In this document: one piece after another, positions 1 to 64,000 of the stretch
How the letters are laid out: every line of letters begins with the position of its first letter
Position numbering within the stretch: the stretch's first letter is position 1
Source: Amycolatopsis granulosa
GTDB lineage: Bacteria > Actinomycetota > Actinomycetes > Mycobacteriales > Pseudonocardiaceae
Length of the DNA: 64,000 nt
Assembly: GCF_011758745.1 (NCBI RefSeq)
Contig: NZ_JAANOV010000001.1
Location: 5,518,001-5,582,000 of the forward strand
Direction of reading: 5' to 3'
Made by a program: the position numbers and the translations under genes
The notes under the pieces: generated by a model
What the model saw: only the letters and a program-made list of their open reading frames with translations
Told to the model about the DNA's origin: nothing
The model's database searches: none

Positions 1-1
1 G

Positions 2-451
2 GCCTACGGGTCGCTGCCGACCGCGGGCAAGGTGTTCGTGTCGGTCGCCAACCGGGACAAGCGGGCACTGGTGTTCCCGGTCAAGCGGCTGGCCGACCTC
101 GGGTTCGAGATCCTCGCGACCTCCGGCACCGCCGAGGTGCTGCGCCGCAACGGGGTGCCCAGCACGGTGGTGCGCAAGTACTCCGAGGGCAGCACACCGG
201 ACGAGCCGAACGTGGTCGAGGTGATCGCCTCCGGCGGCGTGGACATGGTGATCAACACCCCGTACGGCAACAGCGGCCCCCGGATCGACGGCTACGAGAT
301 CCGCACCGCCGCGGTGTCGCGGGACATCCCGTGCATCACCACGGTGCAGGGCGCCGCGGCCGCGGTGCACGGCATCGAGGCGCTGATCCGGGGTGACATC
401 GGCGTCCGCTCGCTGCAGGACCTGCAGGCGGCGCTGCGGGCGAAGGCGTGA
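2..451 (+). CDS. carB: Carbamoyl-phosphate synthase large subunit, C-terminal fragment (allosteric domain)
   Basis: Only the last 149 residues are present; the 5' part lies outside the window. The frame is open from base 2 and matches the MGS-like regulatory domain that ends CarB. Visible motifs are the phosphate-binding loop around [10 protein letters not shown], an early NRDKR stretch and NTPYGN. In the family this domain binds UMP (inhibition) and ornithine or IMP (activation), and the enzyme makes carbamoyl phosphate for pyrimidines and arginine. The pyrimidine gene pyrF follows immediately. The stop codon lies in a 17-bp tandem duplication that leads to the pyrF start. Identification is firm; catalytic domains cannot be assessed here. 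Confidence 0.95.
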
Positions 452-485
452 AAGGGGCCAAGGCGTGAAGGGGGCCGTGGCGTGA
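443..485 (+). repeat. 17-bp tandem duplication of the carB stop / pyrF start junction
   Basis: Bases 443-459 and 460-476 are near-identical 17-mers with one mismatch. The hexamer GCGTGA occurs at 446-451, 463-468 and 480-485, exactly 17 nt apart. The first is the carB stop, the last contains the pyrF GTG. Because 17 is not a multiple of three, each copy shifts frame. This creates two six-codon frames, GTG 448 to TGA 468 and GTG 465 to TGA 485. They overlap carB, each other and pyrF by GTGA. The second copy also supplies the pyrF Shine-Dalgarno AAGGGGG (468-474). Confidence 0.8.
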
Positions 486-1291
486 CGGGCTTCGGCGCAC
501 GCCTGGTGGCGGCGATCGCCGCGCGCGGGAACCTGTGCGCGGGGATCGACCCCCATCCGGAGCTGCTCGACGCGTGGGGCCTGGACCGGGATCCCGGCGG
601 GCTGGAGAAGTTCGCCCTGACGGCGGTTGACGCCCTGGCGCCGGAGGTGGCCGTCGTCAAGCCCCAGTCGGCGTTCTTCGAGGCGTTCGGGCCGCCCGGC
701 GCGGCTGTCCTGGCCCGCGTGGTGGAACACGCCCGCGACCGCGGTGCGCTGGTGCTGCTGGACGTCAAGCGGGGCGACATCGGGTCGACGATGGCCGCCT
801 ACACGGCGGCCTACCTCGGTCCGGACGCGCCCGTCCGGGCCGACGCGATCACCGTGTCGCCCTACCTCGGGTTCGGTGCGCTGGCGCCGGCGCTGGGCAC
901 CGGCGAGGGCCTGTTCGTGCTCGCCCGCACCTCCAACCCGGAGGCCGGCGGGCTGCAGAACGCCTTGCTGGCCAACGGCAAGACGGTCGCGCAGTCGATT
1001 GTGGACGAAGCTGCCCGGTGCAACGCCGGCGCCGCCTCGCTCGGCGACGTCGGCGTGGTCGTGGGCGCCACCATCGCCGACGGCGAACTCGACCTGACCG
1101 GGCTCAACGGACCGGTCCTGGCGCCCGGTTTCGGGGCCCAGGGCGCCACCGTGGCCGATCTTCGGCGGCTGTTCGGTCCGGACCTGCCCGGGGTGCTGCC
1201 CGCGTCGTCCAGGGACGTGCTCAGGCACGGTCCCGGCCCCGCGGCGTTGCGCGACGCGGTGCGCCGCGTCCAGGCGAGCCTGACCGGATAG
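482..1291 (+). CDS. pyrF: Orotidine 5'-phosphate decarboxylase, type 2
   Basis: 269 residues, the usual size of the type 2 (mycobacterial-like) enzyme. It decarboxylates OMP to UMP, the last step of de novo pyrimidine synthesis, in the cytoplasm. The catalytic Asp-Lys-Asp array is seen in LDVKRGDIGSTMAAY, with further family segments GIDPHPELL near the N-terminus and PGFGAQG near the C-terminus. The GTG start at 482 is chosen because AAGGGGG lies 7 nt upstream and it overlaps the last TGA of the junction repeat. It is co-oriented with carB and presumably belongs to the pyr operon. No oddities in the protein. Confidence 0.95.
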   Translation: MTGFGARLVAAIAARGNLCAGIDPHPELLDAWGLDRDPGGLEKFALTAVDALAPEVAVVKPQSAFFEAFGPPGAAVLARVVEHARDRGALVLLDVKRGDIGSTMAAYTAAYLGPDAPVRADAITVSPYLGFGALAPALGTGEGLFVLARTSNPEAGGLQNALLANGKTVAQSIVDEAARCNAGAASLGDVGVVVGATIADGELDLTGLNGPVLAPGFGAQGATVADLRRLFGPDLPGVLPASSRDVLRHGPGPAALRDAVRRVQASLTG

Positions 1292-1409
1292 CGCCAATAT
1301 CAGGTCCCTGTCCTGGAACCGAGCGACCACCCCCCGCATTGTGGCCGGTGGCGCGGGGTGGGTACCGTCGCGTCACCCACCCAGAATTTTGAGTACTACG
1401 GAGGAAAAC

Positions 1410-1727
1410 GTGGCACTTCCCCAGCTGACCGAGGAACAGCGCAAGGCGGCGCTGGAGAAGGCCGCTGCCGCTCGTCGTGCCCGCGCTGAGCTGAAGGAGC
1501 GCCTCAAGCGAGGCGGCACCACGCTCACCGATGTGCTGAAGCAGGCCGACGAGGACGAGGTTCTCGGCAAGATGAAGGTCTCCGCCCTGCTCGAAGCCCT
1601 CCCCGGCGTCGGCAAGGTGCGCGCCCAGCAGACCATGGAGCGCCTGGAGATCGCACCGAGCCGGCGGCTGCGCGGCCTTGGTGACCGGCAGCGCAAGGCG
1701 CTGCTGGCCGAGTTCAGCGGCGAGTGA
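1410..1727 (+). CDS. mihF: Integration host factor, actinobacterial type (mIHF/sIHF)
   Basis: 105 residues, matching mycobacterial and Streptomyces IHF. It is a small basic nucleoid-associated protein that bends DNA and supports chromosome architecture and site-specific recombination. Visible features are a Lys/Arg/Ala-rich N-terminal helix (LEKAAAARRARAELKERL) and a helix-hairpin-like LPGVGKVRAQQTMERLEI followed by the basic RRLRGLGDRQRKAL. GTG 1410 follows GGAGGA (1400-1405) at ideal spacing. A longer frame upstream has no ribosome site and is not conserved-looking. The stop overlaps the gmk start (GTGA), an arrangement shared with mycobacteria, so the two are probably translated coupled. 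Confidence 0.93.
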   Translation: MALPQLTEEQRKAALEKAAAARRARAELKERLKRGGTTLTDVLKQADEDEVLGKMKVSALLEALPGVGKVRAQQTMERLEIAPSRRLRGLGDRQRKALLAEFSGE

Positions 1728-2401
1728 GCGACACCGGCAGCGACCGCGTCACCGGGGCCGGCGGGCATGCCGGCCCGGCGGCGCACCGTGAGCCGGTTCC
1801 GGGGCAGGCGCGACAGGGGTCCCGGAGCCGGCTCACGGTCGTCTCCGGCCCGTCCGGGGTCGGGAAGTCCAGCGTGGTCGGCGAGCTGCGCCGGCTGGAC
1901 CCGGACATCTACTTCAGCGTGTCGGTGACCACCCGGCCGCCCCGCCCCGGCGAGATCGACGGGGTGCACTACCACTTCATCGACCGCGCCGTGTTCGACA
2001 AGATGGTCGCCGCGGACGAGCTGCTCGAGCACGCCGAGTTCACCGGCAACTGCTACGGCACGCCCCGCGAGCCGGTGGAACGGGCGCTGGCCGAGGGCAG
2101 GCCCGCCGTGCTGGAGATCGAGCTCCAGGGGGCGCGGCAGGTGCGCGCGGCCATGCCGGACGCCCGGCTGGTCATGCTCATGCCGCCGTCCTGGGAGGAG
2201 CTGGTCGGCCGGCTCAAGGGGCGCGGCACCGAGGCGGAGGCCGCCGTCAGCGCCCGCCTCGCCGAGGCGGAGCGGGAACTCGCGGCGGCCGGCGAGTTCG
2301 ACGTGCGGGTCGTGAACGCCGACGTCGGGGAAGCCGCGCGGCAGTTGTTAGACTTGCTGCGGGGAGACCACCGACTTCACGAAGAGAACTCAGGAGCATA
2401 A
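1724..2401 (+). CDS. gmk: Guanylate kinase with N-terminal extension
   Basis: Phosphorylates GMP to GDP. The P-loop is [10 protein letters not shown], followed by the GMP-binding [17 protein letters not shown], the lid region and [10 protein letters not shown]. The family core starts near residue 36; the preceding residues are a low-complexity Gly/Ala/Arg extension. GTG 1724 overlaps the mihF stop. No in-frame start exists between it and the P-loop, so the extension is probably translated. That extension is encoded by DNA with two strong inverted repeats (1755-1776 and 1785-1839). Downstream rpoZ follows after 4 nt, the gmk-rpoZ pairing common in bacteria. Confidence 0.93.
1785..1839 (+). repeat. 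19-bp inverted repeat inside the 5' end of gmk
   Basis: Arms 1785-1803 and 1821-1839 pair over 19 bp with a single T/G position, which can pair as U-G in RNA. The loop is 17 nt. Immediately upstream a second perfect 8-bp inverted repeat (GGGCCGGC 1755-1762, GCCGGCCC 1769-1776) surrounds a 6-nt loop. Both fall in the region encoding the non-conserved N-terminal extension of guanylate kinase. Possible roles are an mRNA structure controlling gmk-rpoZ expression, a partial terminator after mihF, or a protein-binding site. Confidence 0.7.
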
Positions 2402-2405
2402 GCGC

Positions 2406-2678
2406 GTGACCGCATCGCTCGGCATCTACGGCGAGGAACTCGAGGGCATCACCAACCCGCCGATCGACGACCTCCTCGCGAAGGTCAGCTCGAAGTACGC
2501 GCTGGTGATCTACGCCGCGAAGCGCGCCCGCCAGATCAACGACTACTACGCCCAGCTCGGCGAGGGGCTGCTCGAGTACGTCGGCCCGCTCGTGGAGCCG
2601 GGCCCGCGCGAGAAGCCGCTGTCGATCGCGCTGCGCGAGATCCACGCCGGCCTGCTCGAGCACACCGAGGGTGAGTAA
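2406..2678 (+). CDS. rpoZ: RNA polymerase omega subunit
   Basis: 90 residues. Omega assists folding and assembly of the beta' subunit of RNA polymerase. Characteristic segments are [31 protein letters not shown] and a C-terminal PLSIALREI that matches the actinobacterial form. GTG 2406 follows the gmk stop by 4 nt, with CAGGAG upstream. The last codons overlap the coaBC start by 8 nt (GTGAGTAA). Confidence 0.95.
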
Positions 2679-3891
2679 ACCCCGCGTCGTGCTCGGCGTG
2701 GGTGGCGGGATCGCCGCCTACAAAGCCTGTGAGGTGCTGCGCGGGCTGACCGAGACCGGTCACGACGTCCGCGTGGTGCCCACCGAGGCCGCGCTGAACT
2801 TCGTCGGCGCGGCCACCTTCGAGGCGCTCTCCGGTCACCCGGTGCACACCGGCGTGTTCACCGAGGTGGACCAGGTGCAGCACGTCCGCATCGGCAAGGA
2901 AGCCGACCTCGTGCTGGTCGTCCCAGCGACCGCGGACCTGCTCGCCCGTGCGGCCCAGGGCCGCGCCGACGACCTGCTCACCGGCACGCTGCTCACCGCG
3001 CGCTGCCCGGTCGTCTTCTTCCCGGCGATGCACACCGAGATGTGGGAGCACCCGGCCACCCGGGACAACGTGGCGCTGCTGCGGTCCCGCGGCGCCGTGG
3101 TCACCGAGCCCGCCGCCGGCAGGCTGACCGGCGCCGACACCGGCAAGGGGCGCCTGGCCGACCCGGCCGAGATCGTCGACCTGGCCCGGCTGCTGCTGGC
3201 CGCGCCGTCGGCCCTGCCGCGCGACCTGGAGGGCCTGCGCGTCGTGATCTCCGCGGGAGGCACGCGGGAACCGCTCGACCCGGTCCGCTACCTGGGCAAC
3301 CGGTCCTCCGGCAAGCAGGGTTACGCGCTGGCCCGCGTCGCCGTCCAGCGCGGCGCCGAGGTCACGCTCGTGACCGGGCACACCGCCGAGCTGCCCGAAC
3401 CGGCCGGGGCCGAGCTGCGCCGGGTCTCGACCGCCGAGCAGATGCGCGAGGCCGTGCACGAGGCCGCCAAGGAGGCGGACGTGGTGGTGATGGCCGCCGC
3501 CGTCGCCGATTTCCGGCCGGCGAGCCGGTCCGGTCACAAAATCAAGAAAACCGACGACCGGCCGGATCCCGTCATCACCCTTTCCCGGAATCCGGACATT
3601 CTCGCGGAACTGGTCACGAATCGATTGCCGGGGCAGGTCGTCGTCGGTTTCGCCGCGGAAACGGGTGACGAGCACGGTAGCGTACTCGACCACGGCCGTG
3701 CGAAACTGCGGCGCAAGGGCTGTGACCTGCTGGTTCTCAACGCCGTCGGAGATGGCAGGGCGTTCGAGGTCGAGGAGAACGCGGGGTGGCTGCTGGCCGC
3801 CGACGGCACCGAGCGACCTATCCCGCTGGGCTCCAAGGCGCAACTCGCCGCCGCAGTGTGGGACGCGGTCGGGGAATTCATCAGGCACTGA
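2671..3891 (+). CDS. coaBC: Bifunctional phosphopantothenoylcysteine decarboxylase / phosphopantothenate-cysteine ligase
   Basis: 406 residues, full length. The N-terminal flavoprotein half (about 1-185) decarboxylates PPC. It carries [16 protein letters not shown], the catalytic His in [12 protein letters not shown] and [16 protein letters not shown]. The C-terminal half (about 190-400) joins phosphopantothenate to cysteine using CTP. It shows [28 protein letters not shown] and the Lys-rich HKIKK segment. Both are steps of CoA synthesis. The GTG start overlaps the end of rpoZ. Around 3535-3660 codon use becomes locally AT-rich (AAA, AAT, ATT, CTT, CGA, TTG), unlike the rest of the gene, though the protein motifs there are intact. 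Confidence 0.95.
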
Positions 3892-3939
3892 CCGGCACGT
3901 CTTACGCTGACGGCCGGAGGGACGAAGATTTGATGGGAT

Positions 3940-5151
3940 GTGAGCGTGGTGACCGCGTCTAACCGCAGGCTGTTCACTTCGGAGTCGGTGACCGAGGGGC
4001 ACCCGGACAAGATCTGTGACGCCATCAGCGACTCGATCCTGGACGCCCTCCTGGCCAAGGACCCGCGCTCCCGCGTCGCGGTCGAGACGCTGATCACCAC
4101 CGGCCAGGTGCACGTCGCCGGTGAGGTGACCACCGAGGCCTACGCCGACATCCCGACCATCGTGCGTGAGCGGATCCTCGACATCGGCTACGACTCCTCC
4201 GCCAAGGGCTTCGACGGCAACTCCTGCGGGGTGAACGTCGCGATCGGCGCGCAGTCCCCGGACATCGCCCAGGGTGTGGACGCCGCCTACGAGGCGCGCG
4301 TGGAGAACGCCATCGACGACATCGACCGGCAGGGCGCCGGCGACCAGGGCCTGATGTTCGGTTACGCCTGCTCCGACACGCCCGAGCTGATGCCGCTGCC
4401 CATCGCGCTGGCCCACCGCCTGTCCCGGCGGCTCGCCCGCGTGCGCAAGGACGGCGTGCTGCCCTACCTGCGCCCGGACGGGAAGACGCAGGTCACCATC
4501 GAGTACGCCGGCGACCAGCCGGTGCGCCTGGACACCGTCGTGGTGTCCACGCAGCACGCCGACGGCATCGACCTGGAGACCATGCTCGGCGTCGACGTGC
4601 GCGAGCAGGTCGTGCGGCCCGAGCTGACCGAGCTGGACCTCGACCACGGTGACGTGAAGCTGCTGGTCAACCCCACCGGCCGGTTCGTCATCGGCGGCCC
4701 GATGGGCGACGCCGGGCTGACCGGCCGCAAGATCATCGTCGACACCTACGGCGGCATGGCGCGGCACGGTGGTGGCGCGTTCTCCGGCAAGGACCCGTCG
4801 AAGGTGGACCGGTCCGCGGCCTACGCGATGCGCTGGGTCGCCAAGAACGTGGTCGCCGCGGGTCTGGCCGGGCGGATCGAGGTGCAGGTCGCCTACGCGA
4901 TCGGCAAGGCGTCGCCGGTCGGCCTGTTCGTGGAGACCTTCGGCACCGAGACGGTCGATCCGGCCAAGATCCAGGCCGCCATCACCGAGGTGTTCGACCT
5001 GCGCCCGGCCGCGATCATCCGCGACCTGGACCTGCTGCGCCCGATCTACGCCGCCACGGCCGCGTACGGCCACTTCGGCCGGACCGACCTCCAGCTGCCG
5101 TGGGAGAACACCGACCGCGCCGACGCGCTCCGGTCGCTCGCGGGCGCCTGA
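3940..5151 (+). CDS. metK: S-adenosylmethionine synthetase
   Basis: 403 residues. Makes SAM from methionine and ATP. The N-terminal [14 protein letters not shown], the [15 protein letters not shown]-binding stretch and the C-terminal [16 protein letters not shown] loop are all intact. The GTG at 3940 is followed in frame by GTGs at 3946 and 3949, so the exact start is uncertain by three codons. A possible -10 box TACGCT lies at 3903-3908 in the 48-nt spacer after coaBC. That spacer is too short for a SAM riboswitch. Confidence 0.95.
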
Positions 5152-5200
5152 GCCGCCCTGTACTTCCGGCGGGCCCGGGCGCGTCTGGTAGAGAACACGT

Positions 5201-7270
5201 GTGACCTCGTCCGACGCGCTCTGGGAGCTGCCCGCCGCCGCGCCACCCCGGCGCGCCGCGGCGAAGCGTCCCGCGTCCCGGAAAGGGCAGCAACGGCCGG
5301 CGGAGCAGGACCCGATCGCGCGGGTCGTCGTCGACGTGCCGCTGGCGCACCTGGACCGCACGTTCGACTACCAGGTGCCGGACAAGCTCGACGGCGACGC
5401 GGTCCCCGGATGCCGGGTGCGGGTGCGGTTCGCCGGGCAGCTGGTCGACGGGTTCCTCGTCGAGCGCGCCGCCACCACCGGGCACCGCGGTCGGCTCGCG
5501 TTCCTGGAACGGGTCACCTCGCCCGAACCGGTGCTGACCCCGACGTTGTACGCGCTGGCCCGCCGCGTCGCCGACCACTACGGCGGCACGTTGATGGACG
5601 TGCTGCGGCTGGCGATCCCGCCGCGCCACGCCAAGGCCGAATCCGAGCCGGGACGTGAGCCGGTGCGGGTCACCGAGGCGCCGTCGGCCGGGGCGTGGCG
5701 GCGCTACCAGTTCGGCGCATCGTTCACCGACGCCCTCCGCGCCGCCCGCCAGGCACACGCGGTGTGGCAGGCGCTGCCGGGGGAGGACTGGCCGGCGCGG
5801 CTGGCCGAACTGGCCGCCCTCGCCGCGGCGAGCGGCCGGGGCGCGCTGCTGGTGGTGCCCGATCACCGCGACCTGACCCGGGTGCACGACGCGTGCGCGC
5901 GGGTCGCCGGGGCGGATGCGGTGGTCGCGTTGTCGGCGGACACCGGGCCGGCCGAGCGGTACCGGCGGTGGCTCGCCGTGTCCCGCGGCTGCGTGCCGAT
6001 CGTCGTCGGGACCCGCGCGGCCATGTTCGCGCCGGTCGCCGACCCCGGCCTGTTCGTGGTGTGGGACGACGGCGACGACCTGCACGTCGACCCGCACATG
6101 CCGTATCCGCAGGTGCGGGACGTGCTGGCGCTGCGGGCGCACGCGCAGGGCGCGTCGTTCGTGGCCGGCGGGTTCGCCCGGACCGCCGAGGCGCAGCTGC
6201 TGGTCGAAACGCGCTGGGCGCACCCGGTGACCGGCTCGCGCGACGAGCTGCGCAAGGCCGCGCCGCGCGTGACACCGGTCGGGGAGGACTTCGACGTGGC
6301 GCGGGACGAGGCGGCACGCGTGGCGCGGCTGCCGTCGGTCGCGTTCGAGGCCGCGCGGCAGTCCCTGTCCGCCGGGGCGCCGGTACTGGTCCAGGTGCCG
6401 CGCCGCGGGTACGTGCCCGCGCTGGCGTGCGCGCAGTGCCGCACCCCCGCGCACTGCCGGCGCTGCGCCGGGCCGCTCGGGCTGCCGGGCGGGGCGGGTG
6501 CCGACGTCGCGCACCCGCCGAGCTGCCGTTGGTGCGGCACGCCCGAGGCCCATTTCCGGTGCCCGGCGTGCGGTTCGGCCCGGCTGCGGGCGGTGGTGGT
6601 CGGCGCGAAGCGGACCGCGGAGGAGCTGGGCCGGGCCTTCCCGGGAACGCCGGTGCGGACCTCCGGCGCCCGGGAGGTGCTGGCGGCCGTTCCCGGCCGT
6701 CCCGCGCTGGTGGTCGCGACCCCCGGGGCCGAGCCGGTCGCCGAGGGCGGTTACGGGGCGGCGCTGCTGCTGGACGGGTGGGCGCTGCTGGGGCGGCAGG
6801 ACCTGCGGGCGGCCGAGGAGACGCTGCGCCGCTGGATGGCCGCCGCCGCCCTGGTGCGCCCCGCCTCCGCCGGGGGCCGCGTGATCGTCGGAGCGGAAGC
6901 GCCCCTCGCGCCGGTGCAGGCCCTGGTGCGCTGGGACCCGGCCTGGCACGCCGAACGCGAACTGGCCGAGCGGCGCGAGCTGGGTTTCCCGCCGGCCGTG
7001 CGGATGGCGAGCGTGGAGGGCACGCCCGAGGCGGTGGCGGCGCTGCTCGAGGAGACCGAACTGCCGTCGTCGGCGGAGATCCTCGGCCCGGTGCCGCTGA
7101 CCGAGCCCGACGAGGAGGGCCGCTCGGAGCGGGAACGCGCCCTGATCCGCGTGCCGCGCGGCGAGGGCCGCGCCCTCGCGTCCTGTCTGGCCGCCGCGCA
7201 GGCCGCCCGCGCGGCGCGCAAGGAAACCGCCGCGGTGCGCATCCAGCTCGACCCGCTGGCGCTGATCTGA
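5201..7270 (+). CDS. priA: Probable primosomal protein N' (PriA), degenerate helicase form
   Basis: 689 residues. The N-terminal 3'-DNA-binding domain (DVPLAHLDRTFDYQVPD, about 45-140) and the zinc module are recognisable. The cysteine pairs occur in CAQCRTPAHCRRC and CRWCGTPEAHFRCPAC (about 405-455). The expected Walker A (GxTGSGKT) before ALLVVPDH is missing and the DEEH box is replaced by DDGDDLH. Actinobacterial PriA is known to be degenerate in this way, so it probably acts in replication restart without ATP-driven unwinding. GTG 5201 follows metK by 49 nt. The C-terminal ELAERRELGFPPAVRMA is typical PriA. Confidence 0.88.
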   Translation: MTSSDALWELPAAAPPRRAAAKRPASRKGQQRPAEQDPIARVVVDVPLAHLDRTFDYQVPDKLDGDAVPGCRVRVRFAGQLVDGFLVERAATTGHRGRLAFLERVTSPEPVLTPTLYALARRVADHYGGTLMDVLRLAIPPRHAKAESEPGREPVRVTEAPSAGAWRRYQFGASFTDALRAARQAHAVWQALPGEDWPARLAELAALAAASGRGALLVVPDHRDLTRVHDACARVAGADAVVALSADTGPAERYRRWLAVSRGCVPIVVGTRAAMFAPVADPGLFVVWDDGDDLHVDPHMPYPQVRDVLALRAHAQGASFVAGGFARTAEAQLLVETRWAHPVTGSRDELRKAAPRVTPVGEDFDVARDEAARVARLPSVAFEAARQSLSAGAPVLVQVPRRGYVPALACAQCRTPAHCRRCAGPLGLPGGAGADVAHPPSCRWCGTPEAHFRCPACGSARLRAVVVGAKRTAEELGRAFPGTPVRTSGAREVLAAVPGRPALVVATPGAEPVAEGGYGAALLLDGWALLGRQDLRAAEETLRRWMAAAALVRPASAGGRVIVGAEAPLAPVQALVRWDPAWHAERELAERRELGFPPAVRMASVEGTPEAVAALLEETELPSSAEILGPVPLTEPDEEGRSERERALIRVPRGEGRALASCLAAAQAARAARKETAAVRIQLDPLALI

Positions 7271-7337
7271 GCCGCCGGCCGGCCGTCCCGTCCATGTCCG
7301 GTTGAGTCGATGACCGAAACCGGGCAGGATGCGGCGA

Positions 7338-9113
7338 ATGCGTACTCTGCGTGTCCTCGCGGTTCTCGCCAGTGCCGCCCTGCTCGCCCCGGGCGTCGCC
7401 TACGCCGACCAGGCACCGCCCCGGCAACCGGTCGCCGCCGGGTTCGGCGGTGCGGTCGCCAGCATCGACCCCGACGCCACCGCGATCGGCACCCAGGTGC
7501 TGCGCGAGGGCGGCAACGCGGTCGACGCGGCCGTCGCCACCGCCGCGGCCCTCGGCGTCACCGACCCGTTCTCGGCCGGCATCGGCGGCGGCGGGTTCTT
7601 CGTCTACTACGACGCCCGCACCCACCAGGTCCACACCCTCGACGGCCGCGAGACCGCCCCGGCCGGCGCCGGCGAGAACCTCTTCGTGGAGAACGGGCAG
7701 CCGATCCCGTTCGCCGAGGCCGTCACCAGCGGCCTGTCCGTCGGCGTCCCCGGCACGCCGGCCACCTGGCAGGACGCGCTGCGCCAGTGGGGTACCCGGC
7801 CGCTGAGCGAAATGCTGCGCCCGGCCGCCCGCCTGGCCCGCGACGGGTTCACCGTGGACGACACCTTCCACACCCAGATCGCGGAGAACGCGGCGCGGTT
7901 CTCCGCGTTCCCCAGCACCCGGGAGCTGTACCTGCCGGGCGGCGCACCGCCCGCGGTCGGCAGCCGGTTCACCAACCCCGACCTGGCCGCCACCTACGAC
8001 ACCGTGGCCCGCCAGGGCGCCCGCGCCTTCTACCGCGGCCCGATCGCCGACGAGATCGCCGCGACCGTCCAGCACCCGCCGGTGGATCCCGCGTCCGGGC
8101 TGAACGTCCGGCCCGGCAAGCTGACCGCCGACGACATCGCCGCCTACCGCACGGTCGAGCGCGAGCCCACCCACACCCGCTACCGCGGCCTCGACGTCTA
8201 CGGCATGCCCGCCCCGTCCTCCGGCGGCCTGACGGTCGGCGAGGCGCTCAACATCCTGGAGAACTTCGACGTCGCCCGGTTCTCCGAGTCCGACTACCTG
8301 CACCACTTCCTGGAGGCCAGCCGGTTCGCCTTCGCCGACCGCAACCGCTGGATCGGCGACCCGGCGTTCGTCGACGTCCCGTCCCGGCAGCTGCTGAGCC
8401 AGCGCTTCGCGGACAGCCGGGCATGCCTGATCAACCCCGGCCGCGCCGCCAGCGGCACGGTGCCCGCCGGGGACCCGCGCCACCCGCAGCCGTGCGCGAC
8501 GGGCCCCGCGGCGCCCACACCGTACGAAGGTGAGAACACCACCCACCTGACCGTCGCCGACAAGTGGGGCAACGTCGTCGCCTACACGCTCACCATCGAA
8601 CAGGAGGGCGGCAGCGGGATCGTGGTGCCCGGCCGCGGCATCCTGCTCAACAACGAGCTGACCGACTTCTCCTTCACCCCGGTCACCCCGGGCGTGCCCG
8701 ACCCGAACCTGCCCGGCCCCGGCAAGCGCCCGCGCTCGTCGATGGCGCCGACGATCGTCCTGGAGCACGGCAAGCCGCTGCTGGCGGCCGGTTCGCCCGG
8801 CGGGGCGACGATCGTCACCACCGTGCTGCAGGTGCTGCTCGGCCGGCTCGACCGCGGTCTGACCCTGGAACAGGCGATCGCCGCGCCGCGGGCCTCGCAG
8901 CGCAACTCCGGGCCGGCTCAGGTGGAGCCCGCGTTCCTCGCGCTGCGCGCGGCATCCGACCTGCGGGCGCGGGGCCAGCAGTTCTCGTCGTCCCCGGCGG
9001 AGATCGGGGCCGCCACCGGCGTGGAACGCCTGCCCGACGGCCGGTGGCTGGCCGCCGCCGAGCCGGTGCGCCGCGGCGGGGGAGCGGCCCAGGTCGTGCA
9101 CCCCGCACCCTGA
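7338..9113 (+). CDS. ggt: Secreted gamma-glutamyltransferase
   Basis: 591 residues with an N-terminal signal peptide (RTLRVLAVLASAALLAPGVAYA). The proenzyme cleaves itself before a Thr to give large and small subunits, then hydrolyses or transfers gamma-glutamyl groups from glutathione and related amides. The nucleophile region is ENTTHLTVADKWGN near residues 399-411, followed by GSGIVVPGRGILLNNEL. The oxyanion-type GSPGGATI is near the C-terminal part. ATG 7338 is preferred over ATG 7329: neither has a Shine-Dalgarno, but a CAGGAT box lies 7 nt before 7338, consistent with leaderless initiation. It stands alone between priA and fmt, with a hairpin-forming repeat after it. Confidence 0.9.
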   Translation: MRTLRVLAVLASAALLAPGVAYADQAPPRQPVAAGFGGAVASIDPDATAIGTQVLREGGNAVDAAVATAAALGVTDPFSAGIGGGGFFVYYDARTHQVHTLDGRETAPAGAGENLFVENGQPIPFAEAVTSGLSVGVPGTPATWQDALRQWGTRPLSEMLRPAARLARDGFTVDDTFHTQIAENAARFSAFPSTRELYLPGGAPPAVGSRFTNPDLAATYDTVARQGARAFYRGPIADEIAATVQHPPVDPASGLNVRPGKLTADDIAAYRTVEREPTHTRYRGLDVYGMPAPSSGGLTVGEALNILENFDVARFSESDYLHHFLEASRFAFADRNRWIGDPAFVDVPSRQLLSQRFADSRACLINPGRAASGTVPAGDPRHPQPCATGPAAPTPYEGENTTHLTVADKWGNVVAYTLTIEQEGGSGIVVPGRGILLNNELTDFSFTPVTPGVPDPNLPGPGKRPRSSMAPTIVLEHGKPLLAAGSPGGATIVTTVLQVLLGRLDRGLTLEQAIAAPRASQRNSGPAQVEPAFLALRAASDLRARGQQFSSSPAEIGAATGVERLPDGRWLAAAEPVRRGGGAAQVVHPAP

Positions 9114-9130
9114 CCGCGGCATCCAGGAGC

Positions 9131-9179
9131 GGCCAACTCACCGCCGCAACCGGCCAACGCTGCGGGTGGTGAGTTGGCC
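9131..9179 (+). repeat. Inverted repeat after ggt, related to the 57.2-kb array; likely terminator
   Basis: GGCCAACTCACC at 9131-9142 pairs perfectly with GGTGAGTTGGCC at 9168-9179. A second GGCCAAC starts at 9152, exactly 21 nt after the first. The same GGCCAAC/GTTGGCC motif with 21-nt phasing forms the larger array at 57148-57290. The hairpin could end ggt transcription, but there is no T-run, so a terminator role is inferred only from position. Confidence 0.6.
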
Positions 9180-9236
9180 GGCCCGGGCGGTGACGGGCGG
9201 AGTGATCCGCCCGGACGGGCCACCCGGGCCGGTCAC

Positions 9237-9242
9237 TAGACT
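9237..9242 (+). promoter_or_regulatory. -10 box of the fmt transcript
   Basis: TAGACT fits the actinobacterial TANNNT -10 consensus. Seven nt later lies ATG 9250, so the predicted transcript would begin at or next to that ATG. No convincing -35 is visible. Confidence 0.5.
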
Positions 9243-9249
9243 GGAGCCG

Positions 9250-9288
9250 ATGCCGACCCGTCCCACACCCGTCGCCGAGGTGCCTTGA
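9250..9288 (+). CDS. Leaderless 12-codon mini-ORF upstream of fmt
   Basis: ATG 9250 opens a 12-codon frame ([12 protein letters not shown]) that ends in TGA 9286-9288. The last A of this stop is the first base of the fmt ATG (TGATG). The -10 box TAGACT places transcription start at or close to the ATG, so it would be read without a 5' leader. fmt also has GAGG at 9277-9280 inside the mini-ORF. Translation of the mini-ORF could therefore deliver ribosomes to fmt. No similarity to a known leader peptide is recognised; expression is unproven. Confidence 0.4.
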
Positions 9289-10214
9289 TGCGCCTCGTCT
9301 TCGCCGGTACCCCCGAAGCCGCCGTGCCGTCGCTGCGGGCGCTGCTCGACTCGCCGCGGCACGAGGTCGTCGCGGTCGTCACCCGGCCCGACGCGCCGGC
9401 CGGCCGCGGCCGCAAGCTCGTCCGTTCCCCGGTCGGCGCGCTCGCCGACGAGCACGGCATCGAGGTGCTCACCCCGCCCAAGGCGGGCGACCCCGGGTTC
9501 CTCGCCCGGCTCGCCGAGCTGGCCCCGGACGCGTGCCCGGTCGTCGCCTACGGTGCGCTGCTGCCACAGCGGGCGCTGGACATCCCGCGGCACGGCTGGA
9601 TCAACCTGCACTTCTCGCTGCTGCCCGCGTGGCGCGGCGCCGCGCCGGTGCAGGCCGCGATCCGCGCGGGCGACGAGATCACCGGCGCGTCCACCTTCCG
9701 CATCGTCAAGGAGCTCGACGCCGGTCCGGTCTTCGGCGTGGTCACCGAGAAGATCGCCGCCGACGACACCGCCGGCGCGCTGCTGGAGCGGCTCGCGATC
9801 TCCGGCGCCCGCCTCCTGGTGTCCACATTGGACGGCGTCGAGGACGGGGTGGTCCAGGCGGTGCCGCAGCCGGCGGACGGGGTCACCTACGCCCCGAAGG
9901 TCGCCGTCGAGGACGCCCGCGTCCCGTTCACCGAGCCCGCCGCCGCGGTCGACCGCCGGATCCGTGCGGTGACCCCGGATCCGGGTGCGTGGACCGGGTT
10001 CCGCGGCGAACGGCTCAAGCTCGGCCCGGTCACCGTCGTCGACGGGCCGGCCCTCGAACCCGGCGAGCTGCGCGTGGAACGCAAGCACGTCCTGGCCGGC
10101 ACGGCGACCAAACCGGTGCGGCTGGGCGAGGTCCAGGCGCAGGGCAAGAAACGCATGGCGGCCACCGACTGGGCCCGCGGTACCCGCATCGAGCAAGGAG
10201 AACGGCTGTCATGA
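9288..10214 (+). CDS. fmt: Methionyl-tRNA formyltransferase
   Basis: 308 residues. Formylates initiator Met-tRNA using 10-formyl-THF. The N-terminal [16 protein letters not shown], the signature [15 protein letters not shown] and the catalytic Asp in [17 protein letters not shown] are present. The C-terminal OB-like domain follows. ATG 9288 has GAGG 7 nt upstream; TTG 9285 is an unlikely alternative. The stop overlaps the rsmB ATG by 4 nt (ATGA), so both are coupled. Confidence 0.95.
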
Positions 10215-11626
10215 ACGAGCGCAGGCCCTCGCGGCCCCAGCGCGGACGCCCGGCGCCCCGCAAACCGGGCCCGCGCCGCCCGCCGGCCGAGGACCCGGCG
10301 CGCCGCGTCGCGCTGGACGTGCTGCGTGCCGTCCGCCAGCGCGACGCCTACGCGAACCTCGTGCTGCCGGACATGCTGCGCCGGCACCGGTTGTCCGGCC
10401 GCGACGCCGCACTGGCCACCGAGCTCGCCTACGGCGCCTCCCGCGCGCAGGGCATGCTGGACGCGATCATCGCCGCGTGCCTCGACCGTCCGCTGGACAA
10501 GGTCGACGGCCCGGTGCTGGACTGCCTGCGGCTGGGTGCCTATCAGTTGCTGCGCACCCGCATCCCGGAGCACGCCGCGGTGACCTCGACCGTCGACCTG
10601 GCCCGCGCCGACGCCGGGTCGCACGTCGCCGGGTTCGTCAACGCCGTCCTGCGCAAGATCTCCGAGCAGGACGAGGACGCGTGGATGGCGCAGCTGACCC
10701 CGGACCGCGCGCAGGACCCGATCGGGCACCTCGCCATGCGCACCGCGCACCCGCGGTGGGTGGCCCGCGCGTTCGCCGAAGCGCTCGGCGACAAGGGCGA
10801 CGAGCTGCAGGCGGCGCTCGAGGCCGACGACGCCCGTCCGGCCGTGCACCTGGCGGCCCGGCCCGGTGAGATCAGCGCCGACGAGCTCGCCGCCGTCACC
10901 GGGGGCGACGTCGCGCCGTACTCGCCCTACGGGGTGCACCTGCCCACCGGCGCCGGCGACCCGGGCGACTCCGAGCCGATCCGGGAACGGCTGGCCGTGG
11001 TACAGGACGAGGGCAGCCAGCTGTGCGCGCTCGCCCTCACCCGGGTGCCGCTGGCCGGTTCCGACGAACGCTGGCTCGACCTGTGCGCCGGCCCCGGCGG
11101 CAAGGCGGGGCTGCTCGGCGCGCTCGCCGCGACCCAGGGCGCGCACGTCGACGCCGTCGAGCAGGCGCCGCACCGGGCCAGGCTCGTCGAGCAGGCCACC
11201 GAGGGCCTGCCGGTCACCGTGCACGTCGCCGACGGGCGTGATTCCGGGCTCGACCCGGGTTTCGACCGGGTCCTGGTCGACGCGCCGTGCAGCGGCCTGG
11301 GCGCGCTGCGGCGCCGTCCCGAGGCGCGCTGGCGCCGCAAGCCCTCCGATGTGCCGGACCTCACCCGCTTGCAGGGCGAGCTGCTCAGCGCCGCGCTGGA
11401 CCTCACCCGCTCCGGCGGGGTGGTGGCCTACGTGGTCTGCTCACCGCACCTGGCCGAGACCGAGGGCGTGGTGGGCGAGTTCGCCCGCCGCAGCAAGGCC
11501 GAGGTGCTCGACGCGCGCGAGTTCTTCCCGGGCGTGCCGCAGCTGGGCGACGGGCCGTACGTGCAGCTGTGGCCGCACCGGCACGGCACGGACGCGATGT
11601 TCTGCGCCGTGCTGCGCAAGCCGTGA
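10211..11626 (+). CDS. rsmB: 16S rRNA (cytosine-967-C5) methyltransferase
   Basis: 471 residues. The N-terminal NusB-like RNA-binding domain (about 28-165; [22 protein letters not shown]) is followed by a SAM-dependent RsmB/NOP2 methyltransferase domain. It has [15 protein letters not shown] for [22 protein letters not shown] for motif IV and a catalytic Cys in [14 protein letters not shown]. The N-terminal 25 residues are Arg/Pro-rich. It is coupled to fmt upstream and, by GTGA, to the flavoprotein downstream. Confidence 0.93.
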
Positions 11627-12132
11627 CGGTCCTCGGGCTGGTCGGCAGCGCGTGCGGGGGACTGGACACCAGGTTCCGCGCCGAGCTGGCCGCGCCGGCG
11701 GTGGCCCGCGGCTGGCGGCCGGCGATCACCCTGACCCCCACCGCGCACCGCTGGCTGGACGCCGCCGGTGAACTCGACGGGCTGGCGGCGCTGACCGACC
11801 TGCCGGTGCGGTCGGTGTCGCGGCTGCCCGGGGAACCGCGCCCGCACCCCGACCCGGCGGTGTTCCTGTTCGCGCCCGCCTCGGCCAACTCGATCGCCAA
11901 GCTCGCGCTCGGCATCGCGGACAACCAGGCGCTCACCGTGCTCGGTGACGTGCTCGGCGATCCGGGCGTCACGATCGTCGCCGGCTACCAGGTCCAGGAC
12001 AGCCGGCTGCGGCATCCGGCGTGGTGCCGCCACCTCGCCGCCCTCGCCGAAGCCGGTGTGCGGGTGGAGCGTCTCGAGTACGGAAAGCCCTGGTCGGCCG
12101 TGCTGGACCTGCTCCCGGCGTCCACAGGATGA
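11623..12132 (+). CDS. Flavoprotein-family protein (CoaC-like fold)
   Basis: 169 residues from GTG 11623, which overlaps the rsmB stop. The PxxxNT-like flavin-binding segment appears as [22 protein letters not shown], typical of the flavoprotein family that includes PPC decarboxylase and peptidyl-Cys decarboxylases. An N-terminal [10 protein letters not shown] phosphate-binding loop precedes it. It lacks the canonical catalytic His context of CoaC, and CoaBC is already encoded at 2671-3891, so its substrate is unknown. Sandwiched by overlaps between rsmB and rpe, it is presumably co-transcribed. Confidence 0.75.
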
Positions 12133-12162
12133 GTGCGTCCGAAGCGGCGCGGGCGCACGATC

Positions 12163-12168
12163 TACACT
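12163..12168 (+). promoter_or_regulatory. -10 box for leaderless rpe transcript
   Basis: TACACT matches TANNNT and ends 8 nt before GTG 12177. It lies in the short stretch after the flavoprotein gene and suggests an internal promoter for rpe and possibly the rib genes. It also supports GTG 12177 rather than ATG 12129 as the rpe start. Confidence 0.5.
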
Positions 12169-12176
12169 CCGGAACC

Positions 12177-12866
12177 GTGGCCCACCGACCTCTCATCGCG
12201 CCCAGCATCCTGTCCGCCGACTTCGCCCGTCTGGGCGAGGAGATCCGCGCCGTCGCCGGTGGCGGTGACACCCGGGCCGACTGGGTTCACGTCGACGTCA
12301 TGGACAACCACTTCGTGCCCAACCTGACGCTGGGCCTGCCGGTCGTGCAGTCGCTGCTCAAGACCGCCGACATCCCGCTGGACTGCCACCTGATGATCGA
12401 GGACCCGGACCGCTGGGCCGTCGGGTACGCCGAGGCGGGCGCTTACAACGTCACCGTGCACGTCGAGGCCGCCGCGGACCCGGTGATGCTGGCGAAGAAC
12501 CTGCGGGCCGCGGGTGCGAAGGCCGGCCTGTCGATCAAACCGGGCACACCGCTCGAGGACCACCTGGAAACCCTCAAGCACTACGACACCCTGCTGGTCA
12601 TGTCGGTCGAGCCCGGCTTCGGCGGCCAGTCGTTCATCCCGGACGTGCTGGCCAAGGTCCGCACCGCCCGGCGCCTGGTGGACACCGGTCACCTGAAGCT
12701 GCTCGTCGAGATCGACGGCGGCATCAACGCCGACACCATCGAGCAGGCCGCCGAGGCCGGGGTGGACTGTTTCGTCGCCGGCTCCGCCGTCTACGGCGCC
12801 GGGGACCCGGGCAAGGCCGTCGCGGCCCTGCGCGAACGCGCGGCGAACGCCGGCGCGGCACACTGA
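12177..12866 (+). CDS. rpe: Ribulose-phosphate 3-epimerase
   Basis: 229 residues from GTG 12177. Interconverts ribulose-5-phosphate and xylulose-5-phosphate. The TIM-barrel motifs [52 protein letters not shown] and VEIDGGIN carry the metal ligands (His, Asp, His, Asp). An in-frame ATG at 12129 overlaps the previous stop (ATGA) and would add 16 residues without family similarity. Both products might be made, from read-through and from the internal promoter. The rib genes follow after 23 nt. Confidence 0.94.
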
Positions 12867-12889
12867 CACCGACAAGGAGGCGCGCGCCA

Positions 12890-13525
12890 GTGTTCACCGG
12901 CATCGTGGAGGAGCTCGGCGAGATCATCGCGGTCGAGCAGGTTCCGGGCGCCGCGCGGCTCACCGTGCGCGGGCCCGTGGTGACCTCGGACGCCAAGCAC
13001 GGCGACTCGATCGCCGTCAGCGGGGTGTGCCTGACCGTCGTCGACGTGTCCGGCGCCGAGTTCACGGTCGACGTGGTGCAGGAGACGTTGCAGCGCTCCC
13101 GGCTCGCGAAGATCGCGGTCGGTGACCGGGTGAACCTGGAGCGCGCGACCGCGGTCGGCGACCGGCTCGGCGGGCACATCATGCAGGGTCACGTCGACGG
13201 CACCGGGGTGTTCCTGTCCCGCGACGCGGTGGGCCTCACCCGGTTCGCGCTGCCCGAAGGACTGTCCCGATACATCGTGGAGAAGGGCTCGATCGCGGTC
13301 GACGGCATCTCGCTGACCGTGACGAGTGTGACGAACGACGAGTTCTCCGTGGCGCTGATTCCGACCACACTGGAGCTGACCACCCTCGGCCGTGCCGAGC
13401 CGGGTGATCTGGTGAACCTCGAGGTCGACGTGCTCGCCAAGTACGTGGAGAAGCTCGCGACGCCCCATCTGCCCGGCCGCACGGAGGACACTGGAGCCGG
13501 GGCAGGCTCGAAGGAGGACGCGTGA
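12890..13525 (+). CDS. ribE: Riboflavin synthase alpha subunit
   Basis: 211 residues built of two lumazine-binding repeats. Repeat one starts [10 protein letters not shown] with [12 protein letters not shown]; repeat two has [14 protein letters not shown]. It dismutates two 6,7-dimethyl-8-ribityllumazine to riboflavin. GTG 12890 follows AAGGAGG (12874-12880) at good spacing. The 23-nt gap to rpe cannot hold an FMN riboswitch. The stop overlaps the ribBA start (GTGA). Confidence 0.94.
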
Positions 13526-14828
13526 GCAGCGCAGGGACGCCGTGCGGGGCGGGGGTGCCGGTCGATGCCGCCGGGATCGAGAAGGCGATCGCGGACATCG
13601 CCGCCGGCCGGCCGGTGGTCGTCGTCGACGACGAGGACCGCGAGAATGAGGGCGACCTGATCTTCGCCGCCGAGAAGGCGACGCCGGAACTGCTCGCGTT
13701 CATGGTGCGCTACACCTCGGGCTACGTCTGTGTGGCGCTCACCGAGGGGGACTGCAACCGGCTGGACCTCCCGCCGATGTACCACACCAACCAGGACCAG
13801 CGGGGCACCGCGTACACGGTCACGGTGGACGCGGCCGAGGGCATCACCACCGGCATCTCGGCCGCCGACCGGGCGCACACGATCCGGCTGCTGGCTGATC
13901 CGAAGTCGCAGGCGAGCGATTTCCGGCGGCCCGGGCACGTGGTGCCGCTGCGGGCCAAGGAGGGCGGCGTGCTGCGCCGCCCCGGGCACACGGAGGCGTC
14001 GGTCGACCTCGCCCGCATGGCCGGCCTGCACCCGGCCGGTGTGCTGTGCGAGATCGTCTCCCAGAAGGACGAGGGGGACATGGCGCGGCGGGAAGAGCTG
14101 GAGATCTTCGCCGCCGACCACGACCTGCAGATCATCACGATCGCCGACCTGATCGCCTACCGGCGCCGGCACGAGAAGCAGGTCGAGCGGGTCGCCGAGG
14201 CGCGCATCCCGCTCGCCGCGGGCGAGTTCCGCGCGGTCGGCTACGACAGCCTGCTCGACGGCATCGAGCACGTCGCGTTCGTCTACGGCGAGATCGGCGA
14301 CGGCGAGGACATCCTGGTGCGCGTGCACTCCGAATGCCTCACCGGCGACGTGTTCGGCTCGCTGCGCTGCGACTGCGGCCCCCAGCTGGAGGCCGCGTTG
14401 CAGATCGTCGCCGACGAGGGCCGCGGCATCGTCCTCTACATCCGCGGGCACGAGGGCCGCGGTATCGGCCTGCTGCACAAGCTGCAGGCGTACCAGCTGC
14501 AGGACCTCGGCGCGGACACGGTGGACGCGAACCTGGCGCTCGGCGTGCCGGCGGACGCGCGGGACTACGGCACGGGTGCGCAGATCCTGTGCGACCTGGG
14601 CGTGCGGTCGATGCGGCTGCTGACCAACAACCCGGCCAAGCGGATCGGCCTGGAGGGCTACGGCCTGACGATCACCGGACGCGTGCCGCTGCCGATCTCG
14701 CCGAACCCGGAGAACCTGCGCTACCTGCGCACGAAGCGGGACCGGATGGGGCACGACCTGTCCAACCTGGAGGAGTTCGACCAGGTCGGCGCCGACCTGG
14801 AGGCGCGGAACGGGAACGGTGCGGCACA

Positions 14829-14832
<4 letters not shown>
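13522..14832 (+). CDS. ribBA: Bifunctional 3,4-dihydroxy-2-butanone-4-phosphate synthase / GTP cyclohydrolase II
   Basis: 436 residues. The N-terminal RibB domain (about 10-215) has [12 protein letters not shown] and the [13 protein letters not shown] segment. The C-terminal RibA domain (about 220-420) has zinc-binding cysteines in [15 protein letters not shown] and the [13 protein letters not shown] loop. The two halves make the two precursors of lumazine. Coupled to ribE by GTGA. Its own stop overlaps a 12-codon frame leading to ribH. Confidence 0.95.
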
Positions 14833-15831
<999 letters not shown>

Positions 15832-15844
15832 GCGGCGGCGCGGG

Positions 15845-16621
15845 TTACACCGTCAGGTCCACGACCACCGGGGCGTGGTCGGAGGTGCCCTTGCCCTTGC
15901 GTGCCTCGCGGTCCACGTACGCGTCGCTGACCGCACCGGTGAACTTCGCCGACCCGTAGACGAGGTCGATCCGCATCCCGTTGTTCTTCGGGAACGCCAG
16001 CTGCCGGTAGTCCCAGTAGGTGTAGGGCGTGTCGTACTTCAGCGCGCGCGGCACCACGTCGCTCAACCCCGCTTCGCGCAGCGCCGCCAGCGCGGCCCGC
16101 TCCGCCTCCGTCACGTGCGTCATGCCGTCGAACAATGTGATGTCCCAGACGTCGTCGTCGGCCGGGGCGATGTTGAAGTCGCCCAGCACCGCGAACGGGC
16201 GGTCGGCCGCGGCCTCGGCCGCCACCGTCGCCCGCAGCGCCTGGAGCCACCGCAGCTTGTACGCGTAGTGCGGGTGCGACGGCTCGCGCCCGTTCGGCAC
16301 GTACACCGACCACAACCGCACCCCGCCGCACGTCGCGCCGATCGCGCGCGGCTCGGACGCGCCGTCGAACGTCGGCTCGCCCGCCAGCCCGCGCCGGACG
16401 TCGGCCAGCCCGACCCGGGACAGGATCGCCACGCCGTTCCACCGGCCCGTCCCGTACGCCGCCACCTCGTAGCCGGCCTGCGCCACCTCGGCCGGGAACG
16501 CCTCCGTGGCGCACTTGAGCTCCTGCAGGCACACCACGTCCGGCTGGGCCGTGCCGAGCCAGGACAGCAGCCGCGGCAGCCGCGCGGTGACGGAGTTGAC
16601 GTTCCAGGTGGCGATGCGCAT
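15845..16621 (-). CDS. xth: Exodeoxyribonuclease III
   Basis: 258 residues, endonuclease/exonuclease/phosphatase fold. It processes abasic sites and 3' ends in base excision repair. Metal-binding and catalytic motifs are TWNVNSV, CLQELK, YVPNG, LGDFNIAPADDDVWD and the C-terminal TSDHAPVV. The start is taken at ATG (complement 16619-16621), because the upstream 26 codons lack similarity. It is divergent from uvrC, so two repair genes share a 90-nt intergenic region. Confidence 0.93.
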   Translation of the reverse strand: MRIATWNVNSVTARLPRLLSWLGTAQPDVVCLQELKCATEAFPAEVAQAGYEVAAYGTGRWNGVAILSRVGLADVRRGLAGEPTFDGASEPRAIGATCGGVRLWSVYVPNGREPSHPHYAYKLRWLQALRATVAAEAAADRPFAVLGDFNIAPADDDVWDITLFDGMTHVTEAERAALAALREAGLSDVVPRALKYDTPYTYWDYRQLAFPKNNGMRIDLVYGSAKFTGAVSDAYVDREARKGKGTSDHAPVVVDLTV

Positions 16622-16698
16622 GATCGGAAGAATCGCATACCCGCCGGGGCCGTCGGCGCCCGGCAGGAGGGGTGTCTCGGACTGTCGGAGGGGAGCCA

Positions 16699-16704
16699 TA
16701 GGCT
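16699..16704 (+). promoter_or_regulatory. -10 box of leaderless uvrC
   Basis: TAGGCT lies 6 nt before GTG 16711. The only purine-rich stretch (GGAGG at 16705) is one base from the GTG, too close to serve as a Shine-Dalgarno. This favours a leaderless transcript starting at the GTG. Confidence 0.55.
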
Positions 16705-16710
16705 GGAGGC

Positions 16711-18654
16711 GTGGCTGACCCGTCCACCTACCGTCCCGCGCCGGGGAGCATCCCGGAGGAGCCCGGCGTCTACAAGTTCCGCGACGCGAACCGGCGGGTC
16801 ATCTACGTCGGCAAGGCCAAGAGCCTGCGCAGCCGGCTGAACTCCTACTTCGCCGACCTGTCCGGGCTGCACCCGCGCACGCGGCAGATGGTGACCACCG
16901 CGGCCGGCGTGGAATGGACCGTCGTGTCCACCGAGGTCGAGGCGCTCCAGCTGGAGTACAACTGGATCAAGGAGTTCGACCCGCGGTTCAACGTCCGCTA
17001 CCGCGACGACAAGTCCTACCCGGTGCTGGCGGTGACGCTGCACGAGGAGTTCCCGCGGTTGCACGTCTACCGCGGTCCCCGGAAGAAGGGCGTGCGTTAC
17101 TTCGGCCCGTACGCGCACGCGTGGGCGATCCGGGAGACGCTCGACCTGCTGCTGCGCGTGTTCCCGGCCCGCACCTGCTCGGGCGGTGTGTTCCGCCGCC
17201 ACGGCCAGATCGGCCGGCCGTGCCTGCTCGGCTACATCGACAAGTGCTCCGCGCCGTGCGTGGGCAGGGTCAGCGCCGAGGAGCACCGGCAGATCGTGGA
17301 CGACTTCTGCGACTTCCTCTCCGGCCGCACCGACGCCATGGTGCGCAGGCTGGAGCGGGAGATGGCCGACGCGGCGGAGGCGCTGGAGTTCGAGAAGGCC
17401 GCCCGGCTGCGTGACGACATCGGCGCGCTGCGGCGGGCGATGGAGAAGCAGGCCGTGGTGCTCGGCGACGGCACGGACGCCGACCTGGTCGCGTTCGCCC
17501 ACGACGAGCTGGAGGCCGCCGTCCAGGTCTTCCACGTGCGCGGCGGCCGGGTGCGCGGCCAGCGCGGCTGGGTGATCGACAAGGCCGACGAGATGGGCGT
17601 GCCCGACCTCGTCGAGCAGTTCCTCACCCAGTTCTACGGCGAACAGGTGGAGCTCGCCGAACAGGGCACCGACCTGGGCACGCCGGTGCCGCGCGAGGTG
17701 CTGGTGCCGGAGCTGCCCGCCGATCCCGACGCGATGAGCGAGTGGTTGTCCGGGTTGCGCGGCTCCCGCGTCCAGCTGCGGGTGCCGCAGCGCGGCGACA
17801 AGCGCGCGCTGGCCGAGACGGTGCAGCGCAACGCCGAGGAAGCCTTCGCCCAGCACAAGCTGCGCCGCGCGGGTGACCTGACGGCGCGCTCCGCCGCGCT
17901 GGCCGAGCTGCAGGAGCACCTCGCGCTGGACAGCGCGCCGCTGCGCATCGAGTGCGTCGACATCAGCCACACGCAGGGCACCGACGTGGTCGCCTCGCTC
18001 GTGGTGTTCGAGGACGGCGTGCCGCGCAAGGCCGAGTACCGCCGGTTCGCCTTGCGCGAGGCCGCGACCGAGGGCGACGTCGCCGCCATCGCGGAGGTGG
18101 TGCGGCGCCGCTTCGCCCGCTACCGGACCGAGACGCAGGAGGGCCTGGCCGGTGACAAGCCGGGCCTCGACCCGGAGACCGGCCGCCCGCGCAAGTTCGC
18201 CTACCCGCCGAACCTGCTCGTGGTCGACGGCGCCGGCCCGCAGGCGACCGCGGCGGCGGACGTGCTCGCGGAGATGGGCATCACCGACATCGCCGTGGTC
18301 GGCCTGGCCAAGCGGCTGGAGGAGGTGTGGCTGCCCGGCGATCCGGACCCGGTGATCCTGCCGCGCACCTCCGAGGCCCTGTACCTGTTGCAGCGGGTGC
18401 GGGACGAGGCGCACCGGTTCGCCATCGCCTACCACCGGCAGAAGCGGGCCAAGCGCGTGCAGGTGTCCGCTTTGGACGGAGTACCGGGGCTGGGACAGGC
18501 ACGGCGGGCAGCGCTCATCAAGCACTTCGGCTCGGTGAAGCGGCTGAAGGAAGCAGGGGTGGACGAGATCGCCCAGGTGCCGGGCGTGGGGAAGCGCACC
18601 GCCGAAGCGATCGTCGCCGCGTTGGCCTCACCTGGGGAGTCGGAGGAGAAGTGA
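16711..18654 (+). CDS. uvrC: Excinuclease ABC subunit C
   Basis: 647 residues. It makes both incisions in nucleotide excision repair. The GIY-YIG domain (about 15-95: [20 protein letters not shown]), the UVR domain (about 205-240), the RNase H-like nuclease (about 380-540: [19 protein letters not shown]) and the C-terminal helix-hairpin-helix pair ([33 protein letters not shown]) are intact. It begins the uvrC-rapZ-yvcK-whiA cluster conserved in Actinobacteria. Confidence 0.95.
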
Positions 18655-18665
18655 CGGGAGAGACG

Positions 18666-19547
18666 ATGGCCGAGGAGCGGAGCACCGGCATGGAGGTGGC
18701 CGTGGTGACCGGGCTGTCCGGTGCCGGCCGCAGCACCGCCGCGAAGTGCCTGGAGGATCTGGGCTGGTTCGTGGTGGACAACCTGCCGCCCGAGCTGATC
18801 GCGACGATGGTCGAGCTGGGGGCGCAGGCCCGTGGCGCGATCACGAAGGTCGCGGTGGTGATGGACGTCCGCTCGCGCGCGTTCACCGACGACCTGTCGT
18901 CGATCATCAAGGACCTCGACGCGCGCGGCTACAAGCCGCGGGTGCTGTTCCTGGAGGCCACCGACGCGGTGCTGGTGCGCCGGTTCGAGCAGGTGCGCCG
19001 CGGCCACCCGCTGCAGGGCGACGGGCGGCTCATCGACGGCATCACCGCGGAACGTCAGATGCTCGCGCCGCTGCGCGAGGAGGCCGACCTGGTGCTGGAG
19101 ACGTCCGCGTTGTCGGTGCACGACCTGCGTGCGAAGATCGAGGACGCGTTCGGCAGCGAGGCGGCCATGCAGACCCGCGTGACCGTGCTGTCGTTCGGTT
19201 ACAAGTACGGGCTGCCGATGGACGCCGACCTGGTGATGGACGTCCGCTTCCTGCCCAACCCGTTCTGGATCCCGGAGTTGCGCGATCACACCGGCCTGGA
19301 CGCCGAGGTGCGCAACTACGTGCTGTCCCAGGAGGGCGCCGAGGAGTTCCTGGACCGCTACCACCAGCTGCTGCGCCTGATCGGCGCTGGTTACCGGCGG
19401 GAGGGCAAGCGCTATCTGACGCTGGCGGTGGGCTGCACCGGCGGCAAGCACCGCAGTGTGGCGATCTCCGAGGAACTGTCCCGGCTGTTGTCCAATGAGG
19501 ACGGTATGGCCGTGAAGGTCGTGCACCGGGACCTGGGACGCGAGTGA
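18666..19547 (+). CDS. rapZ: RapZ-family nucleotide-binding protein
   Basis: 293 residues. The N-terminal P-loop-like GLSGAGRSTAAKCLEDLG is followed by VVDNLPPELI. The C-terminal domain has FGYKYGLPMDADLVMDVRFLPNP and GCTGGKHRSVAI. In enterobacteria RapZ is an RNA adaptor for glmZ; the actinobacterial function is unclear. The usual Walker A Lys is Arg here (GAGRS). ATG 18666 with GGGAG 5 nt upstream is preferred to GTG 18651, which overlaps the uvrC stop in frame but has its Shine-Dalgarno too close. The end overlaps yvcK (GTGA). Confidence 0.88.
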   Translation: MAEERSTGMEVAVVTGLSGAGRSTAAKCLEDLGWFVVDNLPPELIATMVELGAQARGAITKVAVVMDVRSRAFTDDLSSIIKDLDARGYKPRVLFLEATDAVLVRRFEQVRRGHPLQGDGRLIDGITAERQMLAPLREEADLVLETSALSVHDLRAKIEDAFGSEAAMQTRVTVLSFGYKYGLPMDADLVMDVRFLPNPFWIPELRDHTGLDAEVRNYVLSQEGAEEFLDRYHQLLRLIGAGYRREGKRYLTLAVGCTGGKHRSVAISEELSRLLSNEDGMAVKVVHRDLGRE

Positions 19548-20521
19548 CGCCGGCGTTGCGAGCCGTCGCGCTGGGCGGCGGCCACGGGCTGCACGCGACG
19601 CTGACCGCGCTGCGGCGGCTGACCCCGGACGTGACCGCGGTGGTCACGGTCGCCGACGACGGCGGCTCGTCCGGGCGGCTGCGCCGGGAGCTGGGCCTGC
19701 TGCCGCCCGGGGACCTACGGCAGGCGCTGGCCGCGCTGACGGTCGCCGAGAAGGGCGAGTCGCTGTGGGCGGAGGTGTTCCAGCACCGTTTCGGCGGCAG
19801 TGGCGCGCTGACCGGGCACGCGGTGGGCAACCTGTTGCTGGCCGGGCTGTTCGAGGTGCTGGGCGATCCGGTGGCCGCGCTGGAGGAGGCGCGCCGCCTG
19901 CTGGGGGTGCCCGGCCGGGTGCTGCCGATGTCGCCCGAGCCGCTGGAGATCGAGGCCGAGGTGTCCGGGCTCGACGACGACGGGTCGCTGCGCCGCATCC
20001 GCGGCCAGGTCGCCGTGGCCAGCACACCGGGGCGGGTCGAGCGGATCACGCTGCGCACGCCGGGGCGGCCGGGCGGGGTGCCCGCGGCGTGCGAGGAGGC
20101 GGTGCGGGCCGTGCTGGACGCGGAGGCGGTGTTCCTCGGGCCGGGTTCGTGGTTCACCAGCGTGATCCCGCACCTGATGGTGCCGGGCCTGCACGATGCG
20201 CTGCTGCGCACCGCGGCGACCAAGATCGTGGTCCTCAACCTCGTCCCGCAACCGGGTGAGACGGCGGGGTTCTCACCCGAGCGGCACTTGGACGTACTCT
20301 TCCAGCACGCGCCCGGGCTGCGGGTGGACGCGGTGATCGCCGACCGGGACTCGGTGCCGGCACCGGGCCGCCTGCGGGACGCGGCGGCGGGGCTGGGGGC
20401 GACGACGCTGCTGGCGGATGTGGCAGACCCTGGTCGCGAGGGTGTGCACGATCCGGATGCGCTGGCGAGCTGTGTGCGGGAAGCTCTCGGTCTCAGCGGG
20501 ACCGCGGGCGGGAAAGGGTAG
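19544..20521 (+). CDS. yvcK: YvcK/CofD-like gluconeogenesis and cell-wall factor
   Basis: 325 residues. The Rossmann-like fold begins VALGGGHGLHATLTALRRL, with VTVADDGGSSGRLRRELG and GPGSWFTSVIPHLMVPG. Homologues bind UDP-sugars and are needed for peptidoglycan synthesis on gluconeogenic carbon (YvcK/GlmR in Bacillus, CuvA in mycobacteria). It is coupled with rapZ upstream and lies 9 nt before whiA, as in Streptomyces. Confidence 0.9.
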   Translation: MTPALRAVALGGGHGLHATLTALRRLTPDVTAVVTVADDGGSSGRLRRELGLLPPGDLRQALAALTVAEKGESLWAEVFQHRFGGSGALTGHAVGNLLLAGLFEVLGDPVAALEEARRLLGVPGRVLPMSPEPLEIEAEVSGLDDDGSLRRIRGQVAVASTPGRVERITLRTPGRPGGVPAACEEAVRAVLDAEAVFLGPGSWFTSVIPHLMVPGLHDALLRTAATKIVVLNLVPQPGETAGFSPERHLDVLFQHAPGLRVDAVIADRDSVPAPGRLRDAAAGLGATTLLADVADPGREGVHDPDALASCVREALGLSGTAGGKG

Positions 20522-20530
20522 GGAGGGGCC

Positions 20531-21517
20531 ATGGCGATGACCGCCGCCGTGAAGGACGAGCTCAGCAGGCTGCAGATCACCAAGATCGGGCCGCGCCGGT
20601 CGGAAGTCGCATCGATGCTGCGCTTCGCCGGTGGCCTGCACATCGTGGGGGGACGGGTGGTGGTGGAGGCGGAGCTCGACACGGGTTCGGTCGCGCGGCG
20701 CCTGCGCAAGGAGATCCACGAGCTGTACGGTCACCACTCGGACGTGCACGTGCTGTCCGCCGGCGGGCTGCGCAAGACGACCCGGTACATCGTCCGGGTG
20801 GTTCAGGACGGGGAGAGCCTGGCCCGGCAGACCGGGCTGATCGACCAGCGGGGCCGCCCGGTGCGCGGCCTGCCGGCCGCGGTGGTGTCCGGGGGCATCG
20901 CCGACGCGGAGGCCGCATGGCGGGGCGCCTTCCTGGCGCACGGCTCGTTGACCGAGCCGGGCCGGTCGTCGTCGCTGGAGGTGACCTGTCCCGGCCCGGA
21001 GGCGGCGCTGGCGCTCGTGGGCGCGGCCCGGCGGATGGGCATCCAGGCGAAGTCGCGCGAGGTCCGGGGCGCCGACCGGGTGGTGGTGCGCGACGGTGAC
21101 GCGATCGGCGCCCTGCTGACCCGGCTGGGCGCCCACGCGAGCGTGCTGCAGTGGGAGGAGCGGCGGATGCGCCGCGAGGTCCGGGCGACGGCCAACCGCC
21201 TGGCGAACTTCGACGACGCGAACCTGCGCCGCTCGGCCCGCGCCGCGGTCGCGGCGGCCGCCCGGGTGGAACGGGCCCTCGACATCCTGGCGGACTCGGC
21301 GCCGGAACACCTGCTGGCGGCCGGCCGGCTCCGGCTGGAGAACCGGCAGGCCTCGCTGGAGGAGCTGGGTCAGCTCGCCGACCCGCCGATGACGAAGGAC
21401 GCGGTCGCCGGCCGCATCCGGCGGTTGCTGGCCATGGCCGACAAGCGGGCGAAGGAACTGAACATCCCGGACACCGAAAGCGCGGTCACCCCGGACATGC
21501 TCGAGGAAAGCGTCTGA
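20531..21517 (+). CDS. whiA: WhiA sporulation/cell-division transcription regulator
   Basis: 328 residues. The N-terminal part is the degenerate LAGLIDADG homing-endonuclease-like fold ([20 protein letters not shown]). The C-terminal part is a helix-turn-helix ([30 protein letters not shown]). WhiA, with WhiB, drives sporulation septation genes in Streptomyces and exists in non-sporulating Gram-positives as well. ATG 20531 follows GGAGGGG. A strong hairpin follows the stop. Confidence 0.94.
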
Positions 21518-21575
21518 CTCCGCACGGGACGCGGCCGCAGGTGACGGGATCGCGTCTCCGCGCTGATCCGCCGGA

Positions 21576-21624
21576 CCAGGCGGTCTCCCGCGCCGGACGA
21601 TCAGCGCCGGCGCGGGAGACCTGG
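21576..21624 (+). terminator. Bidirectional hairpin between whiA and a convergent gene
   Basis: Arm 21576-21596 pairs with 21607-21624 across a 10-nt loop. All 18 bases of the 3' arm are matched and a 3-nt bulge sits in the 5' arm. It is placed between the convergent whiA and serine hydrolase genes. No T-run follows on either side. Confidence 0.7.
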
Positions 21625-21652
21625 TGGGTGGCGGGCTCCTGCGGGGAAAACC

Positions 21653-22471
21653 TCAGGACAGCAACGATTTCACGGCTGCCGTCGCCACGGTGACCTCTGC
21701 CATCGCGGTTTGCATGGGCGTTCCGCCCGGTCGGTGGCTGAGCACCACCACGATGTACCGGTCGCCGTTGCCGACCACGCCGCTGGTGTGCGCGTCCACG
21801 CCGCCGCGGCCGGCCGCCCAGCCCTGTTTGATCGCCCGCGGGACGCCGGGCAGCGCGTCCGGGATGCCGAAGAACTGGTCCGTTCCGTCGGCCGCCACCC
21901 GCTCCGCGGCGCGGAGCGGGTCGAGGATCAGGCGGCGCTGGTCGGCCGGCAGGGCGAGCACCGCCCGGTACACCGTGACCATGTCCGACGCCGACAGCAA
22001 CGTGTCGCCCCAGCGGCTCGAGTCGGCCGGCGGCTCGGTCGCGGTCAGGCTGAGCGACTGCGCGACGCGGTGGACGATGTCCGGGCCGCCGCCGGACTGC
22101 CACAGCGCACTGGCGATCACGTCGTCGCTGGCGGCCAGCATGCGGGCGACTCGCGGGCTCGGCCGGTCGCTGGTCACCTTGCCGCGCTGCACCAGGTCCA
22201 GCGCGATGATCACCTTCACCAGCGACGCCGACCGGAACCGGGCGTCGGTGCCCTCCGCCCGCAGGACCCGGTCCTGCGTGCGGTCGTAGACCAGCACGCT
22301 GGTCTCCGACGCGTCGGCGGCCACCGTCGTGGAGGAGGTGCTGCCGGCGCCGCGGACCAGGAAGGCGGTCCCGAGGGCGAGGGCGATCACGACGACCGCG
22401 GTGACGAGGACGGAGACCGGACCACGCCGGTGTGGCTTCAGCTGCACGGTCGGCGCCGTGTGCACAGACAT
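21653..22471 (-). CDS. Membrane-anchored serine hydrolase, class A beta-lactamase-like
   Basis: About 272 residues from ATG (complement 22469-22471). Upstream in-frame ATGs at 22483 and 22516 would add 4 or 15 residues. One transmembrane segment near the N-terminus (VSVLVTAVVVIALALGTAFLV) places the rest outside. The SxxK motif is SLVK in RSASLVKVIIAL. The SDN position reads SDD and the KTG position reads KQG (IKQGWAAG). The fold fits penicillin-interacting enzymes, but the altered motifs make beta-lactam hydrolysis uncertain. It is divergent from a two-component system, which could sense cell-wall stress. Confidence 0.75.
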   Translation of the reverse strand: MSVHTAPTVQLKPHRRGPVSVLVTAVVVIALALGTAFLVRGAGSTSSTTVAADASETSVLVYDRTQDRVLRAEGTDARFRSASLVKVIIALDLVQRGKVTSDRPSPRVARMLAASDDVIASALWQSGGGPDIVHRVAQSLSLTATEPPADSSRWGDTLLSASDMVTVYRAVLALPADQRRLILDPLRAAERVAADGTDQFFGIPDALPGVPRAIKQGWAAGRGGVDAHTSGVVGNGDRYIVVVLSHRPGGTPMQTAMAEVTVATAAVKSLLS

Positions 22472-22560
22472 GCCGATCAGCATCGGGCAGCGATGTCCGG
22501 GTCCCGTCGCCGTCATGTCATGGTTTTGCTACCAAGTCGCGGCAGTTGGTGACCGACCGC

Positions 22561-22566
22561 CATAAT
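22561..22566 (+). promoter_or_regulatory. -10 box of response regulator operon
   Basis: CATAAT, one base from TATAAT, ends 6 nt before GTG 22573. The start has no Shine-Dalgarno. This fits a leaderless transcript. Confidence 0.5.
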
Positions 22567-22572
22567 CGCGGC

Positions 22573-23247
22573 GTGGCGAGTCTGCTGTTGATCGAGGACG
22601 ACCCGGCCGTCCGGGAAGGACTGTGCCTGGGCCTGCGCCGGCACGGTCACGACGTGGCACCGGCTCCGGACGGGGAACGCGGGTTGCGCCTGCTCGCCGC
22701 CGGCCGTCCGGACCTCGTGCTGCTCGACCTGATGCTGCCCGGGATCGACGGGTTCGAGGTGTGCCGCCGCATCCGCGCGACCGCTCCGGTGCCGATCATC
22801 ATGCTCACCGCCCGGGGTGACGACATCGACGTGGTCGGCGGGCTCGAAGCCGGAGCCGACGACTACGTGGTCAAACCCGTGCAGTCGCGCGTGCTGGACG
22901 CGCGCATCAAAGCCGTGCTGCGGCGCGGTGGCGCCGCCGGCCACGACCGCGAACAGCACGGCGACCTGATGATCGACCGGGCCGCCTGCGAGGTCACCAA
23001 GAAGGGGCACCCGGTCCGGCTGACGCCGACCGAGTTGCGGCTGCTGCTGGAACTCTCCCGCGTCCCCGGCCGCGTGCTCAGCCGTCAGCAGCTGCTGGAA
23101 CTGGTGTGGGAACACGACTACCTCGGCGATTCACGGCTCGTCGACGCCTGCGTGCAGCGGCTGCGCGCGAAGCTGGAGGACCGGCCCGCCGCGCCGGTCT
23201 ACGTGCGCACCGTGCGCGGGTTCGGCTACCGGTTCGGTCCACTGTGA
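22573..23247 (+). CDS. OmpR/PhoB-family response regulator
   Basis: 224 residues. The receiver domain has the acidic pair IEDD, the phosphorylated Asp52 in LVLLDLMLPG, Thr in MLTARG and Lys in VKPV. The C-terminal winged helix (RLTPTELRLLLELSRVPGRVLSRQQLLELVW, VRTVRGFGYRF) is of the OmpR type. It is coupled by GTGA to the histidine kinase gene. The arrangement regulator-kinase-lipoprotein resembles actinobacterial envelope-stress systems such as Cse or AfsQ, but orthology cannot be fixed from sequence reading alone. Confidence 0.88.
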   Translation: MASLLLIEDDPAVREGLCLGLRRHGHDVAPAPDGERGLRLLAAGRPDLVLLDLMLPGIDGFEVCRRIRATAPVPIIMLTARGDDIDVVGGLEAGADDYVVKPVQSRVLDARIKAVLRRGGAAGHDREQHGDLMIDRAACEVTKKGHPVRLTPTELRLLLELSRVPGRVLSRQQLLELVWEHDYLGDSRLVDACVQRLRAKLEDRPAAPVYVRTVRGFGYRFGPL

Positions 23248-24683
23248 TCAGGCGAATCCTGGCGCTGCTGCGCGGAATCCGCGTCCGCCTGGTGCTGATC
23301 ATCAGCCTCGTCGCGGTGGTGGCGACCGCCGGCGCGACCGGCATCAACTACGTCAGCGCGCGGCGCACGGTGCTCGCGGCGGCCCAGGACCGGCTGATGA
23401 ATCAGCTGCGCCAGGACGTCGACGCCCTCGCCCCCACCGTGCGGATGCCGCCCGACCGGACCACCCTCGACGAGCTCACCACCGTCATCCGCGGATTGTT
23501 CGTCTTCGTCCGCTACCGCGATATGGTCTCGCACAACTCCTCCTCCCCGTCTTCGTGGCCGCTCGGGACTCCGATCCCGCCCGAGCTGGTGTCCCGCGTC
23601 CGCACCGAGGGGCGGTTGGTCTTCCAGCGCATCTCCGACCGCGACATCGGCCCGGCACTGGTGGTCGGCATGCCCGTGATGACGGTCGGCACGGACTTCC
23701 GCCCGGTGCCGTCCGGACTCGAGGTGTACGCCGAGTACCCGCTGTTTCAGGAACAGCAGCAGATCAGCGAGTTCGCGCTCAACGGCTGGCGCACGGCGGC
23801 CGTGGTGGTGCCCCTGGCGGTGATCCTCGCGTGGCTGGCCGCGGGTGCGGTGCTCCGGCCGGTCCGGCGGCTGCGCGACGGTGCCCGGGACCTGGCGCAC
23901 GGACGGCTGTCCACCCGGCTGCCGGAACGCGGCGGCGACGAGCTGGCCGAGCTGGCGCGCACCTTCAACGAGTCCGCCGCGAGCCTGGAACAGTCCGTGG
24001 GGGACCTGCGGCGGATGGAGGCCGACGCGCGCCGGTTCGTCGCCGACGTCTCGCACGAGTTGCGCACCCCGCTCGCGGCCATGACCGCCGTGACCGAGGT
24101 GCTCGACGAGGAGGGGGCGCGCCTGCCCGGTGACGCCGGCACCGCGGCCCGGCTGATCAGCGAGGAGACCCGCAAACTGACCCGGCTCGTGGACGATCTC
24201 ATCGAGATCTCCCGCTTCGACAACGGCCGTGCCCGGATGGACCGGCGGGAGGCCGACCTGGGCGAGCTGATCGCGGCGACCTTGCGCACCCGTCAGTGGA
24301 CGGACCGGGTCGGGGCCGCGCTGCCGGCCGGGATCACCGCCCCGGTGGACGCGCGACGATTCGACGTCATCGTGGCGAACCTGGTCGGCAACGCGCTGCG
24401 CCACGGCGCCCCGCCGGTGCGGGTGCGGCTGTGCCCCTCCGGCCCGGACGCCCTCGTCGAGGTCACCGACCACGGACCGGGCCTGGCCGAGGACGTGCTG
24501 CCGCACGTGTTCGACCGGTTCTACAAGGCCGACAGCGCACGGACGAGGTCGGAGGGCAGCGGTCTGGGTTTGTCGATCGCGCAGAACAATGCCGTCCTGC
24601 ACGGGGGCACGCTCGAAGCGGGCAACCGGCCGGGAGGTGGGGCGCGGTTCCTGCTGCGGCTGCCCCGGACGGTGGCGCCGTGA
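23244..24683 (+). CDS. Membrane sensor histidine kinase
   Basis: 479 residues. Topology: TM1 about 14-36, an extracellular sensor of about 140 residues, TM2 about 174-196, then HAMP. The HisKA dimerisation domain has the phospho-acceptor His271 in VADVSHELRTPLAAM. The ATPase domain has an N box (VANLVGNALRHG), G1 (DHGPGLAED) and G2 (GSGLGLSIAQ). GTG 23244 overlaps the regulator stop and its own stop overlaps the lipoprotein start (TGATG). The signal sensed is unknown. Confidence 0.9.
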   Translation: MIRRILALLRGIRVRLVLIISLVAVVATAGATGINYVSARRTVLAAAQDRLMNQLRQDVDALAPTVRMPPDRTTLDELTTVIRGLFVFVRYRDMVSHNSSSPSSWPLGTPIPPELVSRVRTEGRLVFQRISDRDIGPALVVGMPVMTVGTDFRPVPSGLEVYAEYPLFQEQQQISEFALNGWRTAAVVVPLAVILAWLAAGAVLRPVRRLRDGARDLAHGRLSTRLPERGGDELAELARTFNESAASLEQSVGDLRRMEADARRFVADVSHELRTPLAAMTAVTEVLDEEGARLPGDAGTAARLISEETRKLTRLVDDLIEISRFDNGRARMDRREADLGELIAATLRTRQWTDRVGAALPAGITAPVDARRFDVIVANLVGNALRHGAPPVRVRLCPSGPDALVEVTDHGPGLAEDVLPHVFDRFYKADSARTRSEGSGLGLSIAQNNAVLHGGTLEAGNRPGGGARFLLRLPRTVAP

Positions 24684-25216
24684 TGCGGTGGGTCGCGCTG
24701 CTGCTCGTGCTGGTGCTCGCCGGGTGCGGCGTCCGGCCGACAAGGCCGGTCGGGGCGGGGGAGGGGCCGATCGGGGTGGCGCCCGGGCCGATCCTGTACT
24801 TCCAGCGCGCGGGGGCCACGACACCGGTGCTGCGCCAGACCGGTCATCTGGGCACCGTGCGGGAAGCGGTCGCCCTGCTCCTGGCTGGTCCGACCCCGCA
24901 GGAGCAGGATTTGGACTACTACACCGCCATCGGACCCGTAGCGGCCTCCGCCACGTCCGTCGGGCCGGTGCGGGACGGCGTGGTGACAGTGGACTTCACC
25001 ATGCCCCTGGAGTACGTCGGGCAGGAGGCGAAGGCCCAGATCGCGTGCACCGTGATCGCGGTGAACGCCCAGCTCGGTGCCAATGCCCGCAATCTGCTCG
25101 TCCGGTTCCGCAGCGTTCCGGGCGTCACGCAGTTGTCGGGCCCGGACGCCTTTCCCGCGGCGGCCGGGCCGTACGCCCAGGATGCGCCCCGGGGCTGCCC
25201 GGCCATGCCCAGGTGA
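24683..25216 (+). CDS. GerMN-domain lipoprotein
   Basis: 177 residues. The signal peptide ends in a lipobox (VLAGC, lipidated Cys15). The rest is one GerMN domain (VREAVALLLAGPTPQEQ and DGVVTVDFTMPLEYVG). ATG 24683 overlaps the kinase stop. GTG 24680 is possible. Lipoproteins with this domain accompany sensor kinases in actinobacteria (LpqB with MtrAB, CseA-type proteins), so a role in modulating the sensor is likely but inferred. Confidence 0.8.
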   Translation: MRWVALLLVLVLAGCGVRPTRPVGAGEGPIGVAPGPILYFQRAGATTPVLRQTGHLGTVREAVALLLAGPTPQEQDLDYYTAIGPVAASATSVGPVRDGVVTVDFTMPLEYVGQEAKAQIACTVIAVNAQLGANARNLLVRFRSVPGVTQLSGPDAFPAAAGPYAQDAPRGCPAMPR

Positions 25217-25230
25217 GGACCCGCCGGGGC

Positions 25231-25935
25231 TCAGGTCGCGTCGTGGAAGACGAGGCCGAGCGTGTGACGGATGCCGCTGCGGACGGTGCTGACGCCGTGC
25301 CGCACCGGTGCCGCCGACCAGCCCCGCGACGAGCGCACCGGGCGGTCCCGCGTGGTGAAGATCAGCGCGTGTCCCTGCGGCAACACGGTCACCGTGCCGC
25401 GGGACTGGGCCCTTGGCCGCTGCTCGACGAGCAGGAACTCACCGCCGGTGTGGTCGGTGCCGGGTGCGTCCAGGCCGATCACGACCTGCAGCGGGAACAC
25501 CAGCTCTCCGTAGAGGTCGCGGTGCAACGCGTTCCAGTCACCGGCCCGGTACCGCAGCAGGATCGGGGTCGGGCGGGTCTGGCCTGCCCGGTGACAGCGG
25601 TCCAGCCAGGTCGCCAGGTCGTCCGGCCACGGTGCGTCCCAGCCGAGCTTGGCGGCCCAGTCCCGGGCGACCGGCAGCAGGCGCGGGTAGAACGCCTCGC
25701 GCAGCCGTGCTACCGGATCCGGCAGCGGGTGGTCGAAGTACCGGTACTGCCCGGAGCCGAACCGGAAGCGCGCCATGTCGATCGTGGACCGGAACCGGCC
25801 GGGGTCGTCGTAGAGCGCCGCCAGCTCGCGGCATTCGGCCGGGCTCAGGATCGGGGGCGTGAGCGCGCAGCCGAGGTCGTTCAGGTCCCGGGTGAGAGCC
25901 GGCCAGTCCAGGCCGGCGAGGTCGGTGGTCCGCAC
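25231..25935 (-). CDS. 2-oxoglutarate/Fe(II)-dependent dioxygenase
   Basis: 234 residues. The iron ligands are His138 and Asp140 in ALHRDLYGE and His213 in PVRHGVSTV; Arg223 (SGIRHTLGLVFHDAT) is placed to bind 2-oxoglutarate. The N-terminal half (CALTPPILSPAECRELAALYDD) resembles the prolyl-4-hydroxylase/AlkB-like superfamily with a fused leader. Substrate unknown. The GTG start (complement 25933-25935) is preceded by CACACT and 7 nt on the minus strand, so it may be leaderless. It is divergent from a MarR regulator, a plausible controller. Confidence 0.8.
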   Translation of the reverse strand: MRTTDLAGLDWPALTRDLNDLGCALTPPILSPAECRELAALYDDPGRFRSTIDMARFRFGSGQYRYFDHPLPDPVARLREAFYPRLLPVARDWAAKLGWDAPWPDDLATWLDRCHRAGQTRPTPILLRYRAGDWNALHRDLYGELVFPLQVVIGLDAPGTDHTGGEFLLVEQRPRAQSRGTVTVLPQGHALIFTTRDRPVRSSRGWSAAPVRHGVSTVRSGIRHTLGLVFHDAT

Positions 25936-25954
25936 GTCCGCGAGTGTGCGCCGG

Positions 25955-25978
25955 TTTCCGGCCGGGGGCTGGCGGAAA
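25955..25978. promoter_or_regulatory. Candidate MarR operator between divergent genes
   Basis: TTTCCG at 25955-25960 and CGGAAA at 25973-25978 form a 24-bp spaced palindrome with 12 nt between arms. It lies between the dioxygenase and marR starts. The size and symmetry fit a dimeric winged-helix repressor; binding is not shown. Confidence 0.35.
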
Positions 25979-26039
25979 TCGGCCGGGGAGCCCGCCGGAC
26001 GGCGATCCCCGCTGCCGGCGGCGTGGGATCATGACCGGC

Positions 26040-26504
26040 ATGGCGAGCGAAGGACCAACCACGGAGGAGGCCGTGCGCACCGCGTTGCTGCTCCTGCCGC
26101 GGCTGGTGGGGCGCGCCAAGAAGATCCCGGTCCCGGAGTCGCTGCGCGGGTTCTCCCTCGCCCCGCGGCACCTGTCGCTGCTGTCCTACCTGCTCTTCGA
26201 CGGGCCGATGACGGTCAACGAGCTGGCCGCGCGTCTGGAGGTCGCGTCCACCACGGTCAGCCTGATGGTCGGCGACCTCAGCCGCCGCGGCATCCTCACG
26301 CGCACCGAGGACGAGCAGGATCGGCGCCGCACCATCGTGAGCATCGCCGCGGCGTACCACACGGATGTGGAGGGCTGGCTCGCCACCGGCGCACGTGCCT
26401 GGCGCACCGCGCTGGAGCCGCTCACGCCCGCACAGCGGCGGATGTTCCTCGACACGCTGCGCGCCTACGAGCGTGAAGTCGAGCAGGAGCGGGGTCCCGG
26501 GTAG
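26040..26504 (+). CDS. MarR-family transcription regulator
   Basis: 154 residues from ATG 26040 (ATG 26031 also in frame). The winged helix-turn-helix is MTVNELAARLEVASTTVSLMVGDLSRRGIL, followed by the wing RTEDEQDRRRTIVSI. Helices at both ends would dimerise. GATCAT lies 7 nt before ATG 26040, a possible leaderless -10. Its stop codon TAG (26502-26504) is part of the -10 box of the following operon. Ligand unknown. Confidence 0.85.
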   Translation: MASEGPTTEEAVRTALLLLPRLVGRAKKIPVPESLRGFSLAPRHLSLLSYLLFDGPMTVNELAARLEVASTTVSLMVGDLSRRGILTRTEDEQDRRRTIVSIAAAYHTDVEGWLATGARAWRTALEPLTPAQRRMFLDTLRAYEREVEQERGPG

Positions 26505-26507
26505 TCT
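26502..26507 (+). promoter_or_regulatory. -10 box of the SMC-like operon
   Basis: TAGTCT overlaps the marR stop codon and ends 8 nt before GTG 26516, which lacks a Shine-Dalgarno. The operon therefore probably has its own leaderless promoter rather than relying on marR read-through. No clear -35. Confidence 0.5.
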
Positions 26508-26515
26508 GGCCCGCT

Positions 26516-27994
26516 GTGCGTGACTCGGACCTGATCAGCGGGGGGCTGGTGGACGAGGGCCTGGCCCGGCGGCTCAAGGCGCTCGCCTGCACCGCGCCCC
26601 TGCACGACCTGGACGCGCGCAAGGCGAAGCTGGACTGGGCCGACGCGACCGTCTACCAGATGGCCGAGATCGCGCTGCACACCATCGACCTGGTCACCAT
26701 CGCGATGGACTTCGACACCGGCGCCGGCCACGACGACGTGGTGCGCCGCCTGCAACCGTTCATCGCCGCCCAGGCCCCGCAGCGCCCCGCGGAGGAGCAC
26801 CTGCGGGTCGCGCGCTGGGTGCTGGACAACCTGATCAACGTCGGCACCACGGACCGCGGCTTCCGCCGGGTCTACGGCAGCCTGGACGCGCACGGCCGTT
26901 ACCGGCGCCGCGCGTTCGACTTCAAGCTGCTCGTCGAGCTGGCGGCCCCGGACGGCGAGGTGTACCTGCGGGCCAGCGACGAGGCGATCAACGTGCTGGT
27001 CGGCGCGCTGGACACCGACGTGGAGTCGGCGCAGATCGCGGCCGAGGTCAAGTTGGAGAACCTGATCAGCCGTGGCCGGCTGGCGGACGCGAAGCTCGCC
27101 GCCGAGCAGGCGCGCTACCGCACCGTCCAGTACGGCGAGACGTTGCGGGCCAAGCTCGACGCGACCCGCCGCGATGTGCGTGCGGTGGACTGGGACCGGG
27201 AGATGCCGGAGCTGCTGGACTCCGCGCTGACCCACATCGAATCCCGGTTCCGGGCCGAGAACGCGATCCTGCGCAACATCACCGCGGCCCGGGACGAGGC
27301 CGAGGACGTCGACCACAAGCGCCGTGCCGCCGAGCTGGTCGACATCGTCGGCGACTGCATCAGCCGCCACACCCGGCTGCAGGCGCGGTTGCAGGCCGCC
27401 GGCGCGGTGTTCCGCGCCGAGCAGGACCGCCAGCAGTTCTCCGGTCCGCCGCGGCGGGCCACGGTCGACCTGTTCGGCCAGATCCTGATGCCCGCGCTCG
27501 AACTGCCGATCGCCGAGGCCGTCGCGCCGCTGGAGTCGTACTTCCAGGCCGCGTCCGGGCTGACCGTGCCGACCGTGCCCGCGCTGCCGTCGCTGGTGTC
27601 GTTGCTGCTGCGGCCGGCACCCGAGCGCGACAAGGTGGTGGGCGAGGTGCCGGAGCCGGAGCTCGTCCCGCCCGAGAGCCTCGACCACTACAGTGACGAG
27701 CAGTGGCGGCGCGCGGACGAGCTGCTGGACCTGCCCGGGGTGCCGCGGCGGCTGTCCGGCGTGCTGGCCGAGGCGCGCGAGCTCGACCCGCAGCTGCCGC
27801 GTCTGGTGGCGTTGCGGGCGCTGCACTCCTACAGTCCCGAGGTGGGCGCGGCGATCCGGCAGGGGGACGACCGGGCGCTGCTCGCCGTCGACGACGGCAC
27901 ACCACTGGCCGACGGCGAGTTCGGCGGCGCCGACCTGCTGCTGAGCACGGTCCGGCTGGACCGCGACGTTGTGGACGAAGAGGGGGCGGCATGA
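26516..27994 (+). CDS. JetA/MukF-like kleisin subunit of SMC complex
   Basis: 492 residues, predicted cytoplasmic and mainly helical. It begins with a helical region that looks winged-helix-like (GGLVDEGLARRLKALACTAPLHDLD). A long central helical part follows (about 160-290: ESAQIAAEVKLENLISRGRLADAKLAAEQARYR), then a C-terminal helical domain with acidic stretches. Together with the next two genes the order and sizes match JetA-JetB-JetC of Wadjet or MukF-MukE-MukB condensins. No catalytic motif is visible. The assignment rests mostly on context and on overall architecture; a profile search (DUF3375/MukF) would be decisive. The stop overlaps a 23-codon frame. Confidence 0.6.
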   Translation: MRDSDLISGGLVDEGLARRLKALACTAPLHDLDARKAKLDWADATVYQMAEIALHTIDLVTIAMDFDTGAGHDDVVRRLQPFIAAQAPQRPAEEHLRVARWVLDNLINVGTTDRGFRRVYGSLDAHGRYRRRAFDFKLLVELAAPDGEVYLRASDEAINVLVGALDTDVESAQIAAEVKLENLISRGRLADAKLAAEQARYRTVQYGETLRAKLDATRRDVRAVDWDREMPELLDSALTHIESRFRAENAILRNITAARDEAEDVDHKRRAAELVDIVGDCISRHTRLQARLQAAGAVFRAEQDRQQFSGPPRRATVDLFGQILMPALELPIAEAVAPLESYFQAASGLTVPTVPALPSLVSLLLRPAPERDKVVGEVPEPELVPPESLDHYSDEQWRRADELLDLPGVPRRLSGVLAEARELDPQLPRLVALRALHSYSPEVGAAIRQGDDRALLAVDDGTPLADGEFGGADLLLSTVRLDRDVVDEEGAA

Positions 27995-28062
27995 GGACTG
28001 CGCGCAGGTCCGGATCATCCGGTGCCGGGCGGAGCGCGTCCGGCGCGGAGGTGCCGGCATGA
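27991..28062 (+). CDS. 23-codon relay frame between jetA-like and jetB-like genes
   Basis: ATG 27991 overlaps the upstream stop (ATGA) and has AGGGGG 4 nt upstream. The 23-codon frame, rich in Ser, Arg, Gly and Ala, fills the 64-nt spacer, and its TGA (28060-28062) overlaps the next ATG at 28059 (ATGA). Either a tiny basic peptide is made or the frame serves to carry ribosomes across. The downstream gene also has its own GGAGG 7 nt before ATG. Confidence 0.35.
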   Translation: MRTARRSGSSGAGRSASGAEVPA

Positions 28063-28859
28063 CGCGTCCGGTCACCACCGGCGACGCGGAGAACGCGGCA
28101 CGGCTGATCTCGTTCGGCATGCGGCCCAAACACCTGCCCGCCCGCGACGTCGTGTACGCGGACCTGGTCCGCCGCTACGGTGAGGACAGCGCGTTCAAGC
28201 AGCTGACCAACTCCGTCGCGGCCGGCCTGGGCCTGATGGTGCTCGACGTGAGCAGCCAGGCCGGGGCGGTGCTGGCCGCCACCGACGAGTCGGTGTTCGA
28301 GGTCAGGATGGACAGCTACGCGCGGCAGAGCAAGATCCGCGAGCGCCGTGACACCGAGAAGGTGCTGCACGGCCTGGTGCACCTGGCCACCGCGGCGCTC
28401 GGTTACCCGCGCCCGGACGACCTGGCCAACGACACCTACATCGGCCGGGTCAGTGTCGACCAGGTCGACGGCGTGGTGCGCGAGGCGTGCCGGATCCTCG
28501 ACGAGCGCGCGGCGAAGGCCGAGGCGAACAACGACCCGCTGTCCGACTCGCCGGAGCTGGAGCAGGCGTGGCGCGCCTACGCCCGCCGTCCCGAGGCGGC
28601 GGCGACCAAGGACGGCCGGCTGGCCTCGGACACCACGCGCGGCATGGTCTCGCGCGCGCTGCGGTTCCTGGCCGACCAGGGCTTCCTGGTGCAGGTCAGC
28701 GGCGAGCAGGGCGGCACCTACCGGACCACGCCGCGCTACCAGGTGCAGGTGCGGGAGCTGGCCGCGGACAGCGCCTTCGAGGAGCTGCTGGCACTCGGCG
28801 TGGTCGCGGTGTCCGACGGCGAGGGCACGCTGCGTCCGTCCGGTTCGGACACTCTGTAG
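28059..28859 (+). CDS. JetB/MukE-like (DUF4194-like) subunit
   Basis: 266 residues. Two winged-helix-like regions are suggested: one near 15-60 (ARDVVYADLVRRYGEDSAFKQ) and one near 185-230 (RGMVSRALRFLADQGFLVQV). The latter is followed by a short beta wing (GTYRTTPRYQVQVREL). This is the layout of MukE/JetB/MksE proteins that bind the kleisin and DNA. ATG 28059 with GGAGG upstream. The gene for the SMC-like ATPase starts 12 nt downstream. Specific identity is inferred from architecture and neighbours. Confidence 0.6.
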   Translation: MTRPVTTGDAENAARLISFGMRPKHLPARDVVYADLVRRYGEDSAFKQLTNSVAAGLGLMVLDVSSQAGAVLAATDESVFEVRMDSYARQSKIRERRDTEKVLHGLVHLATAALGYPRPDDLANDTYIGRVSVDQVDGVVREACRILDERAAKAEANNDPLSDSPELEQAWRAYARRPEAAATKDGRLASDTTRGMVSRALRFLADQGFLVQVSGEQGGTYRTTPRYQVQVRELAADSAFEELLALGVVAVSDGEGTLRPSGSDTL

Positions 28860-28871
28860 GGGGAGAGATCG

Positions 28872-31800
28872 GTGTACGAGCTTTCGCGGGTGCGCCTGCA
28901 CTCGGTCGGTCCGGCCGGCGCGCGCTACCAGGACGTGCTGCTCGACTTCAGCGGTGCGGGCCCGCTGGTGCAGGCGCCGGCGCAGGACGCGCTGTTCACC
29001 GCCGGGATCCACTCGGCCGAGGGCGGCCCGCCGCGGCGGCCGTCGCCGGCGAGCGTGCTGTTCCTGGAGAACGGCGGCGGCAAGTCGGTGCTGATCAAGC
29101 TGATCTTCTCGGTCATGCTGCCCGGGCGGCGTCAGGTGGTGGGCACGACCAGCACGCGCGTGCTGGAGAAGTTCGTCATGGCCAAGGACGTCGCGCACGT
29201 CGTGCTGGAGTGGCAGCACACCGGGACCGGGCAGCGGGTGATCACCGGCAAGGTGTCGGAGTGGCGCGGGCACGTGACCTCCGGTGATCCCGCCAACCTG
29301 ATCGATTCGTGGTACTGCTTCCGGCCCACCGCGTCGCTGGATCTGGAGTCGCTGCCGTTCACCGACGGCGGCCGCCTGCTCACCATGTCCGGGTTCGCCG
29401 AGCAGCTGGACCGCGCGCACAAGGCCGAGCCGGAGCTGGAGCTGTTCACCACCCGGCGCCACCACGAGTGGACCGAGCGGCTGGACGGCCTCGGCCTGGA
29501 CACCGAGCTGTTCCGCTACCAGCGCGCGATGAACGCCGGCGAGGGCGAGGCTGCCGACGCGTTCGCCTTCACCTCCGACGAGGCGTTCGTGGAGTTCCTG
29601 CTGCGCGCGGTGATCCCCGAGGACGACCCGAAGGACCTGGCGGAGGTGGTGCAGACCTACGCGCACAACCTCGGCCGCCGCGGCGAGCTGATGAGCGAGC
29701 GCGACTTCGTCGCCGGCGCGCTGGAGCTGCTCACCCCGCTCACCGAGGAGGAGTCGCTGGCCGCGGCGTCCCGCAAGCTGGCTGCCCTCGCCCGGGAGGA
29801 GGCGTGCGAGCTGGCCGGATCCGTCGTCGCCCGGCACCGGCTGGAAGCCGGACGGCTCGCCGGGCTCCGGTCCTATGTGGACGAGGCCAGGGATGCGGAG
29901 AAACTCGCCGAGGGCGACCACCGGCGCCGCGCCGCCGTCGTGACCGAGCTGCGCCGGGTCGTCGCGGAACTGCGACTGGCCGGCGCCACCGCCGAGAGGA
30001 CCCGGCTCGACGAGGAGCTGCGGCACGCACGCGAGACGGCGGCCGCCTGGCGCGAGACCGGCACGGTGCTGGCACACGTCAACGCCGCCCGCAGGGCCGC
30101 CGACATCCGCGAGCTCGTCGGTGACCGCGAGCAGAGCGCGAAACCGGCGCTGGCGGCCAGGAACGCGGCGGCCACGGCACTGGCCCGCGGCCTGCTCGCG
30201 CTCGCCCGCGAGGCCGGGGAACAGGCCGGGGCCGCCGAAGCGCGCGCCGCGGCTGCGCGGACCGGCGCCGCGGCCGCCCAGGACCAGCGGGACGAGGCCA
30301 CCGCCACCGCCGCCGCGCACCGCGCCGAGCTGGGACAGCTGACCCGCCGCATCGAGGAGGTGCGCGCGCGGGTGCAGCAGGCCGTCCGGGACGGGCTGCT
30401 CACCGATGGCACCCAGGTCGCCGCCGCGGCGCAGGAGGCCCGCACGCGCGGGGAGCAGGCGGTGGCGGAGCTGGCCGCGCGGGAGAGCGAACTGGAGGGC
30501 GTGGCCGAGGACCACGCCCAGGCCCAGTTCGCGCTGCACGCCGCGCAGCAGCGAGCCGCCGCCGCGCAGGTCCGCGCGGCACACGCGGCCGAGGAGCTGG
30601 CCAAGGCGCAGCGCCGCACCGACAGCCTCGCCGCGCACCCGCGGCTGCTGGAACTGCTCGGCGGTGACAACGTCCAGCTGGAGACCGACACCCCCGCGCT
30701 GCTGACCCGGTTGCGCGAGGCGCGGGCCGCCGCGGAACGGGAGCAGACCGCGCTGCGCATGGCGGAGTCGGCCGACGAACGTGCGCTGGCCGCGCTCGGC
30801 TCCGGTGGGCTGCTGCCGGCGCCGCCGGAGGTCCAGTCCGCTTTGGACGTGCTGGAGGCGGCGGGCATCACCGCGTGGTCCGGGTGGCGGTATCTGTCCA
30901 CGATGGACAGCGCAGCGCGGGAGCGGGTGCTGCGGGACCTGCCGCACCTGCTCGGCGGGGTGCTGGTGAACGACCCGGCGCACCTGGACCGCGCCCGCCA
31001 GGTGCTCGCCGGCGCCAAGCTGCTGCCGAGCGTGGTGCTGCCGGTCGGCACCACCGGGGCGGTGCGTGCCGGCGGCGCGGCGCCGGGCGTGGCGTTCCTG
31101 GTCCCGCCCAACCCCGCGATGTACGACGAGGACGCCGCCGACACCGAGCGGCAGGCGATCGCCGCCCGGCAGGCCCGCCGGGAGAAGCAGCTCGACGCGC
31201 TGGCGAGCGCGATCGGCGACGACACGGCACTGGAGTGGAAGCTCACCACCTGGCGCGAGGACTACCCGCCCGGCGCGCTCGCCACGCTCGCCGAGGAGGC
31301 CGAGGCCGCGGCGGCCGGGCACACCGAGGCGGTGGCCGCCATCGCCGCGCAGGAACGCGCCCTGGCCGATCTGACTGCGCGGCGGAACCGGTTGCGGGAA
31401 GCGGTCCCGGCGCTGCGCGCCGCGGCCCGCACGAGCGAGGAGCGCGCCCGCAAGCTCGGTGAGCTGGCCGAGCGGGTCGCGTTGATCCCGCAGTGGACCG
31501 AGGCGGCCGGGCACGCGCAGGAGGTGGTCACCCGCGCGGAGGCCGGGGCCGAGCAGGCCGCGGCCCGCGCGGCGCGGCTGCGCGAGGAGGCCGCCGAGGA
31601 GCAGCGCACCGCCGACGGCCACCGCCGCACCGTGACCCACGCGCGGGCCGAGCTGGCCGAGGTGCCCGGCGGGGGATCGGTGTCCGAGGACGAGCCGGTG
31701 CCCGCCGAGCCGGTGGACGTGCTGCGCCGGGCGTTCGCCGCGGCCAGCGACGCCTACGCCCGGGTCGAGGTCGGCAGCGACCTGCGGGCCGAACTGGACC

Positions 31801-33338
31801 AGGCCGAAAGCGCGGAGGCCGCCGCGCGGGCGGCGCTGGAGGCCGTGGACGCCGCGGTGCGGGAGCGCGCCGCGCGGCTGCTGGAAACGCCGGACGGATC
31901 GGACGCCGCGACCCGCGCGGCGGCCCTGGCCCGCGCCGGGCGGGCGGTGTCGGCGCTGGAGGCCGAGCAGAGCGAGGCGATCGGGCTCGTCGCGACCTGC
32001 AAGGCCGAGCTGGACCAGCTGCCGGGGCAGAACGCGGCGCTGGAGACCCGGCCGCGCGACGTCGAGCACGGCCGTGAGCTGATCGACGACGCCACGGAGC
32101 AGGTGTCGGCCGCCGCCCGGGCGCTGGAGGAGGCGCAGGCGCGGCGCGCGGAGGCCGAACGCGCGCTGGAGGTGGCCACCGCCTCGGCCGCCGGGTTCGA
32201 GATGCTCGCCGGCTCGGTGGCGCACCTGGTTCCCGGCGGTGAGCCGGAGGGTGCGGTCGGGGCGGACAGTGCGGTCAGCGTGTTCGACGGCGATGTGGAG
32301 GCCGCGCAGGCCCGCTACCGCAAGCTGAACACGACGCTGACCGACGCCGAGGCCGCGGTGGAGGGCGCCGAGAAGCGGGTGCGCGCGGCGGCGGACGCGC
32401 TCGCCCAGTACGCGACGGACAAGCGGTTCGAGAAGCTGAGCAGCCCGGTGCGGCAGCAGATCGTGTCGGTGCGCCGGGACGACCTGCCGGCGCACGCGCG
32501 GGAGTGGGCGGCCGCGCTGAAGCCGCGGCTGCGGACACTGACCGACGACCTGGCGCAGATCGACCGGCACCGTTCCGGGATCGTCGCCCGGCTGCAGGGG
32601 ATGGTCGAGGGTGCGCTGCGCATGCTGCGCTCGGCGCAGCGGCTGTCGCGGCTGCCCGAGGGACTCGGCGGCTGGTCCGGGCAGGAGTTCCTGCGGATCC
32701 GGTTCGGCGACCCCGAGGAGCCGCAGCTGTCCGAGGCGCTCGGTCAGGTCGTGGACGAGGCCGCGATCGGCCGGACCAGCGACGGGCGCGACGTCAAGCG
32801 CGACGGCATGTCCCTGGTGCTGCGGGGTGTGCGGGCGGCCGTGCCCAAGGGGTTCCGGGTGGACATCCTGAAACCGGACTCGGTGCTGCGCACCGAACGC
32901 CAGCGGGTGTCGGAGATCCGGGACGTCTTCTCCGGCGGCCAGCAGCTCACCGCCGCGATCATCCTGTACTGCACGCTGGCCGCGCTGCGGGCGAACAACC
33001 GTGGCCGGATCCGCAACCGGCACTCCGGGGTGCTGTTCCTGGACAACCCGATCGGCCGCGCGTCGGCCGGGTACCTGCTGGAGCTGCAGCGCGTCGTCGC
33101 CGAGGCGCTGGGCGTGCAGCTGATCTACACCACGGGCCTGTTCGACGCGGGAGCGCTGTCGGAGTTCCCGCTGATCGTCCGCCTGCGCAACGACGCCGAC
33201 CTGCGGGCGGGCCGCAAGTACCTGTCGGTCGACGCCACGATCCGCAACCACCTCGACGACCTCGGGGAACCCGACGGCACCGCCCGCATCTCGGCGACCC
33301 GGCTGTTCACCAGGCCGGGGGAGCAGGCGAGCGTCTGA
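28872..33338 (+). CDS. SMC/MukB/JetC-like coiled-coil ATPase
   Basis: 1488 residues. The N-terminal ATPase lobe has Walker A FLENGGGKSVL with Lys71. Long Ala/Glu/Arg coiled coils run from about 270 to 640 and 770 to 1230. A globular hinge-like segment lies at about 643-756 (ITAWSGWRYLSTM, LLGGVLVNDPAHLDRARQVL). The C-terminal lobe has the ABC signature FSGGQQLTAAI (Ser1354-Gly1355-Gly1356) and Walker B VLFLDNPIGRAS (Asp1391). Asn1392 replaces the usual catalytic Glu. GTG 28872 follows GGGGAGA. The protein should entrap or extrude DNA as a dimer with the two upstream subunits. No JetD nuclease gene follows. Confidence 0.82.
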   Translation: MYELSRVRLHSVGPAGARYQDVLLDFSGAGPLVQAPAQDALFTAGIHSAEGGPPRRPSPASVLFLENGGGKSVLIKLIFSVMLPGRRQVVGTTSTRVLEKFVMAKDVAHVVLEWQHTGTGQRVITGKVSEWRGHVTSGDPANLIDSWYCFRPTASLDLESLPFTDGGRLLTMSGFAEQLDRAHKAEPELELFTTRRHHEWTERLDGLGLDTELFRYQRAMNAGEGEAADAFAFTSDEAFVEFLLRAVIPEDDPKDLAEVVQTYAHNLGRRGELMSERDFVAGALELLTPLTEEESLAAASRKLAALAREEACELAGSVVARHRLEAGRLAGLRSYVDEARDAEKLAEGDHRRRAAVVTELRRVVAELRLAGATAERTRLDEELRHARETAAAWRETGTVLAHVNAARRAADIRELVGDREQSAKPALAARNAAATALARGLLALAREAGEQAGAAEARAAAARTGAAAAQDQRDEATATAAAHRAELGQLTRRIEEVRARVQQAVRDGLLTDGTQVAAAAQEARTRGEQAVAELAARESELEGVAEDHAQAQFALHAAQQRAAAAQVRAAHAAEELAKAQRRTDSLAAHPRLLELLGGDNVQLETDTPALLTRLREARAAAEREQTALRMAESADERALAALGSGGLLPAPPEVQSALDVLEAAGITAWSGWRYLSTMDSAARERVLRDLPHLLGGVLVNDPAHLDRARQVLAGAKLLPSVVLPVGTTGAVRAGGAAPGVAFLVPPNPAMYDEDAADTERQAIAARQARREKQLDALASAIGDDTALEWKLTTWREDYPPGALATLAEEAEAAAAGHTEAVAAIAAQERALADLTARRNRLREAVPALRAAARTSEERARKLGELAERVALIPQWTEAAGHAQEVVTRAEAGAEQAAARAARLREEAAEEQRTADGHRRTVTHARAELAEVPGGGSVSEDEPVPAEPVDVLRRAFAAASDAYARVEVGSDLRAELDQAESAEAAARAALEAVDAAVRERAARLLETPDGSDAATRAAALARAGRAVSALEAEQSEAIGLVATCKAELDQLPGQNAALETRPRDVEHGRELIDDATEQVSAAARALEEAQARRAEAERALEVATASAAGFEMLAGSVAHLVPGGEPEGAVGADSAVSVFDGDVEAAQARYRKLNTTLTDAEAAVEGAEKRVRAAADALAQYATDKRFEKLSSPVRQQIVSVRRDDLPAHAREWAAALKPRLRTLTDDLAQIDRHRSGIVARLQGMVEGALRMLRSAQRLSRLPEGLGGWSGQEFLRIRFGDPEEPQLSEALGQVVDEAAIGRTSDGRDVKRDGMSLVLRGVRAAVPKGFRVDILKPDSVLRTERQRVSEIRDVFSGGQQLTAAIILYCTLAALRANNRGRIRNRHSGVLFLDNPIGRASAGYLLELQRVVAEALGVQLIYTTGLFDAGALSEFPLIVRLRNDADLRAGRKYLSVDATIRNHLDDLGEPDGTARISATRLFTRPGEQASV

Positions 33339-33364
33339 GGCCGACCCGCCCGCTCCCCGGGCGG

Positions 33365-33850
33365 TCAGCCGCGGATCGCCGCCTGGTACGCGGCCAGCTC
33401 GCCGGCGTCGTCGATGCTGCCGTGGTGGTGGAACTGCGCCCAGCGGCCGTCCGCGTAGCGGAAGTACCGGCTGGTGCGGATCCGCAGCGGCACCTCACGG
33501 CCGTCGACCACGTAGGAGCCGGTCTCCCGTCCGGCGAACAGCGCGTGGCCCTCGCCGGCGTACTCCACGATGTCGCCGAACGTCACCGTCACCAGCGCCG
33601 GACCGTGGAACACCTTGTCGTACAGCGCGCTGATCTCCGGGCCGCCGCGCAGGATGCCGCCCAGCGGGTTGTTCAGCTGGGCCAGCGGATCGCCGGTCCA
33701 CACCTGCGCGAACACGTCCGAATCGCGCTGGTTGAAGGCGAAGTAGAAGGTCTCCAGCGCGGCCAGCGCGCCTTCGATGCCGGGCGCGGTGGCCGCGTCC
33801 AGCCGGTTGCGCGAGTCCGGGCCGAAGGTGGCCGCGAGGCGTCGGGTCAT
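33365..33850 (-). CDS. NTF2/SnoaL-like protein
   Basis: 161 residues. A single NTF2-like cone fold is suggested by LETFYFAFNQRDSDVFAQVW at the N-terminal helices. The strands RTSRYFRYADGRWAQFHHHGSID follow at the C-terminus. Members can be isomerases, hydratases or ligand binders; the substrate here is unknown. It is divergent from an ArsR-like regulator with a shared repeat-rich intergenic region, which suggests regulation by it. Confidence 0.75.
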   Translation of the reverse strand: MTRRLAATFGPDSRNRLDAATAPGIEGALAALETFYFAFNQRDSDVFAQVWTGDPLAQLNNPLGGILRGGPEISALYDKVFHGPALVTVTFGDIVEYAGEGHALFAGRETGSYVVDGREVPLRIRTSRYFRYADGRWAQFHHHGSIDDAGELAAYQAAIRG

Positions 33851-33869
33851 GTCCGCTCCTGTCGTCTAG

Positions 33870-33919
33870 AGTGTTCGATGGAGGTCGATCACATGAGTGT
33901 ACGACAAGTTTCGAACACT
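33870..33919. promoter_or_regulatory. Candidate ArsR operator repeats
   Basis: AGTGTTCGA (33870-33878) is perfectly inverted as TCGAACACT (33911-33919). A one-mismatch direct copy AGTGTACGA lies at 33896-33904. A -10-like TAGAGT (33867-33872) overlaps the first box. Placement across the regulator start and next to the divergent NTF2 gene fits an autoregulatory operator. Confidence 0.5.
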
Positions 33920-34240
33920 GCGCGAGCGCGCGGGCTGACCCACGCCGACCCGAAGGACGTGTCCCTGCAGGACGCCTTGACCGCCGTCGCCGACCCGGTG
34001 CGCCGGGCCATCCTGCGCGAGCTGGCCGGGGTGCCGGACTGGACCAAGGCGTGCGGCACCTTCGACCTGCCGGTCACCAAGGCCACCCGCAGCCACCACT
34101 TCGCGGTCCTGCGCGCGGCCGGCCTGATCGAACAACGCGACGCCGGCCCCCGGCGGCTCAACAGGCTGCGCCGCGGCGAGTTCGACGACGCCTTCCCCGG
34201 CCTGCTGGAGCTGGTGCTGACTAGTCCCGCCGACCGTTGA
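33893..34240 (+). CDS. ArsR-family helix-turn-helix regulator
   Basis: 115 residues. The winged helix reads LTAVADPVRRAILREL, then VTKATRSHHFAVLRAAGLIEQRD. There is no obvious metal-binding Cys pair; a single Cys (KACGTFDLP) is present. ATG 33893 is chosen for GGAGG at 33880-33884, 8 nt upstream. ATG 33878, five codons earlier, lies 5 nt after TAGAGT and may serve in a leaderless transcript. The 3' end overlaps the convergent LysE gene by 20 nt. Confidence 0.82.
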   Translation: MSVRQVSNTARARGLTHADPKDVSLQDALTAVADPVRRAILRELAGVPDWTKACGTFDLPVTKATRSHHFAVLRAAGLIEQRDAGPRRLNRLRRGEFDDAFPGLLELVLTSPADR

Positions 34241-34865
34241 GCGCCAGCCCCGCGCCGAGCCCGATCATCACCAGCCCGCCGGTGCCGCCGACCAGTTCGA
34301 GCCGCCGCGGCGAGCGGGCGAACCACGCCCGCGCGGCGCCCGCGACCAGCGCCCACCCGCTGTCCGACACCAGCGCGATGACCGGCAGCGCGATCCCCAG
34401 CACCAGGATCTGCCCCACCACCCCGCCCGCCGGGTAGTCGACGAACTGGGGCAGCACGGCCGCCAGGAACACGATCGACTTCGGGTTGGCGAAGCCCACC
34501 ACGAACCCGTCCCGCAGCACGGCCACCGTGCGGCCGGACGTGGCCGGCACCGCGCCGGTGAGCGCCTCCGACAGTTTCCGGCGGTGCCGGACCGCCTGCA
34601 CACCCAGGTAGACCAGGTAGGCCGCGCCGGCCAGCTTGATCACCGTGAACACGGTCGCCGAGGTCCGCACGAGCGCGCCCATCCCGAACGCCACCGCCAC
34701 GACCTGGGTGTACACCCCCGCGGCGTTGCCGGCGACGGTCAGCAACGCGTCCCGCCGGCCCGCGGACAGCGCCCGGCTGACGGTGAACAGCACGCTCGGC
34801 CCGGGGACGACCACCATGACGAACACCAGTGCGGCGAAGGCGGCGAAGTGGCTCGGAGACACCAT
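34221..34865 (-). CDS. LysE/RhtB-family amino-acid exporter
   Basis: 214 residues with about six membrane segments. The LysE signature is the N-terminal VFVMVVVPGPSVLFTVSRALSAGRR (the PGP motif), with a conserved GFANPKSIVFLAAVLPQFV in the middle. Exports amino acids or related metabolites; the substrate is not predictable. ATG at complement 34863-34865; the following codon GTG is an alternative. Confidence 0.85.
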   Translation of the reverse strand: MVSPSHFAAFAALVFVMVVVPGPSVLFTVSRALSAGRRDALLTVAGNAAGVYTQVVAVAFGMGALVRTSATVFTVIKLAGAAYLVYLGVQAVRHRRKLSEALTGAVPATSGRTVAVLRDGFVVGFANPKSIVFLAAVLPQFVDYPAGGVVGQILVLGIALPVIALVSDSGWALVAGAARAWFARSPRRLELVGGTGGLVMIGLGAGLALNGRRD

Positions 34866-34938
34866 CACCGGAGCGTATCGGCACGTCCGCCTGGGTGACG
34901 AATGTTTATCCGCGGCGGATCGGGCCAACCCCCGGACG

Positions 34939-35442
34939 GTGACCGGATACCCGCCCAGTGACCGCACCGAGCCCGACTACGGCCGGCTGTGGGCCGGCGG
35001 GGTGGCGACCGCGGTCGTCGCCGCGCTCGCGGCCGTCGTCGGCCTGCTGATCGCCCGCGGCCTGTTCGACGTCGCCGTCCTGGCCCCGAAGGGCAACGGC
35101 ATCTGGGGCAACGCCAACACGTTCACCTACGCGCTGTGCGCGGCCGTCGCGGCGCTGCTGGCGACCGGGCTGATGCACCTGCTCAGCCTCGCCACCCCGG
35201 CGCCCGGGCAGTTCTTCACCTGGATCATGGTGCTGGTCACCGCGATCGCGATCGTGCTGCCGCTGACGCTCACGGTGCGGACCGACGCCAAGGTGGCGAC
35301 CGCGCTGATCAACCTCGCCATCGGGGCGGTGATCACCACGCTGGTCGGCACGGTGGCCGCCACCGCGCGCCGCCGCCGCCGCGACCGGGACGCGCCGGCG
35401 CCCACCGTCAAGTGGGACAACGGCCCGCACTACTACTCCTGA
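34939..35442 (+). CDS. Four-helix membrane protein, DUF6069-like
   Basis: 167 residues. Four hydrophobic segments at about 19-42, 60-80, 92-112 and 119-143, short loops, and a charged tail RRRRRDRDAPAPTVKWDNG. The pattern GLFDVAVLAPKGNGIWGNANTFTYAL resembles the uncharacterised DUF6069 family. Function unknown. GTG 34939 has no strong ribosome site (ACGGTG context). It is divergent from lysE. Confidence 0.6.
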   Translation: MTGYPPSDRTEPDYGRLWAGGVATAVVAALAAVVGLLIARGLFDVAVLAPKGNGIWGNANTFTYALCAAVAALLATGLMHLLSLATPAPGQFFTWIMVLVTAIAIVLPLTLTVRTDAKVATALINLAIGAVITTLVGTVAATARRRRRDRDAPAPTVKWDNGPHYYS

Positions 35443-35454
35443 AAAGTGTCGGAC

Positions 35455-35475
35455 CCCGGTGGTAGAACCACCGGG
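35455..35475 (+). promoter_or_regulatory. Perfect 9-bp palindrome overlapping a start codon
   Basis: CCCGGTGGT (35455-35463) and ACCACCGGG (35467-35475) flank AGA. The last G is the first base of the GTG start of the next gene. TAGAAC (35463-35468) within it lies 6 nt before that GTG and could be a leaderless -10. The element could be an operator or an mRNA hairpin. Confidence 0.5.
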
Positions 35476-36644
35476 TGAGCAGGAAACTGGGGAACGACCA
35501 GCGCCGGGCCCGGCTGGTGAGCCGGCACCACCTGGCCGTGCCCGCGGACGGCCCGGAGCAGGTCGCCGAGAGTCTCGTCGCGCTGCACGCCACCGACCCG
35601 GCCACCGTGCACCTGTCGGTGCTCGCCCGCTGCGCGGCGGGCACGGCCGACGTGGAGCGTGCCCTCTACGACGACCGCACGCTGGTGCGGATGCTCGGCA
35701 TGCGCCGCACCATGTTCGTCGTCCCCGCCGCGCTCGTGCCGGTCGTGCAGGCCGCGTGCGCCGACGACATCGCCGCCCGCGAGCGCACCCGGCTGGTCCA
35801 GCACCTCGCCACGGCCGGTCTGGACGGCCGCGACCTGGATGCCTGGCTCGCCGACGTCGAGGAGGGCGCCCACGCCGCGCTCCGCGCCCGTGAGCCGGCG
35901 TTCGCCCAGCAGATCGCCGACGGCGAGCCGCGGCTGCGCACCGAGATCGTGATGGCCGCCGGCAAGCCGTACGAGTCGCGCGGCTACCTCACCAACCGGG
36001 TGCTGTTCCTGCTCGCCGCCGCCGGCCGCATCGTGCGCGGCCGTCCGCGCGGCAGCTGGTTGTCCACCCAGTACGCCTGGTCCACCGTGGAGACCTGGCT
36101 GCCCGGGCTCGAACCGGTGGACGCCGGCACCGCCCGCGCCGAGCTGGCCCGCCGCTGGCTGCGTGCCTTCGGCCCGGCGCCGGTTGCCGACCTCAAGTGG
36201 TGGACCGGCTGGAGCGCCGGGCAGGTGAAGAAGACGCTCACCGCGATCGGCCCGGTGGAGGTCGACCTCGACGGGGGGCCGGGCATCGCGCTGCCCGGCG
36301 ACGACGAACCGGTTCCCGAGCCCGAGCCGTCCGCCGCGCTGCTGCCCGCACTGGACCCCACCCCGATGGGCTGGCAGGAGCGCGGCTGGTTCCTGGGCGA
36401 GCACCAGCCGCTGCTGTTCGACCGCACCGGCAACATCGGCCCGACGGTGTGGTGGGACGGCCGCGTGGTCGGCGGGTGGGCGCAGCGGCCGGACGGCGAG
36501 ATCGCGATCCGCCTGCTGGCCGACATCGGCGCCGACGGAACCGCGGCCGTGCACGCGGCGGCCGGCCGATTGCACGGCCGCCTCGGCGGCGTCACGGTCA
36601 TACCGAAGTTCCGCACTCCCGTCGAGCGAGATCTCTCATCTTGA
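35475..36644 (+). CDS. Winged-helix DNA-binding domain protein (HTH_42 / AlkZ-like)
   Basis: 389 residues of the HTH_42 family, which includes the interstrand-crosslink glycosylases AlkZ/YcaQ. Typical segments are ARLVSRHHLA at the N-terminus, LVALHATDPATVHLSVLARC, LGMRRTMFVVPA, LADLKWWTGWS and LLPALDPTPMGWQERGWFL. The catalytic QxD/QxR motif of AlkZ is not evident (ALHATDP at that area), so glycosylase activity is uncertain. Start GTG 35475 lies in a palindrome. Followed by the gap promoter region. Confidence 0.75.
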   Translation: MSRKLGNDQRRARLVSRHHLAVPADGPEQVAESLVALHATDPATVHLSVLARCAAGTADVERALYDDRTLVRMLGMRRTMFVVPAALVPVVQAACADDIAARERTRLVQHLATAGLDGRDLDAWLADVEEGAHAALRAREPAFAQQIADGEPRLRTEIVMAAGKPYESRGYLTNRVLFLLAAAGRIVRGRPRGSWLSTQYAWSTVETWLPGLEPVDAGTARAELARRWLRAFGPAPVADLKWWTGWSAGQVKKTLTAIGPVEVDLDGGPGIALPGDDEPVPEPEPSAALLPALDPTPMGWQERGWFLGEHQPLLFDRTGNIGPTVWWDGRVVGGWAQRPDGEIAIRLLADIGADGTAAVHAAAGRLHGRLGGVTVIPKFRTPVERDLSS

Positions 36645-36659
36645 TCGTCCTCTTGATCG
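36639..36659 (+). repeat. Direct repeat TCTTGATCG upstream of gap
   Basis: TCTTGATCG occurs at 36639-36647 and again at 36651-36659, spaced 12 nt start to start. The first copy overlaps the end of the winged-helix gene. It lies about 30 nt upstream of the -10 box TAGGGT, where an activator or repressor of gap would bind. Confidence 0.4.
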
Positions 36660-36685
36660 ATTCCCCACGGTGGTGGACATCTCGC

Positions 36686-36691
36686 TAGGGT
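36686..36691 (+). promoter_or_regulatory. -10 box of the gap-pgk-tpiA operon
   Basis: TAGGGT fits TANNNT. Transcription would begin near 36698 and give a leader of about 95 nt before GTG 36794. No good -35 is seen. This is the only gene-free stretch with a promoter-like box before gap. Confidence 0.4.
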
Positions 36692-36721
36692 GTGCGGGTA
36701 GACGCAGGCCAGCACCGATAG

Positions 36722-37798
<1,077 letters not shown>

Positions 37799-37802
37799 GG
37801 CC

Positions 37803-39799
<1,997 letters not shown>

Positions 39800-39815
39800 C
39801 GGGGCGGTCGGCGAG

Positions 39816-39821
39816 TAGTCT
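39816..39821 (+). promoter_or_regulatory. -10 box of secG
   Basis: TAGTCT lies 53 nt before the secG ATG, which has GAGGA upstream. The transcript would have a leader of about 45 nt. secG is thus likely to be expressed independently of tpiA. Confidence 0.45.
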
Positions 39822-39874
39822 GGCAACCTCAGACCGTCACACGATCAGGCAACCCCCGAAGACCAGAGGATGAG

Positions 39875-40105
39875 ATGAAGCTGTTCCTGCAAATCCTGCT
39901 GATCGCGTCCAGCGTGCTGCTCGTGATCGCCGTGCTGCTGCACCGTGGGCGCGGTGGCGGGTTGTCCTCGCTGTTCGGGGGTGGCATGCAGTCCAGCCTC
40001 TCCGGGTCGAGTGTGGCCGAGAAGAACCTCGACCGCATCACGCTGCTGCTCGGTGCCATCTGGCTGATCAGCATCGTGGGCCTGGGGCTGTTGCTGAAGG
40101 TGTGA
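39875..40105 (+). CDS. secG: Preprotein translocase subunit SecG
   Basis: 76 residues. Two membrane segments (LFLQILLIASSVLLVIAVLL and ITLLLGAIWLISIVGLGLLL) flank the conserved cytoplasmic loop RGRGGGLSSLFGGGMQSSL. It assists SecYE-mediated export. Usual actinobacterial size. Confidence 0.95.
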   Translation: MKLFLQILLIASSVLLVIAVLLHRGRGGGLSSLFGGGMQSSLSGSSVAEKNLDRITLLLGAIWLISIVGLGLLLKV

Positions 40106-40166
40106 CGGACTGAAACGCACGGGCGTGCCTATGGGGGGTGCGCCGCCTATCACACTGTGAGGATTC

Positions 40167-40508
40167 ATGGTTGGCGGTAACGCAATCAGGGGCACCAGGG
40201 TCGGTGCCGGTCCGTCCGGTGAGTCGGAGCGCGGTGAGGCCGCTCCCCGCCGCCGGGTGTCGTACTGGTGTGCCAACGGGCACGAGTCCCAGCCGTCGTT
40301 CGCCGTGGAGGCGGAGATCCCGGCGGAGTGGGACTGCCCGCGGTGCGGGCTGCCCGCCGGTCAGGACGAGAAGAACCCGCCGGCCGCGCCGCGGACCGAG
40401 CCGTACAAGACCCACCTGGCGTACGTGAAGGAACGGCGCAGCGACGCCGACGGTGAGGCCATCCTCGCCGAGGCGCTCGAGCGGCTGCGCCAGCGCCGTC
40501 AGATCTGA
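40167..40508 (+). CDS. rbpA: RNA polymerase-binding protein RbpA
   Basis: 113 residues. RbpA binds sigma factor and RNA polymerase and stabilises open complexes in Actinobacteria. The zinc or zinc-like core shows SYWCANGH and WDCPRCGLPAGQD. The C-terminal sigma-interacting domain reads TEPYKTHLAYVKERRSDADGEAILAEAL. ATG 40167 has GAGGA upstream. It stands alone, with a strong terminator after it. Confidence 0.94.
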   Translation: MVGGNAIRGTRVGAGPSGESERGEAAPRRRVSYWCANGHESQPSFAVEAEIPAEWDCPRCGLPAGQDEKNPPAAPRTEPYKTHLAYVKERRSDADGEAILAEALERLRQRRQI

Positions 40509-40526
40509 GGAATCGCTTACCCACGG

Positions 40527-40568
40527 ACGGACCCGTCCCGCCGGCGCGCACCGGCGGAGCGGGTCCGT
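40527..40568 (+). terminator. Hairpin terminator between rbpA and a convergent kinase gene
   Basis: Arms 40527-40544 and 40551-40568 pair over 18 positions with two central mismatches, around a 6-nt loop. It sits between convergent genes, so it may stop transcription from both sides. TTCCGTCTG follows on the plus strand; the T-run is weak. Confidence 0.75.
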
Positions 40569-40614
40569 TCCGTCTGTCCGGGGTCCCGCCGGCAGCGGTC
40601 GCCGGCTTCGATGG

Positions 40615-41796
40615 TCAGACCCCGAGCGGGTAGCGGGCGCGGATCCGGAAACCGCCGTCCTCGGTGGTGCACGTCTCCAGGCTGCCGCCGAGCAGCCGGG
40701 CCCGTTCGGCGAGCCCGGCGAGCCCGTAGCCGCCCGACGGGAGCGCGGGCGGTTCCCCCCGGGGCCGTTCGTTGCGGATCTCCACGGTCAACGCGCCGTC
40801 CCCGCCGCGGACGAGCACCGTCGCCGGTGCACCGGGCGCGTGCTTGCACACGTTCGTCAGCGCCTCCTGCACCGTCCGGTACGCCGCCGCCGACACCTTC
40901 GGCGGCACCTGCTCGGGCACCGCGTCCATGGTCAGCCGCACGGCGAGGTTGCAGTTGTGCACCAGGCGGCCGAGCTCACCGATACCGGGGTGCGGGCCGT
41001 CGTCCTCGCCGCCCGAACGCAGAACCCCGACCAGTGACCGGAGTTCCTCCAGGGTGCGGGTGGACAGCTGCCGGATGACCTCCGCCGTCTGCCGCGCGGA
41101 CGGCGGGTCCTGGGCGGTGAGCGCCCCGGCCTGCATGGCGATGAGCGTGATGTCGTGGGACACCACGTCGTGCATCTCCCGGGCGAGGCGGGCCCGTTCC
41201 TCTGCGCGCACGGCGGCGGCGGCGAGCCGGCGTTCCCGGTCGCGGCTCGCGGTCAGCTCACCCAGCTTCCGGGTCAGCCGCGCGCGAGCCCCGGCGAGCA
41301 GGCCGATCGCGATCGGCATGCCCGCGACGAGCACGCCGTAGATGCCGTCGAGGACGTGCTCCCGCCAGCTCAGCTGGGTGAAGTCGCCGGGCGGCCACCG
41401 CACGAACCGGCACGCCCACACCAGGACCGCGCCGGCCCACACCTGCCAGTGCATCTGCTTGCGGGTGGCGAGCATGCCCAGCGCGATCATCGCGGCCAGC
41501 TGGGACCAGCCGATGAGGAAGCCGGGCACGGTCAGCAGCACCGCGCCGAAGGGCAGCCGGCGGTGCGCGGCCAGCGCGAGGCAGGCCAGCGCGGACAGGA
41601 GGATCGAGTACGGCGGTGCGTTCGCCGGGACGGCGAGCCAGACGTCGAGCGCGGCGACGAGGATCGCGGCGACATCGACCGCGAGCGGCACCCACCGGGA
41701 CCGGCGGACCACGGCCGCGGGGCGGTGTGCCCGGCCGGCGGCCCCCGCGCCCGGGCCGCCGACCGAAATCCCGATGGACAGTCCCTCGGAGCTCAT
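40615..41796 (-). CDS. NarL-type sensor histidine kinase (orphan)
   Basis: 393 residues. About four to six N-terminal membrane segments (about 37-170) precede a HisKA_3 domain with phospho-acceptor His209 in LAREMHDVVSHDITLIAMQAG. The HATPase domain has the short NERP loop and GGYGLAGLAERARLLGG. Such kinases normally pair with a LuxR-type regulator, but none is adjacent: rbpA is on one side, pgl on the other. ATG is at complement 41794-41796. The signal is unknown. Confidence 0.87.
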   Translation of the reverse strand: MSSEGLSIGISVGGPGAGAAGRAHRPAAVVRRSRWVPLAVDVAAILVAALDVWLAVPANAPPYSILLSALACLALAAHRRLPFGAVLLTVPGFLIGWSQLAAMIALGMLATRKQMHWQVWAGAVLVWACRFVRWPPGDFTQLSWREHVLDGIYGVLVAGMPIAIGLLAGARARLTRKLGELTASRDRERRLAAAAVRAEERARLAREMHDVVSHDITLIAMQAGALTAQDPPSARQTAEVIRQLSTRTLEELRSLVGVLRSGGEDDGPHPGIGELGRLVHNCNLAVRLTMDAVPEQVPPKVSAAAYRTVQEALTNVCKHAPGAPATVLVRGGDGALTVEIRNERPRGEPPALPSGGYGLAGLAERARLLGGSLETCTTEDGGFRIRARYPLGV

Positions 41797-41937
41797 GGTT
41801 GCGACCTCACTCGTCTTGTGGACTGTCTAGGAGAGTCCCCAGCGGTGCGAGCGGGACGCGTGCCGTCACAACAATGTGCGGATGCTAACGAGAATGCGGT
41901 GCGGGCCGTGAATCGCCGTCGCCCACCGGCACGAGAA

Positions 41938-41964
41938 AGGCCCGCCGGCAGCACCGGCGGGCCT
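41938..41964 (-). terminator. Intrinsic terminator of the pentose-phosphate operon
   Basis: Perfect 11-bp stem AGGCCCGCCGG/CCGGCGGGCCT with a 5-nt loop. On the minus strand it follows the pgl stop by 14 nt and is followed by TTTCTCG, a short T-rich tail. It should end the tkt-tal-pgi-zwf-opcA-pgl transcript before the kinase gene. Confidence 0.85.
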
Positions 41965-41977
41965 CGTCCCAGTCGGC

Positions 41978-42751
41978 TCAGGCCGTGGGCGGCTGGTAGA
42001 CGTGCGACAGCTTGCTCGCCGCCGTCCGGTCGAGCAGCCACAACGTGCGCCGCCGCCCCTGGGCACCAGCCACGGGCAGCTGGACCTCTCCCGCGCCGGA
42101 CAGGGCCAGCGCCACCGCGTCGGCCTTCGCCTCGCCCGTGGTCATCAGCCAAACGTCGTGCGCGCGGCGGATCGCGGGCAGGGTCAGCGACACCCGCGTC
42201 GGCGGCGGCTTCGGGCAGTTCCGCACCGCCACGACGCTGCGCTCCGTCTCGTACACCGCGGGCGACTCGGGGAACACCGACGCGGTGTGCCCCTCGCCGC
42301 CGAGGCCGAGCAGGCAGATGTCGAACGACGGCACGTCGCCGTGGTCCTCCGGCCGCGCGTTGTCCGCCAGCACCCGCGCGTAGGCGGCCGCGGCCGCGTC
42401 CACGTCGTCGCCGAACTCGCCGTCCGACGGCGCCATCGCGTGCACCCGCTCCGGGTCGACGGGCACGTGGTCCAGCAGCGCCGCACGCGCCTGCTTCTCG
42501 TTGCGCTCGTCGTCGTCCGCGGGCACGAACCGCTCGTCGCCCCAGTAGATGTCGAGCCGGGACCAGTCCACCGCGTCCCGGGCGGGGGAGCGGCGCAACT
42601 GCTCCAGCACCGCGATCCCGGTACCGCCGCCGGTCAGCACCAGCGAAGCCGAACCCTTTGCGGCCTGCAGGTCCACCAGGCGCGTCACCAGCCGGGCCGC
42701 CGCCGCGGCCGCGAGCAGCTCGCCGCTCGCGTACACCACGACCTCCGCCAT
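41978..42751 (-). CDS. pgl: 6-phosphogluconolactonase
   Basis: 257 residues. Hydrolyses 6-phosphogluconolactone in the oxidative pentose phosphate pathway. Motifs: LVLTGGGTGIAVLEQL, IYWGDERFVPADDDERN, LGLGGEGHTASVFP, and the C-terminal GEAKADAVALAL. ATG (complement 42749-42751) overlaps the opcA stop by ATGA. Last gene of the operon. Confidence 0.94.
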   Translation of the reverse strand: MAEVVVYASGELLAAAAAARLVTRLVDLQAAKGSASLVLTGGGTGIAVLEQLRRSPARDAVDWSRLDIYWGDERFVPADDDERNEKQARAALLDHVPVDPERVHAMAPSDGEFGDDVDAAAAAYARVLADNARPEDHGDVPSFDICLLGLGGEGHTASVFPESPAVYETERSVVAVRNCPKPPPTRVSLTLPAIRRAHDVWLMTTGEAKADAVALALSGAGEVQLPVAGAQGRRRTLWLLDRTAASKLSHVYQPPTA

Positions 42752-43770
42752 CAGGCGCTCGCCTCCGACTTCACCGACTTCACCGACTGCGCCGACTTCA
42801 CCGGCTTCACCGGCTTCTTCGCGGCGGGCTTCTTCCTGGTGGCGCCCGCCGACCCGCCGGACAGCTTGTCCAGGCCCTGCAACGCCGCCTCGTACACCTC
42901 GTCCGGGTCGAGCCGCCGCAGCTCCTCGATCAGGCAGTCCTTGGTGTTGCGCCGGTGCAGCGCGATCCGCCGGGTGGGCTGGTCCGGCTGCATCAGCGTG
43001 CCGACCTTGCCGTCCGGCCGGTGCAGGGCGATCGCGCCCGACCGCCGCTCCATCTCCACGGACACGATGCCCTGCGCGGTGGTCGTCTTCACCCGGCGCA
43101 CCGGCACCTTCAGGTACTCGGCCAGCCAGCCTGCCAGCAGCTCGGTGGACGGCGAATCCGCCTCGCCGGTCACCGTCGCGCCGGTGATCTTCTCGTAGGG
43201 CGGCAGATCCAGCGCGGCCACCAGCTGGGCCCGCCAGTTCGTCAGTCGCGTCCAGGCCAGGTCCGTGTCGCCCGGCACGTACGACTTCCGCCGCGCCGAC
43301 AACGCCCTGATCGGGTTGCGCTCCGCCGCCGAGTCGGTGATCCGGCGCTGCGCCAGCTGCCCGATCGGGTCCTCCGCCGGCACCTTCGGCCCGGAACTGG
43401 GCCACCACGCCACGATCGGCGCGTCGGGCAGCAGCAGCGGGATCACCGCGCTCTGACCCTGCGAGGCCAGCGGGCCGTACAGCCGCAGGATGATGACCTC
43501 GCTCGCGCCGGCGTCGCCGCCGACGCGGATCTGCGCGTCGATCCGGGCCGCGGCCGTGCGCGAACCGCGGGCCAGCACGATCACCCGGCACGGGTGCTCG
43601 CGGCTGGCCTCGTTGGCCGCGTCGATGTGCTCCTCCAGGTGCTCGCCGTCGTCGTCGACGATCACCAGCGTCAGCACGCGGCCCAGCGCGACGGCGCCGC
43701 CGCGCTCGCGCAGCTCGACCATCTTCCGGTTGACCTGCGAGGTCGTGGTCGAGGGCAGGTCGATGATCAC
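42751..43770 (-). CDS. opcA: Glucose-6-phosphate dehydrogenase assembly protein OpcA
   Basis: 339 residues. OpcA is an allosteric partner of G6PDH, known from cyanobacteria and Actinobacteria. Typical segments are IIDLPSTTTSQVNRKMVELRE, VGGDAGASEVIILRLYGP, DAPIVAWWPSSGP and TRLTNWRAQLVAALD. GTG (complement 43768-43770) overlaps the zwf stop by GTGA. The C-terminal tail is a Lys-rich extension made of Lys-Ser/Pro-Val triplets encoded by a 9-nt repeat. Confidence 0.93.
   Translation of the reverse strand: MIIDLPSTTTSQVNRKMVELRERGGAVALGRVLTLVIVDDDGEHLEEHIDAANEASREHPCRVIVLARGSRTAAARIDAQIRVGGDAGASEVIILRLYGPLASQGQSAVIPLLLPDAPIVAWWPSSGPKVPAEDPIGQLAQRRITDSAAERNPIRALSARRKSYVPGDTDLAWTRLTNWRAQLVAALDLPPYEKITGATVTGEADSPSTELLAGWLAEYLKVPVRRVKTTTAQGIVSVEMERRSGAIALHRPDGKVGTLMQPDQPTRRIALHRRNTKDCLIEELRRLDPDEVYEAALQGLDKLSGGSAGATRKKPAAKKPVKPVKSAQSVKSVKSEASA
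42767..42820 (-). repeat. Six 9-nt repeats at the 3' end of opcA
   Basis: Six consecutive 9-nt units (GACTTCACC or GGCTTCACC with minor changes on the plus strand) encode a run of [K/Q]-[P/S]-[V/A] triplets near the C-terminus of OpcA. The tail is basic and likely disordered. Slippage could change its length between strains. Confidence 0.75.
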
Positions 43771-45299
43771 GGGCGCCTCCAGTTCCGGCCGCTGCGCTGC
43801 AGGACCTCGTCCGCGGACTGCGGGCCCCACGTGCCCGGGGGATAGGGCTCCGGCGCGCCGTGCTTCGCCCAGAACTCCAGGATCGGGTCCAGGATCCGCC
43901 AGGACAGCTCGACCTCTTCGTTGACCGGGAACAACGAAGGCTCGCCGAGCAGCACGTCCAGGATCAGCCGCTCGTAGGCCTCCGGCGAGGACTCGGTGAA
44001 CGCGTGCCCGTAGCCGAAGTCCATCGTGACGTCGCGGACCTCCATCGTGGTGCCCGGCACCTTCGAGCCGAACCGCAGCGTCACGCCCTCGTCCGGCTGC
44101 ACCCGGATCACCAGGGCGTTCTGCCCCAGCTCCTCGGTGGAGGTGTAGTCGAACGGCAGGTGCGGTGCGCGCTTGAACACCACCGCGATCTCGGTGACCC
44201 GCCGGCCCAGCCGCTTGCCGGTGCGCAGGTAGAACGGCACCCCGGCCCAGCGGCGGTTCTGCACCTCCAGCGACACCGCGGCGTAGGTCTCGGTGGTCGA
44301 GTCCTTGGCGAACCCGGCCTCCTGCAGCAGGCCCGGCACCTTCTTGCCGCCCTGCCAGCCACCGGTGTACTGGCCGCGCGCCGTGGTCTCGGCGAACGGC
44401 TCCATCGGCTTGGTGGCCCGCAGCACCTTGATCTTCTCCGCCCGCAGCGCCCTCGGCTCGAACGACAGCGGCTCCTCCATCGCGGTGAACGCGAGCAGCT
44501 GGAGGAGGTGGTTCTGGATCACGTCGCGCGCCGCGCCGATGCCGTCGTAGTAGCCGGCGCGGCCGCCGAGGCCGATGTCCTCGGCCATGGTGATCTGCAC
44601 GTGGTCGACGTAGTTGGCGTTCCAGATCGGCTCGAACAGCTGGTTGGCGAAGCGCAGCGCGAGAATGTTCTGGACGGTCTCCTTGCCGAGGTAGTGGTCG
44701 ATGCGGAACACCGACTCCTCGGGGAAGACGTCGTTGACGATCGCGTTGAGCTCCTTGGCGCTCGCCAGGTCGTGCCCGAACGGCTTCTCGATGACCACCC
44801 GCCGCCACGACTCGTCGTCGGACTGCGCGAGCCCGGACCGCGCCAGCTGCTTGGTCACCACCGGGAACGCGCCCGGCGGGATCGACAGGTAGAACGCGGT
44901 GTTGCCGCCGGTGCCGCGTTCGGCGTCCAGCTCGCGCACGGTCTGCGCGAGCCGGTCGAACGCGTCGTCGTCGTCGAAGGTGCCCTGCACGAAGCGGATG
45001 CCCTCGGCGAGCCGGTTCCACACCGACTCCCGGAACGGGGTGCGCGCGTGCTCGGCCACCGCGTCGTGCACGAGCTGCCCGAAGTCCTCGTCCTCCCAGT
45101 CCCGCCGGGCGAAGCCGACCAGGGAGAACCCGGCCGGCAGCAGCCCGCGGTTGGCGAGGTCGTAGATCGCCGGCATCAGCTTCTTGCGCGACAGGTCACC
45201 CGTGACGCCGAAGATCACCAGGCTGGACGGCCCGGCGATGCGCGGCAACCGCTTGTCGCGGGGATCCCGCAACGGGTTGGTCCACCCCTTGCTGCTCAT
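43767..45299 (-). CDS. zwf: Glucose-6-phosphate 1-dehydrogenase
   Basis: 510 residues. Coenzyme loop FGVTGDLSRKKLMPAIYDL, catalytic RIDHYLGKETVQNILALRFAN (His in the DHYLGK motif), and IEKPFGHDLASAKEL. Oxidises glucose-6-phosphate and produces NADPH. ATG is at complement 45297-45299. It is coupled to opcA downstream, its assembly partner, and reached from pgi through a 26-codon frame. Confidence 0.96.
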   Translation of the reverse strand: MSSKGWTNPLRDPRDKRLPRIAGPSSLVIFGVTGDLSRKKLMPAIYDLANRGLLPAGFSLVGFARRDWEDEDFGQLVHDAVAEHARTPFRESVWNRLAEGIRFVQGTFDDDDAFDRLAQTVRELDAERGTGGNTAFYLSIPPGAFPVVTKQLARSGLAQSDDESWRRVVIEKPFGHDLASAKELNAIVNDVFPEESVFRIDHYLGKETVQNILALRFANQLFEPIWNANYVDHVQITMAEDIGLGGRAGYYDGIGAARDVIQNHLLQLLAFTAMEEPLSFEPRALRAEKIKVLRATKPMEPFAETTARGQYTGGWQGGKKVPGLLQEAGFAKDSTTETYAAVSLEVQNRRWAGVPFYLRTGKRLGRRVTEIAVVFKRAPHLPFDYTSTEELGQNALVIRVQPDEGVTLRFGSKVPGTTMEVRDVTMDFGYGHAFTESSPEAYERLILDVLLGEPSLFPVNEEVELSWRILDPILEFWAKHGAPEPYPPGTWGPQSADEVLQRSGRNWRRP

Positions 45300-45376
45300 C
45301 GCACCGCCTCGACGCGCTCGGCGGACCGGGGTACCAGCACTGCTGTGGTGAACGGTCCGGTCACAAGCTCCCTCAC
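45296..45376 (-). CDS. 26-codon relay frame between pgi and zwf
   Basis: On the minus strand GTG (complement 45374-45376) overlaps the pgi TGA (GTGA). The frame continues uninterrupted for 26 codons (starting VRELVTGPFTTAVLVPRSA). Its TGA overlaps the zwf ATG (ATGA). It spans the entire 73-nt spacer. No homology recognised. Expression as a peptide is unproven; a ribosome-relay function is inferred. Confidence 0.35.
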   Translation of the reverse strand: MRELVTGPFTTAVLVPRSAERVEAVR

Positions 45377-46989
45377 TGAGCCTCCTGTACGGCACGCATG
45401 AGCTGGGCCAGGCCCGCGGCCCGGTCGGTCAGGTGCAGCCGCAGCATCGGGCGGCCGTGCTCGGTGAGCACCTGGCCGTCGCCGAGCGCCTGCGCGTGCT
45501 GCAACTGGCCCAGCGTGTAGGGCCGGTCCGGCACGTCCAGGTCGTGCTCGCCGGCCCCGGTGATCTGCAGGAAGATGCCGTTCTGGTGGCCGCCCTTGTG
45601 GTACTGGCCGGTCGAGTGCAGGAACCGCGGCCCCCACCCGAAGGTGGTCTGCAGCCCGGTCCGCTTCGCCAGCTCCGGCCGCAGCAGCGCGGCCGAGGCG
45701 TCGTCGAGCCGGTCCAGGTAGGCCTGCACCGCGAGGTAGCCGCCCTCCGGCGCGGTCGCCAGGAACTCCCGCAGCACATCCGCCAGCGAGCCGTCGCCGG
45801 ACACCCCGGCCGGCGCGAAGATCTCCACCGCGTCGTCGGTCGCGCTCGGCGTCTCGCCGCCGGAGAGTTTCGACGGGTCGTCCAGCAGCACCCGCGCGGC
45901 CTTCTTCGCGGCCTCCACGTCCGGCTGGTCGAACGGGTTGATCTTCAGCAGTCGCCCGGCGATCGCCGTGGCGAACTCCCACAGCAGGAACTGCGCGCCC
46001 AGCGAGCCGGTGGTGGACACCTTGGCGTTGCCGGTGTCCGGGCCGATCGCCACCGGCGTCGCGTCGGCCTTGGCGTCGGCGAAACCGGGTGCGGCCGGGC
46101 CGTCCACGGCCACCGGCAGCAGTCCGGTGCCGAGCTTGCCGGTGGACTCGGCGATCAGCTGCTCCGCCCAGTCGGCGAAGCCGGTGATGCCCGAGCCGGT
46201 GTCGGCCAGCACGACCTTCTCCGCGCCGGCGTTGTGCGCGGCGCCCCACGCGGCGGCCAGCTGGAGGGCCGGGTTGTCGGGGCTGTCGGAACCGAGCACC
46301 TGCGCGGCGGCCGCGGCCTGGTCGAGCAGCCGGGCGATGTCCGCGCCGGCCAGCCCGGCGGGCACCAGCCCGAACGCGGTGAGCGCCGAGTAGCGCCCGC
46401 CCACGTGCGGGTCGGCGAGGAACACCTTGCGGTACCCCTCCTTCTCGGCCAGCTCCGCCAGCGGCGAGCCCGGGTCGGTGACCACGACGATCCGCCGCGC
46501 GCCGTCGATCCCGTTCTCGGCGAACGCCTTCGCGAAGATCCGGCGGTGGCTGTCGGTCTCCACCGTGCCGCCGGACTTCGACGAGACCACCAGCACCGTG
46601 CGCTGGAGGTCGCCGGCGAGGGCGTCGGCGACCTGGCCCGGGTCGGTGGTGTCCAGCACCGTCAGCGCCACGTGCTCGGTCGCCGCGATGACCTCCGGGG
46701 CGAGCGAGGAGCCGCCCATCCCGGCGAGGACGATCCGGTCCACGCCCTCGCTGCGCAACTCCTCGCGCAGTGCCTCGATCTCACCGATCAGCGGCCGCGA
46801 CGACTTGTGCAGCGTGGTCCAGGACAGCCGGATCGACGCCTCGGGCTCGGCGTCGGGACCCCACAGCGTGGGGTCCTGCGCCGCGACCTTGGAGGCGACC
46901 TGGTCGGCGACGAGCTGGTCGACCAGGGGAGCGGCCTGCGCGGCCAGCTCCCCGTCGCTGATCGTGACCGTCAGTCGTTCCCCCACCAC
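45373..46989 (-). CDS. pgi: Glucose-6-phosphate isomerase
   Basis: 538 residues. SIS-type sugar-binding VVSSKSGGTVETDSHRRIF, NADPHVGGRYSALTAFGLVP-like segment (FLADPHVGGRYSALT), and the C-terminal catalytic FLHSTGQYHKGGHQNG. Interconverts glucose-6-phosphate and fructose-6-phosphate, linking glycolysis with the pentose phosphate genes around it. GTG (complement 46987-46989) is 4 nt after the tal stop. Mycobacterium tuberculosis lacks pgi at this site. Confidence 0.93.
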   Translation of the reverse strand: MVGERLTVTISDGELAAQAAPLVDQLVADQVASKVAAQDPTLWGPDAEPEASIRLSWTTLHKSSRPLIGEIEALREELRSEGVDRIVLAGMGGSSLAPEVIAATEHVALTVLDTTDPGQVADALAGDLQRTVLVVSSKSGGTVETDSHRRIFAKAFAENGIDGARRIVVVTDPGSPLAELAEKEGYRKVFLADPHVGGRYSALTAFGLVPAGLAGADIARLLDQAAAAAQVLGSDSPDNPALQLAAAWGAAHNAGAEKVVLADTGSGITGFADWAEQLIAESTGKLGTGLLPVAVDGPAAPGFADAKADATPVAIGPDTGNAKVSTTGSLGAQFLLWEFATAIAGRLLKINPFDQPDVEAAKKAARVLLDDPSKLSGGETPSATDDAVEIFAPAGVSGDGSLADVLREFLATAPEGGYLAVQAYLDRLDDASAALLRPELAKRTGLQTTFGWGPRFLHSTGQYHKGGHQNGIFLQITGAGEHDLDVPDRPYTLGQLQHAQALGDGQVLTEHGRPMLRLHLTDRAAGLAQLMRAVQEAQ

Positions 46990-46993
46990 GGCG

Positions 46994-48103
46994 TCAGCCC
47001 TTCGCCTTCTCGAGCTGGCCGGTGACCGTCTCGAGCAGCTCGGCCCAGGACTTGTCGAACTTGTCGACGCCCTCGTTCTCCAGGGTCAGGAAGACGTCGG
47101 TGATGTCGATGCCCACCGCGGCGAGCTGGTCGAACACCTCCTGCGCCTGCGCGCCGGTCCCGGTGACCTTGTCGCCCTCGATCCGCGCGTGGTCGGCGAC
47201 GGCGTCCAGCGTCTTCTCCGGCATGGTGTTGACCGTGCCGGCGACCACCAGCTGGTCGACGTAGCGGGTGTCGGAGTAGGACGGGTCCTTCACCCCGGTG
47301 GAGGCCCACAGCGGCCGCTGCGGCCGGGCGCCCGCCGCGGCCAGCGCCTGCCAGCGGTCGGTGGCGAAGAGCTCCTCGTAGGCGGCGAAGGCCAGCCGGG
47401 CGTTGGCGATGGCGGCCTCGCCGCGCAGCGCCTTGGCCTCGTCGGTGCCGATCGCGTCCAGCCGCTTGTCCACCTCGGTGTCCACCCGGGACACGAAGAA
47501 CGACGCGACCGACTCGATCGTGGCGAGGTCGTGGCCGTTGGCCTTGGCCTGCTCCAGGCCGGCGAAGAAGGCCTCGATCACCTTGCGGTACCGCTCCACG
47601 GAGAAGATCAGCGTGACGTTGACGCTGATGCCCTCGGCGAGGGTCTTGGTGATCGCCGGCAGGCCCTCCTCGGTCGCCGGGATCTTGACGAAGATGTTCG
47701 GCCGGTCGACCGTCTTCCACAGGTCCTGCGCCTCGGCGGCCGTCTTGTCCGCGTCACGCGCCAGGCGCGGGTCGACCTCGATCGACACGCGGCCGTCCAC
47801 GCCGTTGGTGCGGGTGTAGATGTCGCGGAACAGGTCCGCGGCGTTGCGCACGTCGGTGGTGGTCAGCTCGCGGACGACGGCGTGCACGTCGGCGCCGCGG
47901 GCGGCGAGCTCGCGGACCTGCTCGTCGTAGGACTCGCCCTGCGACAGGGCGTTGGCGAAGATCGTCGGGTTCGTGGTGACGCCGACGACGTGCCGGTCGC
48001 GGATGAGGCCGGCCAGGTTGCCGGAGTTCAGCCGCTCACGGGACAGGTCGTCGAGCCAGATGGACACGCCGGCCTGGGACAGTTGAGCAAGGTTGTCGCT
48101 CAT
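46994..48103 (-). CDS. tal: Transaldolase
   Basis: 369 residues, the actinobacterial long form. N-terminal [20 protein letters not shown], then [15 protein letters not shown], and the Schiff-base Lys140 in [24 protein letters not shown] is conserved. Transfers dihydroxyacetone units in the non-oxidative branch. ATG lies at complement 48101-48103, 21 nt after the tkt stop. Confidence 0.95.
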
Positions 48104-48124
48104 GACTTCATCCCCTTCGGATGA

Positions 48125-50230
<2,106 letters not shown>

Positions 50231-50547
50231 TGAACTCGAACTCCCCGTCCTTCTCGGTGACATCTCTTCTGTTGGTGGGGGTCTTCGCGCGCGCAGGCTC
50301 CACTCATCTCAATCGATCCCGAAGAGCCGATATTCCTGCCAGCGGGCGTGCGCACGACCACAAGCGCAACCCCGGCGCCAGCCTAATGGGTCGGGTACCC
50401 GGCGGCCGCGGGGCCGACACACCCCGCAGTGCGCGCCCCCGCACACCCCTGCGCACCCCGGTGCACGCGGGGCCGCGGCCCGGCGATTACGATCGGTTGT
50501 GGCACCGGGCCGTCCCGGCGCCCCCGAATCTGACTCAGGGAGCGGAA
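50231..50547. other. Divergent intergenic region tkt/ctaB
   Basis: About 317 bases without a supported gene. On the plus strand TACGAT (50488-50493) is a plausible ctaB -10, giving a leader of about 48 nt. On the minus strand TAGGCT (complement 50380-50385) is a possible tkt -10 with a leader of about 145 nt. The centre (50395-50480) is very GC-rich and has no clear repeat. Open frames crossing it lack ribosome sites. Confidence 0.45.
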
Positions 50548-51525
50548 TTGTCGTTGGTGAACGCTGCGCACGGGCGCAGTGACAGCACCAGCGCTGTCGA
50601 CCCCGGAGGCGAGCGCCCGCGCGGTCTGCGGCGCGTGAGCCGGATCGCCGGCGCCTACGTCGCGCTGACCAAGCCACAGGTCATCGAGCTGCTGCTGGTC
50701 ACCACCATCCCGGCGATGTTCCTCGCCGCGCGCACGATCCCGTCGCCGTGGCTGATGCTGGCGACACTGGTCGGCGGCACCATGGCCGCGGGCAGCGCGA
50801 ACGCGTTGAACTGCGTGATCGACGCCGACATCGACAAGGTGATGAAGCGCACCAAGCGGCGCCCGCTGGTGCGCGACTCGGTGCCCCGGCGCAACGCGCT
50901 GGTGTTCGCCCTGGCGCTGGGGCTCGGGTCGTTCGCGATGCTGTACTTCACGGTGAACCTGCTGGCCGCTGTGCTGGCGATCGCCACGATCCTGTTCTAC
51001 ATCCTCGTGTACACGCTGGTGCTCAAGCGGCGCACGGCGCAGAACGTGGTGTGGGGCGGCGCCGCCGGGTGCATGCCGGTGGTGATCGGCTGGGCCGCGG
51101 TCACCGGCACCGTGCAGTGGCCGGCGTTCGTGATGTTCGCGGTCATCTTCTTCTGGACGCCCCCGCACACCTGGGCGCTGGCGATGAAGTACCGCGACGA
51201 CTACGAGCGCGCCGGCGTACCGATGCTGCCGGTGGTCGCCACCGCGGAGCACGTGGCCCGGCAGATCCTGATCTACTCGTGGGTCATGGTCGGCTGGACG
51301 CTGCTCCTGCTGCCCGCGACGAGCTGGCTGTACGCGGGCTTCGCGGTGCTGGCCGGGGCGTGGTTCCTCTTCTACGCGCACCGCCTGTACTCGGCGGTCC
51401 GGCGCGGGGTGGAGACCAAGCCGATGGCCCTGTTCCACCGGTCGAACACCTACCTGATGATCCTGTTCTGCGCGCTCGCGGTCGACTCGGCGATCGGGCT
51501 GCCCGCCCTCGGCCTGCCGTTCTGA
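50548..51525 (+). CDS. ctaB: Protoheme IX farnesyltransferase (heme o synthase)
   Basis: About 325 residues. A UbiA-family prenyltransferase with nine or so membrane helices. The substrate-binding Asp-rich motifs are [20 protein letters not shown] and the second loop [15 protein letters not shown]. It farnesylates heme b to heme o for aa3-type oxidases. The start is ambiguous: TTG 50548 has AGGGAG 5 nt upstream; GTG 50557 is the alternative. The upstream 97 in-frame codons are not family-like. Confidence 0.93.
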
Positions 51526-51531
51526 CGCGGT

Positions 51532-51547
51532 CCGGGGAATTCCCCGG
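51532..51547 (+). terminator. Perfect 16-bp palindrome after ctaB
   Basis: CCGGGGAATTCCCCGG is fully self-complementary; as RNA it gives a 6-bp stem with an AAUU loop. It starts 7 nt after the ctaB stop and about 60 nt before helD. It could terminate ctaB or act as an operator for helD. There is no T-run. Confidence 0.4.
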
Positions 51548-51605
51548 CGCCGGTCTTCGTTGGCTTCCTGGCCGACTTGTCCCCGAAGCCGAAAGCAGGT
51601 TGCTC

Positions 51606-53879
51606 TTGTCCGTGGCTGAGGACCGGGAACCACACCGCACCACCGACCTTCAGCACGAGCAGGACTACGTGTCCATGCTCTACCGCCGGCTCGACGCCGA
51701 GCGGGCGACCACCGAGCGCCGCCTGGACCGGGCGCTGCGCTCGCACGGCGAAACCCCGCAGGAGAGCGCCGAGCGCGACGCGGCCACCAGCCTGCACCAC
51801 GAGCGCCTCGCGCAGCTCGGGTCCGTCGAGCAGGGCCTGTGCTTCGGCCGGCTCGACTTCCACGACGGCCACGCGCCCGCCTACATCGGGCGGATCGGGC
51901 TGTTCGACTCCGACGGCGACTACGAGCCGTTGCTGCTGGACTGGCGCGCCCCGGCCGCGCGGCCGTTCTACCTGGCCACCGCCGCCTCACCGGAGGGTGT
52001 GCGGCGGCGGCGGCACATCCGCACGCTCAGCCGCAAGGTCGTCGGTCTCGACGACGAGATCCTCGACCTGCGGGCCGCCGACGGGCAGCAGGCCGACCTC
52101 GGGCTGGCCGGCGAGGCCGCCCTGCTGGCGGCGCTGGAGCGCAAGCGCACGGGTGAGATGGGCGACATCGTCGCCACCATCCAGGCCGAGCAGGACGACA
52201 TCATCCGCGACGAGCTCGGTGGCGTCCTCGTCGTGCAGGGCGGGCCGGGCACCGGCAAGACCGCGGTCGCCCTGCACCGGGCGGCCTACCTGCTCTACAC
52301 CTATCGCCGGCAGCTCGCCTCGCGCGGCGTGCTCGTGATCGGCCCGAACAGCACCTTCCTGCGCTACATCGGCCAGGTCCTGCCGTCGCTGGGCGAGACC
52401 GGCGTGCTGCTGTCCACGATCGGGCAGCTGTTCCCCGGCGTCCGGGCGCGCGGCACGGACCGCCGCGAGGCCGCCGAGGTCAAGGGGCGCCCGGTCATGG
52501 TCGACGTGCTCGCCCGGGCCGTGGCCGACCGCCAGCGGGTGCCCGAGGACCGGTTCGCCGTCCAGTTCGACGACGACCTGCTGGTCCTGCGCCGCGAGGT
52601 CGTGGAGCGGGCGCGGGAGAAGGCCCGGCGCACCGGCCGGCCGCACAACGTGGCGCGCCGGGTGTTCGTCGAGGCCGTGCTCGACGCCCTGGTCGAGCGT
52701 GCCGCGGTCCGCATGGAGGTCGACCTGTTCGCCGGGGTGCCGGACATCCCGCTCGCCGCGGGGGAGACCGCCGGCGCGCAGGTGCTCGACGCGCGGGACC
52801 GGATGGAGATCCGCACCGAGCTCGCCGGGTCCGCCACGGTGGCGGCCGCGCTCGACGAGCTGTGGCCCAAGCTCACCCCGCAGCGCCTGCTGCGCGACCT
52901 GCTCGGCGACGCGGACCGCCTGCGGTCGGCGTCGCAGGGGCTGCTCTCCGACGCCGACCGGGCGGCGGTGCAGCGGCCTGCGCGCTCGCCCTGGACCCCG
53001 GCCGACGTGCCGCTGCTCGACGAGCTGGCCGAGCTGCTCGGGGAGGACGACGACGCGGAGCGCGCCGCCCGCGAGCGCCGGGAGCGCGAGGAACGCGCCT
53101 ACGCCGAGGGTGTGCTCGACATCATGGACCAGGACGAGGAAATCCTCGACGAGGACCAGATCCGCATCGCCGACGTCCTCGACGCCGAGCTGTTCGCCGA
53201 ACGGCAGGAGCGCCGCAGCCGGCTCACCGCCGCCCAGCGCGCCGCGCGCGATCGCACCTGGACGTTCGGGTACGTCATCGTCGACGAGGCGCAGGAGCTG
53301 TCCGCGATGGACTGGCGGCTGCTGGCGCGCCGCTGCCCGACCCGGTCGATGACCGTGGTCGGCGACGTCGCGCAGACCGGTGCGCCCGGTGGCGCGTCGT
53401 CCTGGCAGGAGATGCTCGGCCGTCACGTCGGCGACCGGTGGCGGCTGCGCGAGCTGACGGTCAACTACCGCACCCCGGTGGAGATCATGAACGTCGCCGC
53501 CGGGGCGCTCCGCGAGGTCGATCCGGACCTGCGGGTACCGACGTCGGTGCGCGAGACCGGAGTTGAACCGTGGCGCGCGCCCCTCGGCGAGCGGCCGCTC
53601 GCGTCCGTGGTGGACGACGAGGTGGCGGCGGCGGACGGCGGCACCGTCGCGGTGCTGGCCCCCGCGGCCCGGCTGGACGCGGTCCGGTCCGAATTGGACG
53701 GTCACGGCGAGGCGGTGTCGGTGCTCACCGTCGCCGAGGCCAAGGGCCTGGAGTTCGACGGCGTCGTGGTGCTCGCGCCGGAGGACATCGTGGCCGAGTC
53801 GCCCCGCGGCTGGAACGACCTCTACGTCGCCTGCACACGCGCCACGCAGCGCCTCGGGATTCTTTACACGGAGCGGTAA
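51606..53879 (+). CDS. helD: HelD-like RNA polymerase-associated helicase/translocase
   Basis: 757 residues from TTG 51606 (AGCAGG 7 nt upstream); GTG 51612 is the alternative. Long N-terminal coiled-coil arm (QDYVSMLYRRLDAERATTERRLDRAL), Walker A VVQGGPGTGKTAVALHRAAY, Walker B YVIVDEAQELSAMDW, then the C-terminal TVAEAKGLEFDGVVV and DLYVACTRAT. HelD proteins remove stalled RNA polymerase from DNA and some actinobacterial forms protect from rifampicin. Whether this copy does is not visible. It stands alone between ctaB and an FKBP gene. Confidence 0.9.
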   Translation: MSVAEDREPHRTTDLQHEQDYVSMLYRRLDAERATTERRLDRALRSHGETPQESAERDAATSLHHERLAQLGSVEQGLCFGRLDFHDGHAPAYIGRIGLFDSDGDYEPLLLDWRAPAARPFYLATAASPEGVRRRRHIRTLSRKVVGLDDEILDLRAADGQQADLGLAGEAALLAALERKRTGEMGDIVATIQAEQDDIIRDELGGVLVVQGGPGTGKTAVALHRAAYLLYTYRRQLASRGVLVIGPNSTFLRYIGQVLPSLGETGVLLSTIGQLFPGVRARGTDRREAAEVKGRPVMVDVLARAVADRQRVPEDRFAVQFDDDLLVLRREVVERAREKARRTGRPHNVARRVFVEAVLDALVERAAVRMEVDLFAGVPDIPLAAGETAGAQVLDARDRMEIRTELAGSATVAAALDELWPKLTPQRLLRDLLGDADRLRSASQGLLSDADRAAVQRPARSPWTPADVPLLDELAELLGEDDDAERAARERREREERAYAEGVLDIMDQDEEILDEDQIRIADVLDAELFAERQERRSRLTAAQRAARDRTWTFGYVIVDEAQELSAMDWRLLARRCPTRSMTVVGDVAQTGAPGGASSWQEMLGRHVGDRWRLRELTVNYRTPVEIMNVAAGALREVDPDLRVPTSVRETGVEPWRAPLGERPLASVVDDEVAAADGGTVAVLAPAARLDAVRSELDGHGEAVSVLTVAEAKGLEFDGVVVLAPEDIVAESPRGWNDLYVACTRATQRLGILYTER

Positions 53880-53909
53880 CCCGCGGAAACCGACTGGTCA
53901 GCGCCCGGT

Positions 53910-53915
53910 TAAGGT
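53910..53915 (+). promoter_or_regulatory. -10 box of leaderless FKBP gene
   Basis: TAAGGT lies 6 nt before ATG 53922, which lacks a Shine-Dalgarno. Fits the recurrent leaderless arrangement in this window. Confidence 0.5.
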
Positions 53916-53921
53916 GTCGCC

Positions 53922-54512
53922 ATGCGTAACGCTGGCAAGATCGTGCTCGCGGCAGCCGCCGCCCTCGCCGTCGCGGCCTGCTCTCCCGACCAGGAACCGT
54001 CGTCCGTCCCGCCCGGTGGCGGCCCGACCTACCCGGCGCCCGAGCCGGCGGCGGCGTCCACGAGCGCTTCGGCGGCCCACGGCACGAGCAGCAACGCCAC
54101 GCGCGAGTGCACCGCCGACGACATCACGGTGACCGGTGACGTCGGCGCCAAGCCGACGATCACGATCCCGGACACCTGCGCCGCGCCGACCAAGCTGGTG
54201 ACCAAGGATCTCAAGCCGGGCACCGGGGCCACCGCGCGCGCCGGCAGCACGCTGCAGATGAACTACGACCTGGTTACCTGGTCGGACAAGACCGACCAGC
54301 AGAACTCGTTCGGCTCGGCGCCGTTCTCGTTCGCGCTCGGCGCGGGCACCGCCATCCCCGGGTGGGACCAGGGCCTGGAGGGCATCAAGCAGGGCGGCCG
54401 CCGCCTGCTGGTCGTCCCGCCCAACCTCGGCTACGGCCCGCGCGGCAACGGCCCGATCAAGCCGAACGAGACGCTCGTCTTCGTCGTCGACGCCGTCCAG
54501 GTCGCCGGCTGA
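53922..54512 (+). CDS. FKBP-type peptidyl-prolyl isomerase lipoprotein
   Basis: 196 residues. The lipobox LAVAAC puts the lipidated Cys at position 20. A Pro/Ala/Ser/Thr-rich linker (about 21-60) follows, then an FKBP domain (about 88-195) with AGSTLQMNYDLVTW, FALGAGTAIPGWDQGLEG, GGRRLLVVPPNLGYG and ETLVFVVD. It probably assists folding of exported proteins at the outer face of the membrane. Confidence 0.9.
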   Translation: MRNAGKIVLAAAAALAVAACSPDQEPSSVPPGGGPTYPAPEPAAASTSASAAHGTSSNATRECTADDITVTGDVGAKPTITIPDTCAAPTKLVTKDLKPGTGATARAGSTLQMNYDLVTWSDKTDQQNSFGSAPFSFALGAGTAIPGWDQGLEGIKQGGRRLLVVPPNLGYGPRGNGPIKPNETLVFVVDAVQVAG

Positions 54513-54517
54513 CGCCG

Positions 54518-55279
54518 GTGGACGTCCGCGGTGCGGTCGCAGTGGTCACCGGTGCCTCCTCCGGCATCGGGGCCGCCACCGCGCTCCGGCTGCACGAGGC
54601 CGGTGCTCGCCTCGTGCTGCAGGGCCGCGACGGTGACCGGCTCGCCGCGATCGCCGACCGCACCGGCGCCGTCGCGATCCGCGCCGACTTCGCCGAGCCC
54701 GGCGCGGCCGAGGCGGCCGCGGAGGAGATCGCGCGGCGGGCGGAGCGGATCGACGTGCTCGTCAACAACGCCGGCCTGGGCTGGGCGGGGGCGGTGGCCG
54801 AGATGTCCGGTCCGGACGTACGGCGGTTGCTCGACGTGAACCTCGCCGCCCCGCTCGAACTGACCCGTGCGCTGCTGCCCCGGCTGCTGGCGCGGCCCCG
54901 CGCGGCGGTGGTCTTCGTCACCTCCATCGCGGGACGGACAGGGGTCGCGGGGGAGTGCGTCTACTCGGCGGCCAAGGCCGGGGTTGACGTGTTCGCGGAG
55001 AGCTTACGGCTCGAACTGGCCGGTACCGGGGTGCACGTCGGGGTCGTCGTGCCCGGGGTGGTGGACACCGCGTTCTTTGCCCGCCGCGGCCGCCCCTACC
55101 AGCGGCGGAGCCCGAAACCGGTCCCGGCGGCCACGGTCGCCGCCGCGGTGCTCGAAGCGGTCACCGCGGAGCGTGCGGAGCAGTACGTCCCGCGCTGGCT
55201 GCGGCTGCCGACAGTGGTGCGGGCGACGGTGCCTTCGGTGTACCGTGCACTGTCTGCCCGATTCGGGGGCTCGAGCTGA
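54518..55279 (+). CDS. Short-chain dehydrogenase/reductase
   Basis: 253 residues, classical SDR. Cofactor loop VTGASSGIGAAT, NNAGLGWAG, catalytic Ser in VTSIAG and Tyr-Lys in VYSAAKAG. The C-terminal part is short and ends LSARFGG, with PRWLRLPTVVRAT typical of lipid-related SDRs. Substrate unknown. GTG 54518 is 5 nt after the FKBP stop; no strong ribosome site. Confidence 0.85.
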   Translation: MDVRGAVAVVTGASSGIGAATALRLHEAGARLVLQGRDGDRLAAIADRTGAVAIRADFAEPGAAEAAAEEIARRAERIDVLVNNAGLGWAGAVAEMSGPDVRRLLDVNLAAPLELTRALLPRLLARPRAAVVFVTSIAGRTGVAGECVYSAAKAGVDVFAESLRLELAGTGVHVGVVVPGVVDTAFFARRGRPYQRRSPKPVPAATVAAAVLEAVTAERAEQYVPRWLRLPTVVRATVPSVYRALSARFGGSS

Positions 55280-55321
55280 GGCCCCGGAATCTTTCCGCCA
55301 CTGGAAGCGCTGACAAGTGAC

Positions 55322-56299
55322 GTGCTAGTCCCGGTCTTCCTCGGATTCGCCGCGGCATTCCTGTTCGCCGCGTCCGCCGCGCTGCAACGACGCGCGGTGA
55401 TCGAGGTTGCCGACAGCGACGTCGACGGTCGCGCCGCACGGCACCGGGTCCCCGTACTGTGGCTGATCCGCAAGCTGTTGCGCAAGAGGGTGTGGCTCGC
55501 CGGGTGGGCGACCAACCTGTTGGGATTTTTCAGCCAGGCCGCCGCGCTGCACTTCGGCTCGATCGCGCTCGTGCAGCCGCTGCTGGTCACCGAGCTGCTG
55601 TTCGCGCTGCCGATGGCCTCGGCCGCGATCCGGCGCTGGCCGCCGCTGCGGGACTGGCTGGCCGGGCTCGCCATCACCGGGGGCGTGGTGGTGTTCCTCG
55701 CGGTCGAGGGGGCCGCACCCCTGGACGGGCCGCCGGACCAGGGCCGCCTGCTGATCGCGGTGCTGATCGCCGCCGCCACCGTCGTCACCCTCGTCCAGGT
55801 CGCCCAGCACCGCGGCCCGCTCGTGCACAGCGCGCTCATCGCGGCCGCGGCCGGGATCTGCTACGCGATCAGCGCGGCCATGATGAAGGTGACCACCGAT
55901 CTGCTGTTGAACGAGGGTGTCGCTCACACCGCCATCACCTGGCCGGGTTACGTCCTCGCGCTGTCGACCCTGTCCGGGCTGCTGCTCGGCCAGCAGGCGT
56001 ACGGGTCGGGGTCGCTGTCCGCGGCGATCGCCGTCATGTCCATCGTCAACCCCGCCGCCAGCTATTTCCTGGGACTACTGGCGTTCAACGCGACCCTGGT
56101 GACCGAGCCCGGTCCGCTGGCCGCCACCGCCGGCGCCGCCGTGCTGCTCAGCCTCGGCGTGTTCGGGCTGGCGCACTCGCCGAGCGTCCAGGCCGAAGCG
56201 AGCCGGTCCGCCCAACGCGGGGTTTACCCCGGAGGTGATAGGTTCTCCGGAACCGTCCCCGCCCGGCGTCGTTCTTCGGACACCCTCGCACAGGAATAA
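55322..56299 (+). CDS. DMT-superfamily (EamA-like) transporter
   Basis: 325 residues with about nine membrane helices. N-terminal FLGFAAAFLFAASAALQRRAVIEV and the repeated drug/metabolite transporter pattern (GSIALVQPLLVTELLFALPM; AIAVMSIVNPAASYFLGLL). A cytoplasmic C-terminal tail of about 40 residues. Substrate unknown. GTG 55322; the upstream region has no good Shine-Dalgarno. Confidence 0.82.
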   Translation: MLVPVFLGFAAAFLFAASAALQRRAVIEVADSDVDGRAARHRVPVLWLIRKLLRKRVWLAGWATNLLGFFSQAAALHFGSIALVQPLLVTELLFALPMASAAIRRWPPLRDWLAGLAITGGVVVFLAVEGAAPLDGPPDQGRLLIAVLIAAATVVTLVQVAQHRGPLVHSALIAAAAGICYAISAAMMKVTTDLLLNEGVAHTAITWPGYVLALSTLSGLLLGQQAYGSGSLSAAIAVMSIVNPAASYFLGLLAFNATLVTEPGPLAATAGAAVLLSLGVFGLAHSPSVQAEASRSAQRGVYPGGDRFSGTVPARRRSSDTLAQE

Positions 56300-56409
56300 T
56301 TCAGGTTTCCGGCGCAGGTTTCGCCCGGGCGGGCAGTGGAACCCACAGAGCCTGTCGATGAGTGCGCTGCCCCCGCGCAGTCCAGGCAGACCCTTGGAGG
56401 CTGGAACCC

Positions 56410-57093
56410 GTGCACCACCGAGCGTCGTCCGGCGAGCGCCACCTGGTGATCGAAATCCCGCACCTGGGCAAAACGGTCAAGGACGCAGTCATCATGCTGC
56501 TCGAGACCGTCATCGTGCCGACCGTGCTGCTGGCGCTGCTGCTGCACATGGTCGGTCTCGTGCCGGCCTTGTGCGCGGTCATCGGCTGGAGCGCGTTCGT
56601 CATCGGCGCGCGACGGCTGATGAAGCGCGACCTGCCCCGCACGCTGCTGCTGTGCACCGCCATGCTGATCGGACGCGCCGCGGTCGCGCTGATCACGTCC
56701 AGCGCGGCGGTGTACGTGTTGCAACCGGTCCTCGGATCGGTGCTGATGTTCGTCATCTTCGTCGGCAGCGCGATGATCGGCCGGCCCATCACGGCCCGCC
56801 TGGCCAAGGACTTCGTGCGGCTGCCCGCGGAGCTGTTCAAGCACCGCACGGTGAACCGAGTGTTCGTCGAGGTGGCCCTGATGTGGGGCGGTTCGCGCCT
56901 CATCGACGCCGGGATGACCCTGGGTTTCCTGCACTGGGGCGTCGAGGCCGGCCTGATGTCGCGCGGCCTCCTCAGCGGCCTGCTGACCGCGCTCACCGTG
57001 GCGGTCTGCACCGCGCACGGCTGGCGCAAGCTCCGCCGCGACGGCGTGACGCTCCGCCTGGCCGGACGCAGCCCGGCCCCCGCCGCCGCCTGA
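56410..57093 (+). CDS. VC0807/DUF3159-like membrane protein
   Basis: 227 residues with five or so membrane segments and a central Arg/Lys loop (GRPITARLAKDFVRLPAELF). This pattern recalls the VC0807-type family of uncharacterised membrane proteins. GTG 56410 is chosen for GGAGG at 56396-56400, 9 nt upstream; GTG 56362 in frame is less likely. Followed by the 21-nt repeat array. Confidence 0.65.
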   Translation: MHHRASSGERHLVIEIPHLGKTVKDAVIMLLETVIVPTVLLALLLHMVGLVPALCAVIGWSAFVIGARRLMKRDLPRTLLLCTAMLIGRAAVALITSSAAVYVLQPVLGSVLMFVIFVGSAMIGRPITARLAKDFVRLPAELFKHRTVNRVFVEVALMWGGSRLIDAGMTLGFLHWGVEAGLMSRGLLSGLLTALTVAVCTAHGWRKLRRDGVTLRLAGRSPAPAAA

Positions 57094-57147
57094 CCCGCGG
57101 CCCTTCCTCTCCCGCACCCTCTCCACACCCGGCCCGCGCACGCAAAC

Positions 57148-57290
57148 CGCCCAACACGCCGCCGCGCTCGGCCAACACGCCGCGCGGACCGGCGAACACG
57201 GCGCCGCGGGCGGCGAACACGCGCGGGGTGGTGTGTTGGCCCCTCCGGGCGGTGTGTTGGCTGCTCATGGTGGTGGCTTGGCTGTTCCGG
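57148..57290 (+). repeat. 21-nt-phased intergenic repeat array with inverted second half
   Basis: Four 21-nt units at 57148, 57169, 57190 and 57211 each contain CCAACACG or CGAACACG. Three units in the opposite orientation at 57228, 57249 and 57270 contain GTGTGTTGG or the degenerate GTGGCTTGG. The whole is thus a head-to-head array that can fold into a large hairpin. 21 nt is two helical turns. A short relative lies after ggt (9131-9179). It occupies most of the 230-nt gap 57094-57323 and could be a terminator, a multi-site protein-binding element or a mobile intergenic repeat. Confidence 0.75.
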
Positions 57291-57320
57291 GCGGGTTCGC
57301 GGCGAGCGCCGTGACGGTGA

Positions 57321-57338
57321 ACCGTGATATATGACGGT
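57321..57338 (+). promoter_or_regulatory. AT-core imperfect palindrome before the PAP2-WS/DGAT gene
   Basis: ACCGT at 57321-57325 and ACGGT at 57334-57338 flank an ATATAT core, the only AT-rich tract nearby. It directly precedes GTG 57339. It could contain the -10 (TATATG) or bind a regulator. Confidence 0.35.
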
Positions 57339-59384
57339 GTGCTCACGGTCGGTTTCCGCTCCCGGTCCCCGGTGGTCGCGGATGGCCGCACGGCGGCCCT
57401 CCGGCGTCCGAGCTGGTGGGGTGAGCTGCTGCTCGGCCTCGCCGTGTTCGGCGTCTACCTGCTGGTCGAGGCGTTGCCGCTGCCCGATCGTGAGGCGCGG
57501 GCCCACGCCGGCGGCGAGGCGTTGCTGGCGTTCGAGCGGATGCTGCACCTCGACTTCGAGCTGCCGGTCAACCAGTGGCTCGCCGGGCAGGGCTGGCTCC
57601 GGGTCGCCGCCAACTACGAGTACGCGATCACCTACATCGTCAGCGCCCTCGTCCTGCTGATCTGGGTGCACGCCCGCTACCCGGCCCACTACCGGTCGGT
57701 GCGCACCAGTTTCGTCTGGCTCAACCTGTTCGCCCTCGCCTGTTTCTGGCTGTTCCCGGTCGCGCCGCCCCGGATGCTCCCGGGTGCCGGGTTCGTCGAC
57801 ACCGTCCGCCTGGGGCACACGTTCCTGTCCTGGGGCTCCCCGGCGTTGCAGGGCGCCAACCAGCTGGCCGCGATGCCGTCCCTGCACGTCGGCTGGGCGT
57901 TGTGGGTGTCGGTGGTCCTCGCGCGCATCAGCGGCGGCTGGATGGTGCAGATCGTCAGCGCGGTGCACGTGCTCGTCACGTTCGCGGTCATCATCGCCAC
58001 CGGCAACCACTACTGGGTGGATGCCGTCGGCGCCGCCGTGCTCATCGCCGCGGCGACCGGGCTCGCCCGGGTCGCCCGGCCGGTGGACCGGGTGCCCGCC
58101 TCCGACACGTTCTTCCTGCACGTGGAAACGCCCGCGTACCCGCAGCACGTGGGCGGTCTCATCATGCTGGACACCTCGGCCGACCCCGCCGGCCCGGCGG
58201 GTGCCTGGGTCCGGGCCGCGATCCGGGACAAGCTCGCCGACCTGCCCCGCTACACCCAGCGCCTGTCGGAGTACTCGCCCTGGCGGCGGCAGTACTGGGT
58301 GCCGCATCCCGATCTCGACTGGGACTGGCACGTTCCCGAGTTCGACCTCACCCGCCCGGACGGCACCCCCGGCGGCATGGGGGAGCTGCACAAGCTGGTC
58401 GCCCGGTTCCAGGGTGAACCCCTGCCGCGGGACCGGCCGCTGTGGCGGTTCGTGGTCGTGCGGGGTGTCGAGACGAACACCGCCGCGGTGATCTCGCTGG
58501 TGCACCACGCCGTCGCCGACGGCATCGGCACGATCAGCCTGATGCTCGACCTGTTCGACTCGCCGAGCCTGCTGGAGGGGCTCAACGAGACGACACGGCC
58601 CACGGTCCTGCAGAAGGTCGCCGCCGGGGCGGTGGGCCTGGCGCAGCTGGCCACCGACGGGCGGCCGAAGTCCCGGCTGCCGGCCCGGAACCCGCCGGAT
58701 CGCCGCTACGCCACCCTGCAGATCCCGCTCGACGACGTCCGCGAGCTGGCGCGCAAGCACGGCGTCCGGGTCACCGACCTGCTGCTGGGTGGGGTCGCGG
58801 GCGCACTGCGCCGGGTGGCGGTCACGCCGCTGCCCGAGTCGATGCTCACGTCGGTCACGCTGATGGCCGCCGAACCCCGGCCGGGCGCGGAGGGCAACGT
58901 CACCGCCGCGGTGATGGTCGACATCCCATTGGGGGACATGCCCGAGGCCGAGCGCCTCCGGCGGATCGCCAAGGCCACCCGACGGCTGCGCACCGGCACC
59001 CGGGTCGTCGCGTCCCGGTTCGTGCAGCACACGGTGGCCGGTCTGCTGCCTGCGTGCGTGCACGCCTGGTTCGCCCGGACTGTCTACAATGCACGGTTCT
59101 TCAACGGCACGGTGTCCAACATGCCCGGGGCGTCGTGGCAGGTGAATTTCCGGCATTTCCCGCTGCGCACCGCGTTCGCCATCATCCCGCTCGCACCGGG
59201 CACCCCGTTCACCATCGGCGTGCTCGGCTGGTACGGGTCGTTCTCCCTCAGTGCCACCGTGGACGCGGCGCTCGTGGACAGTGTGGACGAGTTGCTCGCC
59301 GCGTTCCGCGCGGTGCTGGCGGAACTGGACCGAGTCCTCACAGGTCGTCCGGTTCGGACCCGCCCCAGGCGAGGGCGAGCGTGA
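57339..59384 (+). CDS. Fusion of PAP2-type membrane phosphatase and wax ester synthase/DGAT
   Basis: 681 residues. Residues about 1-245 form six membrane helices with PAP2/Aur1-like motifs: FPVAPPRMLPG, MPSLHVGWALW and TGNHYWVDAVGA (catalytic His residues and Asp). Residues about 250-675 are WS/DGAT with the active-site HHxxxDG as His389-His390-Ala-Val-Ala-Asp394-Gly and the late FNGTVSNMPG. Phosphatidate dephosphorylation followed by acylation of diacylglycerol would give triacylglycerol in one protein. GTG 57339 is preferred; GTG 57324 lies in the palindrome. The 3' end overlaps the convergent pucR by 47 nt. Confidence 0.87.
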   Translation: MLTVGFRSRSPVVADGRTAALRRPSWWGELLLGLAVFGVYLLVEALPLPDREARAHAGGEALLAFERMLHLDFELPVNQWLAGQGWLRVAANYEYAITYIVSALVLLIWVHARYPAHYRSVRTSFVWLNLFALACFWLFPVAPPRMLPGAGFVDTVRLGHTFLSWGSPALQGANQLAAMPSLHVGWALWVSVVLARISGGWMVQIVSAVHVLVTFAVIIATGNHYWVDAVGAAVLIAAATGLARVARPVDRVPASDTFFLHVETPAYPQHVGGLIMLDTSADPAGPAGAWVRAAIRDKLADLPRYTQRLSEYSPWRRQYWVPHPDLDWDWHVPEFDLTRPDGTPGGMGELHKLVARFQGEPLPRDRPLWRFVVVRGVETNTAAVISLVHHAVADGIGTISLMLDLFDSPSLLEGLNETTRPTVLQKVAAGAVGLAQLATDGRPKSRLPARNPPDRRYATLQIPLDDVRELARKHGVRVTDLLLGGVAGALRRVAVTPLPESMLTSVTLMAAEPRPGAEGNVTAAVMVDIPLGDMPEAERLRRIAKATRRLRTGTRVVASRFVQHTVAGLLPACVHAWFARTVYNARFFNGTVSNMPGASWQVNFRHFPLRTAFAIIPLAPGTPFTIGVLGWYGSFSLSATVDAALVDSVDELLAAFRAVLAELDRVLTGRPVRTRPRRGRA

Positions 59385-60552
59385 GCCGGCGCCGGTTGTC
59401 CGGATCGTCCAGGCTCTCCCCGAACAGCTCCCGCAACTGGGCCATCCGGTAGCGCACGGTCTGCGGGTGGATGTGCAGTTCCTCCGCCATCGCCCGGCGG
59501 TCGCCGAGGTGCCGCAGCCAGCAGGCGAGCGTTTCGCACAACCGCTTGCGCGTCACCGGCCCCAGGTGCGCCAGGGGAGCGAGGCACTGGTGGCGGAAGG
59601 CGTCGAACAGCTTCGCGTCCCGGTGCACGATGAGCGAGTCCAGGTGCTCGTCCACGAACACCGGATCGTCGGTCAGCACGTGGTCGCGGCGCAGCTGCGC
59701 GGCCAGCTCGGCGATGTGCATGCTGGCCGGCAGGTGTTCCAGGGCCACCGCGTGCCCGACCACCGCTCCGGCACCGCGCAACGCCGACGACAGCCACTGG
59801 CGGCGTTGCGGCCCACCCGGATCGGGCACGATCGCGCAGACCAGGCGCTGCCGCCGGACGTGCAGGCAGGACTGCCCCAGCCGCCCCAGGAGGGCGCTGC
59901 CGACCGGGTTGTCCGGCTCGACCAGCACCACCGCGGCCTGCCGCGGCAACGGCCAGTCCACGCGGGCCGCCGCGGCGCGGATCGCGGCGGAATCGGAACG
60001 GTCCGACAGCAGCATGTCCGCGAGCTCGTCGCGCAGCCGTTCCCGGGTGGCCGCGGATTCCGACTGCTCCAGCACGTATCCGCGCGCCGAGGCCGAGGAC
60101 AGCTGGTCCACGAAGATGAACACCGCCTCGGCCAGCGAGGCGAACATGTCGGAGGGGACTCCGACCTCCAGCGCGACCTCGGCGACGTGGTGCCACGCCA
60201 CGCGCGCACCGATCTGGTACGCCGAGAGCAGGCTCGTCAGATCGCGGCCCTGCTGCCACTGCGCACGCCCGATCTCCTCGAACAGCGGCTGTTCGCCGAA
60301 CCGGTCGGCCCCCTCGGCGATCCCGGACAGCTCGGCGATGTCCCACTTGGCCATCCGGAGCAGGCGCTGCAGGAACATGTTGGCCGAGACCAGGACCTCG
60401 TCCCGCTCGGTGACGATGAACTCGGCGTAGTCCGGCCAGTGCTCGTCGAGCAGCCGTGCGACGTCGTCCAGCATCCGCGGCAGCCGTTGGGAGGTCGCCG
60501 CCGCGAGATGCGCCAGCTTGCCGTCGCTGGTCTCCGTCCGTCTGCCCGCCAT
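59338..60552 (-). CDS. PucR-family transcription regulator
   Basis: 404 residues from ATG (complement 60550-60552). An in-frame ATG 13 codons upstream (complement 60589-60591) follows TATTGA and could be leaderless. The N-terminal half is a regulatory domain of the CdaR/RsbRD type (LDEHWPDYAEFIVTERDEVLVSANMFL). The C-terminal PucR helix-turn-helix is EELHIHPQTVRYRMAQLRELFGESLDDPDNRRRLTLAL. Divergent from hpnCDE with a symmetrical element between them, so control of squalene/hopanoid genes is plausible. Overlaps the convergent acyltransferase gene. Confidence 0.85.
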   Translation of the reverse strand: MAGRRTETSDGKLAHLAAATSQRLPRMLDDVARLLDEHWPDYAEFIVTERDEVLVSANMFLQRLLRMAKWDIAELSGIAEGADRFGEQPLFEEIGRAQWQQGRDLTSLLSAYQIGARVAWHHVAEVALEVGVPSDMFASLAEAVFIFVDQLSSASARGYVLEQSESAATRERLRDELADMLLSDRSDSAAIRAAAARVDWPLPRQAAVVLVEPDNPVGSALLGRLGQSCLHVRRQRLVCAIVPDPGGPQRRQWLSSALRGAGAVVGHAVALEHLPASMHIAELAAQLRRDHVLTDDPVFVDEHLDSLIVHRDAKLFDAFRHQCLAPLAHLGPVTRKRLCETLACWLRHLGDRRAMAEELHIHPQTVRYRMAQLRELFGESLDDPDNRRRLTLALAWGGSEPDDL

Positions 60553-60606
60553 GTCGTGGACCCCCACTCGCCCAGCCCGCGTGCCGTCCATCGTCCGGGT
60601 CAATAC

Positions 60607-60621
60607 TGTCAGCTCGTGACA
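60607..60621. promoter_or_regulatory. Palindrome TGTCA-N5-TGACA between pucR and hpnC
   Basis: TGTCA (60607-60611) and TGACA (60617-60621) form a perfect spaced palindrome. It overlaps the putative pucR promoter and lies about 70 nt before hpnC. The surrounding 60600-60690 is the least GC-rich stretch nearby, as expected for a divergent promoter. Confidence 0.4.
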
Positions 60622-60689
60622 ACCGGGGCTTCTCCATTCTTGTTTCCGGTGCGAAGAATTCGCCTCGGGGCCCGAGTGATTATGAGGCG

Positions 60690-61592
60690 ATGGCTCCCGC
60701 ACCCGCTGGTTCCGGCACGGTCGACGACCGCGTGCTGCGCGAAAAGAAGCAGGCCGAGAACTTTCCGGTAGCGCTGCGGATTCTTCCCCGTGACCTGCGT
60801 GCGGACCTGGGTGCGGTCTACGACGTGGCACGCGTCATCGACGACCTGGGCGACGAAGCGGCCGGCGCGGCGGCCGAGCGCACGGCCGGGTTGCTGCGGT
60901 TCCAGAACGATCTGGAACGCGCCTTCCGGGGCGAGCAACCACACGAACGGGTATTGCGTGATCTTGTGCCCGCGATTCGGCGCCGGGATCTGGAACTCGA
61001 ACCGTTCACCCGGCTGGTGCGGGCCAACCTCCAGGACCAGCGTGTCGCCGCCTATGCCACGCAGGCCGAGCTGGAGAGGTACTGCGTGCTCTCCGCCGAC
61101 CCGGTCGGCCGCATCGTGCTCCGGATCTTCGGCGTGCGCGACGCCGAGGCCGAGCGCCTGTCCGACCGGGTCTGCACCGCGCTCCAGCTCATCGAGCACT
61201 GCCAGGACGTCGCCGAGGACCGCCGCAACGGGCGGGTCTACCTGCCGGAGGCCGACCTCGCCGCGTTCGGCGCCACCGCCACCGACCTGGACGCGCGCGT
61301 CACCAGCCGCCCGGTGCGGCTCGCCGTGGCCGCGCAGTGCGCTCGCGCGCTGGACCTGCTGACCGAGGGCGCGGCGCTGCTGGACCGCCTGCACGGCTGG
61401 GCGCGCCTGGCCGTGGCGGGTTATGTCGCCGGGGGGCTGGCCACTCTCGACGCGTTGCGCCGGGTTCGCTGGGACGTCCTGTCCGGCACCCCGCGCCCGC
61501 GCAAGCCCGATGTCCTGGCGCACCTGATCGCCCTGCTGGTGCGCCCGGCCGCCCATGTCCGCCGGATCCGGGAAGGTGGTCGGTTCTCGTGA
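60690..61592 (+). CDS. hpnC: Hydroxysqualene synthase HpnC
   Basis: 300 residues, trans-isoprenyl-diphosphate-condensing fold. The two Asp-rich motifs are [15 protein letters not shown] (about 43-57) and [18 protein letters not shown]. In the HpnCDE route HpnC converts presqualene diphosphate to hydroxysqualene. The C-terminus ends with a short hydrophobic/basic tail. ATG 60690 is chosen because similarity begins right after it. The stop overlaps hpnD (GTGA). Confidence 0.9.
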
Positions 61593-62452
61593 CGACCCCG
61601 ACGATCGCACAGGCCTACGCCACCTGCGAGGACATCACCAGGACGGAGGCCCGCAACTTCTACTGGGGCATCCGGCTGCTCACCAGGGAGCGCCGCTCGG
61701 CGCTGTGCGCGGTGTACGCGCTGGCGCGCCGCGTGGACGACATCGGCGACGGCGACCTGCCGCTCGAGGAGAAGGCCGCGCAGCTGGAGACGGTCCGCAA
61801 GGAGCTCTCCGCGCTCGACCGCAGCACGGACCCGGTGCTGGTCGCGGTCGCCGACGCCGCCCGCCGCTACCCGGTACCGCTGGAGGCCTTCGAGGAACTG
61901 CTCGACGGTGTCTGGATGGACATCGAGGGCCGCCGCTACGGCACTTTCGACGAGCTGACCGAGTACTGCCGGTGCGTGGCCGGGTCGATCGGCCGGCTGT
62001 GCCTCGGCGTGTTCGGTCACCGGCCGCACCCGCACGCCGCGCACTACGCCGACGCGCTCGGCATCGCGTTGCAGCAGACCAACATCCTGCGCGACATCCG
62101 CGAGGACCTCCTCACCGGCCGGGTCTACCTGCCCGCGGCGGATCTCGACGCGTTCGGCGTCGAGCTGGCCGTCGACGAGCGGGGCGTGCTGGCCGATCCG
62201 CACGGCGGCCTGGCGAACCTCATCCGGCACAGCGCGGCCCGCGCCCGCGAGTGGTACGCCGACGGGCTGCGGCTGGGGCCGCTGCTGGACCGCCGCAGCG
62301 GGGCGTGCTGCCTGGCGATGGCCGGTATCTACCGGCAGCTGCTGGACCGCATCGCCGAGCAGCCCTCCGCCGTGTACGACCGGCGGCTGTCGCTGTCCGG
62401 GCGGGAGAAGCTGGGCGTGGCGTTCCGCGCCCTGGGCGGGCGGGCGGCATGA
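61589..62452 (+). CDS. hpnD: Presqualene diphosphate synthase HpnD
   Basis: 287 residues, squalene/phytoene synthase family. First motif [20 protein letters not shown], second [18 protein letters not shown], and [10 protein letters not shown] near the N-terminus. It joins two farnesyl diphosphates to presqualene diphosphate. GTG 61589 overlaps hpnC and the stop overlaps hpnE (ATGA), so hpnC, D and E are translationally linked. Confidence 0.92.
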
Positions 62453-63804
62453 GGCAGCGGGTCGCGGTCGTCGGTGGCGGGCTCGCCGGGATCACCGCGG
62501 CCCTGCGCTGTGCCGACGCCGGGCACGAGGTGACGCTGATCGAGTCGCGCGGCGTGCTCGGCGGTCTCACGCACTCGTTCACCCGCGACGGGCTGCACGT
62601 CGACAACGGGCAGCACGTCTTCCTGCGCTGCTGCACCGCCTACCTCGGGCTGCTGCGCCGGCTCGGTGTGACCGACCGCGTCCACCTCCAGCCACGCCTG
62701 GAGATCCCGGTGCGCTCGCCCCGGCTGCGCCGTCCGGCGTGGCTGCGCCGCAACCCGCTGCCCGCGCCGCTGCACCTGGCGGACTCGGTGCTGCGGTACG
62801 CCCCGCTCGGCCTCGGCGACCGGATGCGCTTCGCCGGCGCCGCGCTCGCGCTCAAGGCCGTGGACCCCGCCGCGCCGGCTTCGGACCGGCGCACGTTCGG
62901 CGAGTGGCTGGCCGCGCACGGCCAGAGCCGGGAGGCCGTCACCAAGCTCTGGGACCTGGTCGGCATCGCGACGCTCAATGCCCCCGCCGAGCAGGCCTCG
63001 CTGGGCCTGGCCGCGACGGTGTTCCAGGTCGGGCTGCTCACCGACGCCTCCGCCGCCGACATCGGTTGGGCGACCGTCCCGCTGCGCCGGCTGCACGGCG
63101 AGCCGGCGCTGGCCCGGCTGACCGCGGCCGGCGTGCGGGTGCGGCTGAACACCAAGGTCACCGGCCTGTCCCGGGTGGACGGGAGCTGGCGGATCGGCGC
63201 GGACGAGCCGGTGACGGCCGAGCAGGTCGTGCTGGCCGTGCCCCCGCCCGTCGCGGCGAAGCTGCTGCCCGAGGGCACGGTGCGCCTGCCCGCGGACTTC
63301 GCCGACCGGCTCGGCAGCTCGCCGATCGTGAACGCGCACGTGGTGCTCGACCGCCGGGTCACCGAGGCTCCGTTCTTCGCCGTCGTCGACTCGCCGTTGC
63401 AGTGGGTCTTCGACCGCACCGCCTCGTCCGGGCTGGCCCACGGCCAGTACCTGGCGATCTCGCTGTCGGCCGCCGTCGAGGAGATCGAGCTGCCGGTGCG
63501 GGTCCTGCGGGCGCGGCTGCTGCCGGCGCTGCGGCAGGTGCTGCCGGCCGCAAGGGACGCGCAGGTCCTCGATTTCTTCGTGACCCGCGAGCGGCACGCC
63601 ACGTTCCGCCCGGTGCCCGGGTGCGCGCAACTGCGCCCACCCGCGCGCACCCGCGTCCCGGGGCTGGTCCTGGCCGGTGCGTGGACCGCCACCGGCTGGC
63701 CGGCGACCATGGAGGGCGCCGTGCGCAGCGGTGAGGCGGCCGCCCAAGCCGTGCTCGGCGCCCCCGCGGGGGTGCCGGGCCGATCGGAAGGGATACCCGC
63801 ATGA
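62449..63804 (+). CDS. hpnE: Hydroxysqualene dehydroxylase HpnE
   Basis: 451 residues, FAD-dependent amine-oxidase/phytoene desaturase-like fold. N-terminal dinucleotide loop [21 protein letters not shown] followed by [17 protein letters not shown], and [12 protein letters not shown]-terminal [26 protein letters not shown] binds FAD. Reduces hydroxysqualene to squalene, the substrate of squalene-hopene cyclase. The stop overlaps the next gene (ATGA). Confidence 0.92.
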
Positions 63805-64000
63805 CCGCTGTTCTCGATTCCCTGCAGCAGGGCAGGCAGGCCGTCCTGCCCGCGATGCGGGCCGCCGTCGACCGGCTCGACCCGGCCAGCCGCGCGATCG
63901 CCTACTACCACCTCGGCTGGACCGACCTGGACGGCAACCCGACCTCCGGTGGCGGCAAGGCCGTGCGCCCCGCCCTCGCCCTGCTGTCGGCCGAGGCCGC
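63801..64000 (+). CDS. Polyprenyl diphosphate synthase, N-terminal fragment
   Basis: First 66 residues only; the gene runs off the window. The opening SGGGKAVRPALALLSAEAA is the GGKxxRP signature of trans-isoprenyl diphosphate synthases. In hopanoid clusters the neighbour usually makes FPP or GGPP. ATG 63801 overlaps hpnE by ATGA. Chain length cannot be judged because the Asp-rich motifs lie outside. Confidence 0.85.
   Translation, partial: MTAVLDSLQQGRQAVLPAMRAAVDRLDPASRAIAYYHLGWTDLDGNPTSGGGKAVRPALALLSAEA

Follow-up and report, generated by a model that had tools for sequence, protein, structure and literature searches.

A chromosomally fixed JetABC operon without JetD in Amycolatopsis, probably a MukBEF-like loop extruder derived from type III Wadjet

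What might a Wadjet-type SMC operon do when no JetD nuclease gene stands beside it? The question is raised by three consecutive genes (Table 1) in a 64,000-nucleotide stretch of Amycolatopsis granulosa DNA (contig NZ_JAANOV010000001.1; hereafter the window), for which the original prediction offered three functions: a nuclease-free condensin with a chromosome role, a defence system using an unlinked effector, and an anti-plasmid system acting by another route. On sequence grounds, the first of these appears to be favoured.

Table 1. Features of the jetABC locus and its surroundings, in positions of the window.
Feature	Position	Strand	Basis or remark
whiA, left anchor (context)	20531..21517	+	Pfam finds three WhiA domains; precedes jetABC in relatives
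marR-family regulator, directly upstream (context)	25944..26504	+	Pfam MarR_2, 6.6e-11
Probable -10 element TAGTCT, leaderless jetA promoter	26502..26507	+	Overlaps the marR stop codon
jetA (predicted kleisin, MukF-like), 492 aa	26516..27994	+	PADLOC JetA3
jetB (predicted KITE, MukE-like), 266 aa from ATG	28059..28859	+	Best Foldseek matches of the model are MukE and JetB
jetC (SMC ATPase), 1488 aa	28872..33338	+	PADLOC JetC3
JetC Walker A, ENGGGKSVL	29067..29093	+	Residue 66; letters identical in 127/130 JetD-less rows
JetC ABC signature (C-loop), VFSGGQQLT	32925..32951	+	Residue 1352; identical in 126/130 JetD-less rows
JetC Walker B region, GVLFLDNPIG	33027..33056	+	Residue 1386; identical in 127/130 JetD-less rows
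SnoaL/NTF2-like protein, next gene, outside the system (context)	33365..33850	-	PF13474, 1.2e-7
gap, right anchor (context)	36746..37798	+	Pfam finds Gp_dh_N and Gp_dh_C; follows jetABC in relatives

The first protein matched the PADLOC profile JetA3 (PDLC00567) over residues 10-486 (2.6e-208, 691 bits) and the third matched JetC3 (PDLC00588) over residues 1-1484 (E 0, 1933 bits); profile searches of PADLOC, Pfam and NCBIfam gave no noteworthy match for the second. The AlphaFold2 model of this second protein (pLDDT 80) retrieved MukE chains, identified from their entry titles and chain lengths, as its top 12 Foldseek matches and P. aeruginosa JetB as the 13th (probability 0.82-1.00, E no better than 1.5e-3, TM 0.32-0.42), so that by predicted fold it would be a JetB-type, MukE-like KITE subunit. 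For JetA the model has low confidence (pLDDT 69, pTM 0.37); of its top 11 Foldseek matches, ten were MukF chains by entry title and the remaining one was JetA of E. coli, two of the 11 having E < 0.001 and all a query TM of only 0.14-0.25, and this weak model points to a MukF-like kleisin fold. The JetABC/MukFEB-like layout that had been proposed therefore stands, the open reading frames being as described and the JetA3 and JetC3 profiles agreeing with the JetB model, and the objection that the first two proteins might be unrelated to kleisin and KITE subunits did not hold, with the JetA model weak. At E-values up to 1, none of JetA, JetB and JetC matched a Pfam family, and by sequence they are thus not members of the MukB, MukE and MukF families, which we take to be present in Pfam. 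Searches of PDB sequences with the JetA and JetB profiles returned no relative, only one chance-level match each. In a VIA-align comparison of the JetA model, CorA helices scored nearly level with MukF.

The ATPase motifs of JetC, which we take to be Walker A, the C-loop and Walker B, are intact; some species enter the 130 JetD-less rows of Table 1 twice, and the Walker B region letters also occur in 18 of 31 JetD-bearing rows. By codon score, a jetC start at 28890 is also possible.

The TAGTCT element ends 8 nt before the jetA GTG, and a TANNNT precedes the GTG at 52 of the 54 orthologous loci that were eligible, at 8 nt in 46 and at 6 nt in 6 (a raw count, the other two loci having been dropped because the anchor motif was absent), which supports the leaderless promoter predicted for the operon. 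A simple sigma-70 scan found neither a promoter nor a terminator, and, as the gap between marR and jetA is only 11 nt, read-through from marR is also possible. Pfam bore out the predicted neighbours, marR upstream and the NTF2-like gene downstream, as well as the placement between whiA and gap, a place kept in relatives, and likewise confirmed the identity of Pgk. Among 71 named JetD-less loci, marR lies upstream of jetABC in 6 and a SnoaL/NTF2-like gene is present in 12; the commonest neighbour, a PNPOx-like gene (54/71), is absent from the window, and no candidate nuclease was seen to recur as a constant neighbour.

No JetD adjoins the window's jetABC, and its own genome gave no match to PF09983 (detected in the C. 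glutamicum positive control), to PF09664 (for which no positive control was detected) or to PDLC00594, in agreement with the JetD-less operon first described. PF09983 alone is a poor probe, as four of eight type III JetDs scored below the cut-off of 22 and the best reached 29, and PADLOC PDLC00594 and our own JetD profile were therefore used as well. Twelve of the 19 same-genus genomes, among them that of the window, had neither PF09983 nor PDLC00594, so that a jetD always co-occurring elsewhere did not materialize and an unlinked JetD was rejected as a universal effector. PF09983 matched in 5/19, and strong JetD3 was present in 4/19, each adjoining a second JetC3. In a neighbouring genus, strong JetD3 was found in 17 of 80 genomes, adjoining a second JetC3 in 16 (a JetC fragment in one of these, G464) and the core jetC in the remaining one (G458). 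A full-sensitivity profile search behind jetC found no JetD remnant; its matches weaker than 1e-8 were a true fragment in L181/L264 (4e-7) and two at E 0.31 and 1.7. Apparent tblastn remnants inside jetC were an artefact of one query, L181, whose stop-to-stop frame spans JetC into JetD, and a 28-residue match in L201 was dropped since it seems to belong to an unrelated frame resembling a peptidase.

The jetABC operon is a core, vertically inherited operon under purifying selection and is not sporadic; within these genomes, it is the JetC3 copies with a nuclease that occur sporadically. Full-strength JetC is present in 19/19 same-genus genomes (its own included) and core JetC in 80/80 of the neighbouring genus, both genera holding Amycolatopsis species; among those 80, 77 have a single match of at least 1897 bits, two are split in adjacent frames and one lies across two contigs. 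In the JetA+B tree, a 57-row clade (SH-aLRT 100) holds 55 rows without JetD, with at least 1200 nt behind jetC read in each. WhiA or Gap is visible in 50 of the 57 stretches, both in 24, with identical order and strand in 50/50. JetABC distances follow those of Gap+Pgk (Mantel r 0.906, 0/999 permutations, 41 loci), and dN/dS over seven near rows is 0.109 for JetA, 0.048 for JetB and 0.153 for JetC, with 0.145 for Gap and 0.169 for Pgk. As jetC is split in 2/80 genomes (G468, G471) and in L182/G306, and no JetC3 match was obtained for 195 of the 297 genomes sampled from the family (two candidates scored per genome), the complex is not indispensable. Nine of 72,556 plasmid records match the window's JetC, none covering 80% of it; a Rhodococcus plasmid carries a distant JetC in two pieces (residues 1-1482, 46% identity, 47% covered). 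ScpA was found in 19/19 same-genus genomes, the only one in the window's genome lying elsewhere (G000:C1:1010382-1011044), so that JetABC is a second complex. In this analysis the JetABC lineage was seen only in actinomycetes.

Since the closest outgroups are mainly JetABCD-bearing (8 of 11 rows), the operon probably descends from a type III Wadjet system that lost JetD, with loss as the presumed direction. Within one bacterial family, JetD-bearing and JetD-less complexes occupy one common chromosomal locus; Tamaricihabitans (L213) and A. rifamycinica (L221) have a JetD at the core locus, so that the platform can still be paired with a nuclease. G258, within the 57-row clade, has a JetABCD system at another location whose JetC scores 1965 bits, so that profile score alone cannot separate the two kinds. 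The JetDs of L213/L159, L221, L145 and L193 form one group, which also takes in the 52-residue fragment L169 (SH-aLRT 96), and this favours retention. Import is favoured by the low JetD identity of the L213-L221 pair (0.36 at JetA 0.75, against 0.52-0.56 at JetA 0.74-0.75 in four other pairs) and by the GC3 of L221 jetD, 0.80 versus 0.94-0.96 in jetABC, the largest mean gap tabulated, narrowly ahead of L184. JetA, JetB and JetC of A. rifamycinica are 96-100% identical to those of the nearest of 14 compared relatives, with versus without the nuclease, and the jetD at the core locus of this species, foreign in composition, may represent a re-arming. The placement of the long branches L068, L073 and L282 in the JetA+B tree is unsure.

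A second JetD-less lineage was found in a Streptomyces-like genus (g112), in 52/52 loci examined. JetD-bearing lineages separate the two JetD-less lineages; loci L210 and L296 were counted as JetD-less although their contigs stop at the end of jetC or shortly after it and would fit either JetD state. A single JetD-less origin for both was rejected by the AU test (p 1.2e-4, for a group picked after the tree was seen); a variant also excluding nested JetD-bearing rows (p 1e-38) was set aside. The labels "Streptomyces-like" and "Frankia-like" (g112, f32, f33) are putative, drawn partly from NIT kinase and Roadblock protein neighbours, and when one g112 locus was searched against plasmids, the best matches came from Embleya and Streptomyces (75% over 11%). 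In actinomycetes, Wadjet III may have become a nuclease-free, vertically inherited condensin on two or more occasions, in the Amycolatopsis-Prauserella-Haloechinothrix and the Streptomyces-like/Frankia-like lineages, a reading that we hold only tentatively; the step would be reversible, because A. rifamycinica appears to have gained a new jetD and so re-armed its core complex. If true, these large-genome mycelial bacteria run a second condensin beside Smc-ScpAB.

For the window itself, JetABC is probably a nuclease-free, MukBEF-like loop extruder derived from Wadjet III, now in housekeeping use and most likely serving, next to Smc-ScpAB, as a second condensin. Two JetC ATPases would be joined by the JetA kleisin, with JetB KITE subunits bound, and the complex may work as an ATP-driven DNA loop extruder; its type III ancestor (JetABCD) would have lost the JetD TOPRIM nuclease, and with it the ability to cut DNA, and become a chromosomally inherited housekeeping complex with a presumed role on the chromosome. 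This nuclease-free condensin is favoured because it is universal in the genus, syntenic and vertically inherited, while its nuclease-bearing relatives are sporadic. The same universality, strict synteny and vertical inheritance are unusual for a defence system and so count against the alternative that JetABC is a non-cutting anti-plasmid or anti-phage system that fully extrudes small circular DNA and silences or sequesters it, a mode of action proposed for eukaryotic Smc5/6. Such a function would suit the circular-DNA sensor ancestry and the retained JetC ATPase motifs, and Smc5/6 is described, in the available part of a review, as compacting and restricting circular viral DNA (PMC10586767); with the nuclease-bearing copies of the same genomes being sporadic, we regard it as rather unlikely.

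It is more doubtful still that JetABC cleaves DNA through a nuclease encoded elsewhere or unrecognised. Other JetD genes do occur in some genomes (the JetD3 and PF09983 matches above), and A. rifamycinica and Tamaricihabitans carry one at the locus itself, but both JetD families are missing from the 12 same-genus genomes, and no nuclease-like neighbour is constant, the PNPOx-like gene included. A decaying Wadjet remnant, its function lost together with JetD, could account for the missing nuclease and the few split jetC genes; it is highly improbable because of purifying selection, with dN/dS of 0.05-0.15, a single full-length match in 77/80 genomes, intact motifs and the promoter element in nearly all eligible loci.

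The origin of MukBEF-type condensins from a defence machine is treated as open, "tempting to speculate", in the review available in part (PMC10586767). Here, a conversion of this kind would be visible within one bacterial family, with both states at one locus, and the near-identical JetABC with and without the nuclease offers a natural with/without comparison. The reading also predicts a second condensin in the Streptomyces-like genus; in the available parts of two sources, Streptomyces folding is ascribed to Smc and no MukB-like complex of Streptomyces is named (PMC13121528, PMC8410768). In addition, counts for which JetABC suffices lump defence together with what may be housekeeping complexes. 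Among the matches listed for open-licence PMC, no title dealt with a core JetABC lacking JetD in these genera.

Compared with Wadjet type III, the operon shares the A-B-C gene order, a predicted JetB, and a JetA and a JetC, the latter with its ATPase motifs, that match JetA3 and JetC3 over their whole length, but JetD, which PADLOC requires for this type (PMC9252829, as excerpted), is absent from both locus and genome; type III systems form sporadic islands, whereas this operon holds a fixed chromosomal locus in all the examined genomes of two genera. It holds no canonical ScpA kleisin and so differs from Smc-ScpAB. Like MksBEF of P. aeruginosa, described as a second condensin beside Smc-ScpAB (PMC7083940, in part), and MukBEF of E. 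coli, it is a kleisin-KITE-SMC operon without a nuclease subunit, with MukF-like and MukE-like predicted folds; unlike them, its proteins fall outside the Pfam families MukB, MukE and MukF, and its nearest relatives are of JetC3 type. An origin of MksBEF/MukBEF-type complexes through JetD loss has already been proposed (PMC10586767, in part). MksBEFG of C. glutamicum, which also co-exists with Smc-ScpAB, and EptABCD of M. smegmatis are actinomycete SMC complexes of the same general architecture, but carry the MksG/EptD nuclease. As far as the excerpts go, C. glutamicum MksBEFG acts on plasmids and not in chromosome folding (PMC7083940, PMC10123090), and MksB of this nuclease-bearing relative has no chromosome role (PMC7083940). 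This counts against the condensin reading. Mycobacterial MksB is reportedly, by the title of a 2024 paper, a novel condensin, which would give a chromosome role for a JetC-type protein an actinomycete precedent.

JetC of the window type was found in all 19 genomes of its own genus (the window's own included) and in all 80 genomes of the neighbouring genus g4, which contains Amycolatopsis species, and 77 of these 80 have a single JetC match of at least 1897 bits; the operon is core in both genera. All 19 same-genus genomes also have canonical ScpA. Since only 102 of 297 sampled family genomes have any match to the PADLOC profile JetC3, many genera of the family are without it. Among the best 80 of 144 named relatives, the hosts include Amycolatopsis, Prauserella, Haloechinothrix, Sciscionella, Tamaricihabitans, Saccharomonospora, Actinophytocola bins and others, and four lie outside Pseudonocardiaceae/Pseudonocardiales (two Actinoallomurus, Actinoplanes and a Micromonosporaceae bin), most family assignments being presumed. 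In the same best 80, 71 loci were counted as lacking JetD (one, L210, ends at the end of jetC) and nine carry it; many species occur both here and among the sampled genomes. Moreover, 9 of 72,556 plasmid records match the window JetC, none covering more than 80% of it, and the best is a Rhodococcus plasmid (46% identity).

The window belongs to a 57-row clade (SH-aLRT 100) of the 90-row JetA+JetB tree, and 55 of the 57 rows lack JetD. WhiA or Gap is visible in 50 of the 57 clade stretches, with order and strand identical in all 50; the loci read are a selection from all those located. JetABC distances follow those of Gap+Pgk across 41 loci (Mantel r 0.906; 0 of 999 permutations), and dN/dS over seven near rows is low for JetA, JetB and JetC (0.109, 0.048 and 0.153; Gap 0.145, Pgk 0.169), the corresponding values being higher in relatives with JetD from genus g59 (0.162, 0.123 and 0.309; five rows). 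A leaderless -10 element occurs in 52 of 54 eligible loci, the remaining two having no anchor and being left out. As well, a PNPOx-like gene (pyridoxamine oxidase family) on the opposite strand adjoins jetA in 54 of the 71 named loci without JetD and is absent from the window.

Profile searches of the window's genome for JetD returned zero matches to JetD_C (PF09983) and JetD3 (PDLC00594), and zero to DUF2399 (PF09664), a profile that matched no control sequence either. Strong JetD3 matches occur in 4/19 same-genus genomes (G001, G002, G007 and G012), each adjoining a second, distant JetC3 copy; PF09983 matches occur in 5/19, and 12/19 have neither. A full-sensitivity JetD profile, applied to up to 2.5 kb downstream of jetC at 171 loci, found no JetD remnant at those without JetD. 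The original prediction of an NTF2-like gene on the opposite strand after jetC was borne out by a SnoaL-like protein there; at other loci the gene 3' of jetC differs in identity. Second, distant JetC3 operons with JetD are sporadic in genera holding core JetABC (L065, L066, L067, L068, L074, L185 and L186), so the core complex exists alongside several lineages of Wadjet III. The window's genome also has a 332-aa frame with a JetC3 head and no coiled coil, joining profile positions 2-202 (N-terminal) to 1224-1286 (C-terminal), which could be what a deletion has left or else a short ATPase made of the head alone. In another genome, a JetD3 gene has no recognisable JetC in the 19 kb read around it.

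Coordinates of individual genes and frames in genomes (G) and loci (L)
Feature	Genome coordinates	Locus coordinates
PNPOx-like gene, example		L045:4575-5012
332-aa JetC3 head frame	G000:C1:1653245-1654210	L075:8225-9223
JetD3 gene	G260:C2:1146494-1147573	L193

Directly outside the 57-row clade lie 11 rows, eight JetABCD and three without JetD (L174, L175 and L176, of g59). The motifs EN..T and GD.D, which we take to be TOPRIM metal-site motifs, occur in 28 of 29 JetD rows; the one without them, L181, is an artefact. In L181 and L264 (G212:C69), from an uncultured Pseudonocardiaceae bin, jetC is in two pieces and the jetC/jetD frames are continuous stop to stop, which is a frameshift or assembly error. 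Tamaricihabitans halophyticus (L159/L213) carries JetD with intact motifs in the order whiA-jetABC-jetD-gap, and A. rifamycinica (L221) likewise has such a JetD at this site; G458, whose L298 gives the same values as L221, is alone among the 80 g4 genomes in having JetD3 adjoining core jetC. The JetD tree puts the Tamaricihabitans and A. rifamycinica JetDs in one group, which would favour retention of JetD at the core locus instead of import. Judged by its sequence, however, the A. rifamycinica jetD is likely a recent import, because JetA, JetB and JetC are 99%, 100% and 96% identical to the nearest of 14 compared relatives and the GC3 of jetD deviates (0.80 vs 0.94-0.96 in jetABC). We infer that JetD may have been lost and then regained.

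In a class-wide sample, 63/394 genomes match, 60 of the 63 belonging to f33 and f32 (the latter labelled Frankia-like), two families distinct from that of the window. In the Streptomyces-like genus g112 of f33, 118/121 genomes match, counting any JetC, core type or other; JetD is missing from each of the 12 core loci that were read completely and from each of 40 more read behind jetC (JetC end present 40/40, positive control 10/10), and one genome has an additional copy, L282, that carries JetD. Among six f32 loci, L294, L295 and L297 lack JetD, L292 and L293 have it and are placed elsewhere in the tree, and L296, whose contig ends at or close behind jetC, was taken as lacking it in the 42-row tree. 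There, JetD-carrying lineages separate the f33+f32 lineage (99/97) from the Pseudonocardiaceae clade (100/100), and JetD state changes number at least eight, with nine on 56 rows. Uniting both JetD-less lineages was rejected (AU p 1.2e-4). In g112, a NIT-sensor kinase follows JetD-less jetABC in 4/4 loci scanned (L280, L288, L283 and L289), with a Roadblock protein after it in L280, and a GntR/FCD regulator precedes jetABC in both loci scanned for it (L280 and L288).

In MukBEF and JetABC structures, SMC dimers hydrolyse ATP, the kleisin links the heads and brings two motors together, and the KITE protein binds the kleisin. PMC10586767 is one source for this shared architecture. Here, JetC dimers would hydrolyse ATP, JetA would bridge heads and pair two motors, JetB would bind the kleisin, and the motor would extrude DNA loops. 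In Wadjet, two motors meeting on a small circle are thought to activate JetD; without JetD, such a meeting would be a harmless end point, and the chromosome would be available as substrate. The same route is proposed for P. aeruginosa MksBEF (PMC10586767). The evolutionary pattern points to a chromosome role for JetABC, and action on circular foreign DNA without cutting is the less probable reading, agreeing less closely with these observations.

A 2024 paper, by its title, presents mycobacterial MksB as a novel condensin. JetABC is proposed to work in the manner of MukBEF/MksBEF, yet none of its proteins matches a Pfam family of theirs. JetD is the defining feature of Wadjet and is missing here; therefore, the window JetABC is not filed as Wadjet. 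A defence survey, in the part available, gives Wadjet in 42% of Actinobacteria, with JetD-less sets not separated (PMC10482375). PADLOC, according to its description, reports MukFEB cases under Wadjet 'other' (PMC9252829), which is presumably its class for the window JetABC.
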